A DNA stretch of 64,000 nucleotides, taken from NCBI GenBank assembly GCA_001803205.1, contig MHBE01000052.1:1-64000 (forward strand). The letters run 5' to 3'. The DNA is from Lentisphaerae bacterium GWF2_38_69 (GTDB lineage Bacteria; Verrucomicrobiota; Lentisphaeria; Victivallales; GWF2-38-69). Position numbers and translations under genes: made by a program. The notes under the pieces are model-generated. The model made no database searches and was not told the origin of the DNA. It saw only the letters and a list, made by a program, of their open reading frames with translations. Below are positions 1 to 64,000 of this stretch, piece after piece; position 1 is the first letter of the stretch; each line of letters opens with the position of its first letter.

Positions 1-2
1 GG

Positions 3-92
3 GATATTTCAAATTATAGGAAAGCAGTTATTGAAGGGCAACAGTCAGGAAAAAATAAATCAATATTTTCAGCTAATACAAATAAGACTTAA
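3..92 (+). CDS. 3' end of an unidentified CDS (partial at window edge)
   Basis: One forward frame is open from the left edge to a TAA at 90-92 and would encode a hydrophilic tail ending in SANTNKT. A second frame is also open from the edge, to about 117, so the coding assignment rests only on the hydrophilic composition. No family can be named from 29 residues, and it could be noncoding. Confidence 0.25.
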   Translation, partial: DISNYRKAVIEGQQSGKNKSIFSANTNKT

Positions 93-102
93 GTTTCTTT
101 TC

Positions 103-205
103 CTATTGCTTTGTTAACTGCGTCTTCCTGTAGCAGTCGATGCTAAGGCCATTTACCATTCCTCTTGCTTTCACATGCGCGTAGTGTTCAGTTGTTACCT
201 CTTTT
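103..205 (-). pseudogene. Remnant of a second tag (3-methyladenine DNA glycosylase) gene, C-terminal end only
   Basis: Bases 118-190 align without gaps to the 3' part of the intact tag gene at 878-950, with roughly four of five bases identical. Read on the minus strand, the piece encodes GMVNGLSIDCYRKTQ and then a stop at 103-105. The intact gene has GMVNDHGIDCYRKTQ at the same place. The zinc-ligand histidine of NDH is lost while the cysteine remains. An in-frame TAA at 205-207 cuts the reading frame just upstream, and the rest of the glycosylase is absent. It is a fragment of a paralogue or of a duplicated copy, and no product is expected. Confidence 0.7.
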
Positions 206-407
206 TAACCTAAAAAAGCAGGTGGAAAACTCTTTTCAGAAATGCCGAAATTTTCACAATCTCCACGGATTAGGCAGAATATCCCGCAAGCCATCATGAG
301 AATAGCACCCGTCAGTCTCATTTCCAGTATGAACTTCCGCTTCCAACATCAGGCGCAAACTTCCGATAAAGTATACAATGTTACACAGTAGAAATTTATA
401 AGATTAA

Positions 408-569
408 TCAAGGAACTAGGAATTGTTTGAGCTGCGCCCTTTGTTGCTGTTGTAGTTGCTGTTGCTTTTGTTGATTCTGTATCTGTTGTGACTGATTCGG
501 GAGTTCTGTACAGGATGCTAATAGAAATGTTGCTGATGCAACAAGCGTGACCTTAATTAATGTTTTCAT
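408..569 (-). CDS. Tiny glutamine-rich lipoprotein (53 aa)
   Basis: The protein starts with a charged N-terminus (MKTLIK), a hydrophobic stretch and the lipobox LLASC, so Cys20 should be lipidated and the mature part exported to the periplasmic side of a membrane. The mature chain is about 33 residues and dominated by glutamine (clusters such as QQQLQQQQ). A purine-rich AGGGAAAAG lies just upstream of the ATG at 569. I do not recognise a family. The function is unknown; it resembles the many entericidin-like or cryptic small lipoproteins only in general design. The frame is too short for ordinary gene calls, but the lipobox and ribosome site together make it plausible. Confidence 0.55.
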   Translation of the reverse strand: MKTLIKVTLVASATFLLASCTELPNQSQQIQNQQKQQQLQQQQRAQLKQFLVP

Positions 570-670
570 AGTTCTTTTCCCTGTTTGTTATGTCTGTAAA
601 GTCTACTTAGTCAAAAAGTATACAGATTCTTACAAATATTTCTGTACCCAATTAGCATTACTCTTAATAA

Positions 671-877
671 ACATTTCGTTTGTATGACAATTTGCAATTA
701 AAGCTAAAAGAAAAAAGCACTAAGAGTAATTACACCTCTACTACTAAAGTCACAGCCGAAGTACTTGGTATATCTGCCAGAAAAGTAGAACAAGCTAGAA
801 CAGTCCTCGACAAAGAGAAGAACTCAAACAAGTATCACCGTAGTAGCACAAACATCATTATTTATGGCTATCAATAA
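671..877 (+). pseudogene. Possible remnant of an HTH-containing protein
   Basis: An open frame of about 65 codons with no good start (a TTG at 680 without a ribosome site) encodes a segment TAEVLGISARKVEQARTVL that reads like a helix-turn-helix of ParB-like or mobile-element proteins. It runs into the 3' end of the convergent tag gene. The flanking debris suggests a fragment rather than a working gene. It may also be a chance frame. Confidence 0.25.
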
Positions 878-1454
878 TCTGCGTCTTCCTGTAACAGTCG
901 ATGCCATGGTCGTTTACCATTCCTGTAGCCTGCATATGCGCGTAACACACAGTAGAGCCCATGAACTTGAATCCGCGCTGTTTCAAATCCCTGCTAAGCG
1001 CGTCTGATTCCTTGCTAACGGCAGGATAATCCTTAATGGTCTTCGGGTAATTGATAATTGGTTTGCCTTCTACAAAACGCCAGATATACTTTGCAAAACT
1101 CCCGAACTCTTCTTTTATCTTCAGAAAGATCTGAGCGTTGTTAACAGATGCAGTTATCTTCATTCGGTTTCTTATAATACCTGCGTCAAGCATTAGCGAT
1201 TCAATTTTCTCTGAATCGTATCGAGCTACAACTTCAGGCTCAAAATTATCAAACGCTTTCCTGTATGCTTGGCGTTTTTTCAAAACAGTGTACCAACTGA
1301 GGCCAGCCTGTGCAGATTCAAGAGTAAGAAACTCAAATATCTTCCGGTCATCATGAACCGGAACACCCCATTCCTCATCATGATACTTTACATAATCCTC
1401 TTTCGACAGATCAACCCACGGACAGCGGCATAATTCATTCTCTTTGATTTTCAT
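858..1454 (-). CDS. tag: DNA-3-methyladenine glycosylase I
   Basis: This base-excision repair enzyme removes 3-methyladenine from alkylated DNA in the cytoplasm. The whole chain follows the Tag family (198 aa here, 187 in E. coli). The zinc site is complete: Cys11, His25, His183 and Cys187. The catalytic glutamate is Glu46 in LESAQAGLSW, and the substrate-pocket region GIIRNRMKI and the RGFKFMGST motif are present. I start it at the ATG at 1454, because GAGG lies 8-9 bases upstream; a TTG at 1463 would add three residues without a better site. It converges on the small remnant frame to its left. A degenerate copy of its 3' end lies at 103-205. Confidence 0.95.
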   Translation of the reverse strand: MKIKENELCRCPWVDLSKEDYVKYHDEEWGVPVHDDRKIFEFLTLESAQAGLSWYTVLKKRQAYRKAFDNFEPEVVARYDSEKIESLMLDAGIIRNRMKITASVNNAQIFLKIKEEFGSFAKYIWRFVEGKPIINYPKTIKDYPAVSKESDALSRDLKQRGFKFMGSTVCYAHMQATGMVNDHGIDCYRKTQIIDSHK

Positions 1455-1566
1455 TCTCCGCAACCTCGTTTTTCCAGTTAATTATAACTCAATGCAGTTG
1501 AATTATAGCTTACAAATCTTATGCTACAACCTTATTTGGATCTTGGGTATAAACATATTGAAATGA

Positions 1567-1595
1567 TGACAAAGACAAAGCTATAGCTTATAATT
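1567..1595 (+). promoter_or_regulatory. Sigma-70-type promoter for the acetate transporter gene
   Basis: ATGACA at 1567-1572 (five of six matches to the -35 consensus) is followed by a 17-base spacer and a perfect TATAAT at 1590-1595. It lies about 50 bases upstream of the satP start and points toward it. Confidence 0.6.
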
Positions 1596-1643
1596 GCCGT
1601 TCCAGAACATTAGATGTAATTATGAATATACAAGGAAAAGAAT

Positions 1644-2201
1644 ATGGGCAAACAAGCTTCATTATCGGCAAATCCGGCTCCATTAGGACTCCTGGGATTT
1701 GGATCAACTACAATTCTTCTAAATCTGGCAAATGCAGGAATAATAGAAATGAGCACAATGATTTTAGCCATGGGCGTTTTCTATGGAGGTATAGCGCAGA
1801 TGATAGCAGGGATAATGGAATTCAAGAACGGAAAAGGTTTCGGAGCTGTCGCTTTCCTTTCATATGGTTCTTTCTGGCTGACTTTGGTAGGCTTGCTGGT
1901 TTTCCCGAAACTAGGATGGATGAACGGACCTTCTTCAGCAAGCATGGCTGCTTATTTTATCGTCTGGGGGATAATTACGCTTGGTTTCCTTTTTATGACA
2001 ATTAAATCCAAAGCATCATTTCTTGTTTTCCTGACTCTCGTAATTCTTTTCTTTCTTCTTGCCGCCGGGGAATTAACAGGTAATGCAGCACTTAAAATAT
2101 TCACAGGATACGAAGGGATAATATGCGGAGCACTGGCAGTTTATGATGCGCTTGGTCAGATGATTAATGAATTCTACGGAAGAACAATTCTTCCTTTGTA
2201 A
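1644..2201 (+). CDS. satP: Acetate uptake transporter, GPR1/FUN34/SatP family
   Basis: This is a six-helix inner-membrane protein of the AceTr family, which takes up acetate and related short carboxylates. The family signature NPAPLGL is at residues 10-16, right before the first membrane helix, and the rest is six evenly spaced hydrophobic segments over 185 aa, a usual length (E. coli SatP is 188). The start at 1644 is preceded by AAGGAAAAG. A good sigma-70 promoter lies just upstream, so it is probably transcribed alone. The next gene converges with only five bases between stops. The symbol is by family; substrate preference is not shown by the sequence. Confidence 0.88.
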   Translation: MGKQASLSANPAPLGLLGFGSTTILLNLANAGIIEMSTMILAMGVFYGGIAQMIAGIMEFKNGKGFGAVAFLSYGSFWLTLVGLLVFPKLGWMNGPSSASMAAYFIVWGIITLGFLFMTIKSKASFLVFLTLVILFFLLAAGELTGNAALKIFTGYEGIICGALAVYDALGQMINEFYGRTILPL

Positions 2202-2206
2202 AATAT

Positions 2207-3187
2207 TCAGATTTTCAGGACAATTTTTCCTGTACTCTTTTTTAAGAGCATTTCAGTAAGTGCATCTGGAACTTCTGTAAAAGAAATAACCTTCGTGACA
2301 GAGACAGAGATTGCGCCATCTTCAACAAGTCCGGAGAATCTTTCGCCTGCTTTTTTAAGTGTTTCTTCTGCTTTTTTACCATTCCGATGCCCTGATCCAA
2401 GGCTTAACTGATGAAATGTGAGCCCGCTCATAAAAGAGTTCTTATAAGATTCAGGCCTGCAGAAATCAACCAGTTCCACCATTTCTCCTTCATAAGAAAG
2501 AGAATCTGCAACGAGTATATCATTATCTCTGCCCACGGCATCCAAACCTTTTGTCACCCCCTCCCCTGCTGTGATTTTCAAAACTTCTTCTACAACATCT
2601 GAATTTTTATAGTCAATTATATGAGTAGCGCCTAAATCTCTCACATATTGAGTCTTCTGTGCCGAACATGTAGTTATTATTTTTCCAAGCTTGAAATATT
2701 TCGCTATTTGAATGGCAAAGCTTCCCACTCCACCAGCCCCTCCTGCTATAAATATTGTATCTTCAGAAGTTATTCTTAACTTATCGACAAGAGCCCGCCA
2801 GGCGGTCCATCCCGCGCATGGGGTTGCTGCAGCCCGGACTGCATCCAGCTCAGGATGCTTGATGACTGTATCTGCATTTTGGAGAGCGTATTGGGCAAAT
2901 CCGCCAAACCTTTTGAACATGTCGCCATGGTAGAGAACTCTATCTCCTGCTTTAAAGTTTTTGACAGATTCCCCTATAGCTTCAACATAACCTGAAACAT
3001 CCAGACCGGGAATCCAGTCCTGTGACATATTGTTTACCATTTTCTTCCAGTAAATAATTTTACTGTCCACCGGGTTGAGGCCAGCTGCCTCTACTTTTAC
3101 AAGTATCTGATTGTTTATAGGTTTTGGTACTGGCACTTCTTTTAGAGAAAATTTGTCATTTTCCGGATTGAAAGTAATAGCTTTCAT
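2207..3187 (-). CDS. NAD(P)-dependent zinc-free medium-chain dehydrogenase/reductase (quinone-oxidoreductase-like)
   Basis: This is a 326-aa MDR-superfamily protein. The N-terminal GroES-like domain contains LVKVEAAGLNPVDSK, and the Rossmann domain carries GGAGGVGSFAIQIAK at residues 149-163, the NADPH-binding turn. The cysteines and histidines that bind catalytic and structural zinc in alcohol dehydrogenases are absent, which places it with quinone oxidoreductase and enoyl-reductase-type members. The substrate cannot be told from sequence. The ATG at 3187 has GCGAGA upstream. It is divergent from tpx, and both may respond to oxidative or electrophile stress, but that is inference. Confidence 0.85.
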   Translation of the reverse strand: MKAITFNPENDKFSLKEVPVPKPINNQILVKVEAAGLNPVDSKIIYWKKMVNNMSQDWIPGLDVSGYVEAIGESVKNFKAGDRVLYHGDMFKRFGGFAQYALQNADTVIKHPELDAVRAAATPCAGWTAWRALVDKLRITSEDTIFIAGGAGGVGSFAIQIAKYFKLGKIITTCSAQKTQYVRDLGATHIIDYKNSDVVEEVLKITAGEGVTKGLDAVGRDNDILVADSLSYEGEMVELVDFCRPESYKNSFMSGLTFHQLSLGSGHRNGKKAEETLKKAGERFSGLVEDGAISVSVTKVISFTEVPDALTEMLLKKSTGKIVLKI

Positions 3188-3280
3188 AATATTTCTCGCA
3201 ATTTAAAATGTTATAAACTGCCTTGATTATAGCTGATATCGACAAAATTTTAAGGAGTACTTTCTATCTTTCGTTTAATC

Positions 3281-3308
3281 CTGAAATAACACTTTTAATA
3301 TTTATAAT
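3281..3308 (+). promoter_or_regulatory. Candidate promoter for tpx
   Basis: CTGAAA at 3281-3286 and a perfect TATAAT at 3303-3308 are separated by 16 bases, and the pair lies about 60 bases before the tpx start. The -35 box is weak. Confidence 0.4.
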
Positions 3309-3368
3309 TCTGAGCCATAATTAAAGATCATACGGGGTTAACTTTAAATCAAAAAAAGGAATATGATT

Positions 3369-3878
3369 ATGGCTAAGACAAATCTCAAAGGAAATCCTGT
3401 CAATACAGTTGGAGACCTCCCTGCAGCAGGAAGCTCAGCTATCGATTTTACCCTTACTAAAAATGACCTGAGCGATGTTACGCTAAAAGATTTCAAAGGA
3501 AGTAAAATAGTCCTTAACATCTTCCCGAGCGTTGATACTCCTGTTTGCGCTACTTCAGTAAGAAAATTCAATGAAAAAGCCGCGGCTCTGACTAACACAA
3601 AAGTTCTATGCGTTTCAAGAGACATGCCGTTTGCACATGCAAGGTTTTGCGGCGCCGAAGGAATTAAAAATGTCACAACTCTTTCAGAACTCCGCACCTG
3701 CGACTTCGGCAAAAAATACGGCGTAAGAATTGCCGACGGCCCTCTTGCGGGTTTACTTGCAAGGTCTATCATTGTCATAGATTCAGCAGGCAAAGTAGCT
3801 TACACTCAGCTAGCTCCTGAAATTACAGAAGAAATCGATTACGAGAAGGCTTTAGCAGCAGTAAACGCTGCCAGATAA
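3369..3878 (+). CDS. tpx: Thiol peroxidase (atypical 2-Cys peroxiredoxin)
   Basis: Tpx reduces hydrogen peroxide and alkyl hydroperoxides using thioredoxin. The peroxidatic cysteine is Cys60 in SVDTPVC and the resolving cysteine is Cys94 in ARFCGAEGI, the spacing typical of Tpx. The conserved opening KGNPVNTVGDLP and the arginine of GLLARSIIVID are present. I choose the ATG at 3369 because AAGGA lies about eight bases upstream; the ATG at 3363 is too close to that site. At 169 aa it is full length. The next gene, a WYL regulator, follows on the same strand after 77 bases. Confidence 0.95.
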   Translation: MAKTNLKGNPVNTVGDLPAAGSSAIDFTLTKNDLSDVTLKDFKGSKIVLNIFPSVDTPVCATSVRKFNEKAAALTNTKVLCVSRDMPFAHARFCGAEGIKNVTTLSELRTCDFGKKYGVRIADGPLAGLLARSIIVIDSAGKVAYTQLAPEITEEIDYEKALAAVNAAR

Positions 3879-3955
3879 TTAAAAAGTTTGTCTTACTTTC
3901 TCTTTTTGAGATTATCTGCCTTTATTTATAGAATCTCTCAATGTGATTGCTGTTT

Positions 3956-4927
3956 ATGATTATCAATAAAAAACAACTCTACAGACTCATCCGTCTGGCA
4001 TCCGCGATTAAACAGAACAAATACCCTAACTGTTCATCTTTCGCAGAGGAGATGAAAAAATGCGATATGGAGTGTTCCACCAAAACAGTCCAGAGAGATT
4101 TCTATCTTCTCAAAAATTATTATAACGCCCCGATTGAATTTGACTTTGCCATGAATGGGTATTACCTCAAACACCACGGCTGGGAATTCAATGCCCCCCT
4201 CTACAATGAGTCAGAACTTCTTTCTTCAGTACTTGGCGCGAAGATAGCCGAAGATATAATGCCTGAACCTCTTAAAAGCCAGATAAAAGATTCAGTTGAT
4301 CAGATACTCTCTGCCAATAATCCCGACTTTCTGGATACGGCCACTATCAATACTTTCATTGCTTCAAGCGGCGTTGAAGTAAAAATAGATCCTAAAGTCT
4401 TCGGGATTATCTTTTCAGGATGGAAGAATCACAACAGCGTGAAAATAGTTTATGAGGCGCTGCACGGCAAAGAAAGCTCTAGATCAATTGATCCCTATGT
4501 GATAACTTATTACAATTCAGCCTGGTATGTAAAAACTTACTGCCATCTTAGAAACGACATAAGAGTTTTTGCCATCCATAGAATCAGGAAAGCCTCTCCG
4601 GAAAACAAGACTTTTGAGGTTCCAAAGGAAGTTTTAAAAGGAACAATAGTAGGTCAGCCGTTCAATTATCAGAATGTGAAGGATATTGAACTCTGGTGCT
4701 CAAATGAGATAGCCGGATATATAATAGAAAGAGCCGACGCCAATAGCCAGGAGTACGCTTACAACGACGACGGTTCAATTAACCTCATTATCAAATCAGC
4801 CCCAAAACATACTCTGACAAGATGGATTCTATCTGAAGGAAGCAATATAAAAGTGCTTAAACCTGAATCTCTCATCAAGGAAATTAAATCCACACTAAGA
4901 AAAACCTTGAATATTTATAAAAATTGA
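3956..4927 (+). CDS. WYL-domain transcriptional regulator (YafY/PafC-like)
   Basis: This is a 323-aa DNA-binding protein. The first 60 residues form a winged helix-turn-helix (CSTKTVQRDFYLLKNYY). The middle carries a WYL domain with YVITYYNSAWYVKTYCHLR, followed by RVFAIHRIRKA, the usual ligand-sensing fold. A C-terminal WCX-like extension ends in a helix. Members regulate DNA-damage, defence or metabolic genes, often near themselves. The ATG at 3956 is preferred over a TTG nine bases earlier; neither has a clear ribosome site. The target cannot be inferred; the adjacent upstream gene is tpx. Confidence 0.88.
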   Translation: MIINKKQLYRLIRLASAIKQNKYPNCSSFAEEMKKCDMECSTKTVQRDFYLLKNYYNAPIEFDFAMNGYYLKHHGWEFNAPLYNESELLSSVLGAKIAEDIMPEPLKSQIKDSVDQILSANNPDFLDTATINTFIASSGVEVKIDPKVFGIIFSGWKNHNSVKIVYEALHGKESSRSIDPYVITYYNSAWYVKTYCHLRNDIRVFAIHRIRKASPENKTFEVPKEVLKGTIVGQPFNYQNVKDIELWCSNEIAGYIIERADANSQEYAYNDDGSINLIIKSAPKHTLTRWILSEGSNIKVLKPESLIKEIKSTLRKTLNIYKN

Positions 4928-4959
4928 GTCTTTCCTGAAAAGCTAAAACGCGATATGAC

Positions 4960-4992
4960 TTAGCCACGGGTGTAAGCCCGTGGTTAATAATG
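4960..4992. repeat. Intergenic palindrome built on CCACGGG/CCCGTGG
   Basis: CCACGGG and CCCGTGG form a seven-base stem with a short loop, flanked by further TA pairing. It is not followed by a T-run, so it is not a normal terminator. It looks like a dispersed REP-type element. Confidence 0.5.
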
Positions 4993-5007
4993 TTGCAATT
5001 CTTTTAA

Positions 5008-5200
5008 GCCCTCCCACAGGAAGGGGAGCGGCGACACATTATGAATCATAAAGATGCTAATAACTTATATATCAGTTTATTATAAATATTTCTCAAACCC
5101 GAGATTGGAGCGGTAACCACCCGGCGGGTTGACGCTGTAGACGATGAACAAAAAGTTCTACGGATATGAGCGTCAAACAGGATGTTTGCGCTACCACGCC
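5008..5200. repeat. Composite intergenic repeat with nested inverted repeats
   Basis: CTCCC...GGGAG forms a small hairpin near 5008-5030. From about 5107 to 5196, two similar ends lie in inverted orientation (GGTAACCACC...TTGACGCT and AGCGTCAAACAGG...GCGCTACCA), around an inner hairpin with arms GTAGA and TCTAC. There is no open frame. It has the shape of a non-autonomous mobile or REP-like element. Confidence 0.45.
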
Positions 5201-5201
5201 T

Positions 5202-5750
5202 TTACTGATTTCTGTTTTGCTTCGGTTCATCTATTTGCATCTTGAGTTCATCCGGCAATATATCCCATAATTGAGGGTGGCTTTCAACAAGCCTTGCAAT
5301 ATCGCCCAAATCCTTCAGTTTTTTACTCTGTCTTCTGGATGCGTCCTTCCAGGCACGAATTTTCCCTTCAAGCGTATCTTCTAAGGATGCAACTCTCATT
5401 AATATTCCATGCACATCTGCCGGAACGGAGCAAGCAGGATATCCTTGATATTCTTTTTCCGTGCTCAGCTGTATGCTTACTTTTGAATTCCCCTTGAAGT
5501 TAATGGACCACGCGAACCTCTCGGAGGAAAACCCATTTTCCTCAAGTATCTTCACCACTTCTTCAATTGATTCAGTTGCCACGACCAAATCAACATCTTG
5601 TGTAACCATCGGTTCTTCTGCCCAGTGATTTACTGCAATTCCGCCAATAGCACACCATTGAATATCTGAGCTTTCTAAACAGGCCACGACTCTCATAACA
5701 TCGTCCGTTCCTCCGCCTGTTTGCCAATCATAAAATTTTTTAGGTGTCAT
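5202..5750 (-). CDS. Nucleotidyltransferase-fold protein (AbiEii/MNT-like)
   Basis: This is a 182-aa protein with the polymerase-beta fold signature: GG at residues 36-37 in AIGGIAVNHW and the metal-binding pair in DVDLVV at 52-57. The rest is helical with a basic KIRAWKDASRRQSKKLKDLGD stretch, split here only for its Arg/Lys content. Such small proteins act as antitoxins or toxins that add nucleotides to tRNA or protein partners, or as antibiotic nucleotidyltransferases. An upstream minus-strand frame of 29 codons overlaps its start by ATGA, so it may have lost a partner gene. The activity is not provable from sequence. Confidence 0.7.
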   Translation of the reverse strand: MTPKKFYDWQTGGGTDDVMRVVACLESSDIQWCAIGGIAVNHWAEEPMVTQDVDLVVATESIEEVVKILEENGFSSERFAWSINFKGNSKVSIQLSTEKEYQGYPACSVPADVHGILMRVASLEDTLEGKIRAWKDASRRQSKKLKDLGDIARLVESHPQLWDILPDELKMQIDEPKQNRNQ

Positions 5751-5907
5751 CCTTTATCCTTTTCAATTATTGCCTTTTTTGCCTTCATTGGCTTTTTATC
5801 TTGCAACACACGATGTGCTGCTCTTTTGCCAAACCAAGAATTCTATTGCCACCAACGGTCGGCGGCATGCAATCGTTGGGGATTGCGGGCTACTTTCCTG
5901 TCAAACT

Positions 5908-5989
5908 ACACCTAACTTAATGCGGGGCAAAACACACGAGTAACCACTTAATTCCCAATGTTTTATACCGCTTATTAGCCGTTAGGTGT
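5908..5989. repeat. Integron attC-like recombination site
   Basis: A perfect nine-base inverted repeat, ACACCTAAC at 5908-5916 and GTTAGGTGT at 5981-5989, contains the attC core forms RYYYAAC and GTTRRRY. Inside it, AATGCGG pairs with CCGCTTATT with extra unpaired bases, and CAAAACA pairs with TGTTTTA, giving an 82-bp imperfect hairpin of typical attC size. It starts four bases after the stop codon of the minus-strand gene at 5993-6373, where a cassette attC would sit. No integrase gene is in the window. Confidence 0.55.
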
Positions 5990-5992
5990 TTT

Positions 5993-6373
5993 CTATTTGT
6001 TCCATTTCGGTAATTTTCCGGTTTGCTCAATAAAGTCTTTTAGCATTTCAACTTGTTCTTTCTTTTGTTCGTCTTTACCATTCGTTACATACCAATACAC
6101 ATCAAGTGCATCTGTTTTGTCTTTTAACATCTGGTAAGTCCAACCTATTTTTCTTGAGTTTTTATCGTAGTGAACTCCATTCACAATTTCGTCAAATAGT
6201 CCACCTGAGTTTGAGTAACCGATATAAACCAAGTTAATTTTCCCGTTTCGCAATTCTAATACCTTAAAAACACCATCTTTGTCTTTTGGTGCATTGCAGA
6301 CTTTTTCTAAATCTTTGTCTGCTTCAAAAAAGAAATGGTCATTGTCTGTATATTTCTTCGGCTCTTGAAACAT
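5993..6373 (-). CDS. Small accessory protein with a possible GIY-YIG-like core
   Basis: This 126-aa protein contains GVFKVLELRNGKINLVYIG, a pattern that resembles the beta strands and YIG element of GIY-YIG folds, followed by an aromatic segment LDVYWYVTNG and a PKWN end. Similar short proteins occur next to restriction-modification genes, as here, but I cannot name a family with confidence. It is the last gene of the minus-strand island, ten bases after the DUF3781 gene, and an attC-like hairpin begins directly after its stop. Base and codon use match the restriction genes, so it probably arrived with them. Confidence 0.6.
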   Translation of the reverse strand: MFQEPKKYTDNDHFFFEADKDLEKVCNAPKDKDGVFKVLELRNGKINLVYIGYSNSGGLFDEIVNGVHYDKNSRKIGWTYQMLKDKTDALDVYWYVTNGKDEQKKEQVEMLKDFIEQTGKLPKWNK

Positions 6374-6383
6374 TGTATAATTA

Positions 6384-6656
6384 TTATTTCGTTGTTTTCT
6401 TATTCAACCTGTCTGCTGTAATTATTCTATTAGTATAAGAATTAATTGTCAGCCTAACATTTTTATAATTGTTTGTAATGTAAATATTTTTCCCTGTTTT
6501 TTGAAACATTGTTTTGTCTGTTCCTTCAATAATTTCATAAATCATTTTCTCGATTTTATCTTTTGGGAGTTGTATATTCAACTTCTTATTAATTCTTTCA
6601 TAAACAAGGTCAGTATAACAAATTTTATCTAAGATTTCTGTTTTATAGTCTTCCAT
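6384..6656 (-). CDS. DUF3781 family protein
   Basis: This 90-aa cytoplasmic protein has the DUF3781 pattern: a helical opening with CYTDLVYERINKKLNI, then KTGKNIYITN and VRLTINSYTNRIITADRL. The family has no established biochemical role. It lies between the small possible GIY-YIG protein and the large restriction gene, on the same strand. A gap of 232 bases separates it from the large gene, so it may have its own promoter. Confidence 0.7.
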   Translation of the reverse strand: MEDYKTEILDKICYTDLVYERINKKLNIQLPKDKIEKMIYEIIEGTDKTMFQKTGKNIYITNNYKNVRLTINSYTNRIITADRLNKKTTK

Positions 6657-6888
6657 GCAAAGTTTTGCTCAATTTTTATATTTTATTCTCTCACAGCGTC
6701 TTAATAATTTTCTTTTTTAACCTGTTATTAGCTACAGGTGATTCTGTATACAGGCACAAATCTCTTCAAAAAATACTTGATTTCTTAATTGTTTTCTAAT
6801 TTAACTTGGTCTTTTTCTTCTGCGGCTGCCATTATGCAAAACCGTTGTTGAGCGTTGGCTTGTAATTGGTCAAATTCATTGTCATTTT
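6657..6888. other. AT-rich spacer downstream of the restriction gene
   Basis: No open frame or T-run hairpin is convincing here. It contains a GCGTTGGC-type segment near 6855 that resembles the spacer at 12140-12260, which supports a common foreign origin for the genes between them. Confidence 0.3.
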
Positions 6889-9800
6889 TTAGTCTGTCAT
6901 TGGTTTAATCATACTTTCTATAAACTCAATTTCTTCATTGCTCAGTTTGTATTTTTTATACAATTCTTTGTCAATTTCTTGTGTCGATTTACTCCAGTTT
7001 ATGTCTGAATTTGCAGTAAAGTTTTGTGTTGGCACAAATCGGAAAGTTTTGGAAGTTGCATCTTGACTTGCTTTTCCTAAACTATGTTGAAATCTTGCAA
7101 ACTTTGTAGTTAAATACTTTGTTAGGTTTTTTGCTGAATGTTCGTCCAAATTCAATTCAACTCCAATTACTAAATATGATTCTGTACAAATTGTATTTGG
7201 AATACCAACAAATGAATTAAGGTTATCGTCATTTAATTCCGTACCAATGTTATTTGCTCTTGGTGTAAAGACCTTGAATTTGTCAATCCATCCTGTGTTT
7301 TTTGTAATTTCCTCTCTTTCTAAAAAACCAGTTTGTTTGCCTTTTCCATAACAAATAACAGGATTTTTCAATCCTTTTTTATCACCTCTATATTTTCTAT
7401 TGTTTTTAACAATGTTTGCATCTATGTCAAAAGGTCTTCTCGGTGAAATATGAGTTTCAAATGAATTAAATTCCGAAATAGAGTTGATTTTTTTTATTAT
7501 TTCTATTGCAATACTATGACGAATTAGAATGTCTGAATCTTCTGTTTTAAGACTTCTCTCATTTATTTTGGGAATTAAACTGTCTTTGTAAGTAAAAACT
7601 TTAGTTAAATCCTTTGAATTATCACAATTTTTATTCCAATGGAAATAGCAAATACCACCTCTTAAATTTATGTTTTGAAAAATTAAATCTGGTTTCAGGA
7701 AATCGTGCAATTCGGAAATGTGTATATCGTTTAGCATTTGTGACCTAAATACATCTAATCCCTTTCCACCTGCAAACCATCTTGTAGGCATAATCATAGC
7801 AATATTACTTGGGCTTAACTGCTTAGCTACATCCACAAAAAGATTATAAATTGGTTTGGCACTTGCTTGAGCACCACCGTCACTTTGCTGATAAGGCGGA
7901 TTGCCTACAATTGCATTGAATTTCATTTTCTTGTTGTTTATTTTGATGGTTTCTTTTTCAATGAATTTATTTTCACTGATTAAATCGTAAGAGGTGTAGT
8001 TAGCTTCAATTAGTTTTACATCTAATTCCAGCAACTTGTACACTTTTCTGGTAAACTCATACGCAATTTTTGAGGTTGGTATAGAGTAGAATTTATTGGC
8101 TACATCTTTACCAAACTTTTTATAAACGGCATACACAAACTCGCCTTGTTTGGAAGCAATATCTAAAAACATTGTATTCTTATCAACGGCTTTGGTTGGC
8201 AAACCGCTAATGATTTTGTCGGTTACAATTTCAGGAGTTACAATTTCAGAATCTGATAACCGACTAAACTTTTTCATTGCATTACTCGCTCTTTCTATTG
8301 GCGAAATGGCTGTATCGTTGGCTAATGAATTAATGTTGTGAATTTTATAATCTAGTTCGCTTAAAATAAAAGGATTGATGTGTTTTTGAAACAAATCAAG
8401 TATTGTGATTTCAAGACTCAAATTTGAAGCAATACGCAAATTATCAGAGTTATCCTTGATGTGGTTAATGATTTCTTGTAAGGATTTAACTCTAGTATCT
8501 GTTAAAAATGCAAAGAATAAAATTCTTGCGTAATACATAGCAAATTGACCTTTATAGTCATTTACAGCTTCATCATCTTTGGTTTTGGATTTTGCATTTC
8601 CTTCATTTTCATCTTCGTCATTATCAGGAGAATCATCAATATCAATATCGTCTCCTTCTCCGTCTGCTGGTGGAATTTCTAAACCTTGGCGAGAACCAAT
8701 TTTTCCTTGTCTTTCAATTTCAGCTTTGATTGCTTCAATATCCAACAAGGAATAATCAATGGAAATAGTTGTAGCTTCATCAAATACACTTCTACTACTC
8801 GAATATTTACGAACAGCATTCAAAATATCTGCTGGCTGTATTTGAACAATTTTATTGTTGTTTAAAACTACAATTGGAGATATTTGAAGTTCTTTTCGGA
8901 TTCGTTCCTCTAGTTTGCTGTTTCCGTTAGATTCAGTATTTACATTGTAAATCTGTGATTTATGTTCCTGCATTTGGAACATTCTATTCGGGTTAAAGTC
9001 AACCAATAAGGTTTGTGGTTTCATATTGAATTTAACCACATCACCATTCGGCTCTTTGAAAATTTTTACGAATTGATTTTGTAAACGAAAAATTGCTTGG
9101 TCATATTCTTGTGGTGATGCCGTGTCTTTTAGATACAGCATTGTGTCCCATTCAGGAACTGTACTTCCTGTAAGCATTCTGTTTACGGTCAAAGTGATTG
9201 TTTTTATATTCTCACTTTCACACTTTTTTATTTTGGCTTGTACAGTTTGTGTGTCTTTGAAGTTTTTTTCGTTCTCAACCCCAGAAATATTGATGACTTC
9301 GTAATTATTAAGATGTTTAAACTTGTTATTCTTGATTAATTCTTCTAATGCGTCACAAGAGGCTCTGTAAGGCAAAACACAAACGAGATGACGGCACATT
9401 TTGCCCTCTTTTATTTTATCATAATCAAGGAAACATAATAAATTTTCATCTGTTTCGGAACCGTCAATTACTTTTAATAAGTCGAGAATTTCCTTTTCGT
9501 GAATAAACTTCTTATGTAATTTATTTTCTTTGTCTATGGTTATTGATTGAGGTCTAAAAAGTTCTGAAAAAACATAGGTTACACCTTTCTTTTTCATTTC
9601 CTCCATTTTCTTTCGGGATGATTCATTGGGATTAAAAGCAAAACGAATCATTTGAGGAAATCCATAATAGGGATTATCCCATTCTTTGATTTCGTCTTTG
9701 TTTAGATTTTCTAAATCCCATTGTGCTTGGTCTTCTGCAATGTTTGTGAATTGATAAAATGCTATGATATCCTCATTTGTAAACTCACTATTCATCAAAA

Positions 9801-10851
9801 TTCGATAGGGAGTTCCAGAAAGATGAATGCGGATTTTTGCTTTTAACTCTTTCTCAATATCTTCAATTTTATCAATCGAAATATCGTTGAGCTTTTCCTC
9901 ACTTTTAATTTCTTTGGCTTTTAAATCGCCTGCCCTTAAAACTTTACCGTACTCAGTTGCTCTTGCTCCAAAATGTGTTTCATCTATGAGCAATAAGTCA
10001 ATTTGATTTTCAAAAACTTCTTTGTGTTTTGATTTGATTTCATCACCTTGCAAGTCTTGTAAGGTTAGAAACAAAACGATTTTTTCGTTTGCCTTCTGCT
10101 TTTCTGCAATAATAGTATCGCTTGTTAAAAGAGAGGTACTATCTAAAAAACAATAGACATCAAATTTAACATGACTTTCAACCGTTTTTTTCCATTCTTC
10201 TTTAACATCAGCCTTTGCAGAAACCACAACAACAAGTTTAGCTCCCATTTCAACTGCACAACACATTGAGGTAAATGATTTACCAAAACGCATTACTGCA
10301 TACATCAGCAAGTTTGTTCTGCCTTTTTTTCTGGCTTCACGAAAATTATCTACTGTTTTTTGTTGATTGGGTCGAAGTGGATAATCTTCACTTCTTGTGT
10401 AGGTGTGAGTAATAGGAATATGACTTTCATCAAAACGATAATATTGATATTTTGATTCATTGTTTTGATGTCCACTTTTAATATCTTCTATGGCATCTTG
10501 CAGGTCTTTCTTTGTTGCGTTTTCAAAAAACTCATTGGAATAGTATGGGATTCCATTTAAAGAGTTTGGTTTTAATCTGCTTCTATTTAATTCGTTTTCA
10601 AGAAAAAAGTGAACTGCATAATCTCTAAAAAAAGTTTCTTCATCTACTTTTGCAACATCTTCAAACTTTTTTTCAAGGTTTGGGAAGTATTTACGCCATT
10701 CATTCAACCTCATTTCAATTGGTCGATAGGTATCACCAACTTTCAAATAATTTGGAATTGTTTCTGTAGTAAAAGCATAGATTTGTGGTTCAACTCTTCC
10801 AATGATAATATCATTAAGTACATCTACATTTATATTGTTTACTCCTGCCAT
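6889..10851 (-). CDS. GIY-YIG nuclease - SF2 helicase - adenine DNA methyltransferase fusion (single-chain restriction-modification enzyme)
   Basis: This 1320-aa protein has three parts. Residues 20-112 look like a GIY-YIG/T5orf172-type nuclease: QIYAF, YLKVGDT, Arg48 and Glu107 of SNEFFE. Residues 155-600 form an SF2 helicase with the Walker A region RFGKSFT (188-194), the box DETH (290-293) and SGT (345-347), ending at YDQAIFRLQNQF. After an acidic linker (730-760), residues 865-1075 are an N6-adenine methyltransferase: EIVTPE, motif I FLDIASKQGEF, and catalytic NPPY at 984-987. The remainder (about 1080-1290) should recognise DNA. The order resembles Type ISP enzymes, with a GIY-YIG nuclease in place of the Mrr nuclease. 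It is third in an operon after an XRE regulator and 'subunit M', three bases downstream of the latter. Motif I is atypical (DIASKQG rather than DPACGSG). Target site and activity are unknown. Confidence 0.88.
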   Translation of the reverse strand: MAGVNNINVDVLNDIIIGRVEPQIYAFTTETIPNYLKVGDTYRPIEMRLNEWRKYFPNLEKKFEDVAKVDEETFFRDYAVHFFLENELNRSRLKPNSLNGIPYYSNEFFENATKKDLQDAIEDIKSGHQNNESKYQYYRFDESHIPITHTYTRSEDYPLRPNQQKTVDNFREARKKGRTNLLMYAVMRFGKSFTSMCCAVEMGAKLVVVVSAKADVKEEWKKTVESHVKFDVYCFLDSTSLLTSDTIIAEKQKANEKIVLFLTLQDLQGDEIKSKHKEVFENQIDLLLIDETHFGARATEYGKVLRAGDLKAKEIKSEEKLNDISIDKIEDIEKELKAKIRIHLSGTPYRILMNSEFTNEDIIAFYQFTNIAEDQAQWDLENLNKDEIKEWDNPYYGFPQMIRFAFNPNESSRKKMEEMKKKGVTYVFSELFRPQSITIDKENKLHKKFIHEKEILDLLKVIDGSETDENLLCFLDYDKIKEGKMCRHLVCVLPYRASCDALEELIKNNKFKHLNNYEVINISGVENEKNFKDTQTVQAKIKKCESENIKTITLTVNRMLTGSTVPEWDTMLYLKDTASPQEYDQAIFRLQNQFVKIFKEPNGDVVKFNMKPQTLLVDFNPNRMFQMQEHKSQIYNVNTESNGNSKLEERIRKELQISPIVVLNNNKIVQIQPADILNAVRKYSSSRSVFDEATTISIDYSLLDIEAIKAEIERQGKIGSRQGLEIPPADGEGDDIDIDDSPDNDEDENEGNAKSKTKDDEAVNDYKGQFAMYYARILFFAFLTDTRVKSLQEIINHIKDNSDNLRIASNLSLEITILDLFQKHINPFILSELDYKIHNINSLANDTAISPIERASNAMKKFSRLSDSEIVTPEIVTDKIISGLPTKAVDKNTMFLDIASKQGEFVYAVYKKFGKDVANKFYSIPTSKIAYEFTRKVYKLLELDVKLIEANYTSYDLISENKFIEKETIKINNKKMKFNAIVGNPPYQQSDGGAQASAKPIYNLFVDVAKQLSPSNIAMIMPTRWFAGGKGLDVFRSQMLNDIHISELHDFLKPDLIFQNINLRGGICYFHWNKNCDNSKDLTKVFTYKDSLIPKINERSLKTEDSDILIRHSIAIEIIKKINSISEFNSFETHISPRRPFDIDANIVKNNRKYRGDKKGLKNPVICYGKGKQTGFLEREEITKNTGWIDKFKVFTPRANNIGTELNDDNLNSFVGIPNTICTESYLVIGVELNLDEHSAKNLTKYLTTKFARFQHSLGKASQDATSKTFRFVPTQNFTANSDINWSKSTQEIDKELYKKYKLSNEEIEFIESMIKPMTD

Positions 10852-10854
10852 AAT

Positions 10855-11835
10855 TTACTTTTCTAAAAGTGAAATGAATTTAATAGGCTTTTCTATTTCC
10901 CAATCCATAATGTTGCAATAAATGCCATTGTGTAGCTTAATATTTTGCGTTTCACAACCTTTGCATTTCTTTATTTCTATTTTAGTTTCAAAAAAATCTG
11001 GAATTTCTATGGTTTCATCTTTACAACTATTCGGAATAATACCTTTCAAACCGTCCATTTGCCAAATATTCCAAGAAATGATTTCTGCTATATTTTGAAT
11101 GTTTTCAAGTGATGGTTCAGTTTCAAATTTGTATGAAAAGTTTTCTATGAATGTTATAAGTAACGCTTCACGAGCCAAAAGCAAACTATCTCCCTGCCAC
11201 TCAAAACCGTAAGTGCTTTTAAATGCGGTTTTAACCGCTTCCAACCAATCAGTTATTGAGTCTAAATTTTCATTTACTACTCTTAATTTTCTGTCTAAAA
11301 TTCCAATTCTGTCTTCAATCTTAATAAATTCTCCAGTTGTTGTGTCGTATCTACTGACTAGATAAGGTGCTTCACCACAAGAAATTTCTAATCGTGTATC
11401 TCGAAGATAGTCTTGCCAGGTTTTGCCTTTTGGAAAAACTATTTTTTCTTTTGTTGTTTCCCAAGATTTTGTGCCATTCTTCAACACGATTTCTTTATTG
11501 AAAACATTCTCTTTCCCAAACCAAGAATTGTCAACCAAATTATTTTGTGCATTGCATATCCAAGAAGGCGTGAAAACTTCTGCCATTTCTTTGGAGCGTG
11601 ATAATTGCAAAATTTTGTCCTTGTGAACCCTTGGCATTATCACATTGCCTTTTTCTCCTGTGATTAATTCAGGCGATATTTCTGAATTAAATCTGTATGA
11701 TTCTCCGAGGTTCTCGTAGTTGTCTGTTGCCCAAAAAATATTTTTTTGAGTGGTTTGGTCACGCAGTAGTATTCCGAGAATGTCAGGGTACTTCTCGATT
11801 AACTCATTTTCTAATATGTCGATAACTACTTGCAC
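10855..11835 (-). CDS. Restriction-modification 'subunit M' family protein, lacking methyltransferase catalytic motifs
   Basis: This 326-aa protein belongs to the family usually labelled restriction endonuclease subunit M. It has AEVFTPSWICNAQNN at 85-99, the segment that precedes motif I in adenine methyltransferases, and the family signature CGEAPYLVSRYD at 153-164. It has no FxPxxGxG motif I and no NPPY, so it cannot methylate alone. CKGC at 291-294 and Cys307 could bind zinc. It overlaps the XRE gene by ten bases and precedes the large nuclease-helicase-methyltransferase by three. It is best read as a structural or recognition partner of that enzyme; this role is inferred from context. 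Confidence 0.82.
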   Translation of the reverse strand: MQVVIDILENELIEKYPDILGILLRDQTTQKNIFWATDNYENLGESYRFNSEISPELITGEKGNVIMPRVHKDKILQLSRSKEMAEVFTPSWICNAQNNLVDNSWFGKENVFNKEIVLKNGTKSWETTKEKIVFPKGKTWQDYLRDTRLEISCGEAPYLVSRYDTTTGEFIKIEDRIGILDRKLRVVNENLDSITDWLEAVKTAFKSTYGFEWQGDSLLLAREALLITFIENFSYKFETEPSLENIQNIAEIISWNIWQMDGLKGIIPNSCKDETIEIPDFFETKIEIKKCKGCETQNIKLHNGIYCNIMDWEIEKPIKFISLLEK

Positions 11836-12035
11836 TTGTATACTTCTTCGTTAGTTTTTAAAAGTTCTTTTACATCAATATTTAGAATGTTCGTTATTTC
11901 ATATAGCACTTCAAGTCTTGGTTGTTGTCTATTTTGCACATAACCATTCCCCATATTGTAGCTCTTACCAAGCTGTTCGGCTAACCAAGTTTGCTTAATT
12001 CCTTTTTCTTCAAGTAATTCTTTAATTCTGTTCAT
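11826..12035 (-). CDS. XRE-family helix-turn-helix controller protein
   Basis: This 69-aa Cro/C1-type DNA-binding protein has the helix-turn-helix within IKQTWLAEQLGKSYNMGNGY and ends with LNIDVKELLKTNEE, as in small controller proteins of restriction-modification operons. It is first in the three-gene minus-strand operon and its end overlaps the subunit M gene. By analogy with C proteins it probably times expression so that methylation precedes restriction. Very similar regulators are common in Bacteroidetes, which hints at the donor of the island. Confidence 0.85.
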   Translation of the reverse strand: MNRIKELLEEKGIKQTWLAEQLGKSYNMGNGYVQNRQQPRLEVLYEITNILNIDVKELLKTNEEVYKCK

Positions 12036-12340
12036 TCTTGTCTAAAGATGTCTAGTCGCAAATTTAGTTTTTATTTTTTTAATATCTCGTTTTTCAAGAT
12101 AAAAAATGTTTGAATAATTGTCTATTTGTCTGTCTGCTTGTTTATCGAGCGTGGGCAAAAAACAGCTCTTTTGGTTTTTTCAGCGTTGGCTTTTGTGTCG
12201 GCAAAAAAAACAAATGTGCTGTTTGCGGGTCGGCTTTTTTACACTTGGCGTTAACGGTTCATGTTTACGAATATAATTGAGATTTTAGCTTGAGGATGAG
12301 CTTTATCAAGAATAAAATTATTCGTGATAACTAAACTTAA
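12036..12340. other. Non-coding boundary of the restriction island
   Basis: About 300 bases without a gene. It should hold the promoter and operator of the XRE operon near 12040-12120. From 12140 to 12262 there are GC-rich tracts (GCGTTGGC, GTCGGC, GGCGTTAACGG) set in long A and T runs, unlike the surrounding sequence, ending in a CGTTAACG palindrome. I could not pair these into an attC hairpin. Confidence 0.35.
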
Positions 12341-12493
12341 CTCTATTTACAAAACTCAAATGCAATTTCTGGGGTTAAATACAATTCCATATCACTCCAT
12401 CCAGAAAATCTCAGATATAAGCCAATCAAGATAACCGAAGAAATGGAATTCGAAGTCTGGGGCAAAGTCATCAAATCTATAAAAAACTTTTGA
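12341..12493 (+). pseudogene. C-terminal remnant of a LexA/UmuD-like (S24) repressor
   Basis: An open frame without a start encodes ENLRYKPIKITEEMEFEVWG and then KVIKSIKNF before TGA at 12491-12493. This matches the end of LexA-like S24 autoprotease repressors, where the YxPI...FEIWG(K/V)V segment forms the last strands. The DNA-binding half and the catalytic serine are missing. Confidence 0.55.
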
Positions 12494-12516
12494 CTATATT
12501 TGAAAATCAAAACTTA

Positions 12517-12537
12517 ATGTGTGTTAATAATACACAA
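12517..12537. promoter_or_regulatory. Imperfect palindrome, candidate VapB operator
   Basis: TGTGTGTTAATAATACACA is an imperfect dyad (TGTGT...ACACA) placed about ten bases before the vapB start, where RHH antitoxins bind. Confidence 0.35.
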
Positions 12538-12548
12538 AGTAGGCTTTT

Positions 12549-12740
12549 ATGAGAACCAATATTGTAATTGAAGATAAATTAATGGATGCAGCTATAAGAA
12601 TAGGAAAATTTCCAACCAAAAGGGAAGCTGTCGAAAGCGCATTAAAACTCTTGATACAGATGAAAAGCCAGCATAAGGTTTCAGAACTACAGGGTAAGAT
12701 TAACTGGGAAGGAAATCTTGCAGAGATGAGAAAAGATTGA
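12549..12740 (+). CDS. vapB: VapB-type antitoxin
   Basis: This 63-aa protein has the ribbon-helix-helix start TNIVIEDKLMDAAIR and the KREAVESALKLLI helix of VapB/DUF2191 antitoxins, which bind their own promoter and neutralise a PIN-domain RNase. The short C-terminal tail (KINWEGNLAEMRKD) is the part that normally plugs the toxin. The toxin frame begins one base after its stop but is broken, so this antitoxin is now an orphan. The upstream sequence contains TGTGTGTTAATAATACACA, an imperfect palindrome around 12518-12536 that may be its operator. Confidence 0.85.
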   Translation: MRTNIVIEDKLMDAAIRIGKFPTKREAVESALKLLIQMKSQHKVSELQGKINWEGNLAEMRKD

Positions 12741-12741
12741 A

Positions 12742-12903
12742 ATGATAATAATTGATACCTCAGCCTGGATTGAATTTCTAAGACCTTCGGGGAGCAAAGT
12801 TATTTCAGATGCGGTTAAATATGTCCTTGAGAATGAGTATGTCGGTATTGGCGATCTAATTTATTGCTAAATACTTCAGGGAGCTAAAAACGACACTAAT
12901 TGA
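12742..12903 (+). pseudogene. Broken VapC toxin (PIN-domain RNase)
   Basis: The frame starts one base after vapB with MIIIDTSAWIEFLRPSG, the first PIN strand and acidic residue (Asp5). It stops after 42 codons at a TAA (12868-12870). Reading through, the same frame continues as ILQGAKNDTN, the next part of VapC. Intact VapC has a glutamate in the CEILQGAK motif, so the stop sits exactly at the second catalytic acid (GAA to TAA). Further stops follow and the rest of the domain is lost. No active toxin is expected. Confidence 0.75.
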
Positions 12904-12944
12904 GTCTTTTTCTGAAAGAAAATATCATCCCAATCTAAAAATGA

Positions 12945-13166
12945 AGTCAAAGCCCTGATGCTATAAAGGACAATAATGCTGACTATCTTTTCCAAGTTAT
13001 TATTCCTGAGAAAGATTGCGAACAGGTTGCAGGCATATTGACTTCTGAGATTGATTACACGAATTTTAAGGATAGAATGCACAGGAACAATAATATAAAA
13101 CTCGATATGGCTATGGGTAAAGTCTGGAACGCTATGCACAGTTTACAGGAGCATAAATATCAATGA
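12945..13166 (+). pseudogene. Remnant of an unidentified protein
   Basis: A 73-codon frame without any start encodes a coherent C-terminal segment: YLFQVIIPEKDCEQVAG, then SEIDYTNFKDRM and VWNAMHSL. The EIDYxNFKD pattern recurs in small uncharacterised bacterial proteins, but I cannot name the family. It lies between the broken vapC and fic and looks like decayed coding sequence. Confidence 0.45.
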
Positions 13167-13188
13167 GATTTAAAAGTATAGTATTTGT

Positions 13189-14178
13189 ATGATGAACAAA
13201 TTAAAATCAGCAGAACTCAATAACAGGATACTGAAATCCTATAGACCTCTTGATAGAAAAACTCTTGAATCGTTAAGAAACTACTATCGCATCGAGTTAA
13301 CCTATTCAAGCAATGCCATTGAAGGCAACAGCCTGACTGAATCCGAAACCAAGATAGTTATAGAAGACGGTTTAACAATTGAAGGAAAACCTTTACGGGA
13401 TGTCTATGAAGCAACAGGCCACGCCAAAGCATACGATTACCTTTACAAAATTCTAGATAAAAAGAAACTCCTGGAAGAAGATATTCTGACTTTTCACAGA
13501 CTCTTTTATCAGCAGATAGATGCCGATAAAGCAGGAAGATACAGAGCAGTTCCTGTTTTTATCAGCGGCAGCAGTTATGCAGTTACTCCGCCGCAAAAAA
13601 TCGCTTCTGAGGTTAAGAGTTTTTTTAAATGGTATAATGCTAATGAAAGTAAGATGCATCCAGTCAAACTGGCTGCTCTGGCACATCAAAAATTTGTCTT
13701 TATTCATCCTTTTATTGACGGTAACGGAAGAGTTGCCCGTCTCCTGATGAATCTCTCTCTGCTTCGAAACGATTACACTATTGCTATTATTCCCTCTTTA
13801 CTGAGGCAGCAATACATTTCCCTGCTCGAAAAAGCTCATACAGATAACATAAAGTTTATAGACTTCATTGCCGATAGTGTCATTAATACCCAGAATGACC
13901 TGATTCGACTTCTTAAAGAAAGTGGCGGAGTAAAACAATCAAATGGCGTTATAAACAACGATAATGAAACGCATATTGGCGGTGTAAAAAATAGAAAAAC
14001 AGAGATGCTTGAACTTATAAAGAAATACCCTGGAATAAATACACCAGCTATTTCAAAACAACTTAATCTGAGTCTGCGGACAGCGCAGAGAGTATTAAAA
14101 CAACTTGTTGAACAAGGAGCAGTCCATTTTAAAGGAGCTCCTAAAACGGGCGGGTACTTTTTAACTTCTCAAGACTGA
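13189..14178 (+). CDS. Fic-domain protein (AMPylator/nucleotidylyltransferase) with winged-helix C-terminus
   Basis: Fic proteins transfer AMP or other phosphate-containing groups to target proteins. The catalytic motif HPFIDGNGR is complete at residues 173-181. The self-inhibitory helix motif S-x3-E-G lies at 41-46 (SNAIEG), making this a class II Fic with N-terminal inhibition. Residues 270-325 form a winged helix-turn-helix (TPAISKQLNLSLRTAQRVLKQL). This Fic-plus-wHTH design is common in stand-alone cytoplasmic Fic regulators. The ATG at 13189 lacks a ribosome site; a second ATG follows immediately. It sits beside gene debris, so recent transfer is possible. The target is unknown. Confidence 0.9.
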   Translation: MMNKLKSAELNNRILKSYRPLDRKTLESLRNYYRIELTYSSNAIEGNSLTESETKIVIEDGLTIEGKPLRDVYEATGHAKAYDYLYKILDKKKLLEEDILTFHRLFYQQIDADKAGRYRAVPVFISGSSYAVTPPQKIASEVKSFFKWYNANESKMHPVKLAALAHQKFVFIHPFIDGNGRVARLLMNLSLLRNDYTIAIIPSLLRQQYISLLEKAHTDNIKFIDFIADSVINTQNDLIRLLKESGGVKQSNGVINNDNETHIGGVKNRKTEMLELIKKYPGINTPAISKQLNLSLRTAQRVLKQLVEQGAVHFKGAPKTGGYFLTSQD

Positions 14179-14311
14179 CAAAACCGGCTATAACAAAAAT
14201 ATTAAAAAACTACTGAATTTAAGCTCGCAAAAACCAGCTCAGACGCGATATGTCCCATATCTGCTCTTATAATATTCAAAGCAATCAAAATATTGAACTT
14301 TTTTCATATCA

Positions 14312-15424
14312 ATGGATACCATAAACAAACTTAAAATTCTTTCTGAAAGTTCGCAGTATGACCTGGCGTGCGCCTGCGGGTCGAATGACCAAGACAGGCG
14401 AAGAAAGAGCGCTGAAGGCAAATGGATATACCCAGTTTCATTGCCAAATGGAGGAAAATCAATAATGTTAAAGACGCTGATGTCGAATGCATGCGTCAGT
14501 GACTGCAGTTATTGCCCGCTCAAAAATACCGGCAATGCTAGAAGATGCTCCCTTTCTCCAGAGGAAATCTGCAATACTTTTTTAAGTTACTATAAGTCAG
14601 GCAAGATATTCGGTTTATTTTTGAGTTCGGGAATCATAGGAACTCCTGACAATACAATGGACAAATTAATCACCTCAGTATCACTGCTTCGCAAAAAGTA
14701 TGCCTTCAGGGGGTATGTCCATCTGAAAGTTATCCCCGGCGCATCCGATGCGGCTATTGAAAAGGCAATGTCTCTATCAAGTGCGGTTTCCCTCAATATT
14801 GAAACTCCAGGAAGCAAATACTTCAGCAAGCTCTCAAAATATAAAAACTTCGACAAGGATATTTCAAGGTCTCTCAAGTACATGGCATTCCTATCTGAGA
14901 ATAAATATCCGAAAGTTAAACTTACAACACAATTTGTAGTTGGAGCATCTGATGAACCTGATTCGGATATCCTGAAATGTTCATTTTCTCTTTATAATAG
15001 ACTAAATTACCAGAGAGTTTACTTCTCTGCCTATCAGGACTTAACTGATCAGAATCTGCCATTTCATCTAGAAGAAGAGAAGAATGAAAAGTCTACGAGA
15101 TTAACAAGAGAACACAGGCTCTATCAATCGGACTTCCTGATAAGAAAATATGGCTTTAAAGAAGATGATTTTTTGTTTGACGGCAAAGGCAATCTCAGCA
15201 TAACAGAAGATCCGAAAGAAGTTTGGGCAAAAAGGCATCCTGAATTCTATCCTGTCAATATAAATTCAGCTCCTAAAGAAGCATTATTAAGAGTTCCAGG
15301 AATAGGACCTATGACAGTCTCGAAAATAGTATCTCTGAGGAAAATTCATAAACTGTCTGATATTTCATCTCTTGGAATCAAGGAAAAGCCGGAGCGGAAA
15401 ATCCGTTCATACATCAGTTATTGA
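14312..15424 (+). CDS. Putative DNA modification/repair radical SAM protein
   Basis: This 370-aa protein matches the radical SAM family usually found with a uracil-DNA-glycosylase-like partner (TIGR03916 type). The cluster-binding motif CVSDCSYC (Cys61, Cys65, Cys68) sits late because of the N-terminal segment with YDLACACGS. The C-terminus carries a helix-hairpin-helix DNA-binding element (NINSAPKEALLRVPGIGP). The family is predicted to act on DNA bases, but its reaction is not established. The usual glycosylase partner gene is not adjacent: the downstream gene is a convergent SDR. A full length and complete motifs argue for function. Confidence 0.87.
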   Translation: MDTINKLKILSESSQYDLACACGSNDQDRRRKSAEGKWIYPVSLPNGGKSIMLKTLMSNACVSDCSYCPLKNTGNARRCSLSPEEICNTFLSYYKSGKIFGLFLSSGIIGTPDNTMDKLITSVSLLRKKYAFRGYVHLKVIPGASDAAIEKAMSLSSAVSLNIETPGSKYFSKLSKYKNFDKDISRSLKYMAFLSENKYPKVKLTTQFVVGASDEPDSDILKCSFSLYNRLNYQRVYFSAYQDLTDQNLPFHLEEEKNEKSTRLTREHRLYQSDFLIRKYGFKEDDFLFDGKGNLSITEDPKEVWAKRHPEFYPVNINSAPKEALLRVPGIGPMTVSKIVSLRKIHKLSDISSLGIKEKPERKIRSYISY

Positions 15425-15627
15425 TAAAACATCAGCCGTCATTGATATTTCCTGCATAGAATAGGTATCAAAACGGCAGAAACTACACCAAGCAAACATA
15501 TTACTGCTATATAAATAACAGTGGAAAAAGTTCAGTTATAGCCAGATTATATGAGGGGTTGCCGACTGCGACAAAAAGCGAAAGCATCAAAAGAAAAAGC
15601 AAATTTAGCTTTGGTTTTTTAGTGAAT
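15425..15627. other. Intergenic stretch with a possible membrane-protein remnant
   Basis: On the minus strand, a frame near 15507-15600 encodes LNLLFLLMLSLFVAVGNP and a hydrophobic segment that continues after a frameshift as AVICLLGVVSAVLIPILCR. No intact gene or terminator is visible. Confidence 0.25.
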
Positions 15628-16440
15628 TTATTTAAGCTGACCAAGCATAATTGCATCAAAAATTCTGTCCGGCAGGATTCTTTTAACAAAGAGGATAAAG
15701 TTAGCCATAGCTCCAGCTACATATCTGGTCTTTGGTCTATTAGCCATTACAGCTTTTACTATAGCTTCAGCAATAACTGTTGGTTCAGATCCTTTTTTAT
15801 AGTTTTTACTGAGCGAATCAGCGTGTTTCAGCGCCAAATCCCTATATGCAGTACTTCCAGATGCTTTAATAAGGTTTTCTCTAGCAATCATATCCCATTG
15901 AGTCTTTATCATGCCTGGTTCAATAATAACGACATCTATCCCGAACTGATCAAGTTCCATCCTGAGGCAATCGCTCAAACCTTCCAGAGCAAACTTTGTT
16001 GAATGATACCAAACTCCATGAGGCTCCCCAAATTTGCCGCCCATAGAAGAAACATTTATAATGCGCCCTGCCCTTCTTTCTCTCATATGCGGAAGAACTA
16101 TCTGTGTGAGTCTGGCAAGCCCAAATATATTAACCTCAAACTGTTTTTTTGCTTCTGATATAGAGACATCTTCAAGAGCGCCAAATGAACCGTATCCTGC
16201 ATTGTTTATAAGAACATCTATCTGCTTTTCAGAATTTATGATTTCATTGACCACTTTTATCATGGACTCTTCATCAGTAACATCCATCTGAAAAACTCTT
16301 ATCCCATGCTCCTTGAGCTCCTGCATTCTATCTACTCTTCTTGCAACAGCATAAATCGCGAAACCTTTTGAAGCAAGAGCTTTTGCCGTCTCTTTGCCTA
16401 TACCTGAAGAAGCACCTGTAATCAATACAACTTTTTTCAT
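15628..16440 (-). CDS. Short-chain dehydrogenase/reductase
   Basis: This is a classical SDR of 270 aa. It has the cofactor motif TGASSGIG at residues 8-15, NNAG at 79-82, the catalytic serine at 131-132 and YHSTK (Tyr145, Lys149). The region after the active site (EPGMIKTQW) and the hydrophobic C-terminus match oxidoreductases often labelled as acting on ketones or lipids. An Arg-Arg pair after strand two favours NADP. I start at the ATG at 16440, preceded by AAGAGA; an ATG at 16455 would add five residues. The substrate is unknown. It is divergent from serA. Confidence 0.9.
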   Translation of the reverse strand: MKKVVLITGASSGIGKETAKALASKGFAIYAVARRVDRMQELKEHGIRVFQMDVTDEESMIKVVNEIINSEKQIDVLINNAGYGSFGALEDVSISEAKKQFEVNIFGLARLTQIVLPHMRERRAGRIINVSSMGGKFGEPHGVWYHSTKFALEGLSDCLRMELDQFGIDVVIIEPGMIKTQWDMIARENLIKASGSTAYRDLALKHADSLSKNYKKGSEPTVIAEAIVKAVMANRPKTRYVAGAMANFILFVKRILPDRIFDAIMLGQLK

Positions 16441-16533
16441 ATAATCTCTTACCATAATTAATAATTGAGTATATAGTTTATATATTAGTTTCAGAAAATT
16501 TGCTCTAATAAACTTAGCATAAGGGAGGAAATT

Positions 16534-17460
16534 ATGTCAAAGAAAGTATTGCTTGCCACGGAAAAACCATTTGCAAAGAGTGCTGTTGAAGGAATCAAAC
16601 AGATTTTTGACGCGGCTGGATATGAACTTATCAAACTTGAAAAGTATACAGACAAGGCAGATTTCCTTAAAGCTGTAACAGATGTTGATGCTATGATTAT
16701 AAGGTCTGACAAGGCTTCATCCGAAGTTATCGCTGCAGGGAGCAGACTCAAAGTAATCGTCCGCGCAGGCGCAGGATTTGACAATATCGATCTTTCTGCT
16801 GCTTCGGCCAAAGGTATTTGCGCAATGAACACTCCAGGCCAAAACTCCAACGCCGTGGCCGAACTTGCCATTGGAATGATGATTTATCTTGCCAGAAATA
16901 AATTTACAGAAGGCAACGGCTCTGAACTTAAAGGTAAAAAACTTGGAATCCATGCTTACGGCAATGTAGGAAAGCTTGTAGCCGGAATAGCAAGAGGAAT
17001 GGGAATGGGAATTTACGCTTTTGATCCGTTTGTAAAAGCTGAAGCAATGGCCTCTGAAAATGTCAAAGCCTGCTCATCTATTGAAGAGCTCTATTCCACA
17101 TGTGACTATGTGTCTCTCCATATACCGGCAAATGAAAAGACAAAAAAGTCTATCAATTATGACTTACTTTCAAAAATGAAAAAAGGAGCCACTCTCATCA
17201 ATACCGCAAGAAAAGAAGTTATATGCGAGGAAGGACTGAAAAAAATCATGACTGAAAGAGAAGACTTCAAGTATGCTACTGATATTGCGCCTGACTGCCA
17301 TGCTGAAATTGTTGAAAAATTCGGACTGCGCTATCATGGCACAAAGAAGAAAATGGGAGCTGAAACCAGCGAGGCCAATATCAACGCCGGCCTTGCCGCC
17401 GCCAGACAAATTGTTGCTTTCCTTGAAAAAGGGGACAGGACTTTCCAGGTAAACAAGTAA
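16534..17460 (+). CDS. serA: D-3-phosphoglycerate dehydrogenase (compact type)
   Basis: This enzyme oxidises 3-phosphoglycerate in the first step of serine synthesis. The 308-aa chain matches the short SerA seen in Bacteroidetes: it begins VLLATEKPFAKSAVEGI, has RAGAGFDNIDL and MNTPGQNSNAVAEL, the NAD turn AYGNVG and NTARKEVI with the active-site arginine. The C-terminal segment KKKMGAETSEANINAG replaces the usual HxGAxT, so the catalytic histidine is not at its standard place; the Bacteroidetes homologues I recall share this. There is no ACT domain, so no allosteric serine control. AAGGGAGGAAA precedes the ATG, and a clear terminator follows. Confidence 0.88.
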   Translation: MSKKVLLATEKPFAKSAVEGIKQIFDAAGYELIKLEKYTDKADFLKAVTDVDAMIIRSDKASSEVIAAGSRLKVIVRAGAGFDNIDLSAASAKGICAMNTPGQNSNAVAELAIGMMIYLARNKFTEGNGSELKGKKLGIHAYGNVGKLVAGIARGMGMGIYAFDPFVKAEAMASENVKACSSIEELYSTCDYVSLHIPANEKTKKSINYDLLSKMKKGATLINTARKEVICEEGLKKIMTEREDFKYATDIAPDCHAEIVEKFGLRYHGTKKKMGAETSEANINAGLAAARQIVAFLEKGDRTFQVNK

Positions 17461-17479
17461 TATCAGAAATAAAACCCTC

Positions 17480-17504
17480 GGCCGATGGTATTATCGGCCT
17501 TTTT
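17480..17504 (+). terminator. Rho-independent terminator of serA
   Basis: GGCCGAT (17480-17486) and ATCGGCC (17493-17499) form a perfect seven-pair stem with a six-base loop, followed by TTTTT. It lies 20 bases after the serA stop. Confidence 0.85.
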
Positions 17505-17535
17505 GCTTTCATAAGTATTTAAAAGGAATTTGACA

Positions 17536-17826
17536 ATGGTTACAACAATTGTTCACATCAAGGTAAAGCAGGAGTTTGTCAAACAATTCATAGAAGCAAC
17601 TACGAAAAATCATGCAAACTCCGTTAAAGAAAAAGGGAACATGAGATTCGATTTTCTGCAGAATCCTACTGATCCGACAGCATTTATTCTTTATGAGGCT
17701 TATGAAACGGAAGAAGATGCCAAGACTCATAAAACAACTACTCACTATGAAAAATGGAGAACTACCGTGGAACCATTCATGGCGAGCAGAAGAATCGGGC
17801 TAACCTACAAAGTCATCAAGCCATAA
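17536..17826 (+). CDS. Antibiotic biosynthesis monooxygenase (ABM) domain protein
   Basis: This 96-aa ABM-fold protein has the ferredoxin-like pattern VTTIVHIKVKQEFV, the central NMRFDFLQNPTDPTAFILYE, and HKTTTHYEKWRTTVEPF, as in LsrG/YgiN-type small enzymes. Such proteins act as quinol monooxygenases or isomerases without metals. I use the ATG at 17536, with AAAAGGA eight bases upstream. It precedes the iron alcohol dehydrogenase by nine bases, so the two are probably co-transcribed and may handle related carbonyl compounds (inference). Confidence 0.82.
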   Translation: MVTTIVHIKVKQEFVKQFIEATTKNHANSVKEKGNMRFDFLQNPTDPTAFILYEAYETEEDAKTHKTTTHYEKWRTTVEPFMASRRIGLTYKVIKP

Positions 17827-17835
17827 GCTCCGAAA

Positions 17836-18981
17836 ATGAATGCCTTCAAGTTATCAAGTATTCCCAATATAGATTTTGGCTCGGGATCTCTGAAAAATCT
17901 TAATAGTCATCTGGCTAAATATGGAAAGAATGTTCTTCTGATAACAGGTTCGAAGTCGTTTGAGAAAAGCGGAAATGCTTCTAAAATCAGGAATAGTTTA
18001 TTAGAAGATAAGTTTACTCTTCATGAAGAGAAAGTAAACAGCGAACCCACCTCCGTTCTTATTGATGAAATAGTTTCAAAGCACCGCTCAAAAAATATTG
18101 AAGCTCTTTGCGCAATCGGCGGAGGAAGCGTTCTGGACACAGGCAAGGCTGTAGCAGCTATGATTAAAGAAACTGAAGATATAAAGAACTTCCTTGAAGG
18201 AGTCGGCAATAAAAAACCTTCAGGGCGTACGCTTCCTTTAATAGCAGTTCCAACTACTGCAGGAACGGGCAGCGAAGCGACAAAGAATGCTGTTATAACT
18301 CAATCAGGCAAAAATGGTTTTAAAAGTTCACTTCGTCACGATAACTACATTCCCAAAACAGCGATTATCGATCCTGAATTAACTCTGAACTGCCCCGTTT
18401 TCATAACGGCCTGCTGCGGTCTGGACGCACTCTCACAACTTGTTGAGAGCTATCTCTCCACGCAGGCAAATCCCTTTACAGATACTTTGTCTCTTGACTG
18501 CATCGGAAGGATTCTAAATGCGCTCCCGCCTCTCTGTTCGACAAGTCAAAATAATGTCAACTTAAGAGCTGATATTTCCTATTCAGCATTCATATCCGGC
18601 TTTACTCTTGCTAATGCCGGTTTATGTGTCGTACACGGACTTGCGTCAACTCTAGGGTACAGGACAAATGCCCCTCACGGACTCATCTGCGGACTGCTTT
18701 TAAAACAGTGGCTTAAAATGTCTGCAAAGTATCTGGAAAATCCTCTACTGAAAAAGAAGTTTAATTCACTTGCTTCCCTCATCTCAAAGGATAAGAATCC
18801 GGTAACAGGTTTTCTATCTTTTCTTGACGATTTTTACAGCTCTCTAAACCTTCCCTCACTCTCTAAATACGGATTAACAGAAGAAACAATCCCGGGAATA
18901 GCATCTCTGAGCGGAAACAAGAATAACCCTTATCCTGTATCACAAAAAGACAGGGAATATCTTCTAAGGAAAATATTATAG
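17836..18981 (+). CDS. Iron-containing (group III) alcohol dehydrogenase
   Basis: This 381-aa protein has the NAD-binding GGGSVLDTGKA (95-105) and PTTAGTGSEAT (139-149) of the Fe-ADH/glycerol dehydrogenase superfamily. Metal ligands Asp197, His267 and His281 are visible in GLDALSQ, CVVHGLA and NAPHGL. The fourth position holds Gln201 instead of histidine, a change also seen in several subfamilies. The substrate cannot be assigned; short-chain aldehydes or diols are likely. It follows the ABM gene by nine bases and precedes the LOG gene by 54. Confidence 0.88.
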   Translation: MNAFKLSSIPNIDFGSGSLKNLNSHLAKYGKNVLLITGSKSFEKSGNASKIRNSLLEDKFTLHEEKVNSEPTSVLIDEIVSKHRSKNIEALCAIGGGSVLDTGKAVAAMIKETEDIKNFLEGVGNKKPSGRTLPLIAVPTTAGTGSEATKNAVITQSGKNGFKSSLRHDNYIPKTAIIDPELTLNCPVFITACCGLDALSQLVESYLSTQANPFTDTLSLDCIGRILNALPPLCSTSQNNVNLRADISYSAFISGFTLANAGLCVVHGLASTLGYRTNAPHGLICGLLLKQWLKMSAKYLENPLLKKKFNSLASLISKDKNPVTGFLSFLDDFYSSLNLPSLSKYGLTEETIPGIASLSGNKNNPYPVSQKDREYLLRKIL

Positions 18982-19035
18982 ACCTGAGCTATATTATAAA
19001 AATTAATTTTACCGGATGAAATCAGGAGAATTTTT

Positions 19036-19575
19036 ATGTTAAAAAGCATTTGTGTATTTTGCGGTTCAGATTTCGGATCAAGAGATGAATATTCCGAAGC
19101 TGCAGCGGAACTTGGAAAAGCCATAGCAAAAAAGAGTCTCAAGCTCATTTACGGCGGAGCTAAGATCGGACTCATGGGTATCGTAGCTAAAAGCTGTATG
19201 GAAAATGGCGGACATGTAATTGGTATAATGCCTCAGCACCTTGCAAACCTGGAAATTGTCTACGATGATGTTACCGATATGCGCATAGTCGATTCCATGC
19301 ATGAGCGCAAAGCGCTTATGGAAAACTTATCGGATGCATTTATCGCAATGCCTGGCGGAATGGGGACACTAGAAGAGATATTTGAAATATTGACTTGGGC
19401 TAAACTGCAGCTGCATAACAAACCTTGTGGTTTCTTAAATATTCTGGGCTACTACGATAAGCTCTTCGAATTCCTCAGCCATGCGCAGAGTGAAAGATTT
19501 ATAAAAGATGATTTCAATTCACTCTTTAAAATAGATTCAGGGATAGAATCTCTCTTAGCCAAACTCGGCATTTGA
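19036..19575 (+). CDS. LOG family protein (cytokinin riboside 5'-monophosphate phosphoribohydrolase-like)
   Basis: This 179-aa protein belongs to the TIGR00730 family. It begins with SICVFCGSDFGSRDEYSE, has the GGAKIGLMG turn, and the catalytic and nucleotide motif PGGMGTLEE at 106-114 preceded by MHERK. LOG enzymes cleave AMP or cytokinin nucleotides to base and ribose 5-phosphate; in bacteria outside plant associates they probably act in nucleotide salvage. CAGGAG precedes the ATG. It is last in the ABM-ADH-LOG series. Confidence 0.9.
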   Translation: MLKSICVFCGSDFGSRDEYSEAAAELGKAIAKKSLKLIYGGAKIGLMGIVAKSCMENGGHVIGIMPQHLANLEIVYDDVTDMRIVDSMHERKALMENLSDAFIAMPGGMGTLEEIFEILTWAKLQLHNKPCGFLNILGYYDKLFEFLSHAQSERFIKDDFNSLFKIDSGIESLLAKLGI

Positions 19576-19680
19576 AATAACATTTAATTAAATATATTCC
19601 AAAAAATTCTATTTTGGCTTATACTGTCACTGTATCATAAACAACTATAAACATTAAAACTGATAACTTAGGCAAAATAC

Positions 19681-20244
19681 ATGAAAAAATCTTTTATCCG
19701 GATTATCGCTTTTACATTGATTGCTTCTTCGTTAACCATTTATGCTGATGATAATTCATCTCTTACATCTTCTGATTCTAACCCTGACTCGATAATAGAC
19801 CAGTTTGCCAATATGCAAAAACAGATTGTGACCGGTGAGTTCGATGAGCCTTTTTTTAAGAATAATGAGCCTGCCCCAAAACTCACTTTTGACACATCCA
19901 GCCTTAATGACTCGACATATCCTCAAATGAAATACAGAAAGTCTTCAGATAGCTATAATTTTGTATTTGTAATCCCCGGATTTAAAAGAGACAATCTTTC
20001 AATTTCGGTCAAGAACAATACTTTGATAATTTCGGGCAGAACAGATTATGATTCTTCTTCTAAAAGCCAGACCATTGAGTTAAGCGAACAGATTGCGCGC
20101 AAGTTTACGAAAACTGTCCCGTTGCCTGCAGATTCTATACTGTCAAATATTACTTCAAAATATTCGGAAGGTATCCTAACAATAACAGTGCCACGCAATC
20201 CAGAAGTTCAGCTTGACACTATTCATACCATACAAATTAACTAA
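19681..20244 (+). CDS. Exported Hsp20/alpha-crystallin-domain protein
   Basis: Residues 1-22 form a Sec signal peptide (MKKSFIRIIAFTLIASS, cleavage likely after YA). A spacer rich in Asp and Ser follows. Residues 82-175 form an alpha-crystallin domain: SYNFVFVIPGFKRDNLSISV, LIISGRT, FTKTVPLPADS and YSEGILTITVPR. Small heat-shock proteins hold unfolded clients without ATP and are normally cytoplasmic. The signal peptide makes a periplasmic or surface holdase likely. At 187 aa the length fits. It has 105 bases upstream and is probably transcribed on its own. Confidence 0.85.
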   Translation: MKKSFIRIIAFTLIASSLTIYADDNSSLTSSDSNPDSIIDQFANMQKQIVTGEFDEPFFKNNEPAPKLTFDTSSLNDSTYPQMKYRKSSDSYNFVFVIPGFKRDNLSISVKNNTLIISGRTDYDSSSKSQTIELSEQIARKFTKTVPLPADSILSNITSKYSEGILTITVPRNPEVQLDTIHTIQIN

Positions 20245-20255
20245 AACGACCAGAG

Positions 20256-21326
20256 CTAAAGATTCTCTTTTTTAATCAAGTTATTTCTTGAAGGTTTAAT
20301 AGCATTGCCAGCAAGTTCCAGTTCGCCGCCTTCATCTACTTTTATTGCGCCCAAAGTATTACCTGAAAATATTGATGAAACTATAGTGTTATCCGGTGAT
20401 GAATCAGCTTTTGAAGCCAGCCAGAATCCCCATCCTTTATTATCAAGAAACGAGCAAGCGGAAAAGAAATTTCTTCTTATTCCTGTTTTTTCAGGTTCCC
20501 AAGTGCCATTGGAAAAAAAACATCCATGGCTTTTATTCCCGACTATTATGATATTATCGAACTTGAGATCAGCAGAATCTCTAGCAAAAATACCAACATC
20601 TCCGTTATTCTTGATTGATCCGCTACTGAAGGTGATATGCTTTAACCTATTATCCAGGCTTACCCCTGCACTTTTATTATCAAAGCAAAAGAAGCCTCGT
20701 ACCAAAACATCTTCGCTGTCATAAAGAGCTATGCCGTCAAATTCATTATTGTGAAACATGGAACTGTTTATAAACAAATTCTTACAATTCCAGCTAGCTA
20801 CAAGTCCTCCGCTCCTGGTGTCGTGAATGTTTACTTTCTCAATCCATACACGATTAGCATTTCTTATATCTATTCCATTATTTCTGATCCAAGGTCTTTC
20901 AGGATCTGTTTCAGATGACTGCAGCTCTTTGCTGCCGTCAAGTTCCAAATCTGATACTACGATGTCATTAATTTTTTTATCAGGAACTTCAGAGCCTGAA
21001 CCTATAAGAATAATAGGCTGGTTTACATTTGGCTTAAGCTTAAGCCTGGTTCCATTTTCTCCTACTAATTTGATATTTGATCTGTTTATATGCAGTCCTT
21101 TGTCTAGCATATACTGTTTTGCTTTCAAAAAGACAGTACCCCCTTCCTCAGGCAGTGAGTTTATAGCCTTTTGAATATTATCTGAATCGGATAAAATGAC
21201 TATAAGCGGCTGATCCTTTGAATCTTTATTTCCTCTGGATAGAGTGCTGCAGGAAGTCATAACTAGTGAAACTATTAATAACATATATATTTGTAAAAGA
21301 AATCGAATCCGCATCTTTATAGTCAT
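20256..21326 (-). CDS. Right-handed beta-helix lipoprotein
   Basis: This 356-aa protein begins with a signal and lipobox (SLVMTSC, Cys26), so it should be anchored at the cell envelope. The rest contains about ten parallel-beta-helix coils with short repeated motifs such as VWIEKVNIHDTRSGG, LFINSSMFHNNEFDGI and LKFDNIIIVGNKSHG. These are typical of pectate-lyase-like or NosD/CASH-domain proteins. The opening QKAINSLPEEGGTVFL matches the pectate lyase superfamily cap. No catalytic residues can be assigned, so it may bind or modify extracellular polysaccharide. GGAG precedes the ATG at 21326. Confidence 0.82.
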   Translation of the reverse strand: MTIKMRIRFLLQIYMLLIVSLVMTSCSTLSRGNKDSKDQPLIVILSDSDNIQKAINSLPEEGGTVFLKAKQYMLDKGLHINRSNIKLVGENGTRLKLKPNVNQPIILIGSGSEVPDKKINDIVVSDLELDGSKELQSSETDPERPWIRNNGIDIRNANRVWIEKVNIHDTRSGGLVASWNCKNLFINSSMFHNNEFDGIALYDSEDVLVRGFFCFDNKSAGVSLDNRLKHITFSSGSIKNNGDVGIFARDSADLKFDNIIIVGNKSHGCFFSNGTWEPEKTGIRRNFFSACSFLDNKGWGFWLASKADSSPDNTIVSSIFSGNTLGAIKVDEGGELELAGNAIKPSRNNLIKKENL

Positions 21327-21481
21327 ATATTCTCCGTTATTAATTTTTTTAAAAAAAGATCAGTTAATCAATAATACAGTTGTTTATTATTTCCAGTACC
21401 TGAAATAATCAAAAGCGATATTAAACTCTGCATGTATTAATTTGAAAACCTATATACGATTCTTATAAATTCCAGACTGAA

Positions 21482-22690
21482 TCAACTGCCCAGGCCTTTG
21501 TCAACAGGTGATTGTTTTGGAATAATTATCAGGCTTAATGACATTATAATAATAGTCACAATTACAGTAAAATACATAACTCCGGCATCTCCACCCCCTG
21601 CTAGAGAGTTTTCAGGTATTGAATAAAACAGCAATATAGTTATAAGCCCCCTTGGAGCCATGAAAATTTCCGGATAGACAGATGTATGTAGAAATTTAAA
21701 ATACATGTAACGGATAAGATAAATGACAATAACGATAATAGTCCCTATTAAAATAACATTATTATTAAACAGCATCCCCATATCCAGAGAATACCCAAAG
21801 ACAAGAAAAAAGAATGTTCTAATAAAAAAAGTGATTTCAGCATTAAGCTGTTTTAATTCAGAAGTAGCTATAGCCAGCCCGGATTTATCAAATAGGTTTC
21901 CTAGAAAAACCGGCACTTTCAATATTTTCAGGAAATAATGAAAATTGTTGATTATTATTCCAAAAACAAGAATTACCAAAAGAGCTGAGAGATTAACAAT
22001 TTTGCAGAGATTATAAACCAGAAGAAGGATTGAAATTGTCAACATTATCCTGGCATTTCCATCTATCCTGCTGATAATAAAAATTAAAATAAAAGAAAAT
22101 AATAATGAGATAAGCAGCATGGCAATGATATTAATAGCCAAAGTCGGGATAACCTTAAAAGAAAAAACGGTATTGTTAACCAAAAAATAGAAAAGAAAAA
22201 TTCCGATTATATCAGAAAATATTGACTCATATGTCATTGTCTTTTTTGTGCCGTCAGAAAGTTTATGAATGCTTGGAATCAATATAGCGCTGCTTACTAT
22301 TGATAAGGGAATAGCATACAAAAGCGAATTAAAAAAAGTATTGTGGTAAAAAGACATCAGAATACAGCTTATTATAAGAGAAGACACTATTGCTACTAGT
22401 GACCCGATAAAAAAAGCCCTCTTGATAATCGGTAAATCCTTTCTGGTTATTTTAAGTTCAAGCACTCCTTCCAGAACTATTAAAACCAGACCTATCGTAC
22501 CTAGTATTTTCAGCAGATTAAATGGTATCACATAAGTAAATTGCAATGAATATGAAGCGATATGCTTTATCAAGTACCCTGCAATAATCAGCATAAGCAC
22601 GCTGGGAATATGCGTCTTCTTCTGCACTATGCTGAACAGATAAGAAAGTACAATCAAAGCGCTAGCTAAAATTATTATATAAGATGCCAT
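21482..22690 (-). CDS. Cation:proton antiporter (CPA2-like)
   Basis: This 402-aa membrane protein has 12-13 hydrophobic segments typical of the monovalent cation:proton antiporter families. The core contains ESIFSDIIGIFLFYF, the equivalent of the ExxxxD helix that carries ions, and the C-terminal APRGLITILLFY. There is no C-terminal TrkA-N domain. It probably exports sodium or potassium in exchange for protons. It lies 278 bases downstream of the phosphorylase gene on the same strand, next to the compatible-solute locus, which suggests a shared link to osmotic stress (inference). Confidence 0.85.
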   Translation of the reverse strand: MASYIIILASALIVLSYLFSIVQKKTHIPSVLMLIIAGYLIKHIASYSLQFTYVIPFNLLKILGTIGLVLIVLEGVLELKITRKDLPIIKRAFFIGSLVAIVSSLIISCILMSFYHNTFFNSLLYAIPLSIVSSAILIPSIHKLSDGTKKTMTYESIFSDIIGIFLFYFLVNNTVFSFKVIPTLAINIIAMLLISLLFSFILIFIISRIDGNARIMLTISILLLVYNLCKIVNLSALLVILVFGIIINNFHYFLKILKVPVFLGNLFDKSGLAIATSELKQLNAEITFFIRTFFFLVFGYSLDMGMLFNNNVILIGTIIVIVIYLIRYMYFKFLHTSVYPEIFMAPRGLITILLFYSIPENSLAGGGDAGVMYFTVIVTIIIMSLSLIIIPKQSPVDKGLGS

Positions 22691-22968
22691 ATATCAGGTT
22701 TGAGTCTCAATTGAACTTTATAGAACTACTACATTACATATAGTTTTTTGTTTGTAAAATTAACATGAAAGATTCAGGAAATTTAAACAGAATTAACAGT
22801 TTACCTCTAAGAAGCTTCAGCAATAGCATATTATTTCCTGCAAGAAATAAATGCGGATTGAAACGACTTAAATGTTCCGTATTACGATCAGAAGAGCCCT
22901 CTTCCGAGAAATACAGACTGAAAATTCAGCAAAGCTCCAATAGTTTGAATAAAATGATATTTTATACT
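22691..22968. other. Intergenic stretch between phosphorylase and antiporter
   Basis: It should contain the promoter of the antiporter. A 79-codon plus-strand frame (22765-23004) exists but has no ribosome site and runs into the phosphorylase gene, so I do not call it. No terminator hairpin is evident. Confidence 0.3.
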
Positions 22969-24666
22969 TTACTTCTTTATCCACATATACTGATATGGAT
23001 TTAGTTTTATTTCATGACCTATTTCTTGACCGCTAATCAGATCCGTACCCTTAAAATCAGCAATGCTTATAGATACTTCCTTGTCAGAAATATTATTGAG
23101 AGCTGTTATTTCTTCTTCAGGACAAGATCTTACAAGCGAAAATACTGCTGAATGAATATTTAATATTTTTTGTTCTGATTCAGTGCTGAAGGCTTTATGC
23201 TGCTGTCTTATTTCAAGGAGTTTTATTATTCCTGAAAAGATTTTTGAACGGAGGCTTTCAGGATTATTAAGAGCCTCAACAACTTTACTATAGTCAAGTT
23301 TTTCTCTGTTAATACTCCTGTTTCTCCCTGTCTTTTTTACTCCTTCTAAATCATTTACAGACCCGAGAAGGCTGTGAATATAAATTGCAGGAACGCCAAT
23401 AAATGACAGCAGAATAAATTGAGCTGAAAGCATTTTCTTTGCTCTCAAATCAATATTCTCATCAGGATGAGATATGGCATCAAGAAAGTTTACATTCATC
23501 TCATAAGGACTATTAGTTCCATTACTGTTAGCCTTGTAAGAGATAAGACCTTTATGCGTAATTACAGTTTGAATCATTTTATCTATCTCTTCAGGTGAAA
23601 GCAGCCCGGTAGCAGGAACCACACCTATACCGTCATGGGATGACAGGAAGTTAAAAAATGTTGTCTTTGGAGGAATTTTCTCAAGCGAAGCGGCCCATTT
23701 CATCAGAGCTTTTGAATCCCCGCATTGCAATGTATGTACTGTCAAGGGAGGAAGAGGGAATTGATAAACCATGTGAGCCTCATCTCCTTCTCCAAAATAA
23801 CTGAAATTATCCTTCTGAGGAACATTTGTTTCAGTAATTATTGTTACATCCGGAGCCACAAGATCGAGAAGGTCTCTCATAAGTTTTACAACTTCATGGG
23901 TTTCAAGCAGATGCACGCATGAAGTCCCAATTTTCTTCCACAAGTAAGCTATTGCATCAAGCCTTATGCTCTTTGCTCCCATATAGATATAATAAAGAAG
24001 AACATCCAGCATTTCGAAAAGCAAGTCGGGGTTTGAATAGTTTAAATCTATCTGATCTTCGCTGAATGTCGTCCAAAGATATTTCTCTCCTTCCTTACAT
24101 GTCACTTTGGTAAGAAGCGGCAGGTTCCTAGGCCTTGTTACAGTGGAAAGATCCGCATTTTTCTCTACAGAAATAAAGAATTTTTTGGCGGGCATTATCC
24201 CTTCGTCAAAATCAGTGAACCATTTACTTTTTCTGGAAACATGGTTAAGCACCAAATCGTACATCAAACTAAACTGTTCTCCGATATCTTTTATATCTGA
24301 CCAGCTCCCAAGTTCAGGGTTTATCTGCCTGTAGTGTATGACTGAAAAACCATCATCGGAGGAATAAGGGAAAAAAGGAAGTATATGAACATGGCTTATT
24401 TTGTCTATGGCATATTCGTCAAGAAATTTTTTAAGTGTCTTTAAAGGCCTTTTATTTTCTTCTAAAATTGAATCTCCGTAAGTGATTATATAAGAAGTTT
24501 TCTCGTTCCACATTTCCGGATTGGGATGTGAATACACTCCCAGTTCATATCTGCCCACAAGCATTTTGAAGCGCCTTAAACATTTTTCGGCAACTTCTTT
24601 ATCGTATAATTTCTCAAAACGGTTCCTAACCCTGTCAAGATATAAATTATGCTTATCGTATATCAT
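22969..24666 (-). CDS. GH13_18 phosphorylase (glucosylglycerate or sucrose phosphorylase type)
   Basis: This 565-aa alpha-retaining phosphorylase has a GH13 barrel. The catalytic nucleophile is Asp237 (IRLDAIAYLWK), the acid/base Glu279 (ITETNVPQ), and the third acid Asp345 (LSSHDGIG). The opening HVHILPFFPYSSDDGFSV is typical of subfamily 18. This subfamily includes sucrose, sucrose-6-phosphate and glucosylglycerate phosphorylases. Because glucosyl-3-phosphoglycerate synthase lies in the same locus, phosphorolysis of glucosylglycerate to glucose 1-phosphate and glycerate is the best guess. It overlaps the upstream glycosyltransferase gene by 14 bases, so translation is coupled. Confidence 0.85.
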   Translation of the reverse strand: MIYDKHNLYLDRVRNRFEKLYDKEVAEKCLRRFKMLVGRYELGVYSHPNPEMWNEKTSYIITYGDSILEENKRPLKTLKKFLDEYAIDKISHVHILPFFPYSSDDGFSVIHYRQINPELGSWSDIKDIGEQFSLMYDLVLNHVSRKSKWFTDFDEGIMPAKKFFISVEKNADLSTVTRPRNLPLLTKVTCKEGEKYLWTTFSEDQIDLNYSNPDLLFEMLDVLLYYIYMGAKSIRLDAIAYLWKKIGTSCVHLLETHEVVKLMRDLLDLVAPDVTIITETNVPQKDNFSYFGEGDEAHMVYQFPLPPLTVHTLQCGDSKALMKWAASLEKIPPKTTFFNFLSSHDGIGVVPATGLLSPEEIDKMIQTVITHKGLISYKANSNGTNSPYEMNVNFLDAISHPDENIDLRAKKMLSAQFILLSFIGVPAIYIHSLLGSVNDLEGVKKTGRNRSINREKLDYSKVVEALNNPESLRSKIFSGIIKLLEIRQQHKAFSTESEQKILNIHSAVFSLVRSCPEEEITALNNISDKEVSISIADFKGTDLISGQEIGHEIKLNPYQYMWIKK

Positions 24667-25975
24667 GGTAATAACCTTTTGTTATATTGAGAATTAATGT
24701 TTCAAGGTGCCGCCTCAGTTCAGCATAGCTATAATGATGAGCCGCTATTTTGTAGTTATGTTCGACAATTTCATTCCTTAACTTCTCATCTTCAAGGATA
24801 ACTCTTACTTCACTTACTTCAGATTTGGTCAAATACCCATCCATAACTGTAACTTCGAAGCCTTTGGGTTCAATATCTCTGTGAAATATCGCGTAGCGAT
24901 TAATAAGAACAGGTTTTTTGAAGTAAACAGCTTCAAGAAAAGCATTTCCAAACCCCTCATAAAGACTGGGATATGTCACAAGAGAAGCAATAGGGTAGAT
25001 GTCCCATAAAGTATAAACCTTCTTTCCCTCTTCATTAATTCTTCGTATATCTCCTACTCTAGTTGCGAAAAAACGCAAATCGACTCCTGATTGTTTAGCC
25101 ATTTCGGCTAACATGTTACGATATTCAAACCCCTCGTCTCCTGCATCGTGTGATATTACGAGCTTATATTTTTTATCACCGAGAGCTCTGACAAGCTCAA
25201 TCGAGTGTTCTATTCCCTTGCGGGGGACAACTCTCGTGGGTTGAAGAATTACTATATCATCGGGTTCCAACCCCATCTCCTGTCTAAGGTCTTTCGTATA
25301 ATCATCAGGAGGAGGCGGCGGATTTTCAAAATCAATTACATTAGGAATAATTATTGACGGTACGCCCTTTCTTCTTGCAAGGTCTTCCTGAGCCGCCTGA
25401 TTAATAACAACATGCTGGAGATCTGAATCTCTTGAAGGAAAAGCGGTGTCAAGCATATCATCTACAGCACTTACGGAAAACCTTATACGCTCCCAATAAA
25501 AATCGTGGTGATGAGCGATTGCCGGAATATGGGTTTCTGCAATTAGTTCGGAAATTGCAATCCCCAAAGGTACATGCATTGGAATACTTAGGACATTTTC
25601 AAAGACTAGGATATGGATATTGAATTTCTTTACAAAGGCATAAAGTGTTTCCTTGAGATACTGCGCCATAATTCTTATTCTTTCAGTGGCATATGCGGTT
25701 CTGGCAGTCTTGCCCCAAATCTGCTCACTTATCCAGATGTTTTCAGGATGATTAAAAAATGCCTCATGCACGCACATTGAAACATCTTCTGAATGATCAA
25801 GTTTGCCAGCATACCAGAAACACTTGTGATTTGCCTCTTCGAGCACTTTTGCCCATTTCAAGGTTTCAAGAGATACGCCGTCTGTCCCTGCAAATCTTGT
25901 AGATACAAATCCTACATTCGTTGAAGGAGTATCGGGCTGAGTAAGTTCTTTAAGTCTTTGCCAGAATCTTGCCAT
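24653..25975 (-). CDS. GT4 glycosyltransferase, mannosylglucosylglycerate-synthase-like
   Basis: This 440-aa GT-B fold enzyme has an N-terminal acceptor domain beginning GFVSTRFAGTDGVSLETLKW and a C-terminal nucleotide-sugar domain. The donor site carries PTRVVPRKGIEHSIEL and the E-x7-E motif YEGFGNAFLEAVYF. The opening and length resemble the MggS proteins described from Petrotoga, which transfer mannose from GDP-mannose to glucosylglycerate. It is translationally coupled to the GH13_18 phosphorylase and divergent from gpgS, which supports a role in glucosylglycerate-type solutes. The exact acceptor and donor are inferred. Confidence 0.78.
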   Translation of the reverse strand: MARFWQRLKELTQPDTPSTNVGFVSTRFAGTDGVSLETLKWAKVLEEANHKCFWYAGKLDHSEDVSMCVHEAFFNHPENIWISEQIWGKTARTAYATERIRIMAQYLKETLYAFVKKFNIHILVFENVLSIPMHVPLGIAISELIAETHIPAIAHHHDFYWERIRFSVSAVDDMLDTAFPSRDSDLQHVVINQAAQEDLARRKGVPSIIIPNVIDFENPPPPPDDYTKDLRQEMGLEPDDIVILQPTRVVPRKGIEHSIELVRALGDKKYKLVISHDAGDEGFEYRNMLAEMAKQSGVDLRFFATRVGDIRRINEEGKKVYTLWDIYPIASLVTYPSLYEGFGNAFLEAVYFKKPVLINRYAIFHRDIEPKGFEVTVMDGYLTKSEVSEVRVILEDEKLRNEIVEHNYKIAAHHYSYAELRRHLETLILNITKGYYHDIR

Positions 25976-26147
25976 AATTCAATTATTTTATTGTTTGATG
26001 GTTAGTACTGAGTTTGTTTTCAATATAATATTTTTTGGATTTTTTACACCTCTTTGAGCTTTCATTGACTTTTTTTTGTCAAAAATGGTGATAGTTGTAC
26101 AAATCAAAAAATCATAATAATGAATATTAAATTATTGTCAAGGTCTT
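25976..26147. promoter_or_regulatory. Divergent control region of the compatible-solute locus
   Basis: This 172-base AT-rich gap must hold promoters for both arms of the locus. It contains the dyad TTGAC-T8-GTCAA at 26065-26082, a possible operator or hairpin. I found no well-spaced -35/-10 pair. Confidence 0.35.
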
Positions 26148-27320
26148 ATGAATCAAGATAATTGCAACATTGAATCTATCAGGAAAGCATCTGAAGAATT
26201 CCTGAATATCATCCTTTCTGAGACTGTAACAATAGGAGAAATGCCAGCTCCAACATTCTCTGAAAACCAAAGAGCAGAATATATTGCCAATCGCTTTTCA
26301 GAAGCGGTTCTTCAAGACTGTTTCATGGACGAAAAATCAAATGTGATGGGAACCATTACTGGCTCGGAAGGCACAAGAAATATAATAGTTACTTCTCATA
26401 TGGACAATCTGAATCTTAGGGAAAACTACCATATCAATATAACAAAAGACCATATGGTAGGGCCTTTTATTGAGAATAATGCTCTTGCTTTGGCTGTGCT
26501 TGTATCTTTGCCTTTTTTTATTGACAAACTTAATTTATCATTCAAGTCCAATATCACCTTATTGACCAATACCAGATCTCTTGGAAAGGGCAATAATGAT
26601 GGGTTGAAATACTATCTTTCCAGCACTAAAACCAAGTACAATGCTGGGATAACTCTTGAGAATATTACCCTGGGTCGTTTAAATTATCAGTCCATAGGTA
26701 TGCTCAGATGCGAAATTACCTGTATCCTTCCTGAAAACTTTAAGTGGGAAAGATACGGCGCCTTTGGCACTATTATTCCCATGTCTGAGATTATAAATAA
26801 AATTGGGAATATAGAACTGCCTAAAATCCCTGTAAGCTCGCTTATCCTGGGATCCGTAAATGGAGGGTTTTCTTATAACAATATTTCCAGGAAAACGAAA
26901 CTCTGTTTTGAAATCAGAAGTGAATCATTCGATATTTTGAAACGGGTAAGAGAGCAGATAAGAAATATTACCGATGAAGTTTCTGCCAGATCAGGAGTTC
27001 AAGTGTCTTATGATATTGTTTCAGAACGGGAACCTGGCGGTATTGAAATAGGACATGAGATTGTCCAGAAAGTTCGCTCAGTATTTAATAGTTTAATGCT
27101 GAAGCCTGACTTTTTTCCCACAGTGTCCCAACTTTCTGTACTTAAAGATTTCGGCGTACCCTGTGTTACTCTCGGGATAACTTCAAAAGATAGCTCTATT
27201 GCTACAAATGAAGCTGAAGAAGCATTAAACATAGGGCCTATTCCAATAGGTGTAGCGCAGTTAATAGCTTCACTCATAGAAATCGACAATGCTCAAGAAA
27301 AGCAAATAAAGGGAAAATAG
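26148..27320 (+). CDS. M20-like peptidase homologue with degenerate active site
   Basis: This 390-aa protein has the layout of M20 aminoacylase/peptidase-fold proteins: a catalytic-type domain, a dimerisation domain at about 190-300, then the rest of the core. The first metal site survives as SHMDN. The bridging aspartate of GxGxxDNS is replaced (VGPFIENNALALA). The EE catalytic pair is absent (TRSLGKGNNDG), and the last histidine is absent (SSIATNEAEEALNIGPIP). It is probably not a peptidase. It is first in the operon with gpgS (four bases apart). It may bind rather than cleave a small molecule; this is inference. Confidence 0.7.
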   Translation: MNQDNCNIESIRKASEEFLNIILSETVTIGEMPAPTFSENQRAEYIANRFSEAVLQDCFMDEKSNVMGTITGSEGTRNIIVTSHMDNLNLRENYHINITKDHMVGPFIENNALALAVLVSLPFFIDKLNLSFKSNITLLTNTRSLGKGNNDGLKYYLSSTKTKYNAGITLENITLGRLNYQSIGMLRCEITCILPENFKWERYGAFGTIIPMSEIINKIGNIELPKIPVSSLILGSVNGGFSYNNISRKTKLCFEIRSESFDILKRVREQIRNITDEVSARSGVQVSYDIVSEREPGGIEIGHEIVQKVRSVFNSLMLKPDFFPTVSQLSVLKDFGVPCVTLGITSKDSSIATNEAEEALNIGPIPIGVAQLIASLIEIDNAQEKQIKGK

Positions 27321-27324
27321 AGTC

Positions 27325-28404
27325 ATGAAGTTTAAAGATATAATCACAAATCTAACGAAGCATGATCATAGTAATAAAGATTCTCTTTTACATACCAAGC
27401 ACACGATAAATAAACCTGGAAGCAGGACAATGAAGGAATGGCTATCTTCAAGAACTTTCCATCATTCTTCCTTTGACAATATTAAAGAGCTGCTTGCTAT
27501 CAAAGAAAAAAAAGGGCAGAAAATCTCCTTATGTCTTCCGACCCTAAATGAAGAAAAAACTATTGGCAAAGAGATTATAACCCTGAAATCTGAATTGATG
27601 AACCGTTATCCGCTTCTAGATGAACTTGCCATAATCGACTCTGGCTCTACAGACAAAACCTGCGAGATAGCTGCTTCATTCGGAGCTGATGTTTATGTGT
27701 CTAGAGATATTCTGCCTTCCGTGGGAGAAAAGAAAGGCAAAGGAGAGAATTTATGGAAAGCAATTTATCAGCTCAAAGGTGATATAATCGTCTATATTGA
27801 TGCAGACATAGCAAATATAAGACCTCATTTTGCTTATGGCCTGATAGGGCCCATGCTGATGTACGATGAAGTAAAATATGTAAAAGCCTTTTATGACCGT
27901 CCTTTGAATATATCTAATACTGTCAGAATTGCAGGCGGAGGAAGAGTAACAGAAATCCTAATCAGACCTCTTTTCTCTCTCTTTTTCCCGGAACTTACTG
28001 CTTTCATACAACCTCTCTCTGGAGAATATGCAGCAAGAAGAGATGTTCTTGAGAAAATTCCATTCCCCATAGGATACGGAGTTGAAACATCCCATTTGAT
28101 TGATATTTACGATGAATATGGATTAAAGGCTTTTGCCCAGGTAGACCTTAATCAGCGAATACATAGGAATCAGACCACCCATCAGCTCGGCAAAATGTCA
28201 TTCGGCATACTTCAAAGCTTTTTCAATAGGATTGACAAAAGGCTCGGAGGAGCTTTTTCCAATGCAGAAATGGAAAAAATTTTCAGACAGTTCACCTGCA
28301 AAGACGGCGTTTATGAGCAAGTGGAGCATATAATTTGTGAAGAAGAACGGCCGCCCATGTTAGAAATTCCAGAATACAGAGAAAAATTTCATATACAAAA
28401 ATGA
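27325..28404 (+). CDS. gpgS: Glucosyl-3-phosphoglycerate synthase (GT81)
   Basis: GpgS transfers glucose from NDP-glucose to 3-phosphoglycerate, the first step of glucosylglycerate synthesis. The GT-A core has SLCLPTLNEEKTIG, IIDSGSTDKT, the metal-binding DAD at 159-161 (VYIDADI), and the acceptor segment QPLSGEYAARR followed by GYGVETSHLIDI. The length (359 aa) is slightly longer than usual because of an N-terminal extension of about 60 residues. It follows the peptidase homologue by four bases and overlaps the next glycosyltransferase by ATGA. Its presence defines the locus. Confidence 0.9.
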   Translation: MKFKDIITNLTKHDHSNKDSLLHTKHTINKPGSRTMKEWLSSRTFHHSSFDNIKELLAIKEKKGQKISLCLPTLNEEKTIGKEIITLKSELMNRYPLLDELAIIDSGSTDKTCEIAASFGADVYVSRDILPSVGEKKGKGENLWKAIYQLKGDIIVYIDADIANIRPHFAYGLIGPMLMYDEVKYVKAFYDRPLNISNTVRIAGGGRVTEILIRPLFSLFFPELTAFIQPLSGEYAARRDVLEKIPFPIGYGVETSHLIDIYDEYGLKAFAQVDLNQRIHRNQTTHQLGKMSFGILQSFFNRIDKRLGGAFSNAEMEKIFRQFTCKDGVYEQVEHIICEEERPPMLEIPEYREKFHIQK

Positions 28405-29873
28405 GTTTTCGCCCACTAGTTGCAATTGTTCATTATCATCTTAATTCAGGCGGAGTTACAAGAGTAATTTCGCAGGCTGTAAGATCACTCGAAAAATCTG
28501 ATGTGGACTGTTTAATTCTTGCAGGCAGTCCTTGCAATTTTCAAATTCCTAAAAACGCAAAGTCTGCTACAATAGAAGACCTTGGATACGCAGATGGAAT
28601 TCATTGCAGCCCTATTAATCTAGAAGAACAGCTTAATAAAACGGCTATTACAACTTTCGGCCGCGAACCAGATATCTGGCACTTTCACAATCATTCGATA
28701 GGTAAAAATGTTCCTCTTTCTCTTGCGGTCAGGAACTTGGCAGACAAAGGCCGAAAAATACTATTGCAGATACACGATTTCCCTGAAGACAGAAGACCTT
28801 TAAATTATTCAACGCTGCTGAAATTTACCGAATCTGCATCATCAGAAGAACTGGAACAAATTTTATATCCGCAAGACAGTAATATTCACTATTCAGTTCT
28901 TAACAACAGAGATTTCTCCTATCTTTTAAATTCAGGTTTTTCTTCGGAAAACCTTCATCTGCTGTTAAATCCTGTAAGCTTGGGAAAGGTAAAAAAAACA
29001 AATTCTATAAATCCTTTTAAAGGCAGAAATCTATGGCTCTATCCTTCAAGATGCATAAGGCGTAAGAATATAGGGGAGTTTATTCTCTGGGCTTCCCTTT
29101 CAGATCCTAAAAAGAATGTTTTTGCCTCTACTCTAAAGCCTACAAATCAAGAGGATATTCCACCCTATGAAAGATGGCAGGAACTATGCGCAGATAAAAA
29201 TCTGCCTGTTAAATTTGAAATTGGTCTCAAATATAAAAATGACTTGTCTGAATGGTTTGACTCTGCTCATGCTGTAATTACTACAAGCGTAGGAGAGGGT
29301 TTCGGATTGGCTTTCCTTGAACCGTTTCTATTTAAGAGATCGGTAGTCGGAAGAGATATTAAAGACATAACTATTGACTTCAAAAAGACAAATATCGCAT
29401 TCAAAAGCTTATACAACGCGCTCAGGATACCAGTATCATGGATAGGAGAAGAGACTCTTCTTTATCACATTGAATCATCAATGAAGCACTCTTATAATTT
29501 ATATAACCGGAACTTTGAATCCAGCATAGCTCAATCAGCATACCATGCAGCTGTAAGTGACGGCTACGCTGACTTTGGAAGACTGAATGAAGAGCTTCAG
29601 GAGAAAGTAATTACTAAAATTCTTTCTCGTCCTGAGCTTAAAAAACAAATTTCTCCAAATATTCTTAACCCTGCAGAATATGGAGAAAACCTTCTTAATG
29701 ATAACTATTCCCTTATCCAACATTTTTTTGGCTTGGATACTTACAAAGACACCCTAATGGGCATATACTCAAAAATGCTCAATTCCAGAATAACTGAATC
29801 AGAGCATAATATAAAAAGCACTCTTCTTGATCAATTTTTAAAACCTGAAGATTTTTACTTGCTTAGATCATGA
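28401..29873 (+). CDS. GT4-like glycosyltransferase of the compatible-solute operon
   Basis: This 490-aa GT-B protein opens with VAIVHYHLNSGGVTRVI, the glycine-rich acceptor loop of GT4 enzymes. It has WLYPSRCIRRKNIGEF and the E-x7-E donor motif VGEGFGLAFLEPF, with a long helical C-terminal extension (about residues 380-490). It overlaps gpgS and the following HAD gene by four bases each, so the three are made together. It could add a further sugar to glucosyl-3-phosphoglycerate, in the way MggA does in Petrotoga, but it is not clearly an MggA homologue. Confidence 0.72.
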   Translation: MSFRPLVAIVHYHLNSGGVTRVISQAVRSLEKSDVDCLILAGSPCNFQIPKNAKSATIEDLGYADGIHCSPINLEEQLNKTAITTFGREPDIWHFHNHSIGKNVPLSLAVRNLADKGRKILLQIHDFPEDRRPLNYSTLLKFTESASSEELEQILYPQDSNIHYSVLNNRDFSYLLNSGFSSENLHLLLNPVSLGKVKKTNSINPFKGRNLWLYPSRCIRRKNIGEFILWASLSDPKKNVFASTLKPTNQEDIPPYERWQELCADKNLPVKFEIGLKYKNDLSEWFDSAHAVITTSVGEGFGLAFLEPFLFKRSVVGRDIKDITIDFKKTNIAFKSLYNALRIPVSWIGEETLLYHIESSMKHSYNLYNRNFESSIAQSAYHAAVSDGYADFGRLNEELQEKVITKILSRPELKKQISPNILNPAEYGENLLNDNYSLIQHFFGLDTYKDTLMGIYSKMLNSRITESEHNIKSTLLDQFLKPEDFYLLRS

Positions 29874-30775
29874 TTATTTCTGAAGATAAAAATATTAAAG
29901 AAACCCTGCTGAAACTGATTAAAGAAGGCAGCTCACCGCTCCTGCCATTAAATACCGGACTGCCATCCAAAATAACTAAACTCAAAGATATTAAAAGTAT
30001 TGTATTCGATGTCTATGGAACTCTTTTTATTTCTGATGCTGGAGATATATCACATAGCGTTAAAACAGAAAAAGAAGTCAAACTAAACTCAATCCTTGAA
30101 TCTTCCAATTTTAAGATACTCAATCCATCAGCAGGAATATTAGCCGAGAATCTGTTTTTCCAAACAATCAAGAGACTTCATAAAAATTCTCCCCGTTCAA
30201 ATCCTGAAATCGATGTTCTGGAAGTATGGCGTATGGCGTTAAGCGAACTATTAAGGACAAAAGCTGTATCCGGAGATCTTACAAACAGCAACTTATCTGT
30301 CTTATCATTAAGATATGAACTTGCAAAGAACCCTGTTTGGCCAATGCTCAATTTAGAAGAACTTCTCTCCCATTTACAAAACCTTAATTTACCAATGGGA
30401 ATCATTTCTAATGCCCAGTTTTTTACCCCGCTTCTCTTTGAAGCTTTTTTAGGCAAAGAGCTGGATAAATCCGGGTTTTGTAATGAACTGCTTGCTTTTT
30501 CTTATGAACATAAGACAGCCAAACCTTCAAGAGTCCTTTTTAAATTCATTTCAGATGCTCTTTATGAGAAATTCCAAATAACACCCGGAGAAGTTCTCTA
30601 TATAGGCAATGACATGCTAAATGATATAAAGCCAGCTGTTGAAATAGGTTTCAAGACAGCTCTTTTTGCAGGCGACAGGCGCTCTCTGAGACTAAGGGAA
30701 AATCTTCCCGAATGCAACCTTACTCCTGATGCTGTTATTACCGACTTGTTGCAGATTTACAACATAATTACCTGA
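29870..30775 (+). CDS. HAD-superfamily hydrolase
   Basis: This 301-aa HAD protein has motif I VFDVYGTL with nucleophile Asp47, motif II ISNAQ, a lysine before SRVLFKF, and motif IV GNDMLNDI. A helical cap is inserted after motif I. The residue two after the nucleophile is tyrosine, as in dehalogenase-like members, rather than the aspartate of typical phosphatases. Its place directly after gpgS and a glycosyltransferase suggests it dephosphorylates a glycosyl-phosphoglycerate, but the Tyr makes that uncertain. It overlaps the previous gene by ATGA and ends the operon. Confidence 0.78.
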   Translation: MIISEDKNIKETLLKLIKEGSSPLLPLNTGLPSKITKLKDIKSIVFDVYGTLFISDAGDISHSVKTEKEVKLNSILESSNFKILNPSAGILAENLFFQTIKRLHKNSPRSNPEIDVLEVWRMALSELLRTKAVSGDLTNSNLSVLSLRYELAKNPVWPMLNLEELLSHLQNLNLPMGIISNAQFFTPLLFEAFLGKELDKSGFCNELLAFSYEHKTAKPSRVLFKFISDALYEKFQITPGEVLYIGNDMLNDIKPAVEIGFKTALFAGDRRSLRLRENLPECNLTPDAVITDLLQIYNIIT

Positions 30776-30874
30776 ACAAACAAGTTCATTATATTGACTT
30801 ATATTTAACTATATTTTGATAAACCCATCAATTTTATCCAATCTGTCTGTGATTTTAGCCTTTTATTCTTATGA

Positions 30875-31738
30875 TCAGGAAATTAATTCTATTGCATAGA
30901 AAGCTGTAAATGATTTTTCAGCCTTCAGGCTGATGATTCCTGGTTTTTGTTCAAGTGAACCATTAAAATCAGCCGGGTCATTGTAGCCAAACCACGGCTC
31001 AATACAAACATAATCAGCTCCCGGTTTTGCCCAGATTCCCAGATCAGGAGCTCCATCGAAACATACGCTTACACAGCTTTTCGTTTTGTCATTTTTGAGA
31101 TAGCAGTAGCGTGATTTTATTCCAGTAAATATCAATGCGTCATCGTCAAAAACATGTTTACCGAGTTTAACAATTTTCTCATCGGTCATAAATGCTGTTT
31201 TCTGCCTTTCCAGCAAACCGTCAACAAGTTTGTAAAGAAAGACTGTTTCTGGCTGTTCAAACTCAATGTAATAATCCTCATGGCAAGTCCCCTTCATCGG
31301 TAAATCTAAAGCAGGATGACTGCCCAGGCTGAAAAACATGTTTTTTGAATCAACATTTTTTACTTCATATTCGACAATCAGTCTCTTCTCACTGACCAAG
31401 GAAAAGTTAACGAAAAATTCGAATTTAAAAGGATAACTTTTAAGAGTTTCTTCACTGTAGGAATAAAGGAATTTTACAGATGATTCATGTTTTTCGTCAA
31501 TAGAAAATTCTTTGTTTCTTACGAAACCATGCTTGCCTATCTGGTATTCTTTTCCATCAAAAGAAAACCGGTTATTCCTGACAAGCCCGACAAACGGAAA
31601 AAGAACAGGTGCAGAACTATTCCAAACAGCCGGGATGGTTTGCCAAACAATTTCTTTATCTTGAGCTCTGAATGATTTGAGCTCAGCGCCTGTTTCATTA
31701 ATTTTAACCGATGAATTCCCGCATTTTATTTCCTGCAT
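30875..31738 (-). CDS. Aldose 1-epimerase family protein (LacX-like)
   Basis: This 287-aa beta-sandwich protein of the galactose-mutarotase superfamily has LFPFVGLVRNNRFSFDGKEY, KHGFVRNKEF with the conserved histidine, SLGSHPALDLP, and a late CIEPWFGYNDP with the catalytic glutamate. LacX-type members convert between anomers of hexoses or phosphosugars; the true substrate is unknown. It is convergent with the HAD gene and divergent from the ROK kinase, which also acts on sugars. Confidence 0.88.
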   Translation of the reverse strand: MQEIKCGNSSVKINETGAELKSFRAQDKEIVWQTIPAVWNSSAPVLFPFVGLVRNNRFSFDGKEYQIGKHGFVRNKEFSIDEKHESSVKFLYSYSEETLKSYPFKFEFFVNFSLVSEKRLIVEYEVKNVDSKNMFFSLGSHPALDLPMKGTCHEDYYIEFEQPETVFLYKLVDGLLERQKTAFMTDEKIVKLGKHVFDDDALIFTGIKSRYCYLKNDKTKSCVSVCFDGAPDLGIWAKPGADYVCIEPWFGYNDPADFNGSLEQKPGIISLKAEKSFTAFYAIELIS

Positions 31739-31996
31739 AGTAAAATCCCCTATTTTTGAAATTTAATCACACTGAACAAAAACGGTACATTTATCTGATA
31801 AAGCCTTTCCACTCTCTCATTTTCTCTTTGCCTATAATCCAAATGTTTATAGATTCTATATAAAACACAATCCATTTGCAAGACTTGCTGCGGCATGATA
31901 CTTGAGATTATCCAAAGTTCTGATTCACATCAAACTATACAAAAATGAAGTTTTTGTGCTATCTTTAACACAGTTTTATTTCATGAAAATGTACAA

Positions 31997-32878
31997 ATGC
32001 TGATAGTAATGAGTATTTATATCGGACTTGATATTGGCGGCACAAAAATAATGGTCGCTTCCACAGACAAAAACGGGACTTTTCTTAAGAGAATAAAAGT
32101 CGATACGCCCAAATCTTATGACGAGGGAATGGAACTACTCCATAACTTGATAAAGGAAGTTTCAGGTGGAGTCAATATTCTCGGAATAGGAGCCGCAGCC
32201 GGAGGCCCTCTGGATCCTGAAAAAGGCATAATTTCCCCATTGCATCAGGAAGAATGGAGAAATGTGCCTATTAAAAAAATTATGGAAGAAAAATGGCATT
32301 GCCCTTTCTATGTCGATGTGGATACCAATGTGGCAGCTCTGGGAGAGTATTATCTGGGAGGATACCAGGAAAAACATTTTCTTTATGTTACTCTAAGCAC
32401 CGGTATGGGCGGAGGATACCTTGTAGATGGCAAAGTTTATCATGGATTTTCACATCCGGAAGTTGCTCATCAGTGCGTTGATTATCACTGTTCTCATCCG
32501 GAAAGAATCAAATGTGAATGCGGCGGCGGCGCGTGCCTCGAAGCGTTGGTTTCAGGCAACGGTATAAAACGGATTTATAAAAAAAATGCGGAACACCTTC
32601 TTAATCACGAATGGAAAGAAGTAGCTTACAATCTCGGCATGGGGTTAAGGAATATCGCAGCTATACTTTCTCCTGAAATAGTAGTTTTCGGAGGTGGAGT
32701 TGCTTTGGGCAGAGGGCAAGAGCTTCTTGATCGGGCTGAGAAATACATGAAAACAGGTTTAAAAATGGTGCCGGCTCCAAAACTTAAACTCTCCTGTCTG
32801 GGCTATGACACTGCACTAAAGGGAGCCTGTTTTATTGCTACTGGTGAGCATATCAGGAAATATGTGAGTTTCACATAG
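31997..32878 (+). CDS. ROK family sugar kinase
   Basis: The protein opens with YIGLDIGGTKIMVAS, the phosphate-binding loop of the sugar-kinase/actin fold, has the catalytic DVDTNVAALGEY, and STGMGGGYLVDG. The ROK zinc motif is present as CECGGGACLE with a histidine upstream in EVAHQC. It lacks an N-terminal helix-turn-helix, so it is a kinase and not a repressor. Glucose or N-acetyl amino sugars are likely substrates. The ATG at 31997 and one at 32009 are both possible; neither has a good ribosome site, and the second gives the more usual N-terminus. Confidence 0.9.
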   Translation: MLIVMSIYIGLDIGGTKIMVASTDKNGTFLKRIKVDTPKSYDEGMELLHNLIKEVSGGVNILGIGAAAGGPLDPEKGIISPLHQEEWRNVPIKKIMEEKWHCPFYVDVDTNVAALGEYYLGGYQEKHFLYVTLSTGMGGGYLVDGKVYHGFSHPEVAHQCVDYHCSHPERIKCECGGGACLEALVSGNGIKRIYKKNAEHLLNHEWKEVAYNLGMGLRNIAAILSPEIVVFGGGVALGRGQELLDRAEKYMKTGLKMVPAPKLKLSCLGYDTALKGACFIATGEHIRKYVSFT

Positions 32879-33045
32879 TTCAAAAATGAATTTTAAATAG
32901 CTAGAATAATATATAGGAAGCAATATAAGGTCGAAAACATTCTGATATTAAACTAGAATGTTTTTGACACAATATCATGGGCGAGAGGCTCGTTGTACAA
33001 GCTCATAGAAGTTTCATTGTGAAATTTTAGGCGTAAAGAGGAATT

Positions 33046-33216
33046 ATGTTTAATAAGATTTTTTTAATTATAGTAGTTATTATTACTTTAATAATCATTG
33101 GAATTACATCGTGGATGGGGCTCAAATTATTCAAATCAGCCAGCGATGAAAAGACTAAAAGCAACAACCGTAAAAAATCCAAAGCAAGAAATCCTAATTT
33201 CAGGCAGAAAAAATAA
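33046..33216 (+). CDS. Small single-pass membrane protein (56 aa)
   Basis: AGAGG lies five bases before the ATG. The protein has a 20-residue hydrophobic helix (FLIIVVIITLIIIG and beyond) at residues 5-26 and a strongly basic tail (KSNNRKKSKARNPNF). The frame ends 14 bases before the VanX-like gene, so the two may be co-transcribed. I do not recognise a family. By the positive-inside rule the tail should face the cytoplasm. Confidence 0.6.
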   Translation: MFNKIFLIIVVIITLIIIGITSWMGLKLFKSASDEKTKSNNRKKSKARNPNFRQKK

Positions 33217-33230
33217 CAAAGGTTTTTCAA

Positions 33231-33923
33231 ATGAAAGCAGGGAAAAATAACCTGATACAATTTGCAGAGATTCTTGTTTTATTAATTCTATCTACACCAG
33301 CAAAAGCTAACTCACTGCCGGAAGGCTTTGTATATGTTAAAGATGTTATCCCTGAAATTCAGGTTGAACTACGCTATTATACAAATGACAACTTTGTTGG
33401 TGAACAAATTGACGGCTATCTAAAACCTGAATGCATATTAACGGAACAAGCTGCTTTATCCTTGAAAATAATTCAAGATAAGCTAAAGGCTTTCAATCTT
33501 GGACTCAAAATATATGATGCATATCGTCCTCAGCGAGCCGTCGATCATTTTGTCCGGTGGGCTAAAGATTTGAAGAATATAAAAATGAAAGCAAAATATT
33601 ATCCTGATGTAGCCAAAAAAGACTTGTTTAAAGACGGCTATATCGCAATGAAATCATCTCATTCCCGCGGAAGCACTGTAGATCTTACGATTATTGCGTT
33701 AGATACGAAAAAAGAATTAGATATGGGTTCAAGTTTTGATTTTTTCAGCCCCAAGTCCTGGCCAAGTTATTTAAGAATAACGCCAAGCCAGAGAGCCCAC
33801 AGAATGCTGCTTCAGATATTGATGAAAAATAATGGTTTTAACAACTATGATCAGGAGTGGTGGCATTTTACACTTAGAAATGAACCTTTCCCTAAGGAAT
33901 ATTTCAATTTCCCCATTCAATAA
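33231..33923 (+). CDS. D-alanyl-D-alanine dipeptidase (VanX/DdpX family)
   Basis: This zinc dipeptidase has a signal-like N-terminus (residues 1-27) and the M15D core. The zinc ligands appear in SSHSRGSTVD (His and Asp) and EWWHF (Glu and His), and DAYRPQRAVDHFV is the conserved arginine segment. An exported VanX-like enzyme would recycle D-Ala-D-Ala released from peptidoglycan, as DdpX does, rather than confer vancomycin resistance: no vanA/H ligase or dehydrogenase is nearby. The length of 230 aa fits. Confidence 0.88.
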   Translation: MKAGKNNLIQFAEILVLLILSTPAKANSLPEGFVYVKDVIPEIQVELRYYTNDNFVGEQIDGYLKPECILTEQAALSLKIIQDKLKAFNLGLKIYDAYRPQRAVDHFVRWAKDLKNIKMKAKYYPDVAKKDLFKDGYIAMKSSHSRGSTVDLTIIALDTKKELDMGSSFDFFSPKSWPSYLRITPSQRAHRMLLQILMKNNGFNNYDQEWWHFTLRNEPFPKEYFNFPIQ

Positions 33924-33968
33924 CTATAACTTATCGGAGGAAAAGGGGAAAGTTCCTTATAAGTCTAT

Positions 33969-33996
33969 AAAAAAAAGCCCATGATATCATGAGCTT
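33969..33996 (-). terminator. Terminator of the yajC-secDF unit
   Basis: AGC-C-CATGAT and ATCATG-A-GCT form a palindrome with a single mismatch. On the minus strand it is followed by a run of about eight T (A-run at 33969-33976 on the plus strand). It lies about 20 bases after the secDF stop. A weaker T-rich stretch on the plus side may also stop the vanX-like transcript. Confidence 0.65.
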
Positions 33997-34017
33997 TCTT
34001 AATTTATTTCAGTTTTT

Positions 34018-36525
34018 TTACTCTCTTATGCCTATTATTTTTTTATGTCTGTAGGCGATCAGAGGAGAAGCTACAAATATAGAAGAATATGTACCGACAA
34101 TTATTCCAGCTATCATTACAAGGGCAAAACTGTTAATACTGACACCTCCAAATAGCAACAGCATCAATACGACAAGGAATGTCAGGAATGATGTAATTAC
34201 AGTTCGGCTAAGTGTCTGGTTGATACTTAGATTAATAATTTCCTTGTAAGTTATATCTTTTCGCAGTTTAAGGTTTTCCCTGATCCTGTCAAAAACGATG
34301 ATTGTGTCATTTACTGAATATCCTGCGACAGTCAGTAACGCTGCTATGACAGTAAGAGTTATCTGACGGTCAAAAGCGAGCAAGACTCCCGTTCCGATAA
34401 TGAGGTCATGCATCAGAGCAATGATGGCAGCAATAGAGTAGGTAAATTCAAACCTCAGCGAAACATAGATAAATATGCCCACCATGGATAGAAGTATGGC
34501 AATAATTGCAGACTTGGCGAATTCAGCTCCTACGAAACCTCCGATAGTTGTTTCGGTTCCGCCCGTAAACTGAGCATTTGGAAATTCCTTATTCAGCATT
34601 TGGGTAATAGTAGCCATAGCGCCGCTTTCTTTAACTGCGTTTTGATTCTTCCCAGTTAACACTATTTCCATTTTATTGCCTTCTACTGGAGAGTACTTAT
34701 AAGATACTGAAGACTCAAAGCCTGCTTTTTTAAGAGCTTCTTCTATGTTGCTTTGGGAAACATAGTTTTTGAAATTAACCATAACTTGTGTCCCGCCAGT
34801 AAAATCGACACTCAGAATGGTGTTGTGTCTTACAATTACTATAACCACTGAGGCAAGCATCAGGACGGCCGATATAGTTATACAGTATTTCCATATGGAA
34901 AGGAACTGAACTTTGCTGTTATGGAAAACTCTAAGCATTTTCAATCCTTTGATGTGAAAATACTTATTGTAAATATCGAATATAAGTCTAGTTACAAATA
35001 CTGCAGTAAAAATACTTGATATTATACCAATGCTTAATGTAGCTCCGAAACCTTTTACAGGACCTGTTCCCTGCCAGTACAGAACAAGTGCAACAATTAA
35101 TGTGGTAACATTGGAGTCAAGAATTGTAGCAAAAGCTCTCTTGTAGCCTATATCAATAGCATTCAGCAGAGTTTTTTTGGCTTCAAGCTCTTCTCTTATT
35201 CTCTCAAAAATAAGGACATTTGCATCTACGGCCATTCCCATTGTCAGAATAATTCCTGCAATACCAGGAAGAGTAAGAGTTGCTCCCAGAGAGGCCATAG
35301 CTCCCATTATGAGAATGATATTTACTATAAGGGCAATATTGGCTACAAGACCTGCTTTCATGTAGTAAATAAGCATAAAAAGAGCAACTACAAGCAACCC
35401 TAGAATACCGGCGATCATCCCACTATTGACAGCTTCTCTGCCAAGAGTAGGAGCTGTATCGAATGTCGAGTCAATTCTTATTGTCGCCGGTAAATTACCG
35501 CAGGCTAAGGCCGTTGCGACATTTTGAGCTTCCTCCTGTGAGAAATCCCCTGTAATAGAAGCGTTGCCTCCATAGATCGCGCTTTGAATGGTAGGTGCGC
35601 TATAGAGAGTTCCGTCAAGCACAATTGCAAGTCTTCTTCCTACATTAGCAGCTGTCACTTTTCCAAACTGTTCAGCTCCTTCAGAATTGAACTGGAGAGC
35701 AATCTGTCTTTGCCCATATTGATCGGCAGAAACAAAAGCATTTATTATATTTGTCCCTGACATTTCAGGATGGATTTGGACAAATACCGTGTCTGTTCTT
35801 TTTTTTCCAAATCTGTCAGAGGAGACCATTGTCATCTTTTCCAGTCCTACGGGAGGAACAAAAGTCTGAGGATTGGAGTTGTATTCAGAAAGCAGCTGAT
35901 CATTGTTCGCGGCAACAAGCCTGAACTCAAGCTGAGCAGACATCTGAATGAGCTTCATATACTCTTTCTTTTGCTCTTCTGTAGACACTGGTATCTTGAG
36001 AGATATCCTGCTGGAACCCTCGGCTGCAATTTCAGGTTCAACTAAACCTGACTTATTAATCCTGTTTCTCAGAATTTCCATAACTCTGTTTCTAAGCTCA
36101 GAGATAGTAATTCCCTCAATGGCAGCTTTATCTGCATCGTTTGCAGGCTTGTTAGGTATTACGCTTACATCAAACTCCGTACCGCCGTTCAAATCAAGGC
36201 CGAGTTTAATAGAGCTTGCGCATTTAGATCTGACATAACGAAGCACATCAGCATTAGTTAAAACATCTTTGACCGCCAGATAGTCAGCCATATCGATGTT
36301 AAGTTCCTTGGCTGCTTCATCAACTGCTACAGACTCATACAGGTTTGGGTCATGAGCCTGTTTTTCTTTTGCAAGGTCTATTACTTTGACAATATTAGGG
36401 TTGTTATCAGCCAGTTCTGAAAGGACTTTATAGAAATTCTGCTGGTGCAAAGGAAACATTGACCAGGCAAAAATAGCTATCACGATTAGAACGATTATAA
36501 TTCTAGTAAGTACGGGTTTGTTCAT
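34018..36525 (-). CDS. secDF: Protein translocase subunit SecDF (fused)
   Basis: SecD and SecF are here one 835-aa chain of 12 membrane helices that uses the proton gradient to pull exported proteins through SecYEG. The SecD half has the DLNGGTEF segment near residue 125, a large periplasmic P1 domain and the transmembrane motif TLPGIAGIILTMGMAVDANV. The SecF half (from about 540) has SVDFTGGTQV and GYSVNDTIIVFDRIREN. Fusion occurs in Bacteroidetes, some Firmicutes and others. yajC lies 25 bases upstream on the same strand. Confidence 0.95.
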   Translation of the reverse strand: MNKPVLTRIIIVLIVIAIFAWSMFPLHQQNFYKVLSELADNNPNIVKVIDLAKEKQAHDPNLYESVAVDEAAKELNIDMADYLAVKDVLTNADVLRYVRSKCASSIKLGLDLNGGTEFDVSVIPNKPANDADKAAIEGITISELRNRVMEILRNRINKSGLVEPEIAAEGSSRISLKIPVSTEEQKKEYMKLIQMSAQLEFRLVAANNDQLLSEYNSNPQTFVPPVGLEKMTMVSSDRFGKKRTDTVFVQIHPEMSGTNIINAFVSADQYGQRQIALQFNSEGAEQFGKVTAANVGRRLAIVLDGTLYSAPTIQSAIYGGNASITGDFSQEEAQNVATALACGNLPATIRIDSTFDTAPTLGREAVNSGMIAGILGLLVVALFMLIYYMKAGLVANIALIVNIILIMGAMASLGATLTLPGIAGIILTMGMAVDANVLIFERIREELEAKKTLLNAIDIGYKRAFATILDSNVTTLIVALVLYWQGTGPVKGFGATLSIGIISSIFTAVFVTRLIFDIYNKYFHIKGLKMLRVFHNSKVQFLSIWKYCITISAVLMLASVVIVIVRHNTILSVDFTGGTQVMVNFKNYVSQSNIEEALKKAGFESSVSYKYSPVEGNKMEIVLTGKNQNAVKESGAMATITQMLNKEFPNAQFTGGTETTIGGFVGAEFAKSAIIAILLSMVGIFIYVSLRFEFTYSIAAIIALMHDLIIGTGVLLAFDRQITLTVIAALLTVAGYSVNDTIIVFDRIRENLKLRKDITYKEIINLSINQTLSRTVITSFLTFLVVLMLLLFGGVSINSFALVMIAGIIVGTYSSIFVASPLIAYRHKKIIGIRE

Positions 36526-36550
36526 AAGGTTGAAATGTTTTAAAAGTTAT

Positions 36551-36883
36551 TCACTCTTTGGTGGTTTCTTCGCCTTTTTCGAGAACTCCGTTTACAGAAC
36601 TTCTCATTACTTCAATCTTTACATTTTCAGCAATTTTAATAAACATGCTTTTTTCTTTTATTGAATTAACTACACCGATAATTCCACCGGCTGCAAGGAC
36701 TTTGTCTCCAACTCTGATAGCATCGAGCATCCTTTGGCGCTCTTTGGCTTTTTTGCTTTGTGATCTGAAGAGCAGAAAGTACATAACTACAATAATGAGA
36801 ATGAAAGGTCCGAAACTTACAAGCATTCCCTGGATTCCGCCGCCTTGAGCAGCAGCTTCTGTAGAAAGTGTTAAAAAGTTCAT
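36551..36883 (-). CDS. yajC: Preprotein translocase subunit YajC
   Basis: This 110-aa protein has one membrane helix (FGPFILIIVVMYFLLF), directly followed by RSQSKKAKERQRML and the GDKVLAAGGIIGVV motif of YajC, which associates with SecDF. The N-terminus is short and periplasmic. It is co-directional with secDF, 25 bases away, so they form an operon. Confidence 0.93.
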   Translation of the reverse strand: MNFLTLSTEAAAQGGGIQGMLVSFGPFILIIVVMYFLLFRSQSKKAKERQRMLDAIRVGDKVLAAGGIIGVVNSIKEKSMFIKIAENVKIEVMRSSVNGVLEKGEETTKE

Positions 36884-36912
36884 ATATTTTCCTTAAAATT
36901 AATTTTATTGCT

Positions 36913-36954
36913 TTTAAAAAATAAAATAATGATGAGAGAAAAAGATCTCTCATC
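36913..36954 (-). terminator. Terminator of rpsA
   Basis: GATGAGAGA (36931-36939) and TCTCTCATC (36946-36954) form a perfect nine-pair stem. On the minus strand it is followed by an AT-rich tract with a T6 run. It lies about 14 bases after the rpsA stop. Confidence 0.7.
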
Positions 36955-36967
36955 GTTTTATTAAAAT

Positions 36968-38728
36968 CTACTTGTTTTCAAGCCCCTTGAAACCGGAATT
37001 TTCAAGAGCTTCGCCGAAGCCTACAAGAGCTTCGCCGGAGCGCAGAGCTTCTTCGACCTGTTCGCTGACTACTTTGAGTTCTTCCTCATTAACGACTTCT
37101 TTATTTGCAGCCTTTATACTGAGGCCGATTCTTCTTTCAGCCTGATCGATTTTGATAACTCTTGCCTTGATTTCCTGTCCTACCTGAAGCACATCTTTGA
37201 CTCTTTCGACATGTTCATCGGTTATTTGTGAAACATGCACGAGTCCGTCAATCTTGTTTGTAAGTTCAACAAATGCGCCAAAAGCTGTAATCTTGGAAAC
37301 TTTGCCTGTAACAACATCGCCTATTTTGTAAATAGCGTCGATGTTCTGCCAGGGGTCAGATTCAAGCTGTTTCATGCCAAGGGATATCCTTTGCTGAGAA
37401 ACATCTATTGCAAGCACGATAGCTTCTACTTCGTCACCGATTTTGAGGACTTCAGTAGGATTATTAATCTTACGGGTCCATGACATATCCGATACATGGA
37501 TCATGCCATCTATGTCGTTTTCGATTTCTATGAAAGCTCCGTAGCTTGTCATATTTCTGACTTTGCCTTTAACTTTGCTTCCTACCGGATATTTAGTAGC
37601 TATTATTTCCCATGGGTTTTGAGTTGTCTGTCTGAGTCCGAGGGATATTTTCTTGGTATCTGGCTGAATATCGAGAACAACAGCTTCGACTTCATCTCCC
37701 ATTTTTACCATTTCTGTCGGTTTGCTTATCCTCTTTGTCCATGACATTTCAGATACATGGATCAGCCCTTCAATGCCTGTTTCTACTTCAACGAAAGCGC
37801 CATAAGGCATAATGTTGACGACTTTACCTTTGATTTTTGTTCCGACAGGATATTTTTCAGCGACTGTTTCCCATGGATTCTTGCTCTTTTGTTTGAGTCC
37901 GAGAGATAGTCTTTCTTTTGTATAATCAATATCAAGAACGACAACTTCGAGTTCCTGACCGAGCTGGACAAGTTCTGAAGGATGGTTGATTCTGCCCCAT
38001 GACATATCTGTAATATGGAGAAGTCCGTCTACGCCGCCCATATCGATAAATGCGCCGAAGTCCGTGATATTTTTGATTGTGCCTTTGTAAGCATTGCCTT
38101 TTACGATGTTTTTAAGTACATTGGCTCTCTTGTCTGCTCTGTCTGCTTCGAGAAGCTCTCTTCTTGAAACTACGATGTTTTTGCGTTCGTCATTAATTTT
38201 AACAATCTTAAAGTCAAACTCGAGTCCGATAAGTGCATCCATATCCTTGACGGGAGCTACATCAATCTGAGAACCAGGAAGGAATGCTTCCACTCCGTCT
38301 ACATCTACGATTATGCCGCCTTTGACGCGGTGCTTCATTACACCCTTGGCTATGCTACCTTCTTTGTATTTTTCATTGATTCTTGTCCAATCTTTGGAGA
38401 AAGCAGCTTTCTGTATGCTCAATACAGGTTGGTGTCTGTTATCTTCAATCTGTTCAAGAAATACATCAATTACATCATCTACATTAATTGATTCCCAATC
38501 CTTGAATTCTTCTTTAGAGATGAAGCCTTCAGCCTTGCATCCGATGTCTACGAGTATGCCATTGTCGCGCTTTTCAGCTACTCTGCCTTTAATGATAGAG
38601 CCTTCTTCAAATCCAGCTGTGCTCTTGTCATTCAAAAGCAAGTCCATTGAAGGCATATTTTCCAGATCAAGGAAAAGGGGGAGGTTGTTTATTTCAGGGT
38701 TAGTTGTTTCAGTTGTTTTAGTTGCCAT
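36968..38728 (-). CDS. rpsA: 30S ribosomal protein S1
   Basis: S1 binds mRNA leaders and helps the ribosome start translation. The 586-aa chain has six S1 domains, each with a G-x-(V/I)-x-(G)-x(4-6)-GAF(V/I) core; examples are RNGIL-type domain 1 (GRVAEKRDNGILVDIG) and domains 3-6 with GAFIDMGG, GAFVEVET, GAFIEIEN and GAFVELTN. The order and length match E. coli S1 (557 aa), with a short N-terminal lead. There is no Shine-Dalgarno sequence before the ATG, as in other rpsA genes. Instead the leader and first codons contain three copies of a 13-base motif that is also found before the EF-G-like gene. Confidence 0.95.
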   Translation of the reverse strand: MATKTTETTNPEINNLPLFLDLENMPSMDLLLNDKSTAGFEEGSIIKGRVAEKRDNGILVDIGCKAEGFISKEEFKDWESINVDDVIDVFLEQIEDNRHQPVLSIQKAAFSKDWTRINEKYKEGSIAKGVMKHRVKGGIIVDVDGVEAFLPGSQIDVAPVKDMDALIGLEFDFKIVKINDERKNIVVSRRELLEADRADKRANVLKNIVKGNAYKGTIKNITDFGAFIDMGGVDGLLHITDMSWGRINHPSELVQLGQELEVVVLDIDYTKERLSLGLKQKSKNPWETVAEKYPVGTKIKGKVVNIMPYGAFVEVETGIEGLIHVSEMSWTKRISKPTEMVKMGDEVEAVVLDIQPDTKKISLGLRQTTQNPWEIIATKYPVGSKVKGKVRNMTSYGAFIEIENDIDGMIHVSDMSWTRKINNPTEVLKIGDEVEAIVLAIDVSQQRISLGMKQLESDPWQNIDAIYKIGDVVTGKVSKITAFGAFVELTNKIDGLVHVSQITDEHVERVKDVLQVGQEIKARVIKIDQAERRIGLSIKAANKEVVNEEELKVVSEQVEEALRSGEALVGFGEALENSGFKGLENK

Positions 38729-38762
38729 TGTTTGGGTTAATTGTTTTGGGTTAGTTGTTTAT
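38697..38762 (-). promoter_or_regulatory. Triplicated AAACAAYTAACCC motif in the rpsA leader and first codons
   Basis: On the minus strand, AAACAAYTAACCC occurs at 38748-38760, 38734-38746 and 38697-38709, the last inside codons for ETTNPE. The copies flank the start codon at 38728. An identical copy extended to ATAAACAACTAACCC is in the leader of the upstream EF-G-like gene (40841-40855). The motif may be a binding site for S1 or another RNA-binding protein. Confidence 0.5.
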
Positions 38763-38769
38763 AATAATT

Positions 38770-38792
38770 AAACCCTCTTTTTGAGAGGGTTT
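38770..38792 (-). terminator. Terminator-like hairpin after the EF-G-like gene
   Basis: AAACCCTC (38770-38777) and GAGGGTTT (38785-38792) form an eight-pair stem with a seven-base loop between the EF-G-like gene and rpsA. The tract after it on the minus strand is AT-rich but not a clean T-run, so readthrough into rpsA is possible. Confidence 0.6.
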
Positions 38793-38808
38793 GGTAAAGA
38801 TTCTAACT

Positions 38809-40827
38809 TTATTCTTTAGAAGATTCCAGTTCCTTTTTGTGTTTCTCAATAATTTCCTTGGCCACATTGGTTGGAACCATTTCATATCTTGCAAAACTCA
38901 TTTCGAATGAACCGTTGCCTTGAGTAATACTTCTTAGCTCAGTTGCGTATTTTGCAAGTTCAGCGATTGGAACTTCGGCTCTGACCACCTGCAGTCCTTC
39001 TTCTGCTTCCATGCCGAGAATTCTTCCGCGTTTTGTATTAAGGTCGCCGCTTATATCTCCCATGTATTGGTCGGGAATGTATATTTTTACATTCATAATT
39101 GGTTCAAGAAGGATAGGTTTGGCTTTTTCCACTCCGTCTCTGAATCCAGCTCTTGAAGCAATTTTAAAAGCCATTTCTGAAGAGTCTACATCATGGAATT
39201 TGCCGTCATAAACTGTTACTTTGATATTCTGCACAGTACATCCTGCAAGAGGGCCGTTAATCATTGCTTCGACCACGCCTTTTTCAACTGCCGGGATGAA
39301 GTTCTTGGGGATTGTTCCCCCTACGATTGCATTGACAAATTCATATCCGTCGGCTTTAGGCTCGACTTTAAGATAAACTTCTGCAAACTGCCCATGTCCG
39401 CCAGATTGTTTTTTATGTCTGTAATGGCCTTCTCCAAGAGCAGTGACAGTTTCTCTGTAAGGAACTTTAGGAGTAGCTATATTTACTTCAACTTTATTCT
39501 CTTCTTTAAGTTTCTTAATTGCAAGAGTAAGCTGCTGATCACCCATTCCGGAAAGAAGCATTTCATGCGTTTCAGGATGCCTTTCGAGCTTAAGTGTCGG
39601 ATCACCTGCAGAAATTCTATTTAATCCCTGTGCTATCTTTTCTTCTTCACCGCTCTTGACCGCAGTAAGAGCATAAGACATAACGGGTGCTGGAAACTCA
39701 ATCAAGGGCAATTCAGGCGCTGCTGAAGTAGTTCCAATGGTGTTGTCGAAAGTTGTGGCTTTCAGTTTGACCATTGCTCCGATCATGCCCGGCACTGCCA
39801 AATCGGTTTTATCCTGATTTTTGCCGTTAACAAGAAGGATACTGCCAAATCTTTCTTTAGCGCTTTTTGTAACATTGTAAACTTCGCTGTCTGCAGAAAA
39901 AGTTCCTGTATAAACTCTGAAGAATACAAGTTGTCCGAGGAAAGGGTCATTGATTGTTTTAAAAGCTTTTGCAACGCCTAAACCGTTTTCTGAAACTGCG
40001 ATTTTATTTCCTGCTGCGTCGCATAGATTTTTTTCAAGAGGCGTTGGCATTAGGTCAACTAATGAGTTAAGCAGGTCATCAATTCCGATATCTTTTGAGA
40101 CACTTCCACAGAAGACAGGAACAAAAGTTCCTGATGTAATTGCTTTTTTAAGTCCGTTGGAAAGCTCTTCGGCTGTAAGTTTCTGACCATCTAAATATTT
40201 CATCATTAACTCTTCGTCGGATTCAGCTACGGAATCTGAAAGCTTTTCCATGAATTTCTTGGCATCGCCTGAAGGATTTTCCTGTTTCAGGATATTTGTG
40301 ACTGATGAAAAAGAAGTTCCTGAAGCATCAGGGAGAGTTACCGGAATGCATGAAGTCTTTCCAAAACTGCCCTGTATTTGTTCGAGTACCTTGTCAAAAT
40401 CAGCCATATCTTTATCAAGGCCGTTGATATAGAAAGCCACCGGCATATTTGCATTTTTGGCTATTTTCCACGAACGGCTGGTTCCTATCTGGACTCCGTC
40501 AACAGCATCTACTACGATAAGATCAATATCTGAATTATTGATTGCGCTGATAGGTTCGGCAATAAACTCACCGTAACCTGGTGTGTCCATAAAGAAGAAG
40601 TAATTGTCTTTCCACTTACAATTCAAAGCAGCCGAATAAATACTGCTAAGTTTTGTCTGTTCTTCTGCCGTATAGTCTGAGACGCTTGTCCTTTCAGTAA
40701 CTTTTCCTAGCCTGTCAACTTTTCCTGACTTAAAAAGAATCAAGTCGCAGAGAGAAGTTTTTCCTGAACGAATGTGACCGCTTACAGCGAAGTTTCTGAC
40801 AGATCCTGCTGAAATACTCATAAGCAA
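38809..40827 (-). CDS. Elongation factor G-like translational GTPase
   Basis: This 672-aa protein has the EF-G domain order: a G domain with GHIRSGKTSL (17-26) and DTPGYGEF (81-88), domain II, then domains III-V ending in GSFEMSFARYEMVP. The G4 box is NGLD (135-138) instead of NKxD, a variation that may change guanine binding. The sequence belongs with EF-G-like paralogues (FusA2 type), not the main EF-G that sits in the str operon. The start could be TTG at 40827, with GGAG six bases upstream, or ATG at 40821. It precedes rpsA and shares a leader motif with it. Confidence 0.85.
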   Translation of the reverse strand: MLMSISAGSVRNFAVSGHIRSGKTSLCDLILFKSGKVDRLGKVTERTSVSDYTAEEQTKLSSIYSAALNCKWKDNYFFFMDTPGYGEFIAEPISAINNSDIDLIVVDAVDGVQIGTSRSWKIAKNANMPVAFYINGLDKDMADFDKVLEQIQGSFGKTSCIPVTLPDASGTSFSSVTNILKQENPSGDAKKFMEKLSDSVAESDEELMMKYLDGQKLTAEELSNGLKKAITSGTFVPVFCGSVSKDIGIDDLLNSLVDLMPTPLEKNLCDAAGNKIAVSENGLGVAKAFKTINDPFLGQLVFFRVYTGTFSADSEVYNVTKSAKERFGSILLVNGKNQDKTDLAVPGMIGAMVKLKATTFDNTIGTTSAAPELPLIEFPAPVMSYALTAVKSGEEEKIAQGLNRISAGDPTLKLERHPETHEMLLSGMGDQQLTLAIKKLKEENKVEVNIATPKVPYRETVTALGEGHYRHKKQSGGHGQFAEVYLKVEPKADGYEFVNAIVGGTIPKNFIPAVEKGVVEAMINGPLAGCTVQNIKVTVYDGKFHDVDSSEMAFKIASRAGFRDGVEKAKPILLEPIMNVKIYIPDQYMGDISGDLNTKRGRILGMEAEEGLQVVRAEVPIAELAKYATELRSITQGNGSFEMSFARYEMVPTNVAKEIIEKHKKELESSKE

Positions 40828-40840
40828 TAATTGCTCCGAA

Positions 40841-40855
40841 GGGTTAGTTGTTTAT
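40841..40855 (-). promoter_or_regulatory. Copy of the rpsA leader motif upstream of the EF-G-like gene
   Basis: ATAAACAACTAACCC on the minus strand is identical over 15 bases to the copy at 38748-38762. It lies in the 5' leader, about 14 bases before the start codon and just upstream of GGAG. Confidence 0.5.
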
Positions 40856-40887
40856 CAAATTAAAAAAAAGAACACAATAAAAGCGTA

Positions 40888-40915
40888 ACTATAGTTAAAC
40901 ATAAAGTTAATTCAA
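40888..40915 (-). promoter_or_regulatory. Candidate promoter of the EF-G-like gene
   Basis: On the minus strand TTGAAT (40910-40915) and TATAGT (40888-40893) are separated by 16 bases. They give a leader of roughly 50 bases that contains the AAACAACTAACCC motif. Confidence 0.45.
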
Positions 40916-40938
40916 AAACTTAAAGAATTTTTTTTAAA

Positions 40939-41484
40939 TTAAAAAAGATCTTTTGTATTAAGGTCTTTAAAGAAAGGCTGTTTCATATCTCTTTGTGAAA
41001 GAATAGGAGATTCGATTGGCCATTGGATGTTAATTGTCGGATCATTCCATATAAATCCCCTCTCATCATTCTTAGAATAGTATGTACTGCACTTATACTG
41101 AAATTCTGCAATGTCGCTCAATACGCAGAAGCTGTGGGCAAAACCAAACGGAACAAAGAGCTGTTTCTTGTTTTCTGCAGAAAGATAAAAGCCTTCCCAT
41201 TGCCCGAAGGTAGGGGAGTTTTTCCTTATATCTACAACTACATCGAAGACTTCACCGGAAGTAGTCCTGACTAGCTTTGCCTGTCCGGGATTTATCTGCC
41301 AATGCATTCCCCTGAGAGTTCCTTTGGTAGATGCAGAGTGATTATCTTGAACAAATTCGCATTCTATTCCGATTTCCTGATACTTTTTTCTACTGTAACT
41401 CTCCAGAAAAAAACCTCTGTTATCTCCGAAAACATCCGGTACAATAAGCAGCACGCCTTTTAGTTTTGTCTCTAAGCTCTTCAT
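40939..41484 (-). CDS. rfbC: dTDP-4-dehydrorhamnose 3,5-epimerase family protein
   Basis: RfbC/RmlC epimerises the sugar in dTDP-L-rhamnose synthesis for surface polysaccharide. The 181-aa cupin shows FGDNRGFFLESYS, FVQDNHSASTKGTLRGMHWQ with the catalytic histidine, KLVRTTSGEVFDVVVDIR and FVPFGFAHSFCVLSD. The usual LRGLHFQ is LRGMHWQ here. No rfbA, rfbB or rfbD lies near, so it is an isolated gene and could act on a related sugar. It is divergent from the HD-domain gene. Confidence 0.9.
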   Translation of the reverse strand: MKSLETKLKGVLLIVPDVFGDNRGFFLESYSRKKYQEIGIECEFVQDNHSASTKGTLRGMHWQINPGQAKLVRTTSGEVFDVVVDIRKNSPTFGQWEGFYLSAENKKQLFVPFGFAHSFCVLSDIAEFQYKCSTYYSKNDERGFIWNDPTINIQWPIESPILSQRDMKQPFFKDLNTKDLF

Positions 41485-41493
41485 AAATTTAGT

Positions 41494-41531
41494 TTATTGT
41501 CTTGTATTGAATTGGAATTTAAAGACAATAA
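41494..41531. promoter_or_regulatory. Inverted repeat in the rfbC/HD-protein divergent region
   Basis: TTATTGTCTT (41494-41503) and AAGACAATAA (41522-41531) are a perfect ten-base inverted repeat around 18 bases, centred in the short gap between two divergent genes. It could be an operator or an RNA hairpin. Confidence 0.35.
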
Positions 41532-41571
41532 CTTAATAATGCAATACATACAAACAGGAGAAAAAAACAAA

Positions 41572-42126
41572 ATGAATAGAAATGAGGCAATTAAACTGCT
41601 CGATGAATATATCAAAAACCCTAACATGATAAAACATAGCCTGGCTTCGGAATCAGTAATGGCTAAATTGGCTGATAAACTTGGGTATGATAGGGATAAA
41701 TGGGCAATGGCAGGCTTGCTCCATGACCTTGATGTAGAAATCACCAACGCAGATTTAAAAATTCATGGAAAAGAAACTGCAAGAATTCTTAGAGAATATA
41801 ATCTTGATCCAGACATCATTGATGCGATAACAAGGCATAATGAAGGCTCGACTGAATTAAAGAGAGAAACACACTTTCATTTCGCACTTGCCTCTGGAGA
41901 AACTATTACTGGTTTGATAACAGCAACAACTCTTGTTTATCCTGATAAAAAACTCTCTTCTGTTAAACCGAAATCCGTAGTTAAGCGCATGAAGGAAAAA
42001 GCCTTTGCCGCTTCAGTTAACAGAGATATTATTATGGAATGCGAAAAACTTGGAATGAGCATAGAAGAGTTCGCTCAGCTTTCGCTTAATGCCATGCAAT
42101 CAATTAACTTAGAACTTGGTCTATAA
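41572..42126 (+). CDS. HD-domain (HDIG) predicted metal-dependent phosphohydrolase
   Basis: This 184-aa protein has the HD signature: HSLASESVMAKLADKLG, then AMAGLLHDLDVE, and later DAITRHNEG. These supply the histidines and aspartates for a binuclear metal site. Stand-alone HDIG proteins of this size act on nucleotides or other small phosphates. I use the ATG at 41572, with CAGGAG about 11 bases upstream; a frame extending to 41497 has no ribosome site. Substrate unknown. Confidence 0.85.
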   Translation: MNRNEAIKLLDEYIKNPNMIKHSLASESVMAKLADKLGYDRDKWAMAGLLHDLDVEITNADLKIHGKETARILREYNLDPDIIDAITRHNEGSTELKRETHFHFALASGETITGLITATTLVYPDKKLSSVKPKSVVKRMKEKAFAASVNRDIIMECEKLGMSIEEFAQLSLNAMQSINLELGL

Positions 42127-42240
42127 TTCGTGTAGAAAAAGTTTCAACTAAAGAGAATATGTAAAGAAAACATTATAATATTCAGATTTCCTGTTATAAA
42201 GATTTAGGAAATATGCATATTTTTATTTGGAGAGAAGTTT

Positions 42241-43152
42241 ATGGAACTATCGTTGGTTGTGCTTGCCGCAGGGATGGGAAGCCGTTATGGCGGGCTTAAA
42301 CAGATCGACCCTGTTGGTCCCGGAGGCGAATCAATAATGGATTATTCTATCTTTGATGCCGCAAGGGCTGGTTTTGACAAGGTTGTTTTTATCATCCGCC
42401 GCGATATTGAAGAGGAGTTCAAAAAAGTAATTGGCGAAAAATATAAGTCAATTATTAATGTAGAGTATGCTTTTCAGGAAAAAAACAGACTGCCAACAGG
42501 CTTTGTTTGCCCTGAAGACAGGATTAAACCGTGGGGGACTGGACACGCTATACTTATGGCTCAGGAAATAGTAAAAGGGCCATTTGCCGTCATCAATGCT
42601 GATGATTTTTATGGAAAAAGGTCGTTTGAGCTTCTTGCATCGTATCTGAAAAATGCAAAAGACTGCCAGTGCGCGGATTATTGCATGATAGGTTTCATCT
42701 TGAATAATACGCTTTCTTCTTTCGGCTATGTTTCACGGGGAGTATGTACAAGAGATGTTCAATCATATCTGGTAAATGTAAAAGAACTTACTCATATTGA
42801 ACCTTCGGGAAATGCCGCAAAATATCTTAATGAAAATGAGAAATATGAATTGCTCAGCGGCAATGAAATAGTATCGATGAATATGTGGGGATTTACTGAA
42901 TCTATTTTCCACTATTTGGAAAGCCTCTTCAAAGAATTTCTGAAATCTGAAATCCGAAATCCGAAATCCGAATTTTATATTCCATTTGTTGTTGATCGAC
43001 TCATTAAAGAAAACGAAGCAAAAGTAAAAGTTCTTGAAAGTAAAGATAAATGGTTTGGCATTACCTACAAGGAGGACAAACCAGAAGTTATTTCAAAACT
43101 CAGGAGTCTTGTCGATAGCGGTGTTTATCCCTCTAAACTCTACTTAAAATAA
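42241..43152 (+). CDS. Sugar-phosphate nucleotidyltransferase
   Basis: This 303-aa protein opens with LVVLAAGMGSRYGGLKQID, the NTP-binding signature of the NTP_transferase family, and has WGTGHAILMA and INADDFYG with the metal-binding aspartates. It sits 15 bases before an APH-fold sugar kinase. That pair resembles AmgK-MurU-type or HexNAc salvage routes, which make a sugar 1-phosphate and then a UDP-sugar. A heptamer repeat (TCYGAAA, five copies) lies inside the coding region and encodes SEIRNPKSEF. GGAGAG precedes the ATG. Confidence 0.88.
   Translation: MELSLVVLAAGMGSRYGGLKQIDPVGPGGESIMDYSIFDAARAGFDKVVFIIRRDIEEEFKKVIGEKYKSIINVEYAFQEKNRLPTGFVCPEDRIKPWGTGHAILMAQEIVKGPFAVINADDFYGKRSFELLASYLKNAKDCQCADYCMIGFILNNTLSSFGYVSRGVCTRDVQSYLVNVKELTHIEPSGNAAKYLNENEKYELLSGNEIVSMNMWGFTESIFHYLESLFKEFLKSEIRNPKSEFYIPFVVDRLIKENEAKVKVLESKDKWFGITYKEDKPEVISKLRSLVDSGVYPSKLYLK
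42939..42973 (+). repeat. Heptanucleotide tandem repeat inside the nucleotidyltransferase gene
   Basis: Five consecutive copies of TCYGAAA run from 42939 to 42973, three of them TCCGAA(A/T). The reading frame stays open through the repeat. Heptamer arrays of this kind are usually intergenic. Confidence 0.8.
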
Positions 43153-43167
43153 AAGCCGAGGTTAAAT

Positions 43168-44256
43168 ATGTATGATTTAAAACAAATTATTTCGAATTTT
43201 CAAATTCACGGTAATTACTTATCAGGCATTCCTTACGGCAATGGACATATCAATTCAACCTATAAGGTCACTTTAAATCAGGCAGGAATAAATGTTTCAT
43301 ATACTCTTCAGAAAATAAACACTGCTATTTTTAAGGATCCTCTTAAAGTCATAGAGAATATTGTAAGAGTAACTGATTGCCAAAAAGAGTTCTATTCGAA
43401 TTCTGATGATTCGTCAAGAAAGCATATGACTTTGGTTAAAAACAAAGACGGCACATATCTGCATGAAGAAAAAGACGGAAGCGTATGGAGAGTTTATCTT
43501 TTTATTGAAAAGGCTCTGACATATGAGATTATCGAAAATGAAGAGTATGCCTACAAAACAGCAAGAGCTTTCGGTGAATTTCAGAAATCCCTCGCGAACA
43601 TCAAGGGAGAAAGACTGCACGAAATAATACCAGATTTTCACAATACTCCAAAGCGTTTTATGGCTCTTGATAAAGCTATAGATAAGGATATAGCAAAAAG
43701 AGCTTCAGGTGTTAAAGATGAAATAGGCTTTGCGTTCTCCAGAAGAGACAAAGCCGCTAAATTAATTGATCTTCATAAAAGCGGCCTTATTCCGGAAAGG
43801 ATTACTCACAATGACACTAAATTAAATAATCTCATGATTGATGAAAAGAGCAAACAGCCTATATGCGTCATTGATCTTGACACATTAATGCCAGGGTTTT
43901 CCGCTTATGACTTCGGTGAATTAATGAGGACAGGAGTAAGCCCGACCATGGAAGATGAAAAAGATATTTCGAAAATCCATATAAGAATAAATGTTTTTGA
44001 AGCAATTGTGAAAGGTTTTTTAGATGCTACTTCCGGTTTTATCAACAAGGCTGAAAAAGAAAATATCCTCTGGGGCGGTTATCTGATGACACTTGAAAAC
44101 GCGGTAAGATTCCTTACAGATCATCTGAATAACGATATATATTACAGAATTCATAGGGAGAACCACAATCTCGACAGGTGCAGAACTCAGTTTGCGCTTT
44201 TAAAATGCATTGAATCTGAATGGGACAACTTAGTAGGAATTATCAAGAAATATTAA
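43168..44256 (+). CDS. APH-fold sugar kinase (N-acetylhexosamine 1-kinase-like)
   Basis: This 362-aa protein of the aminoglycoside-phosphotransferase superfamily has the catalytic loop ITHNDTKLNNLMID and the metal-binding VIDLDTLMPG. The opening with IPYGNGHINSTYKVT matches NahK-type N-acetylhexosamine kinases. It follows the nucleotidyltransferase gene by 15 bases, so the two should phosphorylate an amino sugar at C1 and then activate it with a nucleotide. Antibiotic resistance is unlikely in this context. Exact sugar unknown. Confidence 0.85.
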   Translation: MYDLKQIISNFQIHGNYLSGIPYGNGHINSTYKVTLNQAGINVSYTLQKINTAIFKDPLKVIENIVRVTDCQKEFYSNSDDSSRKHMTLVKNKDGTYLHEEKDGSVWRVYLFIEKALTYEIIENEEYAYKTARAFGEFQKSLANIKGERLHEIIPDFHNTPKRFMALDKAIDKDIAKRASGVKDEIGFAFSRRDKAAKLIDLHKSGLIPERITHNDTKLNNLMIDEKSKQPICVIDLDTLMPGFSAYDFGELMRTGVSPTMEDEKDISKIHIRINVFEAIVKGFLDATSGFINKAEKENILWGGYLMTLENAVRFLTDHLNNDIYYRIHRENHNLDRCRTQFALLKCIESEWDNLVGIIKKY

Positions 44257-44325
44257 GGATTTTAAACTATCTGCTTTAGGAGTACCCAGTATCCTGACAC
44301 CGATATTATTGATTGCAGCATGGCA

Positions 44326-44634
44326 TTATTTATCATTATTCATAAATGGTGAAGAAGCGCCCCTGGTACCGGAAAGATTCACTTTCATCGCTCCAGTAAA
44401 ATCAGCGCCTTCTACATTTGCTCCAGTAAGGTTAGCATTTGTAAGATCAGCTCCTGTAAAGTCGACTCTCCTAAGGTTAGAATTCCTCAAATCGGCTCCT
44501 TTCAGGTCAGCTTCGGTAAGATTTCCATTCTCGCATGATTTTGTGGACAACAATTTATCAAGATCGGACTGCTTGTATGCAAAGATGTTCGAGGCAAACA
44601 TCACAATTATAGTAATTGCATGAATAAGTTTCAT
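44326..44634 (-). CDS. Exported pentapeptide-repeat protein
   Basis: This 102-aa protein has a signal peptide (MKLIHAITIIVMFASNIFA) and about ten pentapeptide repeats of the A(D/N)LxG kind, from GNLTEADLKGADLRN to TGANVEGADFTGA, which fold as a small beta-helix. I start at the ATG at 44634 because GAGGAAA lies eight bases upstream; a longer frame has no such site. Its role is unknown. It is isolated between the kinase and serS. Confidence 0.82.
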   Translation of the reverse strand: MKLIHAITIIVMFASNIFAYKQSDLDKLLSTKSCENGNLTEADLKGADLRNSNLRRVDFTGADLTNANLTGANVEGADFTGAMKVNLSGTRGASSPFMNNDK

Positions 44635-44851
44635 TTTACATTTCCTCAATAAATTTCGAATGACTATTATATTCTTAACTTCTTCGAGTGTCAATAAATT
44701 TGAAACGGTATCTAATAGACTTAACGCTCATTTTATGTTTATAAAAAGCCAAAACAAATCAAGTTTAATTTACTTGTTGAATTGTGCTCTGTTTCAGGTT
44801 TAATTATTCATACTAAGATTTTAAACGCACAATTAAACTCAAGGAAGTATT

Positions 44852-46132
44852 ATGCTTGATATTAACCTAATTAGAAAAGATCCTGAGAGAATCAAAACCG
44901 CGCTGCTTAAAAAAGTTGAAAATATAGACTTCACCAATCTGCTGGATTGGGATAGGAAGAAACGGGAAATAATTCATGAAGTCGAAACTCTTAAAGCACG
45001 ACGAAACGAAGTTTCAGCTCTTATTCCCAAGCTGAAAAAAGAAGGCTTGGATGCATTAAAAGAACTCACTGAGATGAAAAATGTGTCCGATAGGATTAAA
45101 AACCTGGATGCCGAATTATCAGTAATCTCAGATAAAATCCAGGCATATCTCGATGCTCTTCCGAACATTCCTGCAGATGATGTGCTGCCTGGAGGAAAAG
45201 AAAATAACAAAGTAGTGCGTGAATGCGGCAAAAAGCCAGAGTTCTCTTTCACTCCCAAAGATCATGTCCAGCTTGCTACCTCTCTGGGACTGATAGATTA
45301 TGACCGCGGCGTCAAAATGGGCGGAAACGGCTTCTGGCTTTATAAGGGCAAAGGCGCAATTCTCGAATGGGCCTTGTTGAATTACTTTATTGAAACCCAT
45401 CTTGCAGACGGTTATGAGTTCGTACTTCCGCCTCATCTGTTAATCAACCAGTGCGGATATACAGCAGGACAATTTCCAAAATTCGTCGACGATGTATTCC
45501 ATATTGAAGGCGACAACAAATCAGAAAGCACACATTTCCTGCTTCCTACAGCTGAAACAGCCCTTATTAATTTTCACAGAGATGAAATTCTAAAAGAAGA
45601 AGAACTCCCCAAAAAATATTTCGCCTATACACCTTGCTACAGGAAAGAAGCAGGAAGTTACAGAGCTTCAGAGAGGGGAATGATAAGAGGTCATCAATTC
45701 AATAAAATTGAAATGTTCCAGTTTACAACACCTGAAAACTCTGACAATGCACTTGATGAACTCATTGGAAAAGCAGAAAAATTAGTAGAAGGACTGGGAA
45801 TACATTTCAGAACCTCCAAACTTGCTGCCCAGGACTGCAGCGCTTCAATGGCAAAAACTTTCGATATAGAACTATGGATACCAAGTATGAACGAATATAA
45901 AGAAGCAAGCTCTTGTTCTAATGCCATTGACTTTCAGGCAAGACGAGGCAATATTCGCTTTAAGAGAAATTCAACAGGCAAAAATGAATTCATTCACTCT
46001 TTAAATGCTTCAGGACTTGCCACAAGCAGACTTTTCCCGGCAATTCTTGAAACCCATCAGCAGTCCGATGGCAGCGTAGTTGTGCCTGCTGTACTTAGAA
46101 AATTTACTAATTTCGATATTATTAAACCATAA
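44852..46132 (+). CDS. serS: Serine--tRNA ligase
   Basis: SerS charges tRNA-Ser (and tRNA-Sec where present) with serine. The 426-aa chain has the N-terminal coiled-coil arm (residues 25-105) that grips the tRNA long arm. The class II core carries TAETALINFH, motif 2 with YRKEAGSYRASERGMIRGHQ, and motif 3 GLATSRLFPAILETHQ. AAGGAAG precedes the ATG. It ends 22 bases before lon, so the two may share a transcript. Confidence 0.96.
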   Translation: MLDINLIRKDPERIKTALLKKVENIDFTNLLDWDRKKREIIHEVETLKARRNEVSALIPKLKKEGLDALKELTEMKNVSDRIKNLDAELSVISDKIQAYLDALPNIPADDVLPGGKENNKVVRECGKKPEFSFTPKDHVQLATSLGLIDYDRGVKMGGNGFWLYKGKGAILEWALLNYFIETHLADGYEFVLPPHLLINQCGYTAGQFPKFVDDVFHIEGDNKSESTHFLLPTAETALINFHRDEILKEEELPKKYFAYTPCYRKEAGSYRASERGMIRGHQFNKIEMFQFTTPENSDNALDELIGKAEKLVEGLGIHFRTSKLAAQDCSASMAKTFDIELWIPSMNEYKEASSCSNAIDFQARRGNIRFKRNSTGKNEFIHSLNASGLATSRLFPAILETHQQSDGSVVVPAVLRKFTNFDIIKP

Positions 46133-46154
46133 AAATAACTTCATAAATTCACCC

Positions 46155-48674
46155 ATGACAGATAGTAACGACAATAACAAAGACAATACAAGTAAATCGC
46201 CAGACATAACAGTTTCAAACGACACTAAGAAACTACAGCAAGAAAATAAAACGGAAGAAGTGCATGGTCTGATAGTGCAAAAAAAAGAGGATGCTAAGAC
46301 TTCTAGAGTTCCAGTGCTTCCTCTCACTGATACCGTTGTTTTTCCTTTTACTCTCTGCACTCTAGTCATTGACAACGAACAAACAATAAAATTTGTATCA
46401 AGAATAGCTGAAGGCGAGAGGCTGCTTGCGTTATTTCCTGATTTGACCAAGCACGACGGTTCTAACTCAAATATGATACAACAGGCTACTGAAAATAAAG
46501 AAATAAAAATTGAAACTATAAAATTCCAGGATAAAACCCTTTCAAGAGTAGGAGTTGCAGGAAGAATAGTTAAACTGCTCAGGTTTCCGGATAATACCAT
46601 AAGGATATTAGTAAGGGGACTTAAAAGAGTTAGACTTCTCAATCTCCTTACACAAGGCCCTGAAATGACTGGCACTATACAGGAGATTCCTGATATTCAA
46701 GATAATAGCCTTGAATGCGCAGCTATGGCAAAAAACGCTCAGAGGCTATTTCAGGAAATAATAAATGTTTCGCCCAATTTCCCTGAGGAACTTAAGGTAG
46801 CCATATTAAATATTGAAGATTATTCAAGGCTTGTTGACCTGCTGGCTGACACTATCAACATTAATTTCTTTGAAAAATTGGGACTCCTGACTGCCCCTAC
46901 ACTTAATGAAAGACTCCATCTCATAACAATCCTTCTTAACCGTGAAGTTGAAGTTCTCCATCTGGGCAATGCAATTCAAAGCCAGGTGTCGAGCGCAATG
47001 ACACAGGCTCACAGAGAATTCTTCCTGAGAGAGCAGCTCAAAGCAATTAAGAAGGAGCTTGGTGAACAGGAAGCCAATCCTGATATGACAAATTTTAAAA
47101 AACGAATTGCTGATAAGAAAACACTGCCGAAAGCAGCTTTGGAAGTCATCAATAAAGAACTGGAAAGGCTTGCCTCAATGCCGCAGTCTTCGCCAGAATA
47201 TCATGTTTCTTATAATTACATAGACTGGATCCTGTCTATCCCATGGAAAGAATACACGGAAGACAAAAATGATATCAGAAAAGCAAAAATAATTTTGGAT
47301 AAAGATCATCACGGACTCAAAGATGTCAAAGAAAGAATTCTCGAACTCCTTGCAGTCCTCCAGATGAAACAAGATAAAAAATCTCCGATTATATGTTTTG
47401 TCGGACCTCCAGGCGTAGGCAAAACTTCTCTCGGTCAATCCATAGCAAGAGCAATGGATAGAAAATTTGTCCGCATGTCTCTCGGAGGAGTCAGGGATGA
47501 AGCAGAAATAAGAGGCCACAGAAGAACCTATGTAGGAGCCTTGCCCGGCAGAATAATTCAGGGCATTAAAAAAGCAGGAAGTTCAAATCCGGTCTTCATG
47601 CTGGACGAAATAGACAAAATCGGTTCAGATTTCAGAGGCGACCCGTCATCAGCGCTTCTCGAAGTCCTTGACCCTCAGCAAAACCATGCATTCAATGACC
47701 ATTTTCTAGAACTTGACTATGATCTTTCTTCTGTCATGTTCATTGCTACTGCCAACATCCTTGACACTGTGCCGCCTGCCTTACTTGACAGAATGGAAAT
47801 CATAAGACTGCCCGGCTATACACCTATGGAAAAGGTTGAAATTGCAAGAAAATACCTTTTCCCGAGACAAGTAATTGAAAACGGACTTAAAAAGGAACAA
47901 TTGTCCCTTCCAATAGCTTCTATAAATGAACTTATTACCTATTACACTCAGGAATCAGGTGTTAGAAACCTTGAGCGTGTAATCGGAACCCTCTGCAGGA
48001 AAGTGGCCAGAAAAATAATAGAAAAAGAGATCCGTACGGATGCCAAAACCACTATAAAAGCCGAAGATATTAAAACCTATTTAGGCAAGCGTAAATTCAT
48101 CATGGAAGAAGTGGAAAGAAAACCCGAAATCGGTCTCTCGATTGGAATGGCATGGACTAGCGTTGGAGGGACTATCCTTCCTGTTGAGTCTAATATGATG
48201 CCCGGAAAAGGGGTGCTCCAATTGACAGGCTCTCTTGGTGATGTAATGAAAGAAAGTGCTCATACTTCTTTCAGCTATATAAAAAGCAACTATAAGAAAC
48301 TGGGAATCAGTCCTGATATATTCAAGAAAAATGATTTTCACCTTCATGTCCCTGACGGAGCTACACCCAAAGACGGACCATCTGCAGGCATAACTATAAC
48401 AACATCCCTCGTATCGCTTCTGACCCACACAAAGGTAAGAGTAAAAACTGCTATGACTGGCGAAATTACTCTCAGAGGCAAAGTGACTGCCATCGGAGGG
48501 CTTAAGGAAAAGGTAATCGCCGCCTTGAGAGCTGGAATTGATACTGTTGTAATTCCGAAACAAAACGAAAAAGACCTTGAAGACATTCCAGAAGAAGTCA
48601 AAGATAAAATTAAATTTATCTTCGTTGAGAATGCTGATGAAGCTCTTAATTTCATGCTCCTCAAGGAGAAATAA
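46155..48674 (+). CDS. lon: ATP-dependent protease Lon
   Basis: Lon unfolds and degrades damaged or regulatory proteins. From the ATG at 46155 it is 839 aa: a hydrophilic lead, the LON substrate-binding domain (VPVLPLTDTVVFPFTL), the AAA+ ATPase with GPPGVGKT at about 417, and the protease domain. The catalytic Ser is in KDGPSAG (about 742) and the Lys in GGLKEK (about 784). The frame is open further upstream into serS, but that part is not conserved. It is first in a tight series with a CDF transporter, a diguanylate cyclase and an M48 peptidase. Confidence 0.95.
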   Translation: MTDSNDNNKDNTSKSPDITVSNDTKKLQQENKTEEVHGLIVQKKEDAKTSRVPVLPLTDTVVFPFTLCTLVIDNEQTIKFVSRIAEGERLLALFPDLTKHDGSNSNMIQQATENKEIKIETIKFQDKTLSRVGVAGRIVKLLRFPDNTIRILVRGLKRVRLLNLLTQGPEMTGTIQEIPDIQDNSLECAAMAKNAQRLFQEIINVSPNFPEELKVAILNIEDYSRLVDLLADTININFFEKLGLLTAPTLNERLHLITILLNREVEVLHLGNAIQSQVSSAMTQAHREFFLREQLKAIKKELGEQEANPDMTNFKKRIADKKTLPKAALEVINKELERLASMPQSSPEYHVSYNYIDWILSIPWKEYTEDKNDIRKAKIILDKDHHGLKDVKERILELLAVLQMKQDKKSPIICFVGPPGVGKTSLGQSIARAMDRKFVRMSLGGVRDEAEIRGHRRTYVGALPGRIIQGIKKAGSSNPVFMLDEIDKIGSDFRGDPSSALLEVLDPQQNHAFNDHFLELDYDLSSVMFIATANILDTVPPALLDRMEIIRLPGYTPMEKVEIARKYLFPRQVIENGLKKEQLSLPIASINELITYYTQESGVRNLERVIGTLCRKVARKIIEKEIRTDAKTTIKAEDIKTYLGKRKFIMEEVERKPEIGLSIGMAWTSVGGTILPVESNMMPGKGVLQLTGSLGDVMKESAHTSFSYIKSNYKKLGISPDIFKKNDFHLHVPDGATPKDGPSAGITITTSLVSLLTHTKVRVKTAMTGEITLRGKVTAIGGLKEKVIAALRAGIDTVVIPKQNEKDLEDIPEEVKDKIKFIFVENADEALNFMLLKEK

Positions 48675-48678
48675 AGCT

Positions 48679-49569
48679 GTGGATAAGACTGCTTCTCAGA
48701 CATATGGCAGACAATTCAAATTTACGGCTTTCTGCGGTTTATTATCAAGTATTTTTCTTGCGATTATCAAGCTTACTTTAGGCACAATAGGACATAGTTA
48801 CACAGTAGTCGCCGACGGTATAGAAAGCTTATCAGACACAGTCGTCGATTTGACTTTGCTTCTTGGAGTTCAATTCTGGTCGGCTCCCCCTGATTCTAAC
48901 CATCCTTACGGGCATCGAAGGATTGAAACTATTATAACAGCCTTTGTCGGTCTGTTTCTGATGGCAGCAGCCTTTGTAATCGTCTACAGGGCAATAGACG
49001 GTATTGTCGAAGGCAAAAGAACAGAATCAGTCGAGGGAATAGCGGTCATAGCTCCAATAATTGCTATTCTTCTGAAAGAATTCATTTACAGATGGACTAT
49101 ATCGGTCTCCAGAAAAATCAAGTCATCAGCTTTGTATGCCAATGCCTGGCATCACAGGTCGGACGCTATAACATCTGTAGTAGCGTTAATAGCAGTATTT
49201 ATCGCTCAAATAAATCCCAGATTCTATATAGTAGACAATATAGGTGGAATAATATGCTCTATCTTAATTGTAAGAGTTGCATTCGGAATCATTAAACCTG
49301 CCATGTCAGAACTCTCGGACAGCGGAGCTTCTGAAAAAACCAGAAAAATGATAGAGGAAATTGCTCTATCACAACCGGATATCAAATCTGTTCATAAAAT
49401 AAGAACCCGCAAAATGGGATCGGTCATTTTTGCAGACTTTCATATGCTTGTCGATGGCAATACTACAGTCAGAAAAGGACACGCTGTGGCCGAAACCCTT
49501 CAAAATACTCTCAAATCATCCATCCCTGAGCTGATTGATATAGTTGTCCATATCGAACCCAATGAGTAG
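48679..49569 (+). CDS. Cation diffusion facilitator transporter
   Basis: This inner-membrane efflux protein of the CDF family exports Zn, Fe, Mn or similar divalent metals. It has six helices; the metal site residues are visible in ADGIESLSDTVVD (helix 2) and WHHRSDAITS (helix 5), followed by a cytoplasmic C-terminal domain ending VVHIEPNE. I choose the GTG at 48679, five bases after the lon stop and with AAGGAG about ten bases upstream. A longer frame would overlap lon by 100 bases. It overlaps the next gene by eight bases. Confidence 0.9.
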   Translation: MDKTASQTYGRQFKFTAFCGLLSSIFLAIIKLTLGTIGHSYTVVADGIESLSDTVVDLTLLLGVQFWSAPPDSNHPYGHRRIETIITAFVGLFLMAAAFVIVYRAIDGIVEGKRTESVEGIAVIAPIIAILLKEFIYRWTISVSRKIKSSALYANAWHHRSDAITSVVALIAVFIAQINPRFYIVDNIGGIICSILIVRVAFGIIKPAMSELSDSGASEKTRKMIEEIALSQPDIKSVHKIRTRKMGSVIFADFHMLVDGNTTVRKGHAVAETLQNTLKSSIPELIDIVVHIEPNE

Positions 49570-50479
49570 ACTAACTTATATGGAAGACTTAAAAATAAGT
49601 TACTGGGATCTTCTCGATAATATCACCGAAGGAGCATATATCACTGATATTAAAAGAAAGATCATTTACTGGAACAAAGCGGCAGAAAGAATTACAGGCT
49701 ATACAAAAGAAGAAGTTCTAGGAAAACACTGTTACGATAACATTCTCATCCATATTGACAGTCAGGGCTGTAATTTATGCAAAGGATCATGCCCGCTTGC
49801 TCAAAGCCTCACGGATGGAGAGAGCCGTCATAGCCAGATATTTCTCCACCACAAGGAAGGCTATCGTAAACCTGTTTATGCCAGGATTCTCCCAATAAGA
49901 GATGGAACTGGCAAAATAATTGCAGGTGTGGAATTCTTCAATGATATTATGGATCACAATACATTCAATCTGAAAATGCTGGAACTTGAGCAGCTGGCTT
50001 TTAAGGATCAACTCACTGAATTGCCAAATAGAAGATATGCCGAAGAGCAACTCATAAGCAGGCTCTCCGAGTTCGAAAGGCTCGGGATATTTTTTGGCCT
50101 CCTTTTTTTTGATATAGACCATTTCAAAAAATTCAACGATACCTTTGGACACGAAACAGGAGATAAAATCCTGAAAACAGTAGCAAAAACACTAAATGCA
50201 AATTCCAGACAGTACGATCTTTACTCCAGATGGGGCGGAGAAGAATTTATCGGCATTATAGCTGGAGCCGATAAAGATTCACTCCTGTCAATAGCAAATA
50301 AAATCCTGATACTCGTCAGGCACTCTGAAGTCACAATAGATGGGGCTATGCACAGCGTCACCATTTCCGTGGGAGGAACTCTGTGCCAATATGGCGATAC
50401 TTATCATACTATAGTAAAAAGGGCCGATGCGCTTATGTATAATAGCAAAGAAAAAGGGAGAAACTGCGTAACGATATGA
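49562..50479 (+). CDS. PAS-GGDEF diguanylate cyclase
   Basis: This 305-aa soluble protein has a PAS domain (residues 8-130) and a GGDEF domain. The active site is RWGGEEF, and LTELPNRRYAEEQL and FFDIDHFKKFND are typical, so it should make cyclic di-GMP. The RxxD inhibitory site is not evident. The PAS domain carries five cysteines, four of them in GCNLCKGSCPL with another upstream in HCYDNIL, a pattern that may sense metals, redox or bind a cofactor. It overlaps the CDF gene and the M48 gene, so its signal may relate to envelope or metal stress (inference). Confidence 0.85.
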   Translation: MSRLTYMEDLKISYWDLLDNITEGAYITDIKRKIIYWNKAAERITGYTKEEVLGKHCYDNILIHIDSQGCNLCKGSCPLAQSLTDGESRHSQIFLHHKEGYRKPVYARILPIRDGTGKIIAGVEFFNDIMDHNTFNLKMLELEQLAFKDQLTELPNRRYAEEQLISRLSEFERLGIFFGLLFFDIDHFKKFNDTFGHETGDKILKTVAKTLNANSRQYDLYSRWGGEEFIGIIAGADKDSLLSIANKILILVRHSEVTIDGAMHSVTISVGGTLCQYGDTYHTIVKRADALMYNSKEKGRNCVTI

Positions 50480-51399
50480 AATTAAAATGCTCTTTTCTGT
50501 ACTTACTTTTAATAGCAATATTATCAGGATGCACTACAGCACCATACACAAACAGGAGCCAACTGATAATAACTTCTGAGGAGCAGGAAAAGTCCATGGG
50601 TTTGCAGCTTTTTAATCAGGTTCAAAAAGAATCACAAGTTGAGTCCAATCCATTATATACCAACCCAGTTCAGAGAGTAGGAAATCATATTGCAAATGCA
50701 GCAAAAGATAAATATTATGCCTGGGAATTCATAGTTATAAGATCGCAGGATATTAATGCCTTCTGCCTTCCCGGAGGCAAAGTGATAGTTTACACCGGTC
50801 TTTTCCAGTTCATTGATAACGATGCGGAACTTGCCTGTGTCTTAAGCCACGAAATCGGCCATGCCATAGCGCGGCACGGAGGGGAAAATATCTCAAGACA
50901 ATATATGCAGCAACTTGGAGCTGTCGCTCTTAGTTCTGCTGTCTCATCATCTGAGAATTATGAATTATGGATGGGTGCTTATGGACTGGGTACTGATTTA
51001 GGAGTAATGCTGCCGTTCAGCCGAGAGCAGGAATATGAAGCTGATCAAATAGGCCTTATCCTAATGGCAAAAGCAGGTTATGATCCAAGGGCTGCTTTAA
51101 CATTCTGGAACAAATTTAAAAATCTTCAGAATTACGGACCTTTGGAGGAGTTTTTCGCCACTCACCCTATGGGAGAAAAGCGAATTGAAGAAATCAATGC
51201 CTTAATGCCTGACACAATGCAAATCTATGAACTTATTCAGCCTAAATATGGCCTCGGTCAACCGATAAACCTGAAAAATCCACAGAACATATCGACTTCT
51301 GAAAACATCTCTCCTCAAAATAATCCTCAGGGAAGCAATTTAATTTATAAGAAAAAAACAAAGTCAGCAAAATCATTAAAAAAGCCAACTCTTCAGTAA
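50476..51399 (+). CDS. M48-family metallopeptidase lipoprotein
   Basis: This 307-aa protein has a lipoprotein signal with lipobox ILSGC (Cys19) and the zinc peptidase motif HEIGH at about 125 with the downstream glutamate in EYEADQIG. It resembles the BepA/LoiP/YfgC group, which processes outer-membrane proteins. Residues 270-307 are low-complexity and basic. It overlaps the diguanylate cyclase by ATGA and closes the lon operon. It should act on the periplasmic face of the outer membrane. Confidence 0.9.
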   Translation: MKLKCSFLYLLLIAILSGCTTAPYTNRSQLIITSEEQEKSMGLQLFNQVQKESQVESNPLYTNPVQRVGNHIANAAKDKYYAWEFIVIRSQDINAFCLPGGKVIVYTGLFQFIDNDAELACVLSHEIGHAIARHGGENISRQYMQQLGAVALSSAVSSSENYELWMGAYGLGTDLGVMLPFSREQEYEADQIGLILMAKAGYDPRAALTFWNKFKNLQNYGPLEEFFATHPMGEKRIEEINALMPDTMQIYELIQPKYGLGQPINLKNPQNISTSENISPQNNPQGSNLIYKKKTKSAKSLKKPTLQ

Positions 51400-51425
51400 A
51401 TAATCGCAAAATCAGCAGTAGCAGT

Positions 51426-52718
51426 TTAGACAATCAAACTTTTATTATCAGGTTCTCTTTCTACTATTCTTTTGTATAATAGTATGACGCAAAATCCTAA
51501 CCCAATAGCTATCAAAATCCAACAGGCAATGAACGGCATATAGCGGTTAAATGAAATAAGAAGTCCCGATATAAGCGGGCCTGCAAACCATCCTGCTGAC
51601 GAAATAGCCGCAGCTGTTCCCATTGCCAAGCCCTGTGAGTCTTTATCCGAATAGTTTGAAAAGAGAGTTAAAATTGCCATATAAGACAACCCCACCCCCA
51701 TTGCTATCGGAAGCAAAGCTATCCATATAATAATAATGTTCATGAAACTTCCTATTATCAATCCGATAAGAAATATACTCATTCCCGCAATAAGCATTGT
51801 TTCAATTTTCAGAAATTTTACAGCATATCTTACAAGTATAAGCATTGTAAATGCATAACACACGCAGAGCACTACCATATACAAAGTCAGGGCATCAACT
51901 GATAGATTCAGAACCTGTACAATAGAAACAGTGATAGTCTGGAAATAAATGCACCATGCAGTCTGCATCAATAGTAGTGTATAAGAAACTTTCCTGAACT
52001 TTTTATCAGTAAAGCCATGTCTTAGATCTTTCAGTCCTTTTGTAACTGATATCTTTGTTGCTTTCCTGGACGGAGAAGTCTCATTGAATAAAAAGAATAT
52101 CATCAGAATGCTGAGAATGCACATCAAACTTGCAAAATAAAATGGCATCATATAACCGAATATCTTGATAAAGAAATCCTTTGCGAATATCCCTCCAAAA
52201 AGCGGACCGATAATAAAACCTACTGACGCGGCAAGAGAAACAAATGAGAGGTTGACCGTTTTCTTTTCCTGAGGGCTTATATCAACAATCGCTGCTTGAG
52301 CTAATCCCACTGTCCCTGCCATAAAACCTGTAATAAATCTCATAATCGATAGAAGCAAAACTGATTTAAGAGCAATAGATACTGCAAAAAGCAAAAGCCC
52401 TGCGCATTCTCCTATCAGACAAAATAAAAGAACCTTTTTCCTTCCTATCTGATCTGAAAAATCTCCAAGCAGAGGCCCTCCCAAAAGAGTCCCTATCGGA
52501 AAACATGCCATCGCTATGCCAAAAAGAATATCAGCTCTGATAATTGAAAAACCTTCTGTGAAAAGACCGCCTGTGCCTGGAGTAAAAATCAGAATGAAAA
52601 CAGGATAAACCAACCCAAAACACATTGCATCAATTGCTATGATAAAAAGCAGTGAGAAGTAAACCCAAAAGTTACTGCGTTTTTCAGATTTAGGATTGTT
52701 AATAGACATTTGTCTCAT
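51426..52718 (-). CDS. Major facilitator superfamily transporter (TetA/DHA1-like)
   Basis: This 430-aa inner-membrane protein has 12 predicted helices. The MFS motif A between helices 2 and 3 is clear (GPLLGDFSDQIGRKKVLL), and helix 5 has the glycine-rich antiporter-like stretch SVGFIIGPLFGGIFA. It resembles drug:proton antiporters, but the substrate is unknown. The start at 52718 overlaps the mscS stop by four bases, so they are translated together. Confidence 0.88.
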   Translation of the reverse strand: MRQMSINNPKSEKRSNFWVYFSLLFIIAIDAMCFGLVYPVFILIFTPGTGGLFTEGFSIIRADILFGIAMACFPIGTLLGGPLLGDFSDQIGRKKVLLFCLIGECAGLLLFAVSIALKSVLLLSIMRFITGFMAGTVGLAQAAIVDISPQEKKTVNLSFVSLAASVGFIIGPLFGGIFAKDFFIKIFGYMMPFYFASLMCILSILMIFFLFNETSPSRKATKISVTKGLKDLRHGFTDKKFRKVSYTLLLMQTAWCIYFQTITVSIVQVLNLSVDALTLYMVVLCVCYAFTMLILVRYAVKFLKIETMLIAGMSIFLIGLIIGSFMNIIIIWIALLPIAMGVGLSYMAILTLFSNYSDKDSQGLAMGTAAAISSAGWFAGPLISGLLISFNRYMPFIACWILIAIGLGFCVILLYKRIVEREPDNKSLIV

Positions 52719-53551
52719 TTGGTGGTAATTAACGGAGCGGCGCTCTTAATAGTAATATCATGCTGCTGAAAAGGCATGGATATGTTTTCCTTGTCAAATG
52801 CATTCTTAACATCTTCCAGAATAGTAAATTTAGCATCGATAAAATCTATCCTCCTGCTCCATAATCTCAGCAAAAACCTCACTGAACTGTCCTCAAAAGA
52901 AGATATCGCTATTATCGGTGCCGGCTCCTTAAGGATTAATGCATTCTTATTAATAATACCTGATAGAACGCTTTTTACTTTCTCAATATTATCCTCATAC
53001 GAAACATCTATCAGGATATCCTGCCGTCTTGTATCAGTATCGCTCAATTTGATTATACCATTTGATAGAATGGTTCCATTGCTTATAACAATGTTCAGAT
53101 TGTCAAATGTCCTGATAATCGTATGGAAAAGTTTTATCTCCATTACTACCCCGCAATTGTCTCCTGTTTTAATTGCATCGCCTACTTTATAGGGTTTAGA
53201 CATAAGTATGATTATTCCATTGGAAACAGTCTTGAATTCATCTCTTAAACCGAAACCTATTGCAGTGCCAAGTCCCACAAGCATCCCTGCAAAATATGTA
53301 GACGGAACTCCTGCTATGGTAAGGACTATCATGAATAAAACTATATAATACAATAAAGTTGAAAGAGACTTCAGGAATGATTGAAGAGTATCATCCATTT
53401 TGAGCTTCTTCATCAGTTTAAATGTGGAAGCTATTAGTATTTTTACAACAAAATAACCAATGGCCAATATTATTAATGCTAAGCCCGCTCTGATAATATA
53501 AGTAGAAGCTATAACATCAAACTGAGCAATAAAATCCTTCAAAAAACCCAT
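52715..53551 (-). CDS. Small-conductance mechanosensitive channel (MscS family)
   Basis: This 278-aa protein has three N-terminal helices, the pore-lining helix 3 with GLGTAIGFGLRDEFKTVSNGI, then the beta domain with SKPYKVGDAIKTGD and a C-terminal alpha-beta domain. MscS channels release solutes upon hypo-osmotic shock, which complements the compatible-solute genes elsewhere in the window. Length is like E. coli MscS (286). The MFS gene follows with an ATGA overlap. About 200 bases separate it from the divergent recQ. Confidence 0.92.
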   Translation of the reverse strand: MGFLKDFIAQFDVIASTYIIRAGLALIILAIGYFVVKILIASTFKLMKKLKMDDTLQSFLKSLSTLLYYIVLFMIVLTIAGVPSTYFAGMLVGLGTAIGFGLRDEFKTVSNGIIILMSKPYKVGDAIKTGDNCGVVMEIKLFHTIIRTFDNLNIVISNGTILSNGIIKLSDTDTRRQDILIDVSYEDNIEKVKSVLSGIINKNALILKEPAPIIAISSFEDSSVRFLLRLWSRRIDFIDAKFTILEDVKNAFDKENISMPFQQHDITIKSAAPLITTK

Positions 53552-53754
53552 ACGGCTAACTCCTTTCTGTTAAACTTTGAATAGAAAACCTCTAGAATAG
53601 ATAAAAAATACTCATTTTGCAAAGAATTTCGAGCTAATACCTTTAGTAACGCGCAGTATTACTTGGTTTATTTTCTTTTCTGTGTCTAGTGTAGTTTTTA
53701 TTTTGCTGGACACACTATAATCAAATATGCTGATAAGCGCAGGACACAGGAACT

Positions 53755-55692
53755 ATGCTGGAAGAAAACTTAAAGCGATACTTCAACTTCACCTCTTTTA
53801 AGAAGGGGCAAAAGGAAGTTATTTCCAGAATACTCGATAATCAATCAGTTGCTGCTATATTCCCAACCGGATCAGGCAAATCGCTCTGCTATCAGCTTCC
53901 AGCTATCTTATTGCCCCACATGACACTAGTAGTCTCTCCGCTTCTATCCTTAATGAAAGATCAGATAGATTTTCTCTCAAAAAATAATATCCCGGCTTCC
54001 CGTCTCGACAATACACTCAAAAGAGAAGAATATGATGAAGTTCTAGCGAAGGCAAGGAGTGGAGAGTTAAAAATATTAATGATTTCAGTAGAGCGCTTTA
54101 AAAATGAAAGATTCCGTTCTCAGCTTCAGAAAATGAATATTTCGCTGCTCGTTATTGATGAAGCTCACTGCATTTCAGAATGGGGACATAACTTTCGCCC
54201 CGAATACCTGAAACTTCCGATTTACAAAAAACAGTTTGGAATCAAACAACTTCTCCTTCTGACAGCTACTGCCACGACACAAGTTATTGCCGATATGCGG
54301 GCGAAGTTCGACATACTAGAGGAAAATATTATTTCTACAGGTTTTTACCGCGATAACCTCTTTTTGAAGGTTTCCCCTGCCCCAGAGCAAGAGAAACAAA
54401 CTCAGCTTCTTAATAGAATCTCAGAAGATCCCAAAGCCTCTACAATAGTTTATGTGACACTGCAGAAAACATCCGAACTTATTGCTGACTTCCTTAAATC
54501 AAACGCAATTAAATCTTCAGCCTATCACGCCGGCATGCAGAATGAGGATAGAGAACGCATTCAAAACGACTTCATGGAAGGGAGCCTTGATTGCGTGGTA
54601 GCGACAATAGCATTTGGAATGGGCATTGATAAAAAGGATATCAGGCGCATAATCCATTACGACCTTCCGAAATCATTAGAAAGTTACAGCCAGGAAATCG
54701 GCCGCGCCGGAAGAGATGATAAGCCGGCTTTCTGCGAAGTCCTGGCGAACCTTGACAATGTGAGCGTCCTTGAAAACTTCATCTATGGAGACACGCCCGA
54801 AAAGCAAGATATCATTAAACTGCTCAACAAAATACATAATCATAAAACCTCTCTTCTTGAGATTAAACTGCTCTCTCTTTCAAATGAACTTAATATCAGG
54901 ATGCTCCCATTAAAAACCCTTCTTGTTTACCTGGAAATGGAAGGAATCTTGTCCCCGAAATATACATACTTCGGAGAATATGACTTTAAATACATAGCTG
55001 ACCAATCGGAGATTCTTACCAAATTCGAAGGCGAAAGAAAAGAGTTTGTTAAAGAAATACTAAGTAACTCTCACACAGCAAGAACCATTACAAAAATTGA
55101 TATTCAACAAATCATAAACAATTACCCTAAAGCCAACAGACAGAGGGTTATCTCGGCTCTTGAGTATTTCTCGGAAAAGAGATGGATTGAATTGAATGCC
55201 AGACAGTCAATTGATGTTTATGACATTACAGACCGTGATTTTGACATTGATGCTGTGGGCGCAAAAATGTCCCTGCTTTTTAAAAACAAAGAGCACAATG
55301 AAATTCAAAGAATAACTCAGATGATATCTTTCCTAGAGAGCAATAGCTGTCTTAGCAGAAAACTTGCTGAATATTTCGGTGAAGTTATAAATAAGGACTG
55401 CTGCGGACACTGTTCATTTTGTCAGTCTGGACAAACTCATATCACTCAATCAACTCAATTGCCGTCTCTGCAAACCTTGAGTTACAAAGATTTGGCAGAT
55501 GCCTTTATCAAATCTGCTGGAACTGATAATTATACTGTAACAAACACCGCAAGATTCTTATGCGGTATCTCTTCTCCTGTTTTTACTAAACTCAAAGTTA
55601 AATCTCTAAATAGTTTCGGATCCCTTGAGAAATATCCGTTCCAAAAAGTAAAGGCCTGGGTCGCTGCGAAATGGACATTTTATGCGTCTTGA
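53755..55692 (+). CDS. recQ: RecQ-family ATP-dependent DNA helicase
   Basis: This 645-aa helicase has Walker A FPTGSGKS at about 36-43, DEAHCISEWGH at about 135, TATAT (motif III), and VATIAFGMGIDKKDIR with motif VI QEIGRAGRD. A RecQ zinc region ends in CCGHCSFCQSG. The following winged region and the C-terminus (ARFLCGISSPVFTKLK) replace a standard HRDC. It unwinds DNA during recombination and repair. A second degraded restriction locus converges on it with three bases between stops. Confidence 0.9.
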   Translation: MLEENLKRYFNFTSFKKGQKEVISRILDNQSVAAIFPTGSGKSLCYQLPAILLPHMTLVVSPLLSLMKDQIDFLSKNNIPASRLDNTLKREEYDEVLAKARSGELKILMISVERFKNERFRSQLQKMNISLLVIDEAHCISEWGHNFRPEYLKLPIYKKQFGIKQLLLLTATATTQVIADMRAKFDILEENIISTGFYRDNLFLKVSPAPEQEKQTQLLNRISEDPKASTIVYVTLQKTSELIADFLKSNAIKSSAYHAGMQNEDRERIQNDFMEGSLDCVVATIAFGMGIDKKDIRRIIHYDLPKSLESYSQEIGRAGRDDKPAFCEVLANLDNVSVLENFIYGDTPEKQDIIKLLNKIHNHKTSLLEIKLLSLSNELNIRMLPLKTLLVYLEMEGILSPKYTYFGEYDFKYIADQSEILTKFEGERKEFVKEILSNSHTARTITKIDIQQIINNYPKANRQRVISALEYFSEKRWIELNARQSIDVYDITDRDFDIDAVGAKMSLLFKNKEHNEIQRITQMISFLESNSCLSRKLAEYFGEVINKDCCGHCSFCQSGQTHITQSTQLPSLQTLSYKDLADAFIKSAGTDNYTVTNTARFLCGISSPVFTKLKVKSLNSFGSLEKYPFQKVKAWVAAKWTFYAS

Positions 55693-55695
55693 CAT

Positions 55696-56004
55696 TTATT
55701 CGTATCTATTCCCTTTTCTCTTATTTTCCCCTCGCAAAACTAATCTTAAATTTTTCAAAATTGTATTATTTTTACCTCTGCTATAAGGCTGAATATGGTC
55801 AATGTCAAAATCCGCCTTATTCTTTGATTTTTTCCCTGAAATAGCTGACACATAATATCCATTTTTATCTCTAGCTTTATCAAATACAGCATTACGCATT
55901 TGAGATTGGTATGGTTCTGGATCAATACAATCCAAAAGCAAGAAAGGCATGGTATTTTCATTTGTTCGGTTTAAGCTTCTAAAAATCTTCTCGCTTTTCA
56001 TCAT
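55696..56004 (-). CDS. Small HNH endonuclease-like protein
   Basis: This 102-aa protein ends with an HNH-type motif: DFDIDHIQPYSRGKNNTILKN supplies the D-x-D-H and asparagines, and LRGENKRKGNR the last part. It has an AAAGG site before the double ATG. It lies downstream of a truncated GIY-YIG gene in a decayed restriction locus, so it may be a deletion product or a separate homing-type nuclease. The N-terminal half has no recognised domain. Confidence 0.55.
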   Translation of the reverse strand: MMKSEKIFRSLNRTNENTMPFLLLDCIDPEPYQSQMRNAVFDKARDKNGYYVSAISGKKSKNKADFDIDHIQPYSRGKNNTILKNLRLVLRGENKRKGNRYE

Positions 56005-56018
56005 AGTCTGCCTTTACT

Positions 56019-56267
56019 CTAAAGGATAATAACATCATGATCTGAGAAGGTGCCGCCATCATTTCGCATGGCTGAATCTTCGAATACAATTCTATACGGA
56101 AGTTCCCCTGGGCGTAAAGTGGGATATTGCTGAGCTAATCTATTTTGAACATCAATGCTTGTATATCCGACTTTCAGAAGCCCTTTGTACTGAGGATTAG
56201 TATCTTCGTAAGCGTAAATCGTTGGCTTGGAATCTGGTCTTTGTGGGAAGAACTCTTTTTTACTCAT
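56019..56267 (-). pseudogene. N-terminal stub of a GIY-YIG nuclease-helicase (restriction component)
   Basis: The 82-aa product from the ATG at 56267 is the opening of GIY-YIG family restriction proteins: FFPQRPDSKPTIYAY, GLLKVGYT, and DSAMRNDGGTFSDHDV. The catalytic domain is only partly present and the helicase that normally follows is gone; the frame ends right after DHDV. The start overlaps the BRO gene stop through ATGAGTAA. It is related in architecture to the intact 1320-aa enzyme at 6889-10851. Confidence 0.7.
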
Positions 56268-57105
56268 CAGTTTTCTCTTTAGGTTTTTCAATCCCCAGTA
56301 CTTTTTTTGCATTCAGGGAACTTACTACTTTTTTCCCTGTTTTAGACTCCAGTTCTTTAAGGGCGACTTTGGCTACATTGCCGCCTTGACTGGCCACCTT
56401 TTGACTTTCTTTAAAGTTCTTTGGTTCTACAGCTACCGAAATGTCTTTTGTCGATGCTTCAGCCAGCATATTTAAAATCAGCTCAGTATTCGTCATGTTA
56501 TCCCGCAGGTTTTCCTTCTTCAATCCTTTAAATACTTTGTATTCTCTGGTGTTTTTTCCCGACCATGCTTTCGTGATGATATCAGTTAGAGTGGCAAATT
56601 GTTGCCCTTCCTCTATACCTCTTATTTTCCATTCGTCTGTGAGTTCTTTTCGGATTTCTATACTTTTCAGTCTTTGGTTGATCCAGTTTTCCGAATATCC
56701 CAATTTTAAGTATTGTTCTAGGGCTCTGTCTATGCTTAACTCAGGGTCTTGCATTTCGTCTAACCGCTCACTGCCCACTTGTGCCAACCAGAGTTTAAAT
56801 GGTTCCGCCTTAGGGGAAGGAATAGATTGTATAAGCCTGAATAATTGCTCAGTATCTGCTACATCTGTCTTATAGTATTTTCCGTCAGGCGACTTCAATT
56901 TCAGTTGTCCGATTTTTTCGGACAACTCACTTCCTTCCTTTTTGAGTTTAGCCTTTAGGTCACTCCAATATTTTCGGGGTCTGTCTGAGCCAGTTAAGAT
57001 TTCAATAACATCAATTACAGATACGAACCACTTCTCCTTTTCGGTATCCCAAAGCGTTCGCACCTGCTTGTCTTCAAAAACTTGTATGGCTTCTTTTTTA
57101 CTCAT
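56260..57105 (-). CDS. BRO-family N-terminal domain protein (DinD/antirepressor-like)
   Basis: This 281-aa protein starts MSKKEAIQVFEDKQVRTLWD and has WFVSVIDVIEILTGSDRPRKYW, the Bro-N fold of phage antirepressors and DNA-damage-inducible protein D. The second half is helical and Lys-rich, ending with KKVLGIEKPKEKTDE. Proteins of this type occur within GIY-YIG restriction-modification operons between the methyltransferase and nuclease genes, exactly as here. The ATG at 57105 has GGAAG upstream; a longer frame lacks that. It remains intact while its neighbours are broken. Confidence 0.78.
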   Translation of the reverse strand: MSKKEAIQVFEDKQVRTLWDTEKEKWFVSVIDVIEILTGSDRPRKYWSDLKAKLKKEGSELSEKIGQLKLKSPDGKYYKTDVADTEQLFRLIQSIPSPKAEPFKLWLAQVGSERLDEMQDPELSIDRALEQYLKLGYSENWINQRLKSIEIRKELTDEWKIRGIEEGQQFATLTDIITKAWSGKNTREYKVFKGLKKENLRDNMTNTELILNMLAEASTKDISVAVEPKNFKESQKVASQGGNVAKVALKELESKTGKKVVSSLNAKKVLGIEKPKEKTDE

Positions 57106-57875
57106 TGTAACTTCCATTTTGAGGTAAATCCATCGGCCGGATTCTTGAATCAATGAATTCCCATTCTTCTTTTGTTATGCACCATCTATTACACTACATT
57201 TCATCAGTGTAAACGCCTTCTTCCCTAAATCTGGAATAAAAATGAATTTCTCTTTGGTTACATGTTGAGAAACTACAGTTTGTAAAAGGAGGAAGCGCAC
57301 TATTTTTGTGAACAGGTAGCTTTTAAATGATTCTGTTTCTTTATTTCTTTATTTGTAGAAAATGCTCCTGCTACTATAAACGATTCTGTGCAACATTCAC
57401 CGGGTTTTGCAATCCTTGTATTGCCATCATAATAAAACCCAACGGGCTTAGAAAAATCGGTTTGTCCTGCAATAGGTGCTGGTGGAACAAGAAGCTTCCA
57501 CTTATTTAATAAATTATTTAGATAGTAATGTGTGAAAATTCCTAGTAGTCTGTCCCTGCAAGTTTGTACATTATCCTGCAGGATATCTACACCATAAATA
57601 CTGGATAACGCAAGAATAGCATATCGTTCATACTCGAGCTGATTCTTTGAATAGCGGTTTTCGACAACAGCTAATTTCCTTTTTAATACTTCCACTAAAA
57701 AATTACCCGTTCCACAAGCCGGTTCCAAAAAGCGGGATTCAATTCTTTCAGTTTCTTGTTTGACTAAATCAAGCATAGCATTTACTTCGCGATTGGAAGT
57801 AAATACTTCTCCATGGTCAGCCACTCGTTTCTTTGAGACAACCTGCTTGTTTTTACCACTTTCTAATTTAGTCAT
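57098..57875 (-). pseudogene. N6-adenine DNA methyltransferase pseudogene (internal deletion and frameshifts)
   Basis: The 191-aa start encodes HGEVFTSNREVN, motif I FLEPACGTGNFLVEVL and YGVDILQDNVQTCRDRL, the beginning of a restriction methyltransferase. It then jumps to a C-terminal target-recognition segment (CCTESFIVAGAFST), so the catalytic NPPY region has been deleted. After residue 175 the product continues only in other frames: FTKIVRFLLLQTVVSQHV, then after another shift KEEWEFIDSRIRPM. Both pieces match the C-terminus of intact enzymes. Its end overlaps the BRO start through ATGAGTAA. No activity is expected. Confidence 0.8.
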
Positions 57876-58019
57876 AAATTCTTCTTAGTATTTCTGATTA
57901 ACATTTTAATTATAACAGACAACATACTATAAATTTAGCTTGTATTATTTTATCATTAACAAAAAAATAACAAGAATTAAAAATCCGAATTTTGAAACCC
58001 GCCTTTTTTAGTGTGGGCT

Positions 58020-60506
58020 CTAGCGGGAAAATGTGTTTCTGCATTTCAGGGACGACTCTCCGCAGTCGTCCACAATACAATGTCGCTTTCGGAGAAATCT
58101 ACCAAAACTGTCCGTATTATTTCTTCCATATTGCTTATCTGTCTGATATGATGCCATAACGGCCTGGCCGAAGGAAATTCCTCCATCGTTTGGAGGAACT
58201 TTTTCATTGATATAAACTTTTAATCCATATGCTGTAAGCTTGTTAAAAAGTAATTCAGTAAAAAGTCTGTTCATAAACACTCCGCCGGATAAAACAATAG
58301 TCCTTTTCCCCTTTATGGAAACAGCATGCAGTACCATTTCTAAAGCTGCTTTAGATACTGCATTATGGAATTCATATGCATATTTCTTTCTTATTTCCAA
58401 ATAGTTATCGCTCCTGTAGAATTCTATAAGCTTCTCAGGAGTAAACTTCCTGAATATCTCCGACCAGTCAATGTAGAGCAAATTGTCCTTTAATATCTTT
58501 TTATACATGAAAACAGGCAGGGACGCATCTCCGAGGCGTCCGGAGACAATTGTCTCATTTATAATCGGCCGTTTCGGAGAAACAGCCCTACCATTTACCG
58601 TATATTTAAGTGCTTCTCTTTCCAGTCTTATTGCCCCCTGCCCTTCATAAGTAATAGCCCCTCTCGTAATTCCAAGAAGTACTGAAACAGCATCAAACAG
58701 CCGTCCGGCTGCGTGGACATATGGAGAATTGATTCCTTTTGAAGACTGCATCGTCCAAATCTTAAGTTCTTCGGGTGAAACATCAAAGGCTCTGCAAAAT
58801 TTATCATCAGGATCAATACCTGCATCCAGGTATCTTCCGACCAGTTGCCTAACTGGATAATAAACAGCTTTATCCCCACCAGGCAGTCTGACTTCCTTAA
58901 ATGTTGCCAGCCTTTCAAATTTATCCTTTTCCACATAAAGCAGTTCAGCTCCCCATATTTTGCCGTCAGTTCCCAATCCTGTTCCATCAAAAACCACTGC
59001 TAAAGCTTCATCTAAAGAATGTTCCGCCATACACGAAAGCGCATGTGCATGGTGATGCTGAACTTCAATGAATGGAAGCTTCTTTTCAGTAGCAATCCGC
59101 ATGGCCAGTTGAGACGAATGCATATCCGGATGAAGGTCTTTGACAATCAACTGGATATCTTTTCTGTAAAACTGAGGAAAGACTTTAGCAAGACGAGTCA
59201 AAGTATCGTTTGCTTCGACTGTTTCCAAATCTCCAATATGAGGAGAGATAACAGCCTCATTGTCGTATGCTAGAGTAATAGTATTCTTTAACTCAGCGCC
59301 TAATGCCAGAATATTTTTAGAAGTTTTATGTTTCAGATAAAGAGTGTTTGGAGCATATCCCCTGGCTCTTCTCCATATCTGTTCTTTTCCCAGCTGAATA
59401 ACAGACAAAGAATCATCATTTCTGAGATTTATCTCACGGTCATGGCAAAGAAAGGCATCCACTATTCCTTTTAGTCTGATGAAAGCTTCTTCATTAGATA
59501 TGCAAACAGGCTCTCCTTTTTTGTTGCCGCTGGTCATAACCATTAAATCTATTTCATCATCAAAAAGCAGCTCATGCAAAGGAGAATATGGAAGCATAAA
59601 ACCAATAGTATCAGAATCGGGAGATATTAATGGAAAATCACATTTCTTTAACCTCAGAATAACTATAGGAGCAGAAGAAGAACTTAAAAGTTTCTCTTCA
59701 GGTTCTGTAACTATGCAATACTTTTTAATAACCTCTATGTTCCTGGCCATTAGAGCAAATGGCTTGTGAGGCCTCTTTTTCCTCTCCCTAAGCAGTTTGA
59801 CCGCATCTTTATTCTCTGCATCAAGCGCAATCAGAAAACCGCCTATTCCTTTTACTGCAACTATTTTCCCTGATTTAATGTATTTCTGAAACTCATGTAA
59901 ACAGTCTTGAACCTCAATCCTTTTTCCTTCTGAATCATGCAAAGTCAGAGTAGGTCCGCACTTGGGACAGGCTATACTTTCCGCGTGAAACCGCCTGTCA
60001 GACGGATTAGTATATTCTTTAAGGCAATCGCCACATAAAGGAAAAGACGACAGTGTCGTCCTGCATCTGTCATATGGCATGGAGTTAACTACAGTGTATC
60101 TAGGACCGCAGTTAACGCATGTCGTGAAAGGGTATCTGTATCGCTTGTTAGCCGGATCAAATATTTCTCTCCTGCATTCTTCACATATTGCAAGATCAGC
60201 CGGGATTGTAATTTTGTAGTTTTCATCAGAGCTGCTTTCGAGTATCTCAAAAGAAGCCAGCTCATCACATATTTCCGTAGATAAAAGATTAATTGAGTCT
60301 ATTCTTGCCTGCGCAGGAAGGTTTTTTGAAAGCTCACTTAGAAAAGAATCAATAGCTTCTTCGCTTCCAATGAGAGAAAGTTTAACTCGCCCTGAAGAAT
60401 TCTGAATACTGCCGCCCAATCCCTTTTCAATAGCAAAATTATGTATGGCAGGTCGAAATCCGACCCCCTGCACAATCCCGCAAATTTCATAAGTTTTTCG
60501 TATCAT
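58020..60506 (-). CDS. hypF: Hydrogenase maturation carbamoyltransferase HypF with repeat-derived insertions
   Basis: HypF uses carbamoyl phosphate and ATP to make the thiocarbamoyl group that HypE converts to cyanide for NiFe-hydrogenase. Domains in order: acylphosphatase (Arg18, Asn36), two C4 zinc fingers (Cys108, 111, 130, 133 and 158, 161, 180, 183), a YrdC-type domain from about 195, and a Kae1-like domain with HHHAHAL near 480 and VFDGTGLGTDG. At 828 aa it is about 60 residues over the usual size. Two copies of a palindromic element explain that: one encodes residues about 638-664 (GRAVSPKRPIINETIVSG), the other the C-terminal tail. No other hyp or hydrogenase genes are in the window. 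Confidence 0.9.
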   Translation of the reverse strand: MIRKTYEICGIVQGVGFRPAIHNFAIEKGLGGSIQNSSGRVKLSLIGSEEAIDSFLSELSKNLPAQARIDSINLLSTEICDELASFEILESSSDENYKITIPADLAICEECRREIFDPANKRYRYPFTTCVNCGPRYTVVNSMPYDRCRTTLSSFPLCGDCLKEYTNPSDRRFHAESIACPKCGPTLTLHDSEGKRIEVQDCLHEFQKYIKSGKIVAVKGIGGFLIALDAENKDAVKLLRERKKRPHKPFALMARNIEVIKKYCIVTEPEEKLLSSSSAPIVILRLKKCDFPLISPDSDTIGFMLPYSPLHELLFDDEIDLMVMTSGNKKGEPVCISNEEAFIRLKGIVDAFLCHDREINLRNDDSLSVIQLGKEQIWRRARGYAPNTLYLKHKTSKNILALGAELKNTITLAYDNEAVISPHIGDLETVEANDTLTRLAKVFPQFYRKDIQLIVKDLHPDMHSSQLAMRIATEKKLPFIEVQHHHAHALSCMAEHSLDEALAVVFDGTGLGTDGKIWGAELLYVEKDKFERLATFKEVRLPGGDKAVYYPVRQLVGRYLDAGIDPDDKFCRAFDVSPEELKIWTMQSSKGINSPYVHAAGRLFDAVSVLLGITRGAITYEGQGAIRLEREALKYTVNGRAVSPKRPIINETIVSGRLGDASLPVFMYKKILKDNLLYIDWSEIFRKFTPEKLIEFYRSDNYLEIRKKYAYEFHNAVSKAALEMVLHAVSIKGKRTIVLSGGVFMNRLFTELLFNKLTAYGLKVYINEKVPPNDGGISFGQAVMASYQTDKQYGRNNTDSFGRFLRKRHCIVDDCGESSLKCRNTFSR
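58047..58104. repeat. Palindromic repeat element, copy A, forming the hypF C-terminus
   Basis: GGACGACT (58050-58057) and AGTCGTCC (58064-58071) are a perfect eight-base dyad, followed by TTTCGGAGAAA at 58087-58097. It shares CAGGGACG, TCTCCG, CGTCC and TTTCGGAGAAA with copy B in the same order, and it is read in the same frame. Confidence 0.75.
58516..58594. repeat. Palindromic repeat element, copy B, inside hypF
   Basis: This copy has three nested dyads: GGACGC/GCGTCC (58521-58541), GAGACAATTGTCTC (58543-58556) and GGCCGTTTC/GAAACAGCC around 58567-58586. It encodes about 27 residues without interrupting the reading frame. Confidence 0.75.
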
Positions 60507-60619
60507 AAAGCTATCATGAATCTAAAAATTTTTCAGGATATATTACTTCCAAGGTTTCTAAAGTTTAATGGTGCATTAAAATAAAAACAATACAAAGCAT
60601 CTCGAGGAGTCTCATTCAA

Positions 60620-61018
60620 ATGCCTTTCTTCATCAAAATCTACCTGGTTCTGTTCATACTGCTTTTGCTTTCAAATATCATTTTTCATTCCAAATTCAAA
60701 ATAAAAATCATTTTTCTCGTTTATGAAATACTTAGCGCTCTGTATATGATTGGGATGATTTACATTTACTGGAGTCCGATCCTGATGGAAAAACTAAACC
60801 CTGCAGTAACTCTCCCTTTAATCCTAATCCTTATCGTTGATATTTATTTCACCACTCTTGGTTCTCTGAATGATCTTGGGATAAATCTCCCCGAAATACC
60901 ACAAAAATCTCAAGAAACAGCTAAAATAATTTCTATTCTCTTCAATGCCCCTGCATATATAGTTGCCATTTTGTCTTCTTTCGAAATACTTAAAATCAAT
61001 CACCTTCTAAACTTCTAG
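60620..61018 (+). CDS. Four-helix membrane protein of unknown function
   Basis: This 132-aa protein has four hydrophobic segments (starting IKIYLVLFILLLLSNIIF) with short loops and no charged motif that names a family. GAGGAG lies about ten bases before the ATG. It is first in a run of three genes with gaps of about 15 bases, followed by a CBM9-like protein and a degenerate nuclease-like protein, so they are probably an operon. Confidence 0.7.
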   Translation: MPFFIKIYLVLFILLLLSNIIFHSKFKIKIIFLVYEILSALYMIGMIYIYWSPILMEKLNPAVTLPLILILIVDIYFTTLGSLNDLGINLPEIPQKSQETAKIISILFNAPAYIVAILSSFEILKINHLLNF

Positions 61019-61033
61019 ATAACTTATTAAACC

Positions 61034-61699
61034 ATGAAAAACTATAGAATAGCCCATATAGAAAAAGACTTCATTCCCTCAGCTGACTTTAATGCTCCTG
61101 TTTGGAAAAATATAAAACCCCTAATCATTGACATCTGGCCCTGGCACAAACCTGAAGAACCTCAAGTACACTATGCAGAAGTAAAACTTTTATATTCACG
61201 GATAAATATCTATCTCAGATATCTGGTTAAAGAAAAATATATCCTGGCTAGAACAATCGTTCCTCAGGGAAAAGTCCACCTTGACAGCTGTGTAGAATTT
61301 TTTGTATCACCAAATTCAAACGGATATTTTAATTTCGAGTTCAACTGCATAGGCTCTATCCATCTTGGATACAGGCAGGACAGAAATACAGGGAAATTCG
61401 TTGATATTGAAGATATCAAAGGAATAAAAATTGCAACAAGCTTGCAAAAAGGCAAGGCTATTGAAGAGGCAATTGCCTCTCCGGAAGAAGGATATATTGT
61501 TGAATATTCCGTTCCGCTGAAACTGTTCGCCAAGTACTCTGAATGCGGTATTCCTGAGAAAGAAACAATTTGGAAGGCAAATTTTTATAAATGCGGTGAC
61601 AACCTTCCTAATCCCTCATGGGGAGTCTGGTCAAATGTTATTACTCAAACTCCTGATTTCCACAGACCCGAATTCTTCGGGGAAATAATATTCGATTAA
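61034..61699 (+). CDS. Carbohydrate-binding family 9-like protein
   Basis: This 221-aa protein follows the CBM9-like fold: APVWKNIKPLIIDIWPW near the start, DSCVEFFVSPNSNGYFNFEFNCIG in the middle, and YIVEYSVPLKLFA then WGVWSNVI near the end. Such domains bind sugar chain ends in xylanases, but stand-alone copies without signal peptides, as here, have unknown roles. It lies between a membrane protein and a nuclease-like protein. Confidence 0.78.
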   Translation: MKNYRIAHIEKDFIPSADFNAPVWKNIKPLIIDIWPWHKPEEPQVHYAEVKLLYSRINIYLRYLVKEKYILARTIVPQGKVHLDSCVEFFVSPNSNGYFNFEFNCIGSIHLGYRQDRNTGKFVDIEDIKGIKIATSLQKGKAIEEAIASPEEGYIVEYSVPLKLFAKYSECGIPEKETIWKANFYKCGDNLPNPSWGVWSNVITQTPDFHRPEFFGEIIFD

Positions 61700-61713
61700 A
61701 ATAAACTTCTCTG

Positions 61714-62610
61714 ATGCGTTATAGCTTCTCTAATAAAAATGAATTCAGTTGGTCTCTTGCCAGGCACAATCTTTTCTGTTTCTGCAAGAAAGCATATTAC
61801 TTTAACTATTATGCATCATGGGGTGGCTGGAACAGCAGTGCAGATACAAGACAAAAGCTTATTTACAGGCTTAAACAGATTAAGACTGAAAGAGAATGGG
61901 TTGACGCTATTTTTTTAGAATCAATTTCAAAAGCCATACTGAAAGGAATTGATCCAACGCCTGATGCCATAAGAAAATACATATTTCGTAAAGCCTACAC
62001 TGAACTTGGTTCCATCAGCCGCTGCGAATACCTGCGTGATCCGAAAAAATTATGTCTGTTTGAGAACTATTATCTTAAAGATTCTGAAGAAAATATTAAA
62101 ACCAGAATTACTGAAGGGTTAAATCCGCTATTTAATTCGCTTAATTCTGAAGAATTTCTAAAATTACTTAGAAAGAACTTTTTAGATTTCATATCTTTGA
62201 ATGAACTAAAATCATTTCAGATCGGGAGCTTTAAAATCTGGATCCCTATCAACTTTATTTATTATGACAACGATGAAATAGTTTTAGAAAATTATAGATT
62301 CAATGATTTCCGAGAAGATCAAAACTGGCATATCTCTTCTGCTATTGCCCTGCTCTATGGAATTAAAACTCTTCTCAGGCACAATAAGAAATTAACTGCT
62401 AAAACTTCGTTTATTTATAAGGGGAAATTTCTTGGAGTTTATTCGACTCTGAACCCTATTGAAACAACAGGAATTATCCTCACTTCTGCAAGAAAGATGA
62501 TTGATTTGGATTCCTCTGATATGCGTGAAAATAATTTCCCTCAATGCGAACAAAAAGAAAAATGCCGCGCATGTAAATTTCATGAAGTATGCGCGGCAGA
62601 AACAGTTTGA
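61714..62610 (+). CDS. PD-(D/E)XK nuclease-like protein, apparently catalytically degenerate
   Basis: The 298-aa protein opens with SWSLARHNLFCFCKKAYYF and YYASWGGWN, the start seen in PD-(D/E)XK (Cas4/AddB-like) proteins. The C-terminus has Cys278, Cys284, Cys287 and Cys293 (C-x5-C-x2-C-x5-C), and with Cys22/24 these could hold an iron-sulfur cluster. The place where D-x(n)-DWKTG should lie reads IPINFIYYDNDEIVLENYRFN, split in my reading as strand-turn-strand without the lysine. So DNA binding may persist without cutting. Confidence 0.65.
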   Translation: MRYSFSNKNEFSWSLARHNLFCFCKKAYYFNYYASWGGWNSSADTRQKLIYRLKQIKTEREWVDAIFLESISKAILKGIDPTPDAIRKYIFRKAYTELGSISRCEYLRDPKKLCLFENYYLKDSEENIKTRITEGLNPLFNSLNSEEFLKLLRKNFLDFISLNELKSFQIGSFKIWIPINFIYYDNDEIVLENYRFNDFREDQNWHISSAIALLYGIKTLLRHNKKLTAKTSFIYKGKFLGVYSTLNPIETTGIILTSARKMIDLDSSDMRENNFPQCEQKEKCRACKFHEVCAAETV

Positions 62611-62628
62611 ATTATAACGAATTAGATA

Positions 62629-63300
62629 CTAGTTGGCTTGCTGATCGTCAGAATTGCCGGTTTCCTTTGATTCTTTTTGGAATTGTTTATAAGCTCTCAA
62701 ATCGCTCTTAGCTTTTCCAAAAGTTTCCTGAGCTGCAGCTAAACTCTTATATTGAGCTGACATCTTAGCTTGCATTTCAGATATTGCCTTATCATTGGCG
62801 GCAGCGGCATCTGTCTCAGCTCCGGCTTTTTTAGCCATTTTCTGCGACATTTTTTCGCACATCATTGCCTTTTTCATACATTCTTTTGGCCCCATTGTTC
62901 CACATGATTTATCTTGTTTTTTCATCATGGGGCAACTAGCTGAATTGGCCATGCACTCTGATTTAAGTTTCATTACAGCATTCATTTGATCGGAAACAGC
63001 CTGTGAAGCAGTCGAACAATTTGTCAGGAGTTCAGCCATCTTTGCATCACCTTTTGCAGTAGCTTTATCTGCTTTGCTCTTAAACCATTGAGCTTTCTTT
63101 GCATATGTATCAGCCATACTGCCGCAATCTTTTTTCTTACCTTTCATCATTGGACAAGTTTGACTATTGGACACCTGCGTTGTTTGATCTGCCTGGGAAA
63201 CAGCCTGAGCCTGTTGACCTGAAGCTGCCACATCCTCAGCAAAGAGTGATAATGATCCAACAAAAGTTAGTGCCACTAAATAGATAGCAATCTTCTTCAT
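62629..63300 (-). CDS. Exported cysteine/methionine-rich protein with duplicated CPMMK motif
   Basis: Residues 1-21 form a signal peptide. The mature part (about 200 aa) has two similar units: CPMMKGKKKDCGSM (49-62) and CPMMKKQDKSCGTM (123-136), followed by CMKKAMMCEKMSQKMAKK. The many Met and Cys residues suggest binding of copper or another soft metal in the periplasm. The remainder is helical and Ala/Lys-rich, maybe coiled. I do not recognise a named family. GGAGAAGG precedes the ATG. Confidence 0.75.
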   Translation of the reverse strand: MKKIAIYLVALTFVGSLSLFAEDVAASGQQAQAVSQADQTTQVSNSQTCPMMKGKKKDCGSMADTYAKKAQWFKSKADKATAKGDAKMAELLTNCSTASQAVSDQMNAVMKLKSECMANSASCPMMKKQDKSCGTMGPKECMKKAMMCEKMSQKMAKKAGAETDAAAANDKAISEMQAKMSAQYKSLAAAQETFGKAKSDLRAYKQFQKESKETGNSDDQQAN

Positions 63301-63420
63301 CTTCCTTCTCCTTTTTTTGGTTTAATGGGAAAGTTCTGACTATCATATTATTGTTTAAACAACATAAAATGCAATAATTTTTCCATCAAGATGAAATAAA
63401 ATAATTATATTATATAGTTG

Positions 63421-63486
63421 ATGAGTTAATGAGTGGATAAGTGTATGAGTTAATGAGTGGATAAGTGTATGAGTTAATGAGTGGAT
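63421..63486 (+). repeat. 24-bp tandem repeat upstream of the four-helix-bundle gene
   Basis: Two perfect 24-bp units (63421-63444, 63445-63468) and a third of 18 bases (to 63486) are built from ATGAGTTAATGAGTGGATAA-type words. A related sequence in inverted orientation lies after the gene at 63873-63909. Confidence 0.85.
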
Positions 63487-63509
63487 GACTCCTTCAAATT
63501 AATAGATTT

Positions 63510-63860
63510 ATGAAAACACACAAAGACCTTGACATCTGGAAAGAAAGTATGGATCTGGTGAACAAGATCTATATTGACACCAGGGCTTTCCCTAAAGAAG
63601 AGATTTATGGTTTAACTTCGCAAATAAGGCGTTCTGCCATTTCTATACCATCCAACATCGCTGAAGGCGCTGCCAGAAACTCCAAAAAAGAGTTTGTTCA
63701 GTTTTTGTATTTTGCACTTTCTTCCCTGTCTGAACTCGAAACTCAAATTATTATTTCTGTTAATCAAGGATATATTAAGGAATTTGTCTATGATAACAAA
63801 ATTGAAATGCTAAGACGAAAGATGTTAAATTTTATTAAATACATAAAAACTCAAATATAA
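63510..63860 (+). CDS. Four-helix-bundle protein (S23/IVS family)
   Basis: This 116-aa protein has the S23 pattern: DLDIWKESMDLVNKIY, FPKEEIYGLTSQIRRSAISI, PSNIAEGAARNSKKEF and LSSLSELETQIIIS. Family members were first found inside 23S rRNA intervening sequences and form pentameric helical bundles. Many copies, such as this one, lie outside rRNA. Here it is flanked by repeat arrays in opposite orientations, which suggests it moved as a small element. The role is unknown. Confidence 0.88.
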   Translation: MKTHKDLDIWKESMDLVNKIYIDTRAFPKEEIYGLTSQIRRSAISIPSNIAEGAARNSKKEFVQFLYFALSSLSELETQIIISVNQGYIKEFVYDNKIEMLRRKMLNFIKYIKTQI

Positions 63861-63872
63861 ACGCATTATTGC

Positions 63873-63909
63873 TTCACTCATTAAACACATACACTCATAA
63901 ACTCATTTA
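63873..63909 (-). repeat. Inverted counterpart of the tandem repeat after the four-helix-bundle gene
   Basis: Read on the minus strand, it contains ATGAGTTTATGAGTG and TTTAATGAGTG words like those of the upstream array. It lies between the gene and hisG. Confidence 0.6.
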
Positions 63910-63936
63910 CAAATTTTATATTACAAGGAGTGCAAA

Positions 63937-64000
63937 ATGGCTCAGTTAGTATTGGGAATACCAAAAGGAAGTCTGGAAACTTCCACAGTCGAAATGTTCG
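63937..64000 (+). CDS. hisG: ATP phosphoribosyltransferase, start only (window edge)
   Basis: AAGGAG lies six bases before the ATG. The 21 visible residues (MAQLVLGIPKGSLETSTVEMF) match the N-terminus of HisG, the first enzyme of histidine synthesis, with its conserved PKGSL. The gene continues past the window. Confidence 0.85.
   Translation, partial: MAQLVLGIPKGSLETSTVEMF

Follow-up and report, generated by a model that had tools for sequence, protein, structure and literature searches.

A Type ISP-like restriction-modification operon with a GIY-YIG-clan nuclease domain and a proposed split, modular N6-adenine methyltransferase

Why would a restriction-modification protein that seems to hold nuclease, helicase and methyltransferase in a single chain be encoded next to a second methyltransferase-like gene? 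The question is raised by positions 5993-12035 of the window (the whole 64,000-nucleotide stretch analysed here, from Lentisphaerae bacterium GWF2_38_69), where the second gene, 'subunit M' (SubM), had been taken for a non-catalytic component in a first-pass annotation. We propose, with a probability of about 0.75, that the operon encodes an ATP-dependent restriction-modification enzyme of Type ISP-like build, with a GIY-YIG nuclease and a naturally split, modular N6-adenine methyltransferase. Complementary loss of motifs, an obligate SubM, rearranged gene orders, natural fusions and exchange of the catalytic half as a unit can all be read from the sequences; physical assembly, methylation, translocation, cleavage and XRE control are what we infer.

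The open reading frames of positions 5993-12035 all lie on the minus strand, and three of them form a head-to-tail set. The first (11826-12035) encodes a 69-aa XRE/HTH protein, a probable controller (Pfam HTH_26, 35.6 bits, and HTH_3). It overlaps the gene for the 326-aa SubM (10855-11835; assigned from motifs, a profile match and PADLOC model PDLC03390), and a few bases separate the latter from the gene for a 1320-aa restriction-modification protein (6889-10851; assigned from Pfam, PADLOC and invariant motifs). The long protein has the order nuclease (Nuc), helicase (Hel), coupler, MTn, MTc and target-recognition domain, where MTn and MTc denote the SAM-binding and catalytic halves of the methyltransferase. 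Based on 38 loci fetched from GTDB, the three genes are adjacent in most Bacteroidota loci, with long proteins 63-90% identical, and the XRE gene is kept upstream of SubM in most Bacteroidota loci of the window's type. The three-gene set is far beyond chance, and the XRE-containing operon of the first-pass annotation holds. PADLOC has full-length models that match both large proteins (PDLC03626 REase_MTase_IIG, 1402 bits; PDLC03390 MTase_II, 418 bits), so the family itself is already known, but these names omit the helicase, the methyltransferase split and the mutual dependence of the two proteins. Among open-licence papers we found none describing the family of SubM and long protein, or its split.

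Two further minus-strand genes, a DUF3781 gene (6384-6656; Pfam, 62.5 bits) and a 126-aa ORF (5993-6373) that looked GIY-YIG-like by eye, had been suggested as accessory components. This suggestion was rejected, as neither was found beside the operon at any other locus scanned. The 126-aa ORF matched no Pfam family and showed no hhalign similarity to the nuclease domain, and a search of 388 genomes from the phylum found no relative. Other features of the neighbourhood include, immediately upstream of the operon, short ORFs resembling, by eye, a VapB antitoxin and a truncated PIN-domain toxin (12549-12870), an AbiEii-like nucleotidyltransferase downstream (5202-5750; 25.4 bits against a Pfam cut-off of 22.5) and an attC-like integron hairpin, also by eye, at 5840-6000 (CACCTAAC ... 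GTTAGGTG). An integron origin was rejected: the genome has no integron integrase scoring above the cut-off, and a weak attC-like signal of the same kind appeared in 14 of 14 control genomes. No plasmid copy of the window's operon was found at the DNA level.

The N-terminal part of the long protein carries a GIY-YIG/T5orf172 nuclease domain (residues 15-130; 10462-10809), with a Pfam T5orf172 match at residues 24-124 (26.6 bits, cut-off 20) that recurs in 22 of 32 relatives scanned singly. We take T5orf172 to be a member of Pfam's GIY-YIG clan, and membership of that superfamily is indicated by the above-threshold profile and by Y25, K37, G39 and R48, which are invariant together with D77, H81, E107 and F109. 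Because Asp77 occupies what we presume to be the position of the catalytic Glu of a GIY-YIG nuclease, nuclease activity is not certain. An SF2 helicase-like ATPase follows (residues 155-700; 8752-10389), matched by Pfam ResIII at residues 157-350 (47 bits, above the cut-off) and bearing MRFGKS, DETH, SGTP and QAIFRLQ; the motifs MRFGK, DE.H, SGTP and Q..FR.Q are invariant across 25 relatives. PDB searches with the long protein, either as a single sequence or as a profile, returned no sequence relatives.

In Type ISP enzymes such as LlaGI and LlaBIII, a single chain comprises, in this order, nuclease, SF2 helicase, coupler, gamma-class N6-adenine methyltransferase and target-recognition domain (PMC4872093, PMC4666363). 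The domain order of the long protein is the same, including helicase, methyltransferase and target-recognition domain in a single chain, and in this respect the first-pass annotation was right: T5orf172, ResIII and Eco57I all score above their Pfam cut-offs within one polypeptide. It differs in three ways. The N-terminal nuclease of Type ISP enzymes is of the Mrr family (PD-(D/E)XK), whereas here it is T5orf172; LlaGI is described as a single-polypeptide enzyme, whereas here there are two genes; and, judged by motif, the methyltransferase is not complete in one chain, its SAM half being degenerate and apparently supplied by the second gene. A further hallmark of Type ISP enzymes is that they cleave once two translocating enzymes have converged on asymmetric sites.

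The degenerate half, MTn (residues 850-975; 7927-8304), has lost the first glycine of motif I (DIASKQGEF, residues 897-905; 8137-8163), which is replaced by Lys in 102 and by Thr in three of 105 readable domains and is never Gly. Motif II has no acidic residue, reading FYSIPTS in the window and FGIGIT in the proteobacterial branch, while motif X retains its TP and motif I its second Gly. SAM binding may nevertheless survive a Lys in motif I. The catalytic half, MTc (residues 976-1320; 6892-7926), begins just before NPPY, the catalytic motif IV (residues 984-987; 7891-7902), and continues into a probable target-recognition domain at about residues 1086-1280 (7012-7596), located by low identity between otherwise close loci. 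Pfam Eco57I matches residues 947-1058 (79.6 bits, above the cut-off), and 117 of 122 MTc domains have NPPY or NPPF, the remaining five being fragments or degraded. Of the features of a gamma-class, Eco57I-like N6-adenine methyltransferase, the long protein thus has NPPY and a C-terminal target domain, but lacks, within that chain, the GxG of motif I and an acidic motif II, which SubM would supply in trans.

SubM carries these motifs in order: X (EVFTPSW, residues 86-92), I (LEISCGEAPY, 149-158; 11362-11391), II (YGFEWQGDSLLLARE, 209-223) and III (NIWQMDGLK, 256-264), all invariant or nearly so in 30 relatives. The first glycine position of motif I is Gly in 141 of 141 readable SubM domains. 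The protein stops before motif IV and has no NPPY of its own; the sole NPPY flagged inside a SubM comes from a phage contig (L063) whose SubM is joined to the NPPY half in one protein. The window's SubM has no Pfam match, and its motif I is itself unusual, with CGEAP in place of CGSGN. The equivalent small gene of Firmicutes and Proteobacteria is a plain Pfam N6_Mtase N-half that ends before motif IV, with GEVFTP (X), LEPACGSGNFL (I), YGIEL (II) and HGDA (III), and SubM aligns with the proteobacterial N-half across all motifs (hhalign E 2.7e-8). Homology between MTn and SubM is also seen within the proteobacterial branch (hhalign E 9.4e-6, covering motifs X and I), which suggests that MTn is a degenerate version of the half that SubM contributes. 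AlphaFold modelled SubM alone with pLDDT 79.6 and pTM 0.82. Since a Foldseek search of this model against the PDB gave nothing significant (best E 0.13), the assignment of SubM as a methyltransferase half rests on sequence; PDB sequence searches with SubM gave chance-level matches only.

From these motifs SubM is most likely the SAM-binding half of a methyltransferase. It belongs to the operon, as first annotated, but is more than a non-catalytic add-on: it bears the SAM-binding motifs lost from the long protein, and the methyltransferase is therefore most likely split over both proteins. A methyltransferase without SAM binding, which the first-pass annotation had considered damaging to its reading, is partly what the degenerate motif I of the long chain alone amounts to; by motif, SubM would make good the loss. 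The split reading is supported by the complementarity of SubM (Gly in every readable domain, no NPPY), MTn (Lys or Thr in every readable domain) and MTc (NPPY or NPPF). In the mechanism that we propose, SubM would supply motifs X, I, II and III and MTc, the C-terminal third of the long protein, would supply the NPPY half and read the target, the two assembling into a single active site that methylates the host's sites. MTn, its SAM binding lost, would stay joined to the helicase and couple the MTc-bound target to ATP-driven translocation and GIY-YIG cleavage at an unmethylated site, and the XRE protein would regulate the operon.

Operons of this kind, most of them including the XRE gene, are spread over many orders of Bacteroidota, and others without a recognisable XRE gene were found in a Campylobacter, Mollicutes, Clostridia and a Treponema MAG. 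Relatives of the long protein were present in 44 of 388 Bacteroidota genomes drawn and window-type SubM relatives in 24, a difference mostly accounted for by loci with a SubM of the more canonical, proteobacterial type. We ran profiles for Nuc, Hel, MTn, MTc and SubM across all loci and found four full layouts: SubM / Nuc-Hel-MTn-MTc, as in the window (46 loci plus variants); SubM / MTn-MTc / Nuc-Hel (31 loci); SubM-MTc fused / Nuc-Hel-MTn (L081 and L109-L113); and SubM / MTc / Nuc-Hel-MTn (L080, L084 and L108). One further locus, L114, resembles either of the last two but has a frame break. In L080, L084 and L108 the separate MTc starts no more than about 20 residues from NPPY and includes no SAM half.

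SubM was in the same locus for 99 of the 104 loci with helicase and MTc, a count that takes in loci found through SubM, and for 57 of the 62 found with the long protein as query, which is unbiased towards SubM. The same five loci are the exceptions in both counts (L024, L036, L118, L144 and L146); in each a contig end cuts the locus just upstream, and SubM is present in 99 of 99 uncut loci. As related loci are not independent, these counts show consistency rather than probability. MTn was present in 98 of the 99 loci having helicase, MTc and SubM.

When the long protein served as query, no viral contig could be confirmed, whereas SubM-based and proteobacterial queries found many. Two phage contigs (L063 and L064) have SubM fused directly to MTc, and a third such fusion (L138) lies in a bacterial genome with no other part of the system beside it. 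These three, together with L070, have SubM and neither MTn nor helicase in the stretches examined. For L063 and L064 we also searched the records for helicase, nuclease and MTn and found none, although these may be fragmentary records and the single-protein search lacked a positive control. The MTc tree joins L063 to L062 (support 0.996) and places L064 inside the L054/L049/L057 group, with 0.997 for the L054-L064-L049 clade; the SubM tree gives L063 the same position and does not resolve L064. Since L063 and L064 group with different non-fused relatives, the phage fusions probably arose twice. An AlphaFold model of the L063 fusion was of medium confidence (pLDDT 69.4, pTM 0.63), poorest in the SubM half, and its best PDB matches were the N6-adenine methyltransferases CamA (E 2.1e-10), BrxX/PglX and M.TaqI. 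The fusion looks like a complete N6-adenine methyltransferase in this model, with its SubM half placed at low confidence. These nearest solved structures differ from the split system in being single chains with an intact SAM half, CamA and TaqI without a helicase.

Tenacibaculum phage PTm1 (L044) keeps MTc, XRE and SubM. A frameshift at a short run of A parts its MTn from its MTc (L044:7890-9390), which may reflect either an error in sequencing or a genuine split, and the annotated methylase begins at the equivalent of Met976, eight residues before NPPY. We infer that the phage SubM/MTc forms serve to protect the phage's own DNA. Sixteen SubM loci, nearly all viral, had no MTc or helicase nearby, and a partner was found elsewhere in four of ten searched records. 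Among the phage-contig SubM genes without MTc or helicase within 6 kb (L085, L087, L088, L090 and L092-L096), the partner lies elsewhere in the same record for L088, L092, L093 and L094. No partner was found in L085, L087, L090, L095 and L096, and these may therefore be genuine orphans that perhaps act on the enzyme of the host. Near the orphan SubM of L087, beside terminase genes, a second short ORF (L087:4420-5091) resembles the SAM-binding half of a methyltransferase without NPPY.

A tentative extension of the split reading is that MTn and SubM, as homologous halves, compete for the same face of MTc: bound to SubM, MTc would be a methyltransferase; bound to MTn, it would be a SAM-blind reader wired to helicase and nuclease, and exchange of the halves would switch between modification and restriction. 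This possibility fits the observed pattern, because MTn accompanies the helicase in almost every locus while the forms that would only methylate (L063, L064, L138 and L070) have SubM without either in the stretches examined.

Other explanations differ in what SubM is taken to do. Non-catalytic partners of methyltransferases are well known, and SubM might be a pseudo-enzyme that stabilizes or regulates a complete methyltransferase in the long protein, as METTL14 does for METTL3, with MTn binding SAM despite its Lys. Both Rossmann halves do stand in order in the long protein, and the residues that MTn retains in motifs X and I would suit such a role. We nonetheless consider this unlikely, given that MTc exists as a separate gene lacking a SAM half in three loci, that SubM replaces MTn in the direct MTc fusions (L063, L064, L081, L109-L113 and L138) and that in the proteobacterial and Firmicutes branches it is SubM, not MTn, that keeps a canonical motif I and an acidic motif II. 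SAM is needed for cleavage by Type I and some Type III enzymes, and a SAM-type pocket (by motif) together with obligate presence could alternatively mark SubM as a SAM sensor that licenses cleavage from outside the methyl-transfer site; this is improbable, as the phage fusions without nuclease or helicase keep SubM and lose MTn, which fits methylation and not cleavage. Least credible of all is an ordinary single-chain enzyme of Type IIG, the class named in the full-length PADLOC matches, with SubM as a decayed leftover: a leftover would not stay intact, with a strictly conserved core, in every uncut locus, and conserved SF2 helicase motifs, with their predicted ATP dependence, are at odds with Type IIG enzymes, which need no ATP and have no ATP-dependent translocase.

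The split enzyme also appears to be modular. Compared with the window, L016 has 94% identity over the nuclease, 88% over the helicase and 93% over MTn, whereas its two MTc segments show 42% and 21%; more generally, the target-recognition region can be only 21-30% identical where nuclease and helicase are 76-94% identical (for example, L016, L020 and L021). L042 (1499-5452) is the reverse case, with 22-25% identity to the window up to MTn, 62-65% in MTc and the joint at NPPY. The switch in identity falls within 12 residues of NPPY in L016, L020, L021, L027, L019 and L032, and, reversed, in L042; as read from these comparisons, MTc is swapped as a whole module whose breakpoints lie at NPPY. Cultured strains in which the operon has differing MTc modules include Cecembia rubra DSM 28057 and Flavobacterium rhamnosiphilum LB3P52. 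Distances between SubM proteins correlate with those of the nuclease (0.61) and helicase (0.51) and less with those of the recognition region (0.33), as expected of a constant subunit serving changing modules.

Additional, spare copies of MTc lie after the operon in L012, L075 and L098. In L098 (7446-8510 and 11597-12001) and L012 (10461-11714) they are direct repeats that begin at or ahead of NPPY, and the operon upstream of them is intact. L075 (9946-12980) has three MTc copies, one of them inverted, with inverted repeats of 33 nt (97%) and 45 nt (87%) at the NPPY codons, an array that might act as an invertible switch of specificity.

Among C5-cytosine enzymes, M.AquI and M.EcoHK31I are known examples of a natural split (PMC3404938). 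The likeness is that one methyltransferase is made from two polypeptides; the difference is that those enzymes act on cytosine C5 and hold motifs I to VIII together on their large subunit, whereas the present system would be an N6-adenine enzyme whose break falls between motifs III and IV, its long chain retaining a degenerate version of the half that is missing. If our reading is correct, this family would provide a natural N6-adenine DNA methyltransferase divided between motifs III and IV, in which a constant SubM serves exchangeable catalytic-recognition modules. It would explain how specificity changes in a restriction family by the swapping of one cassette at NPPY, show how phages could trim such an enzyme to a methylase with a protective role, and put right the 'Type IIG' and 'MTase' names under which both genes are currently listed.
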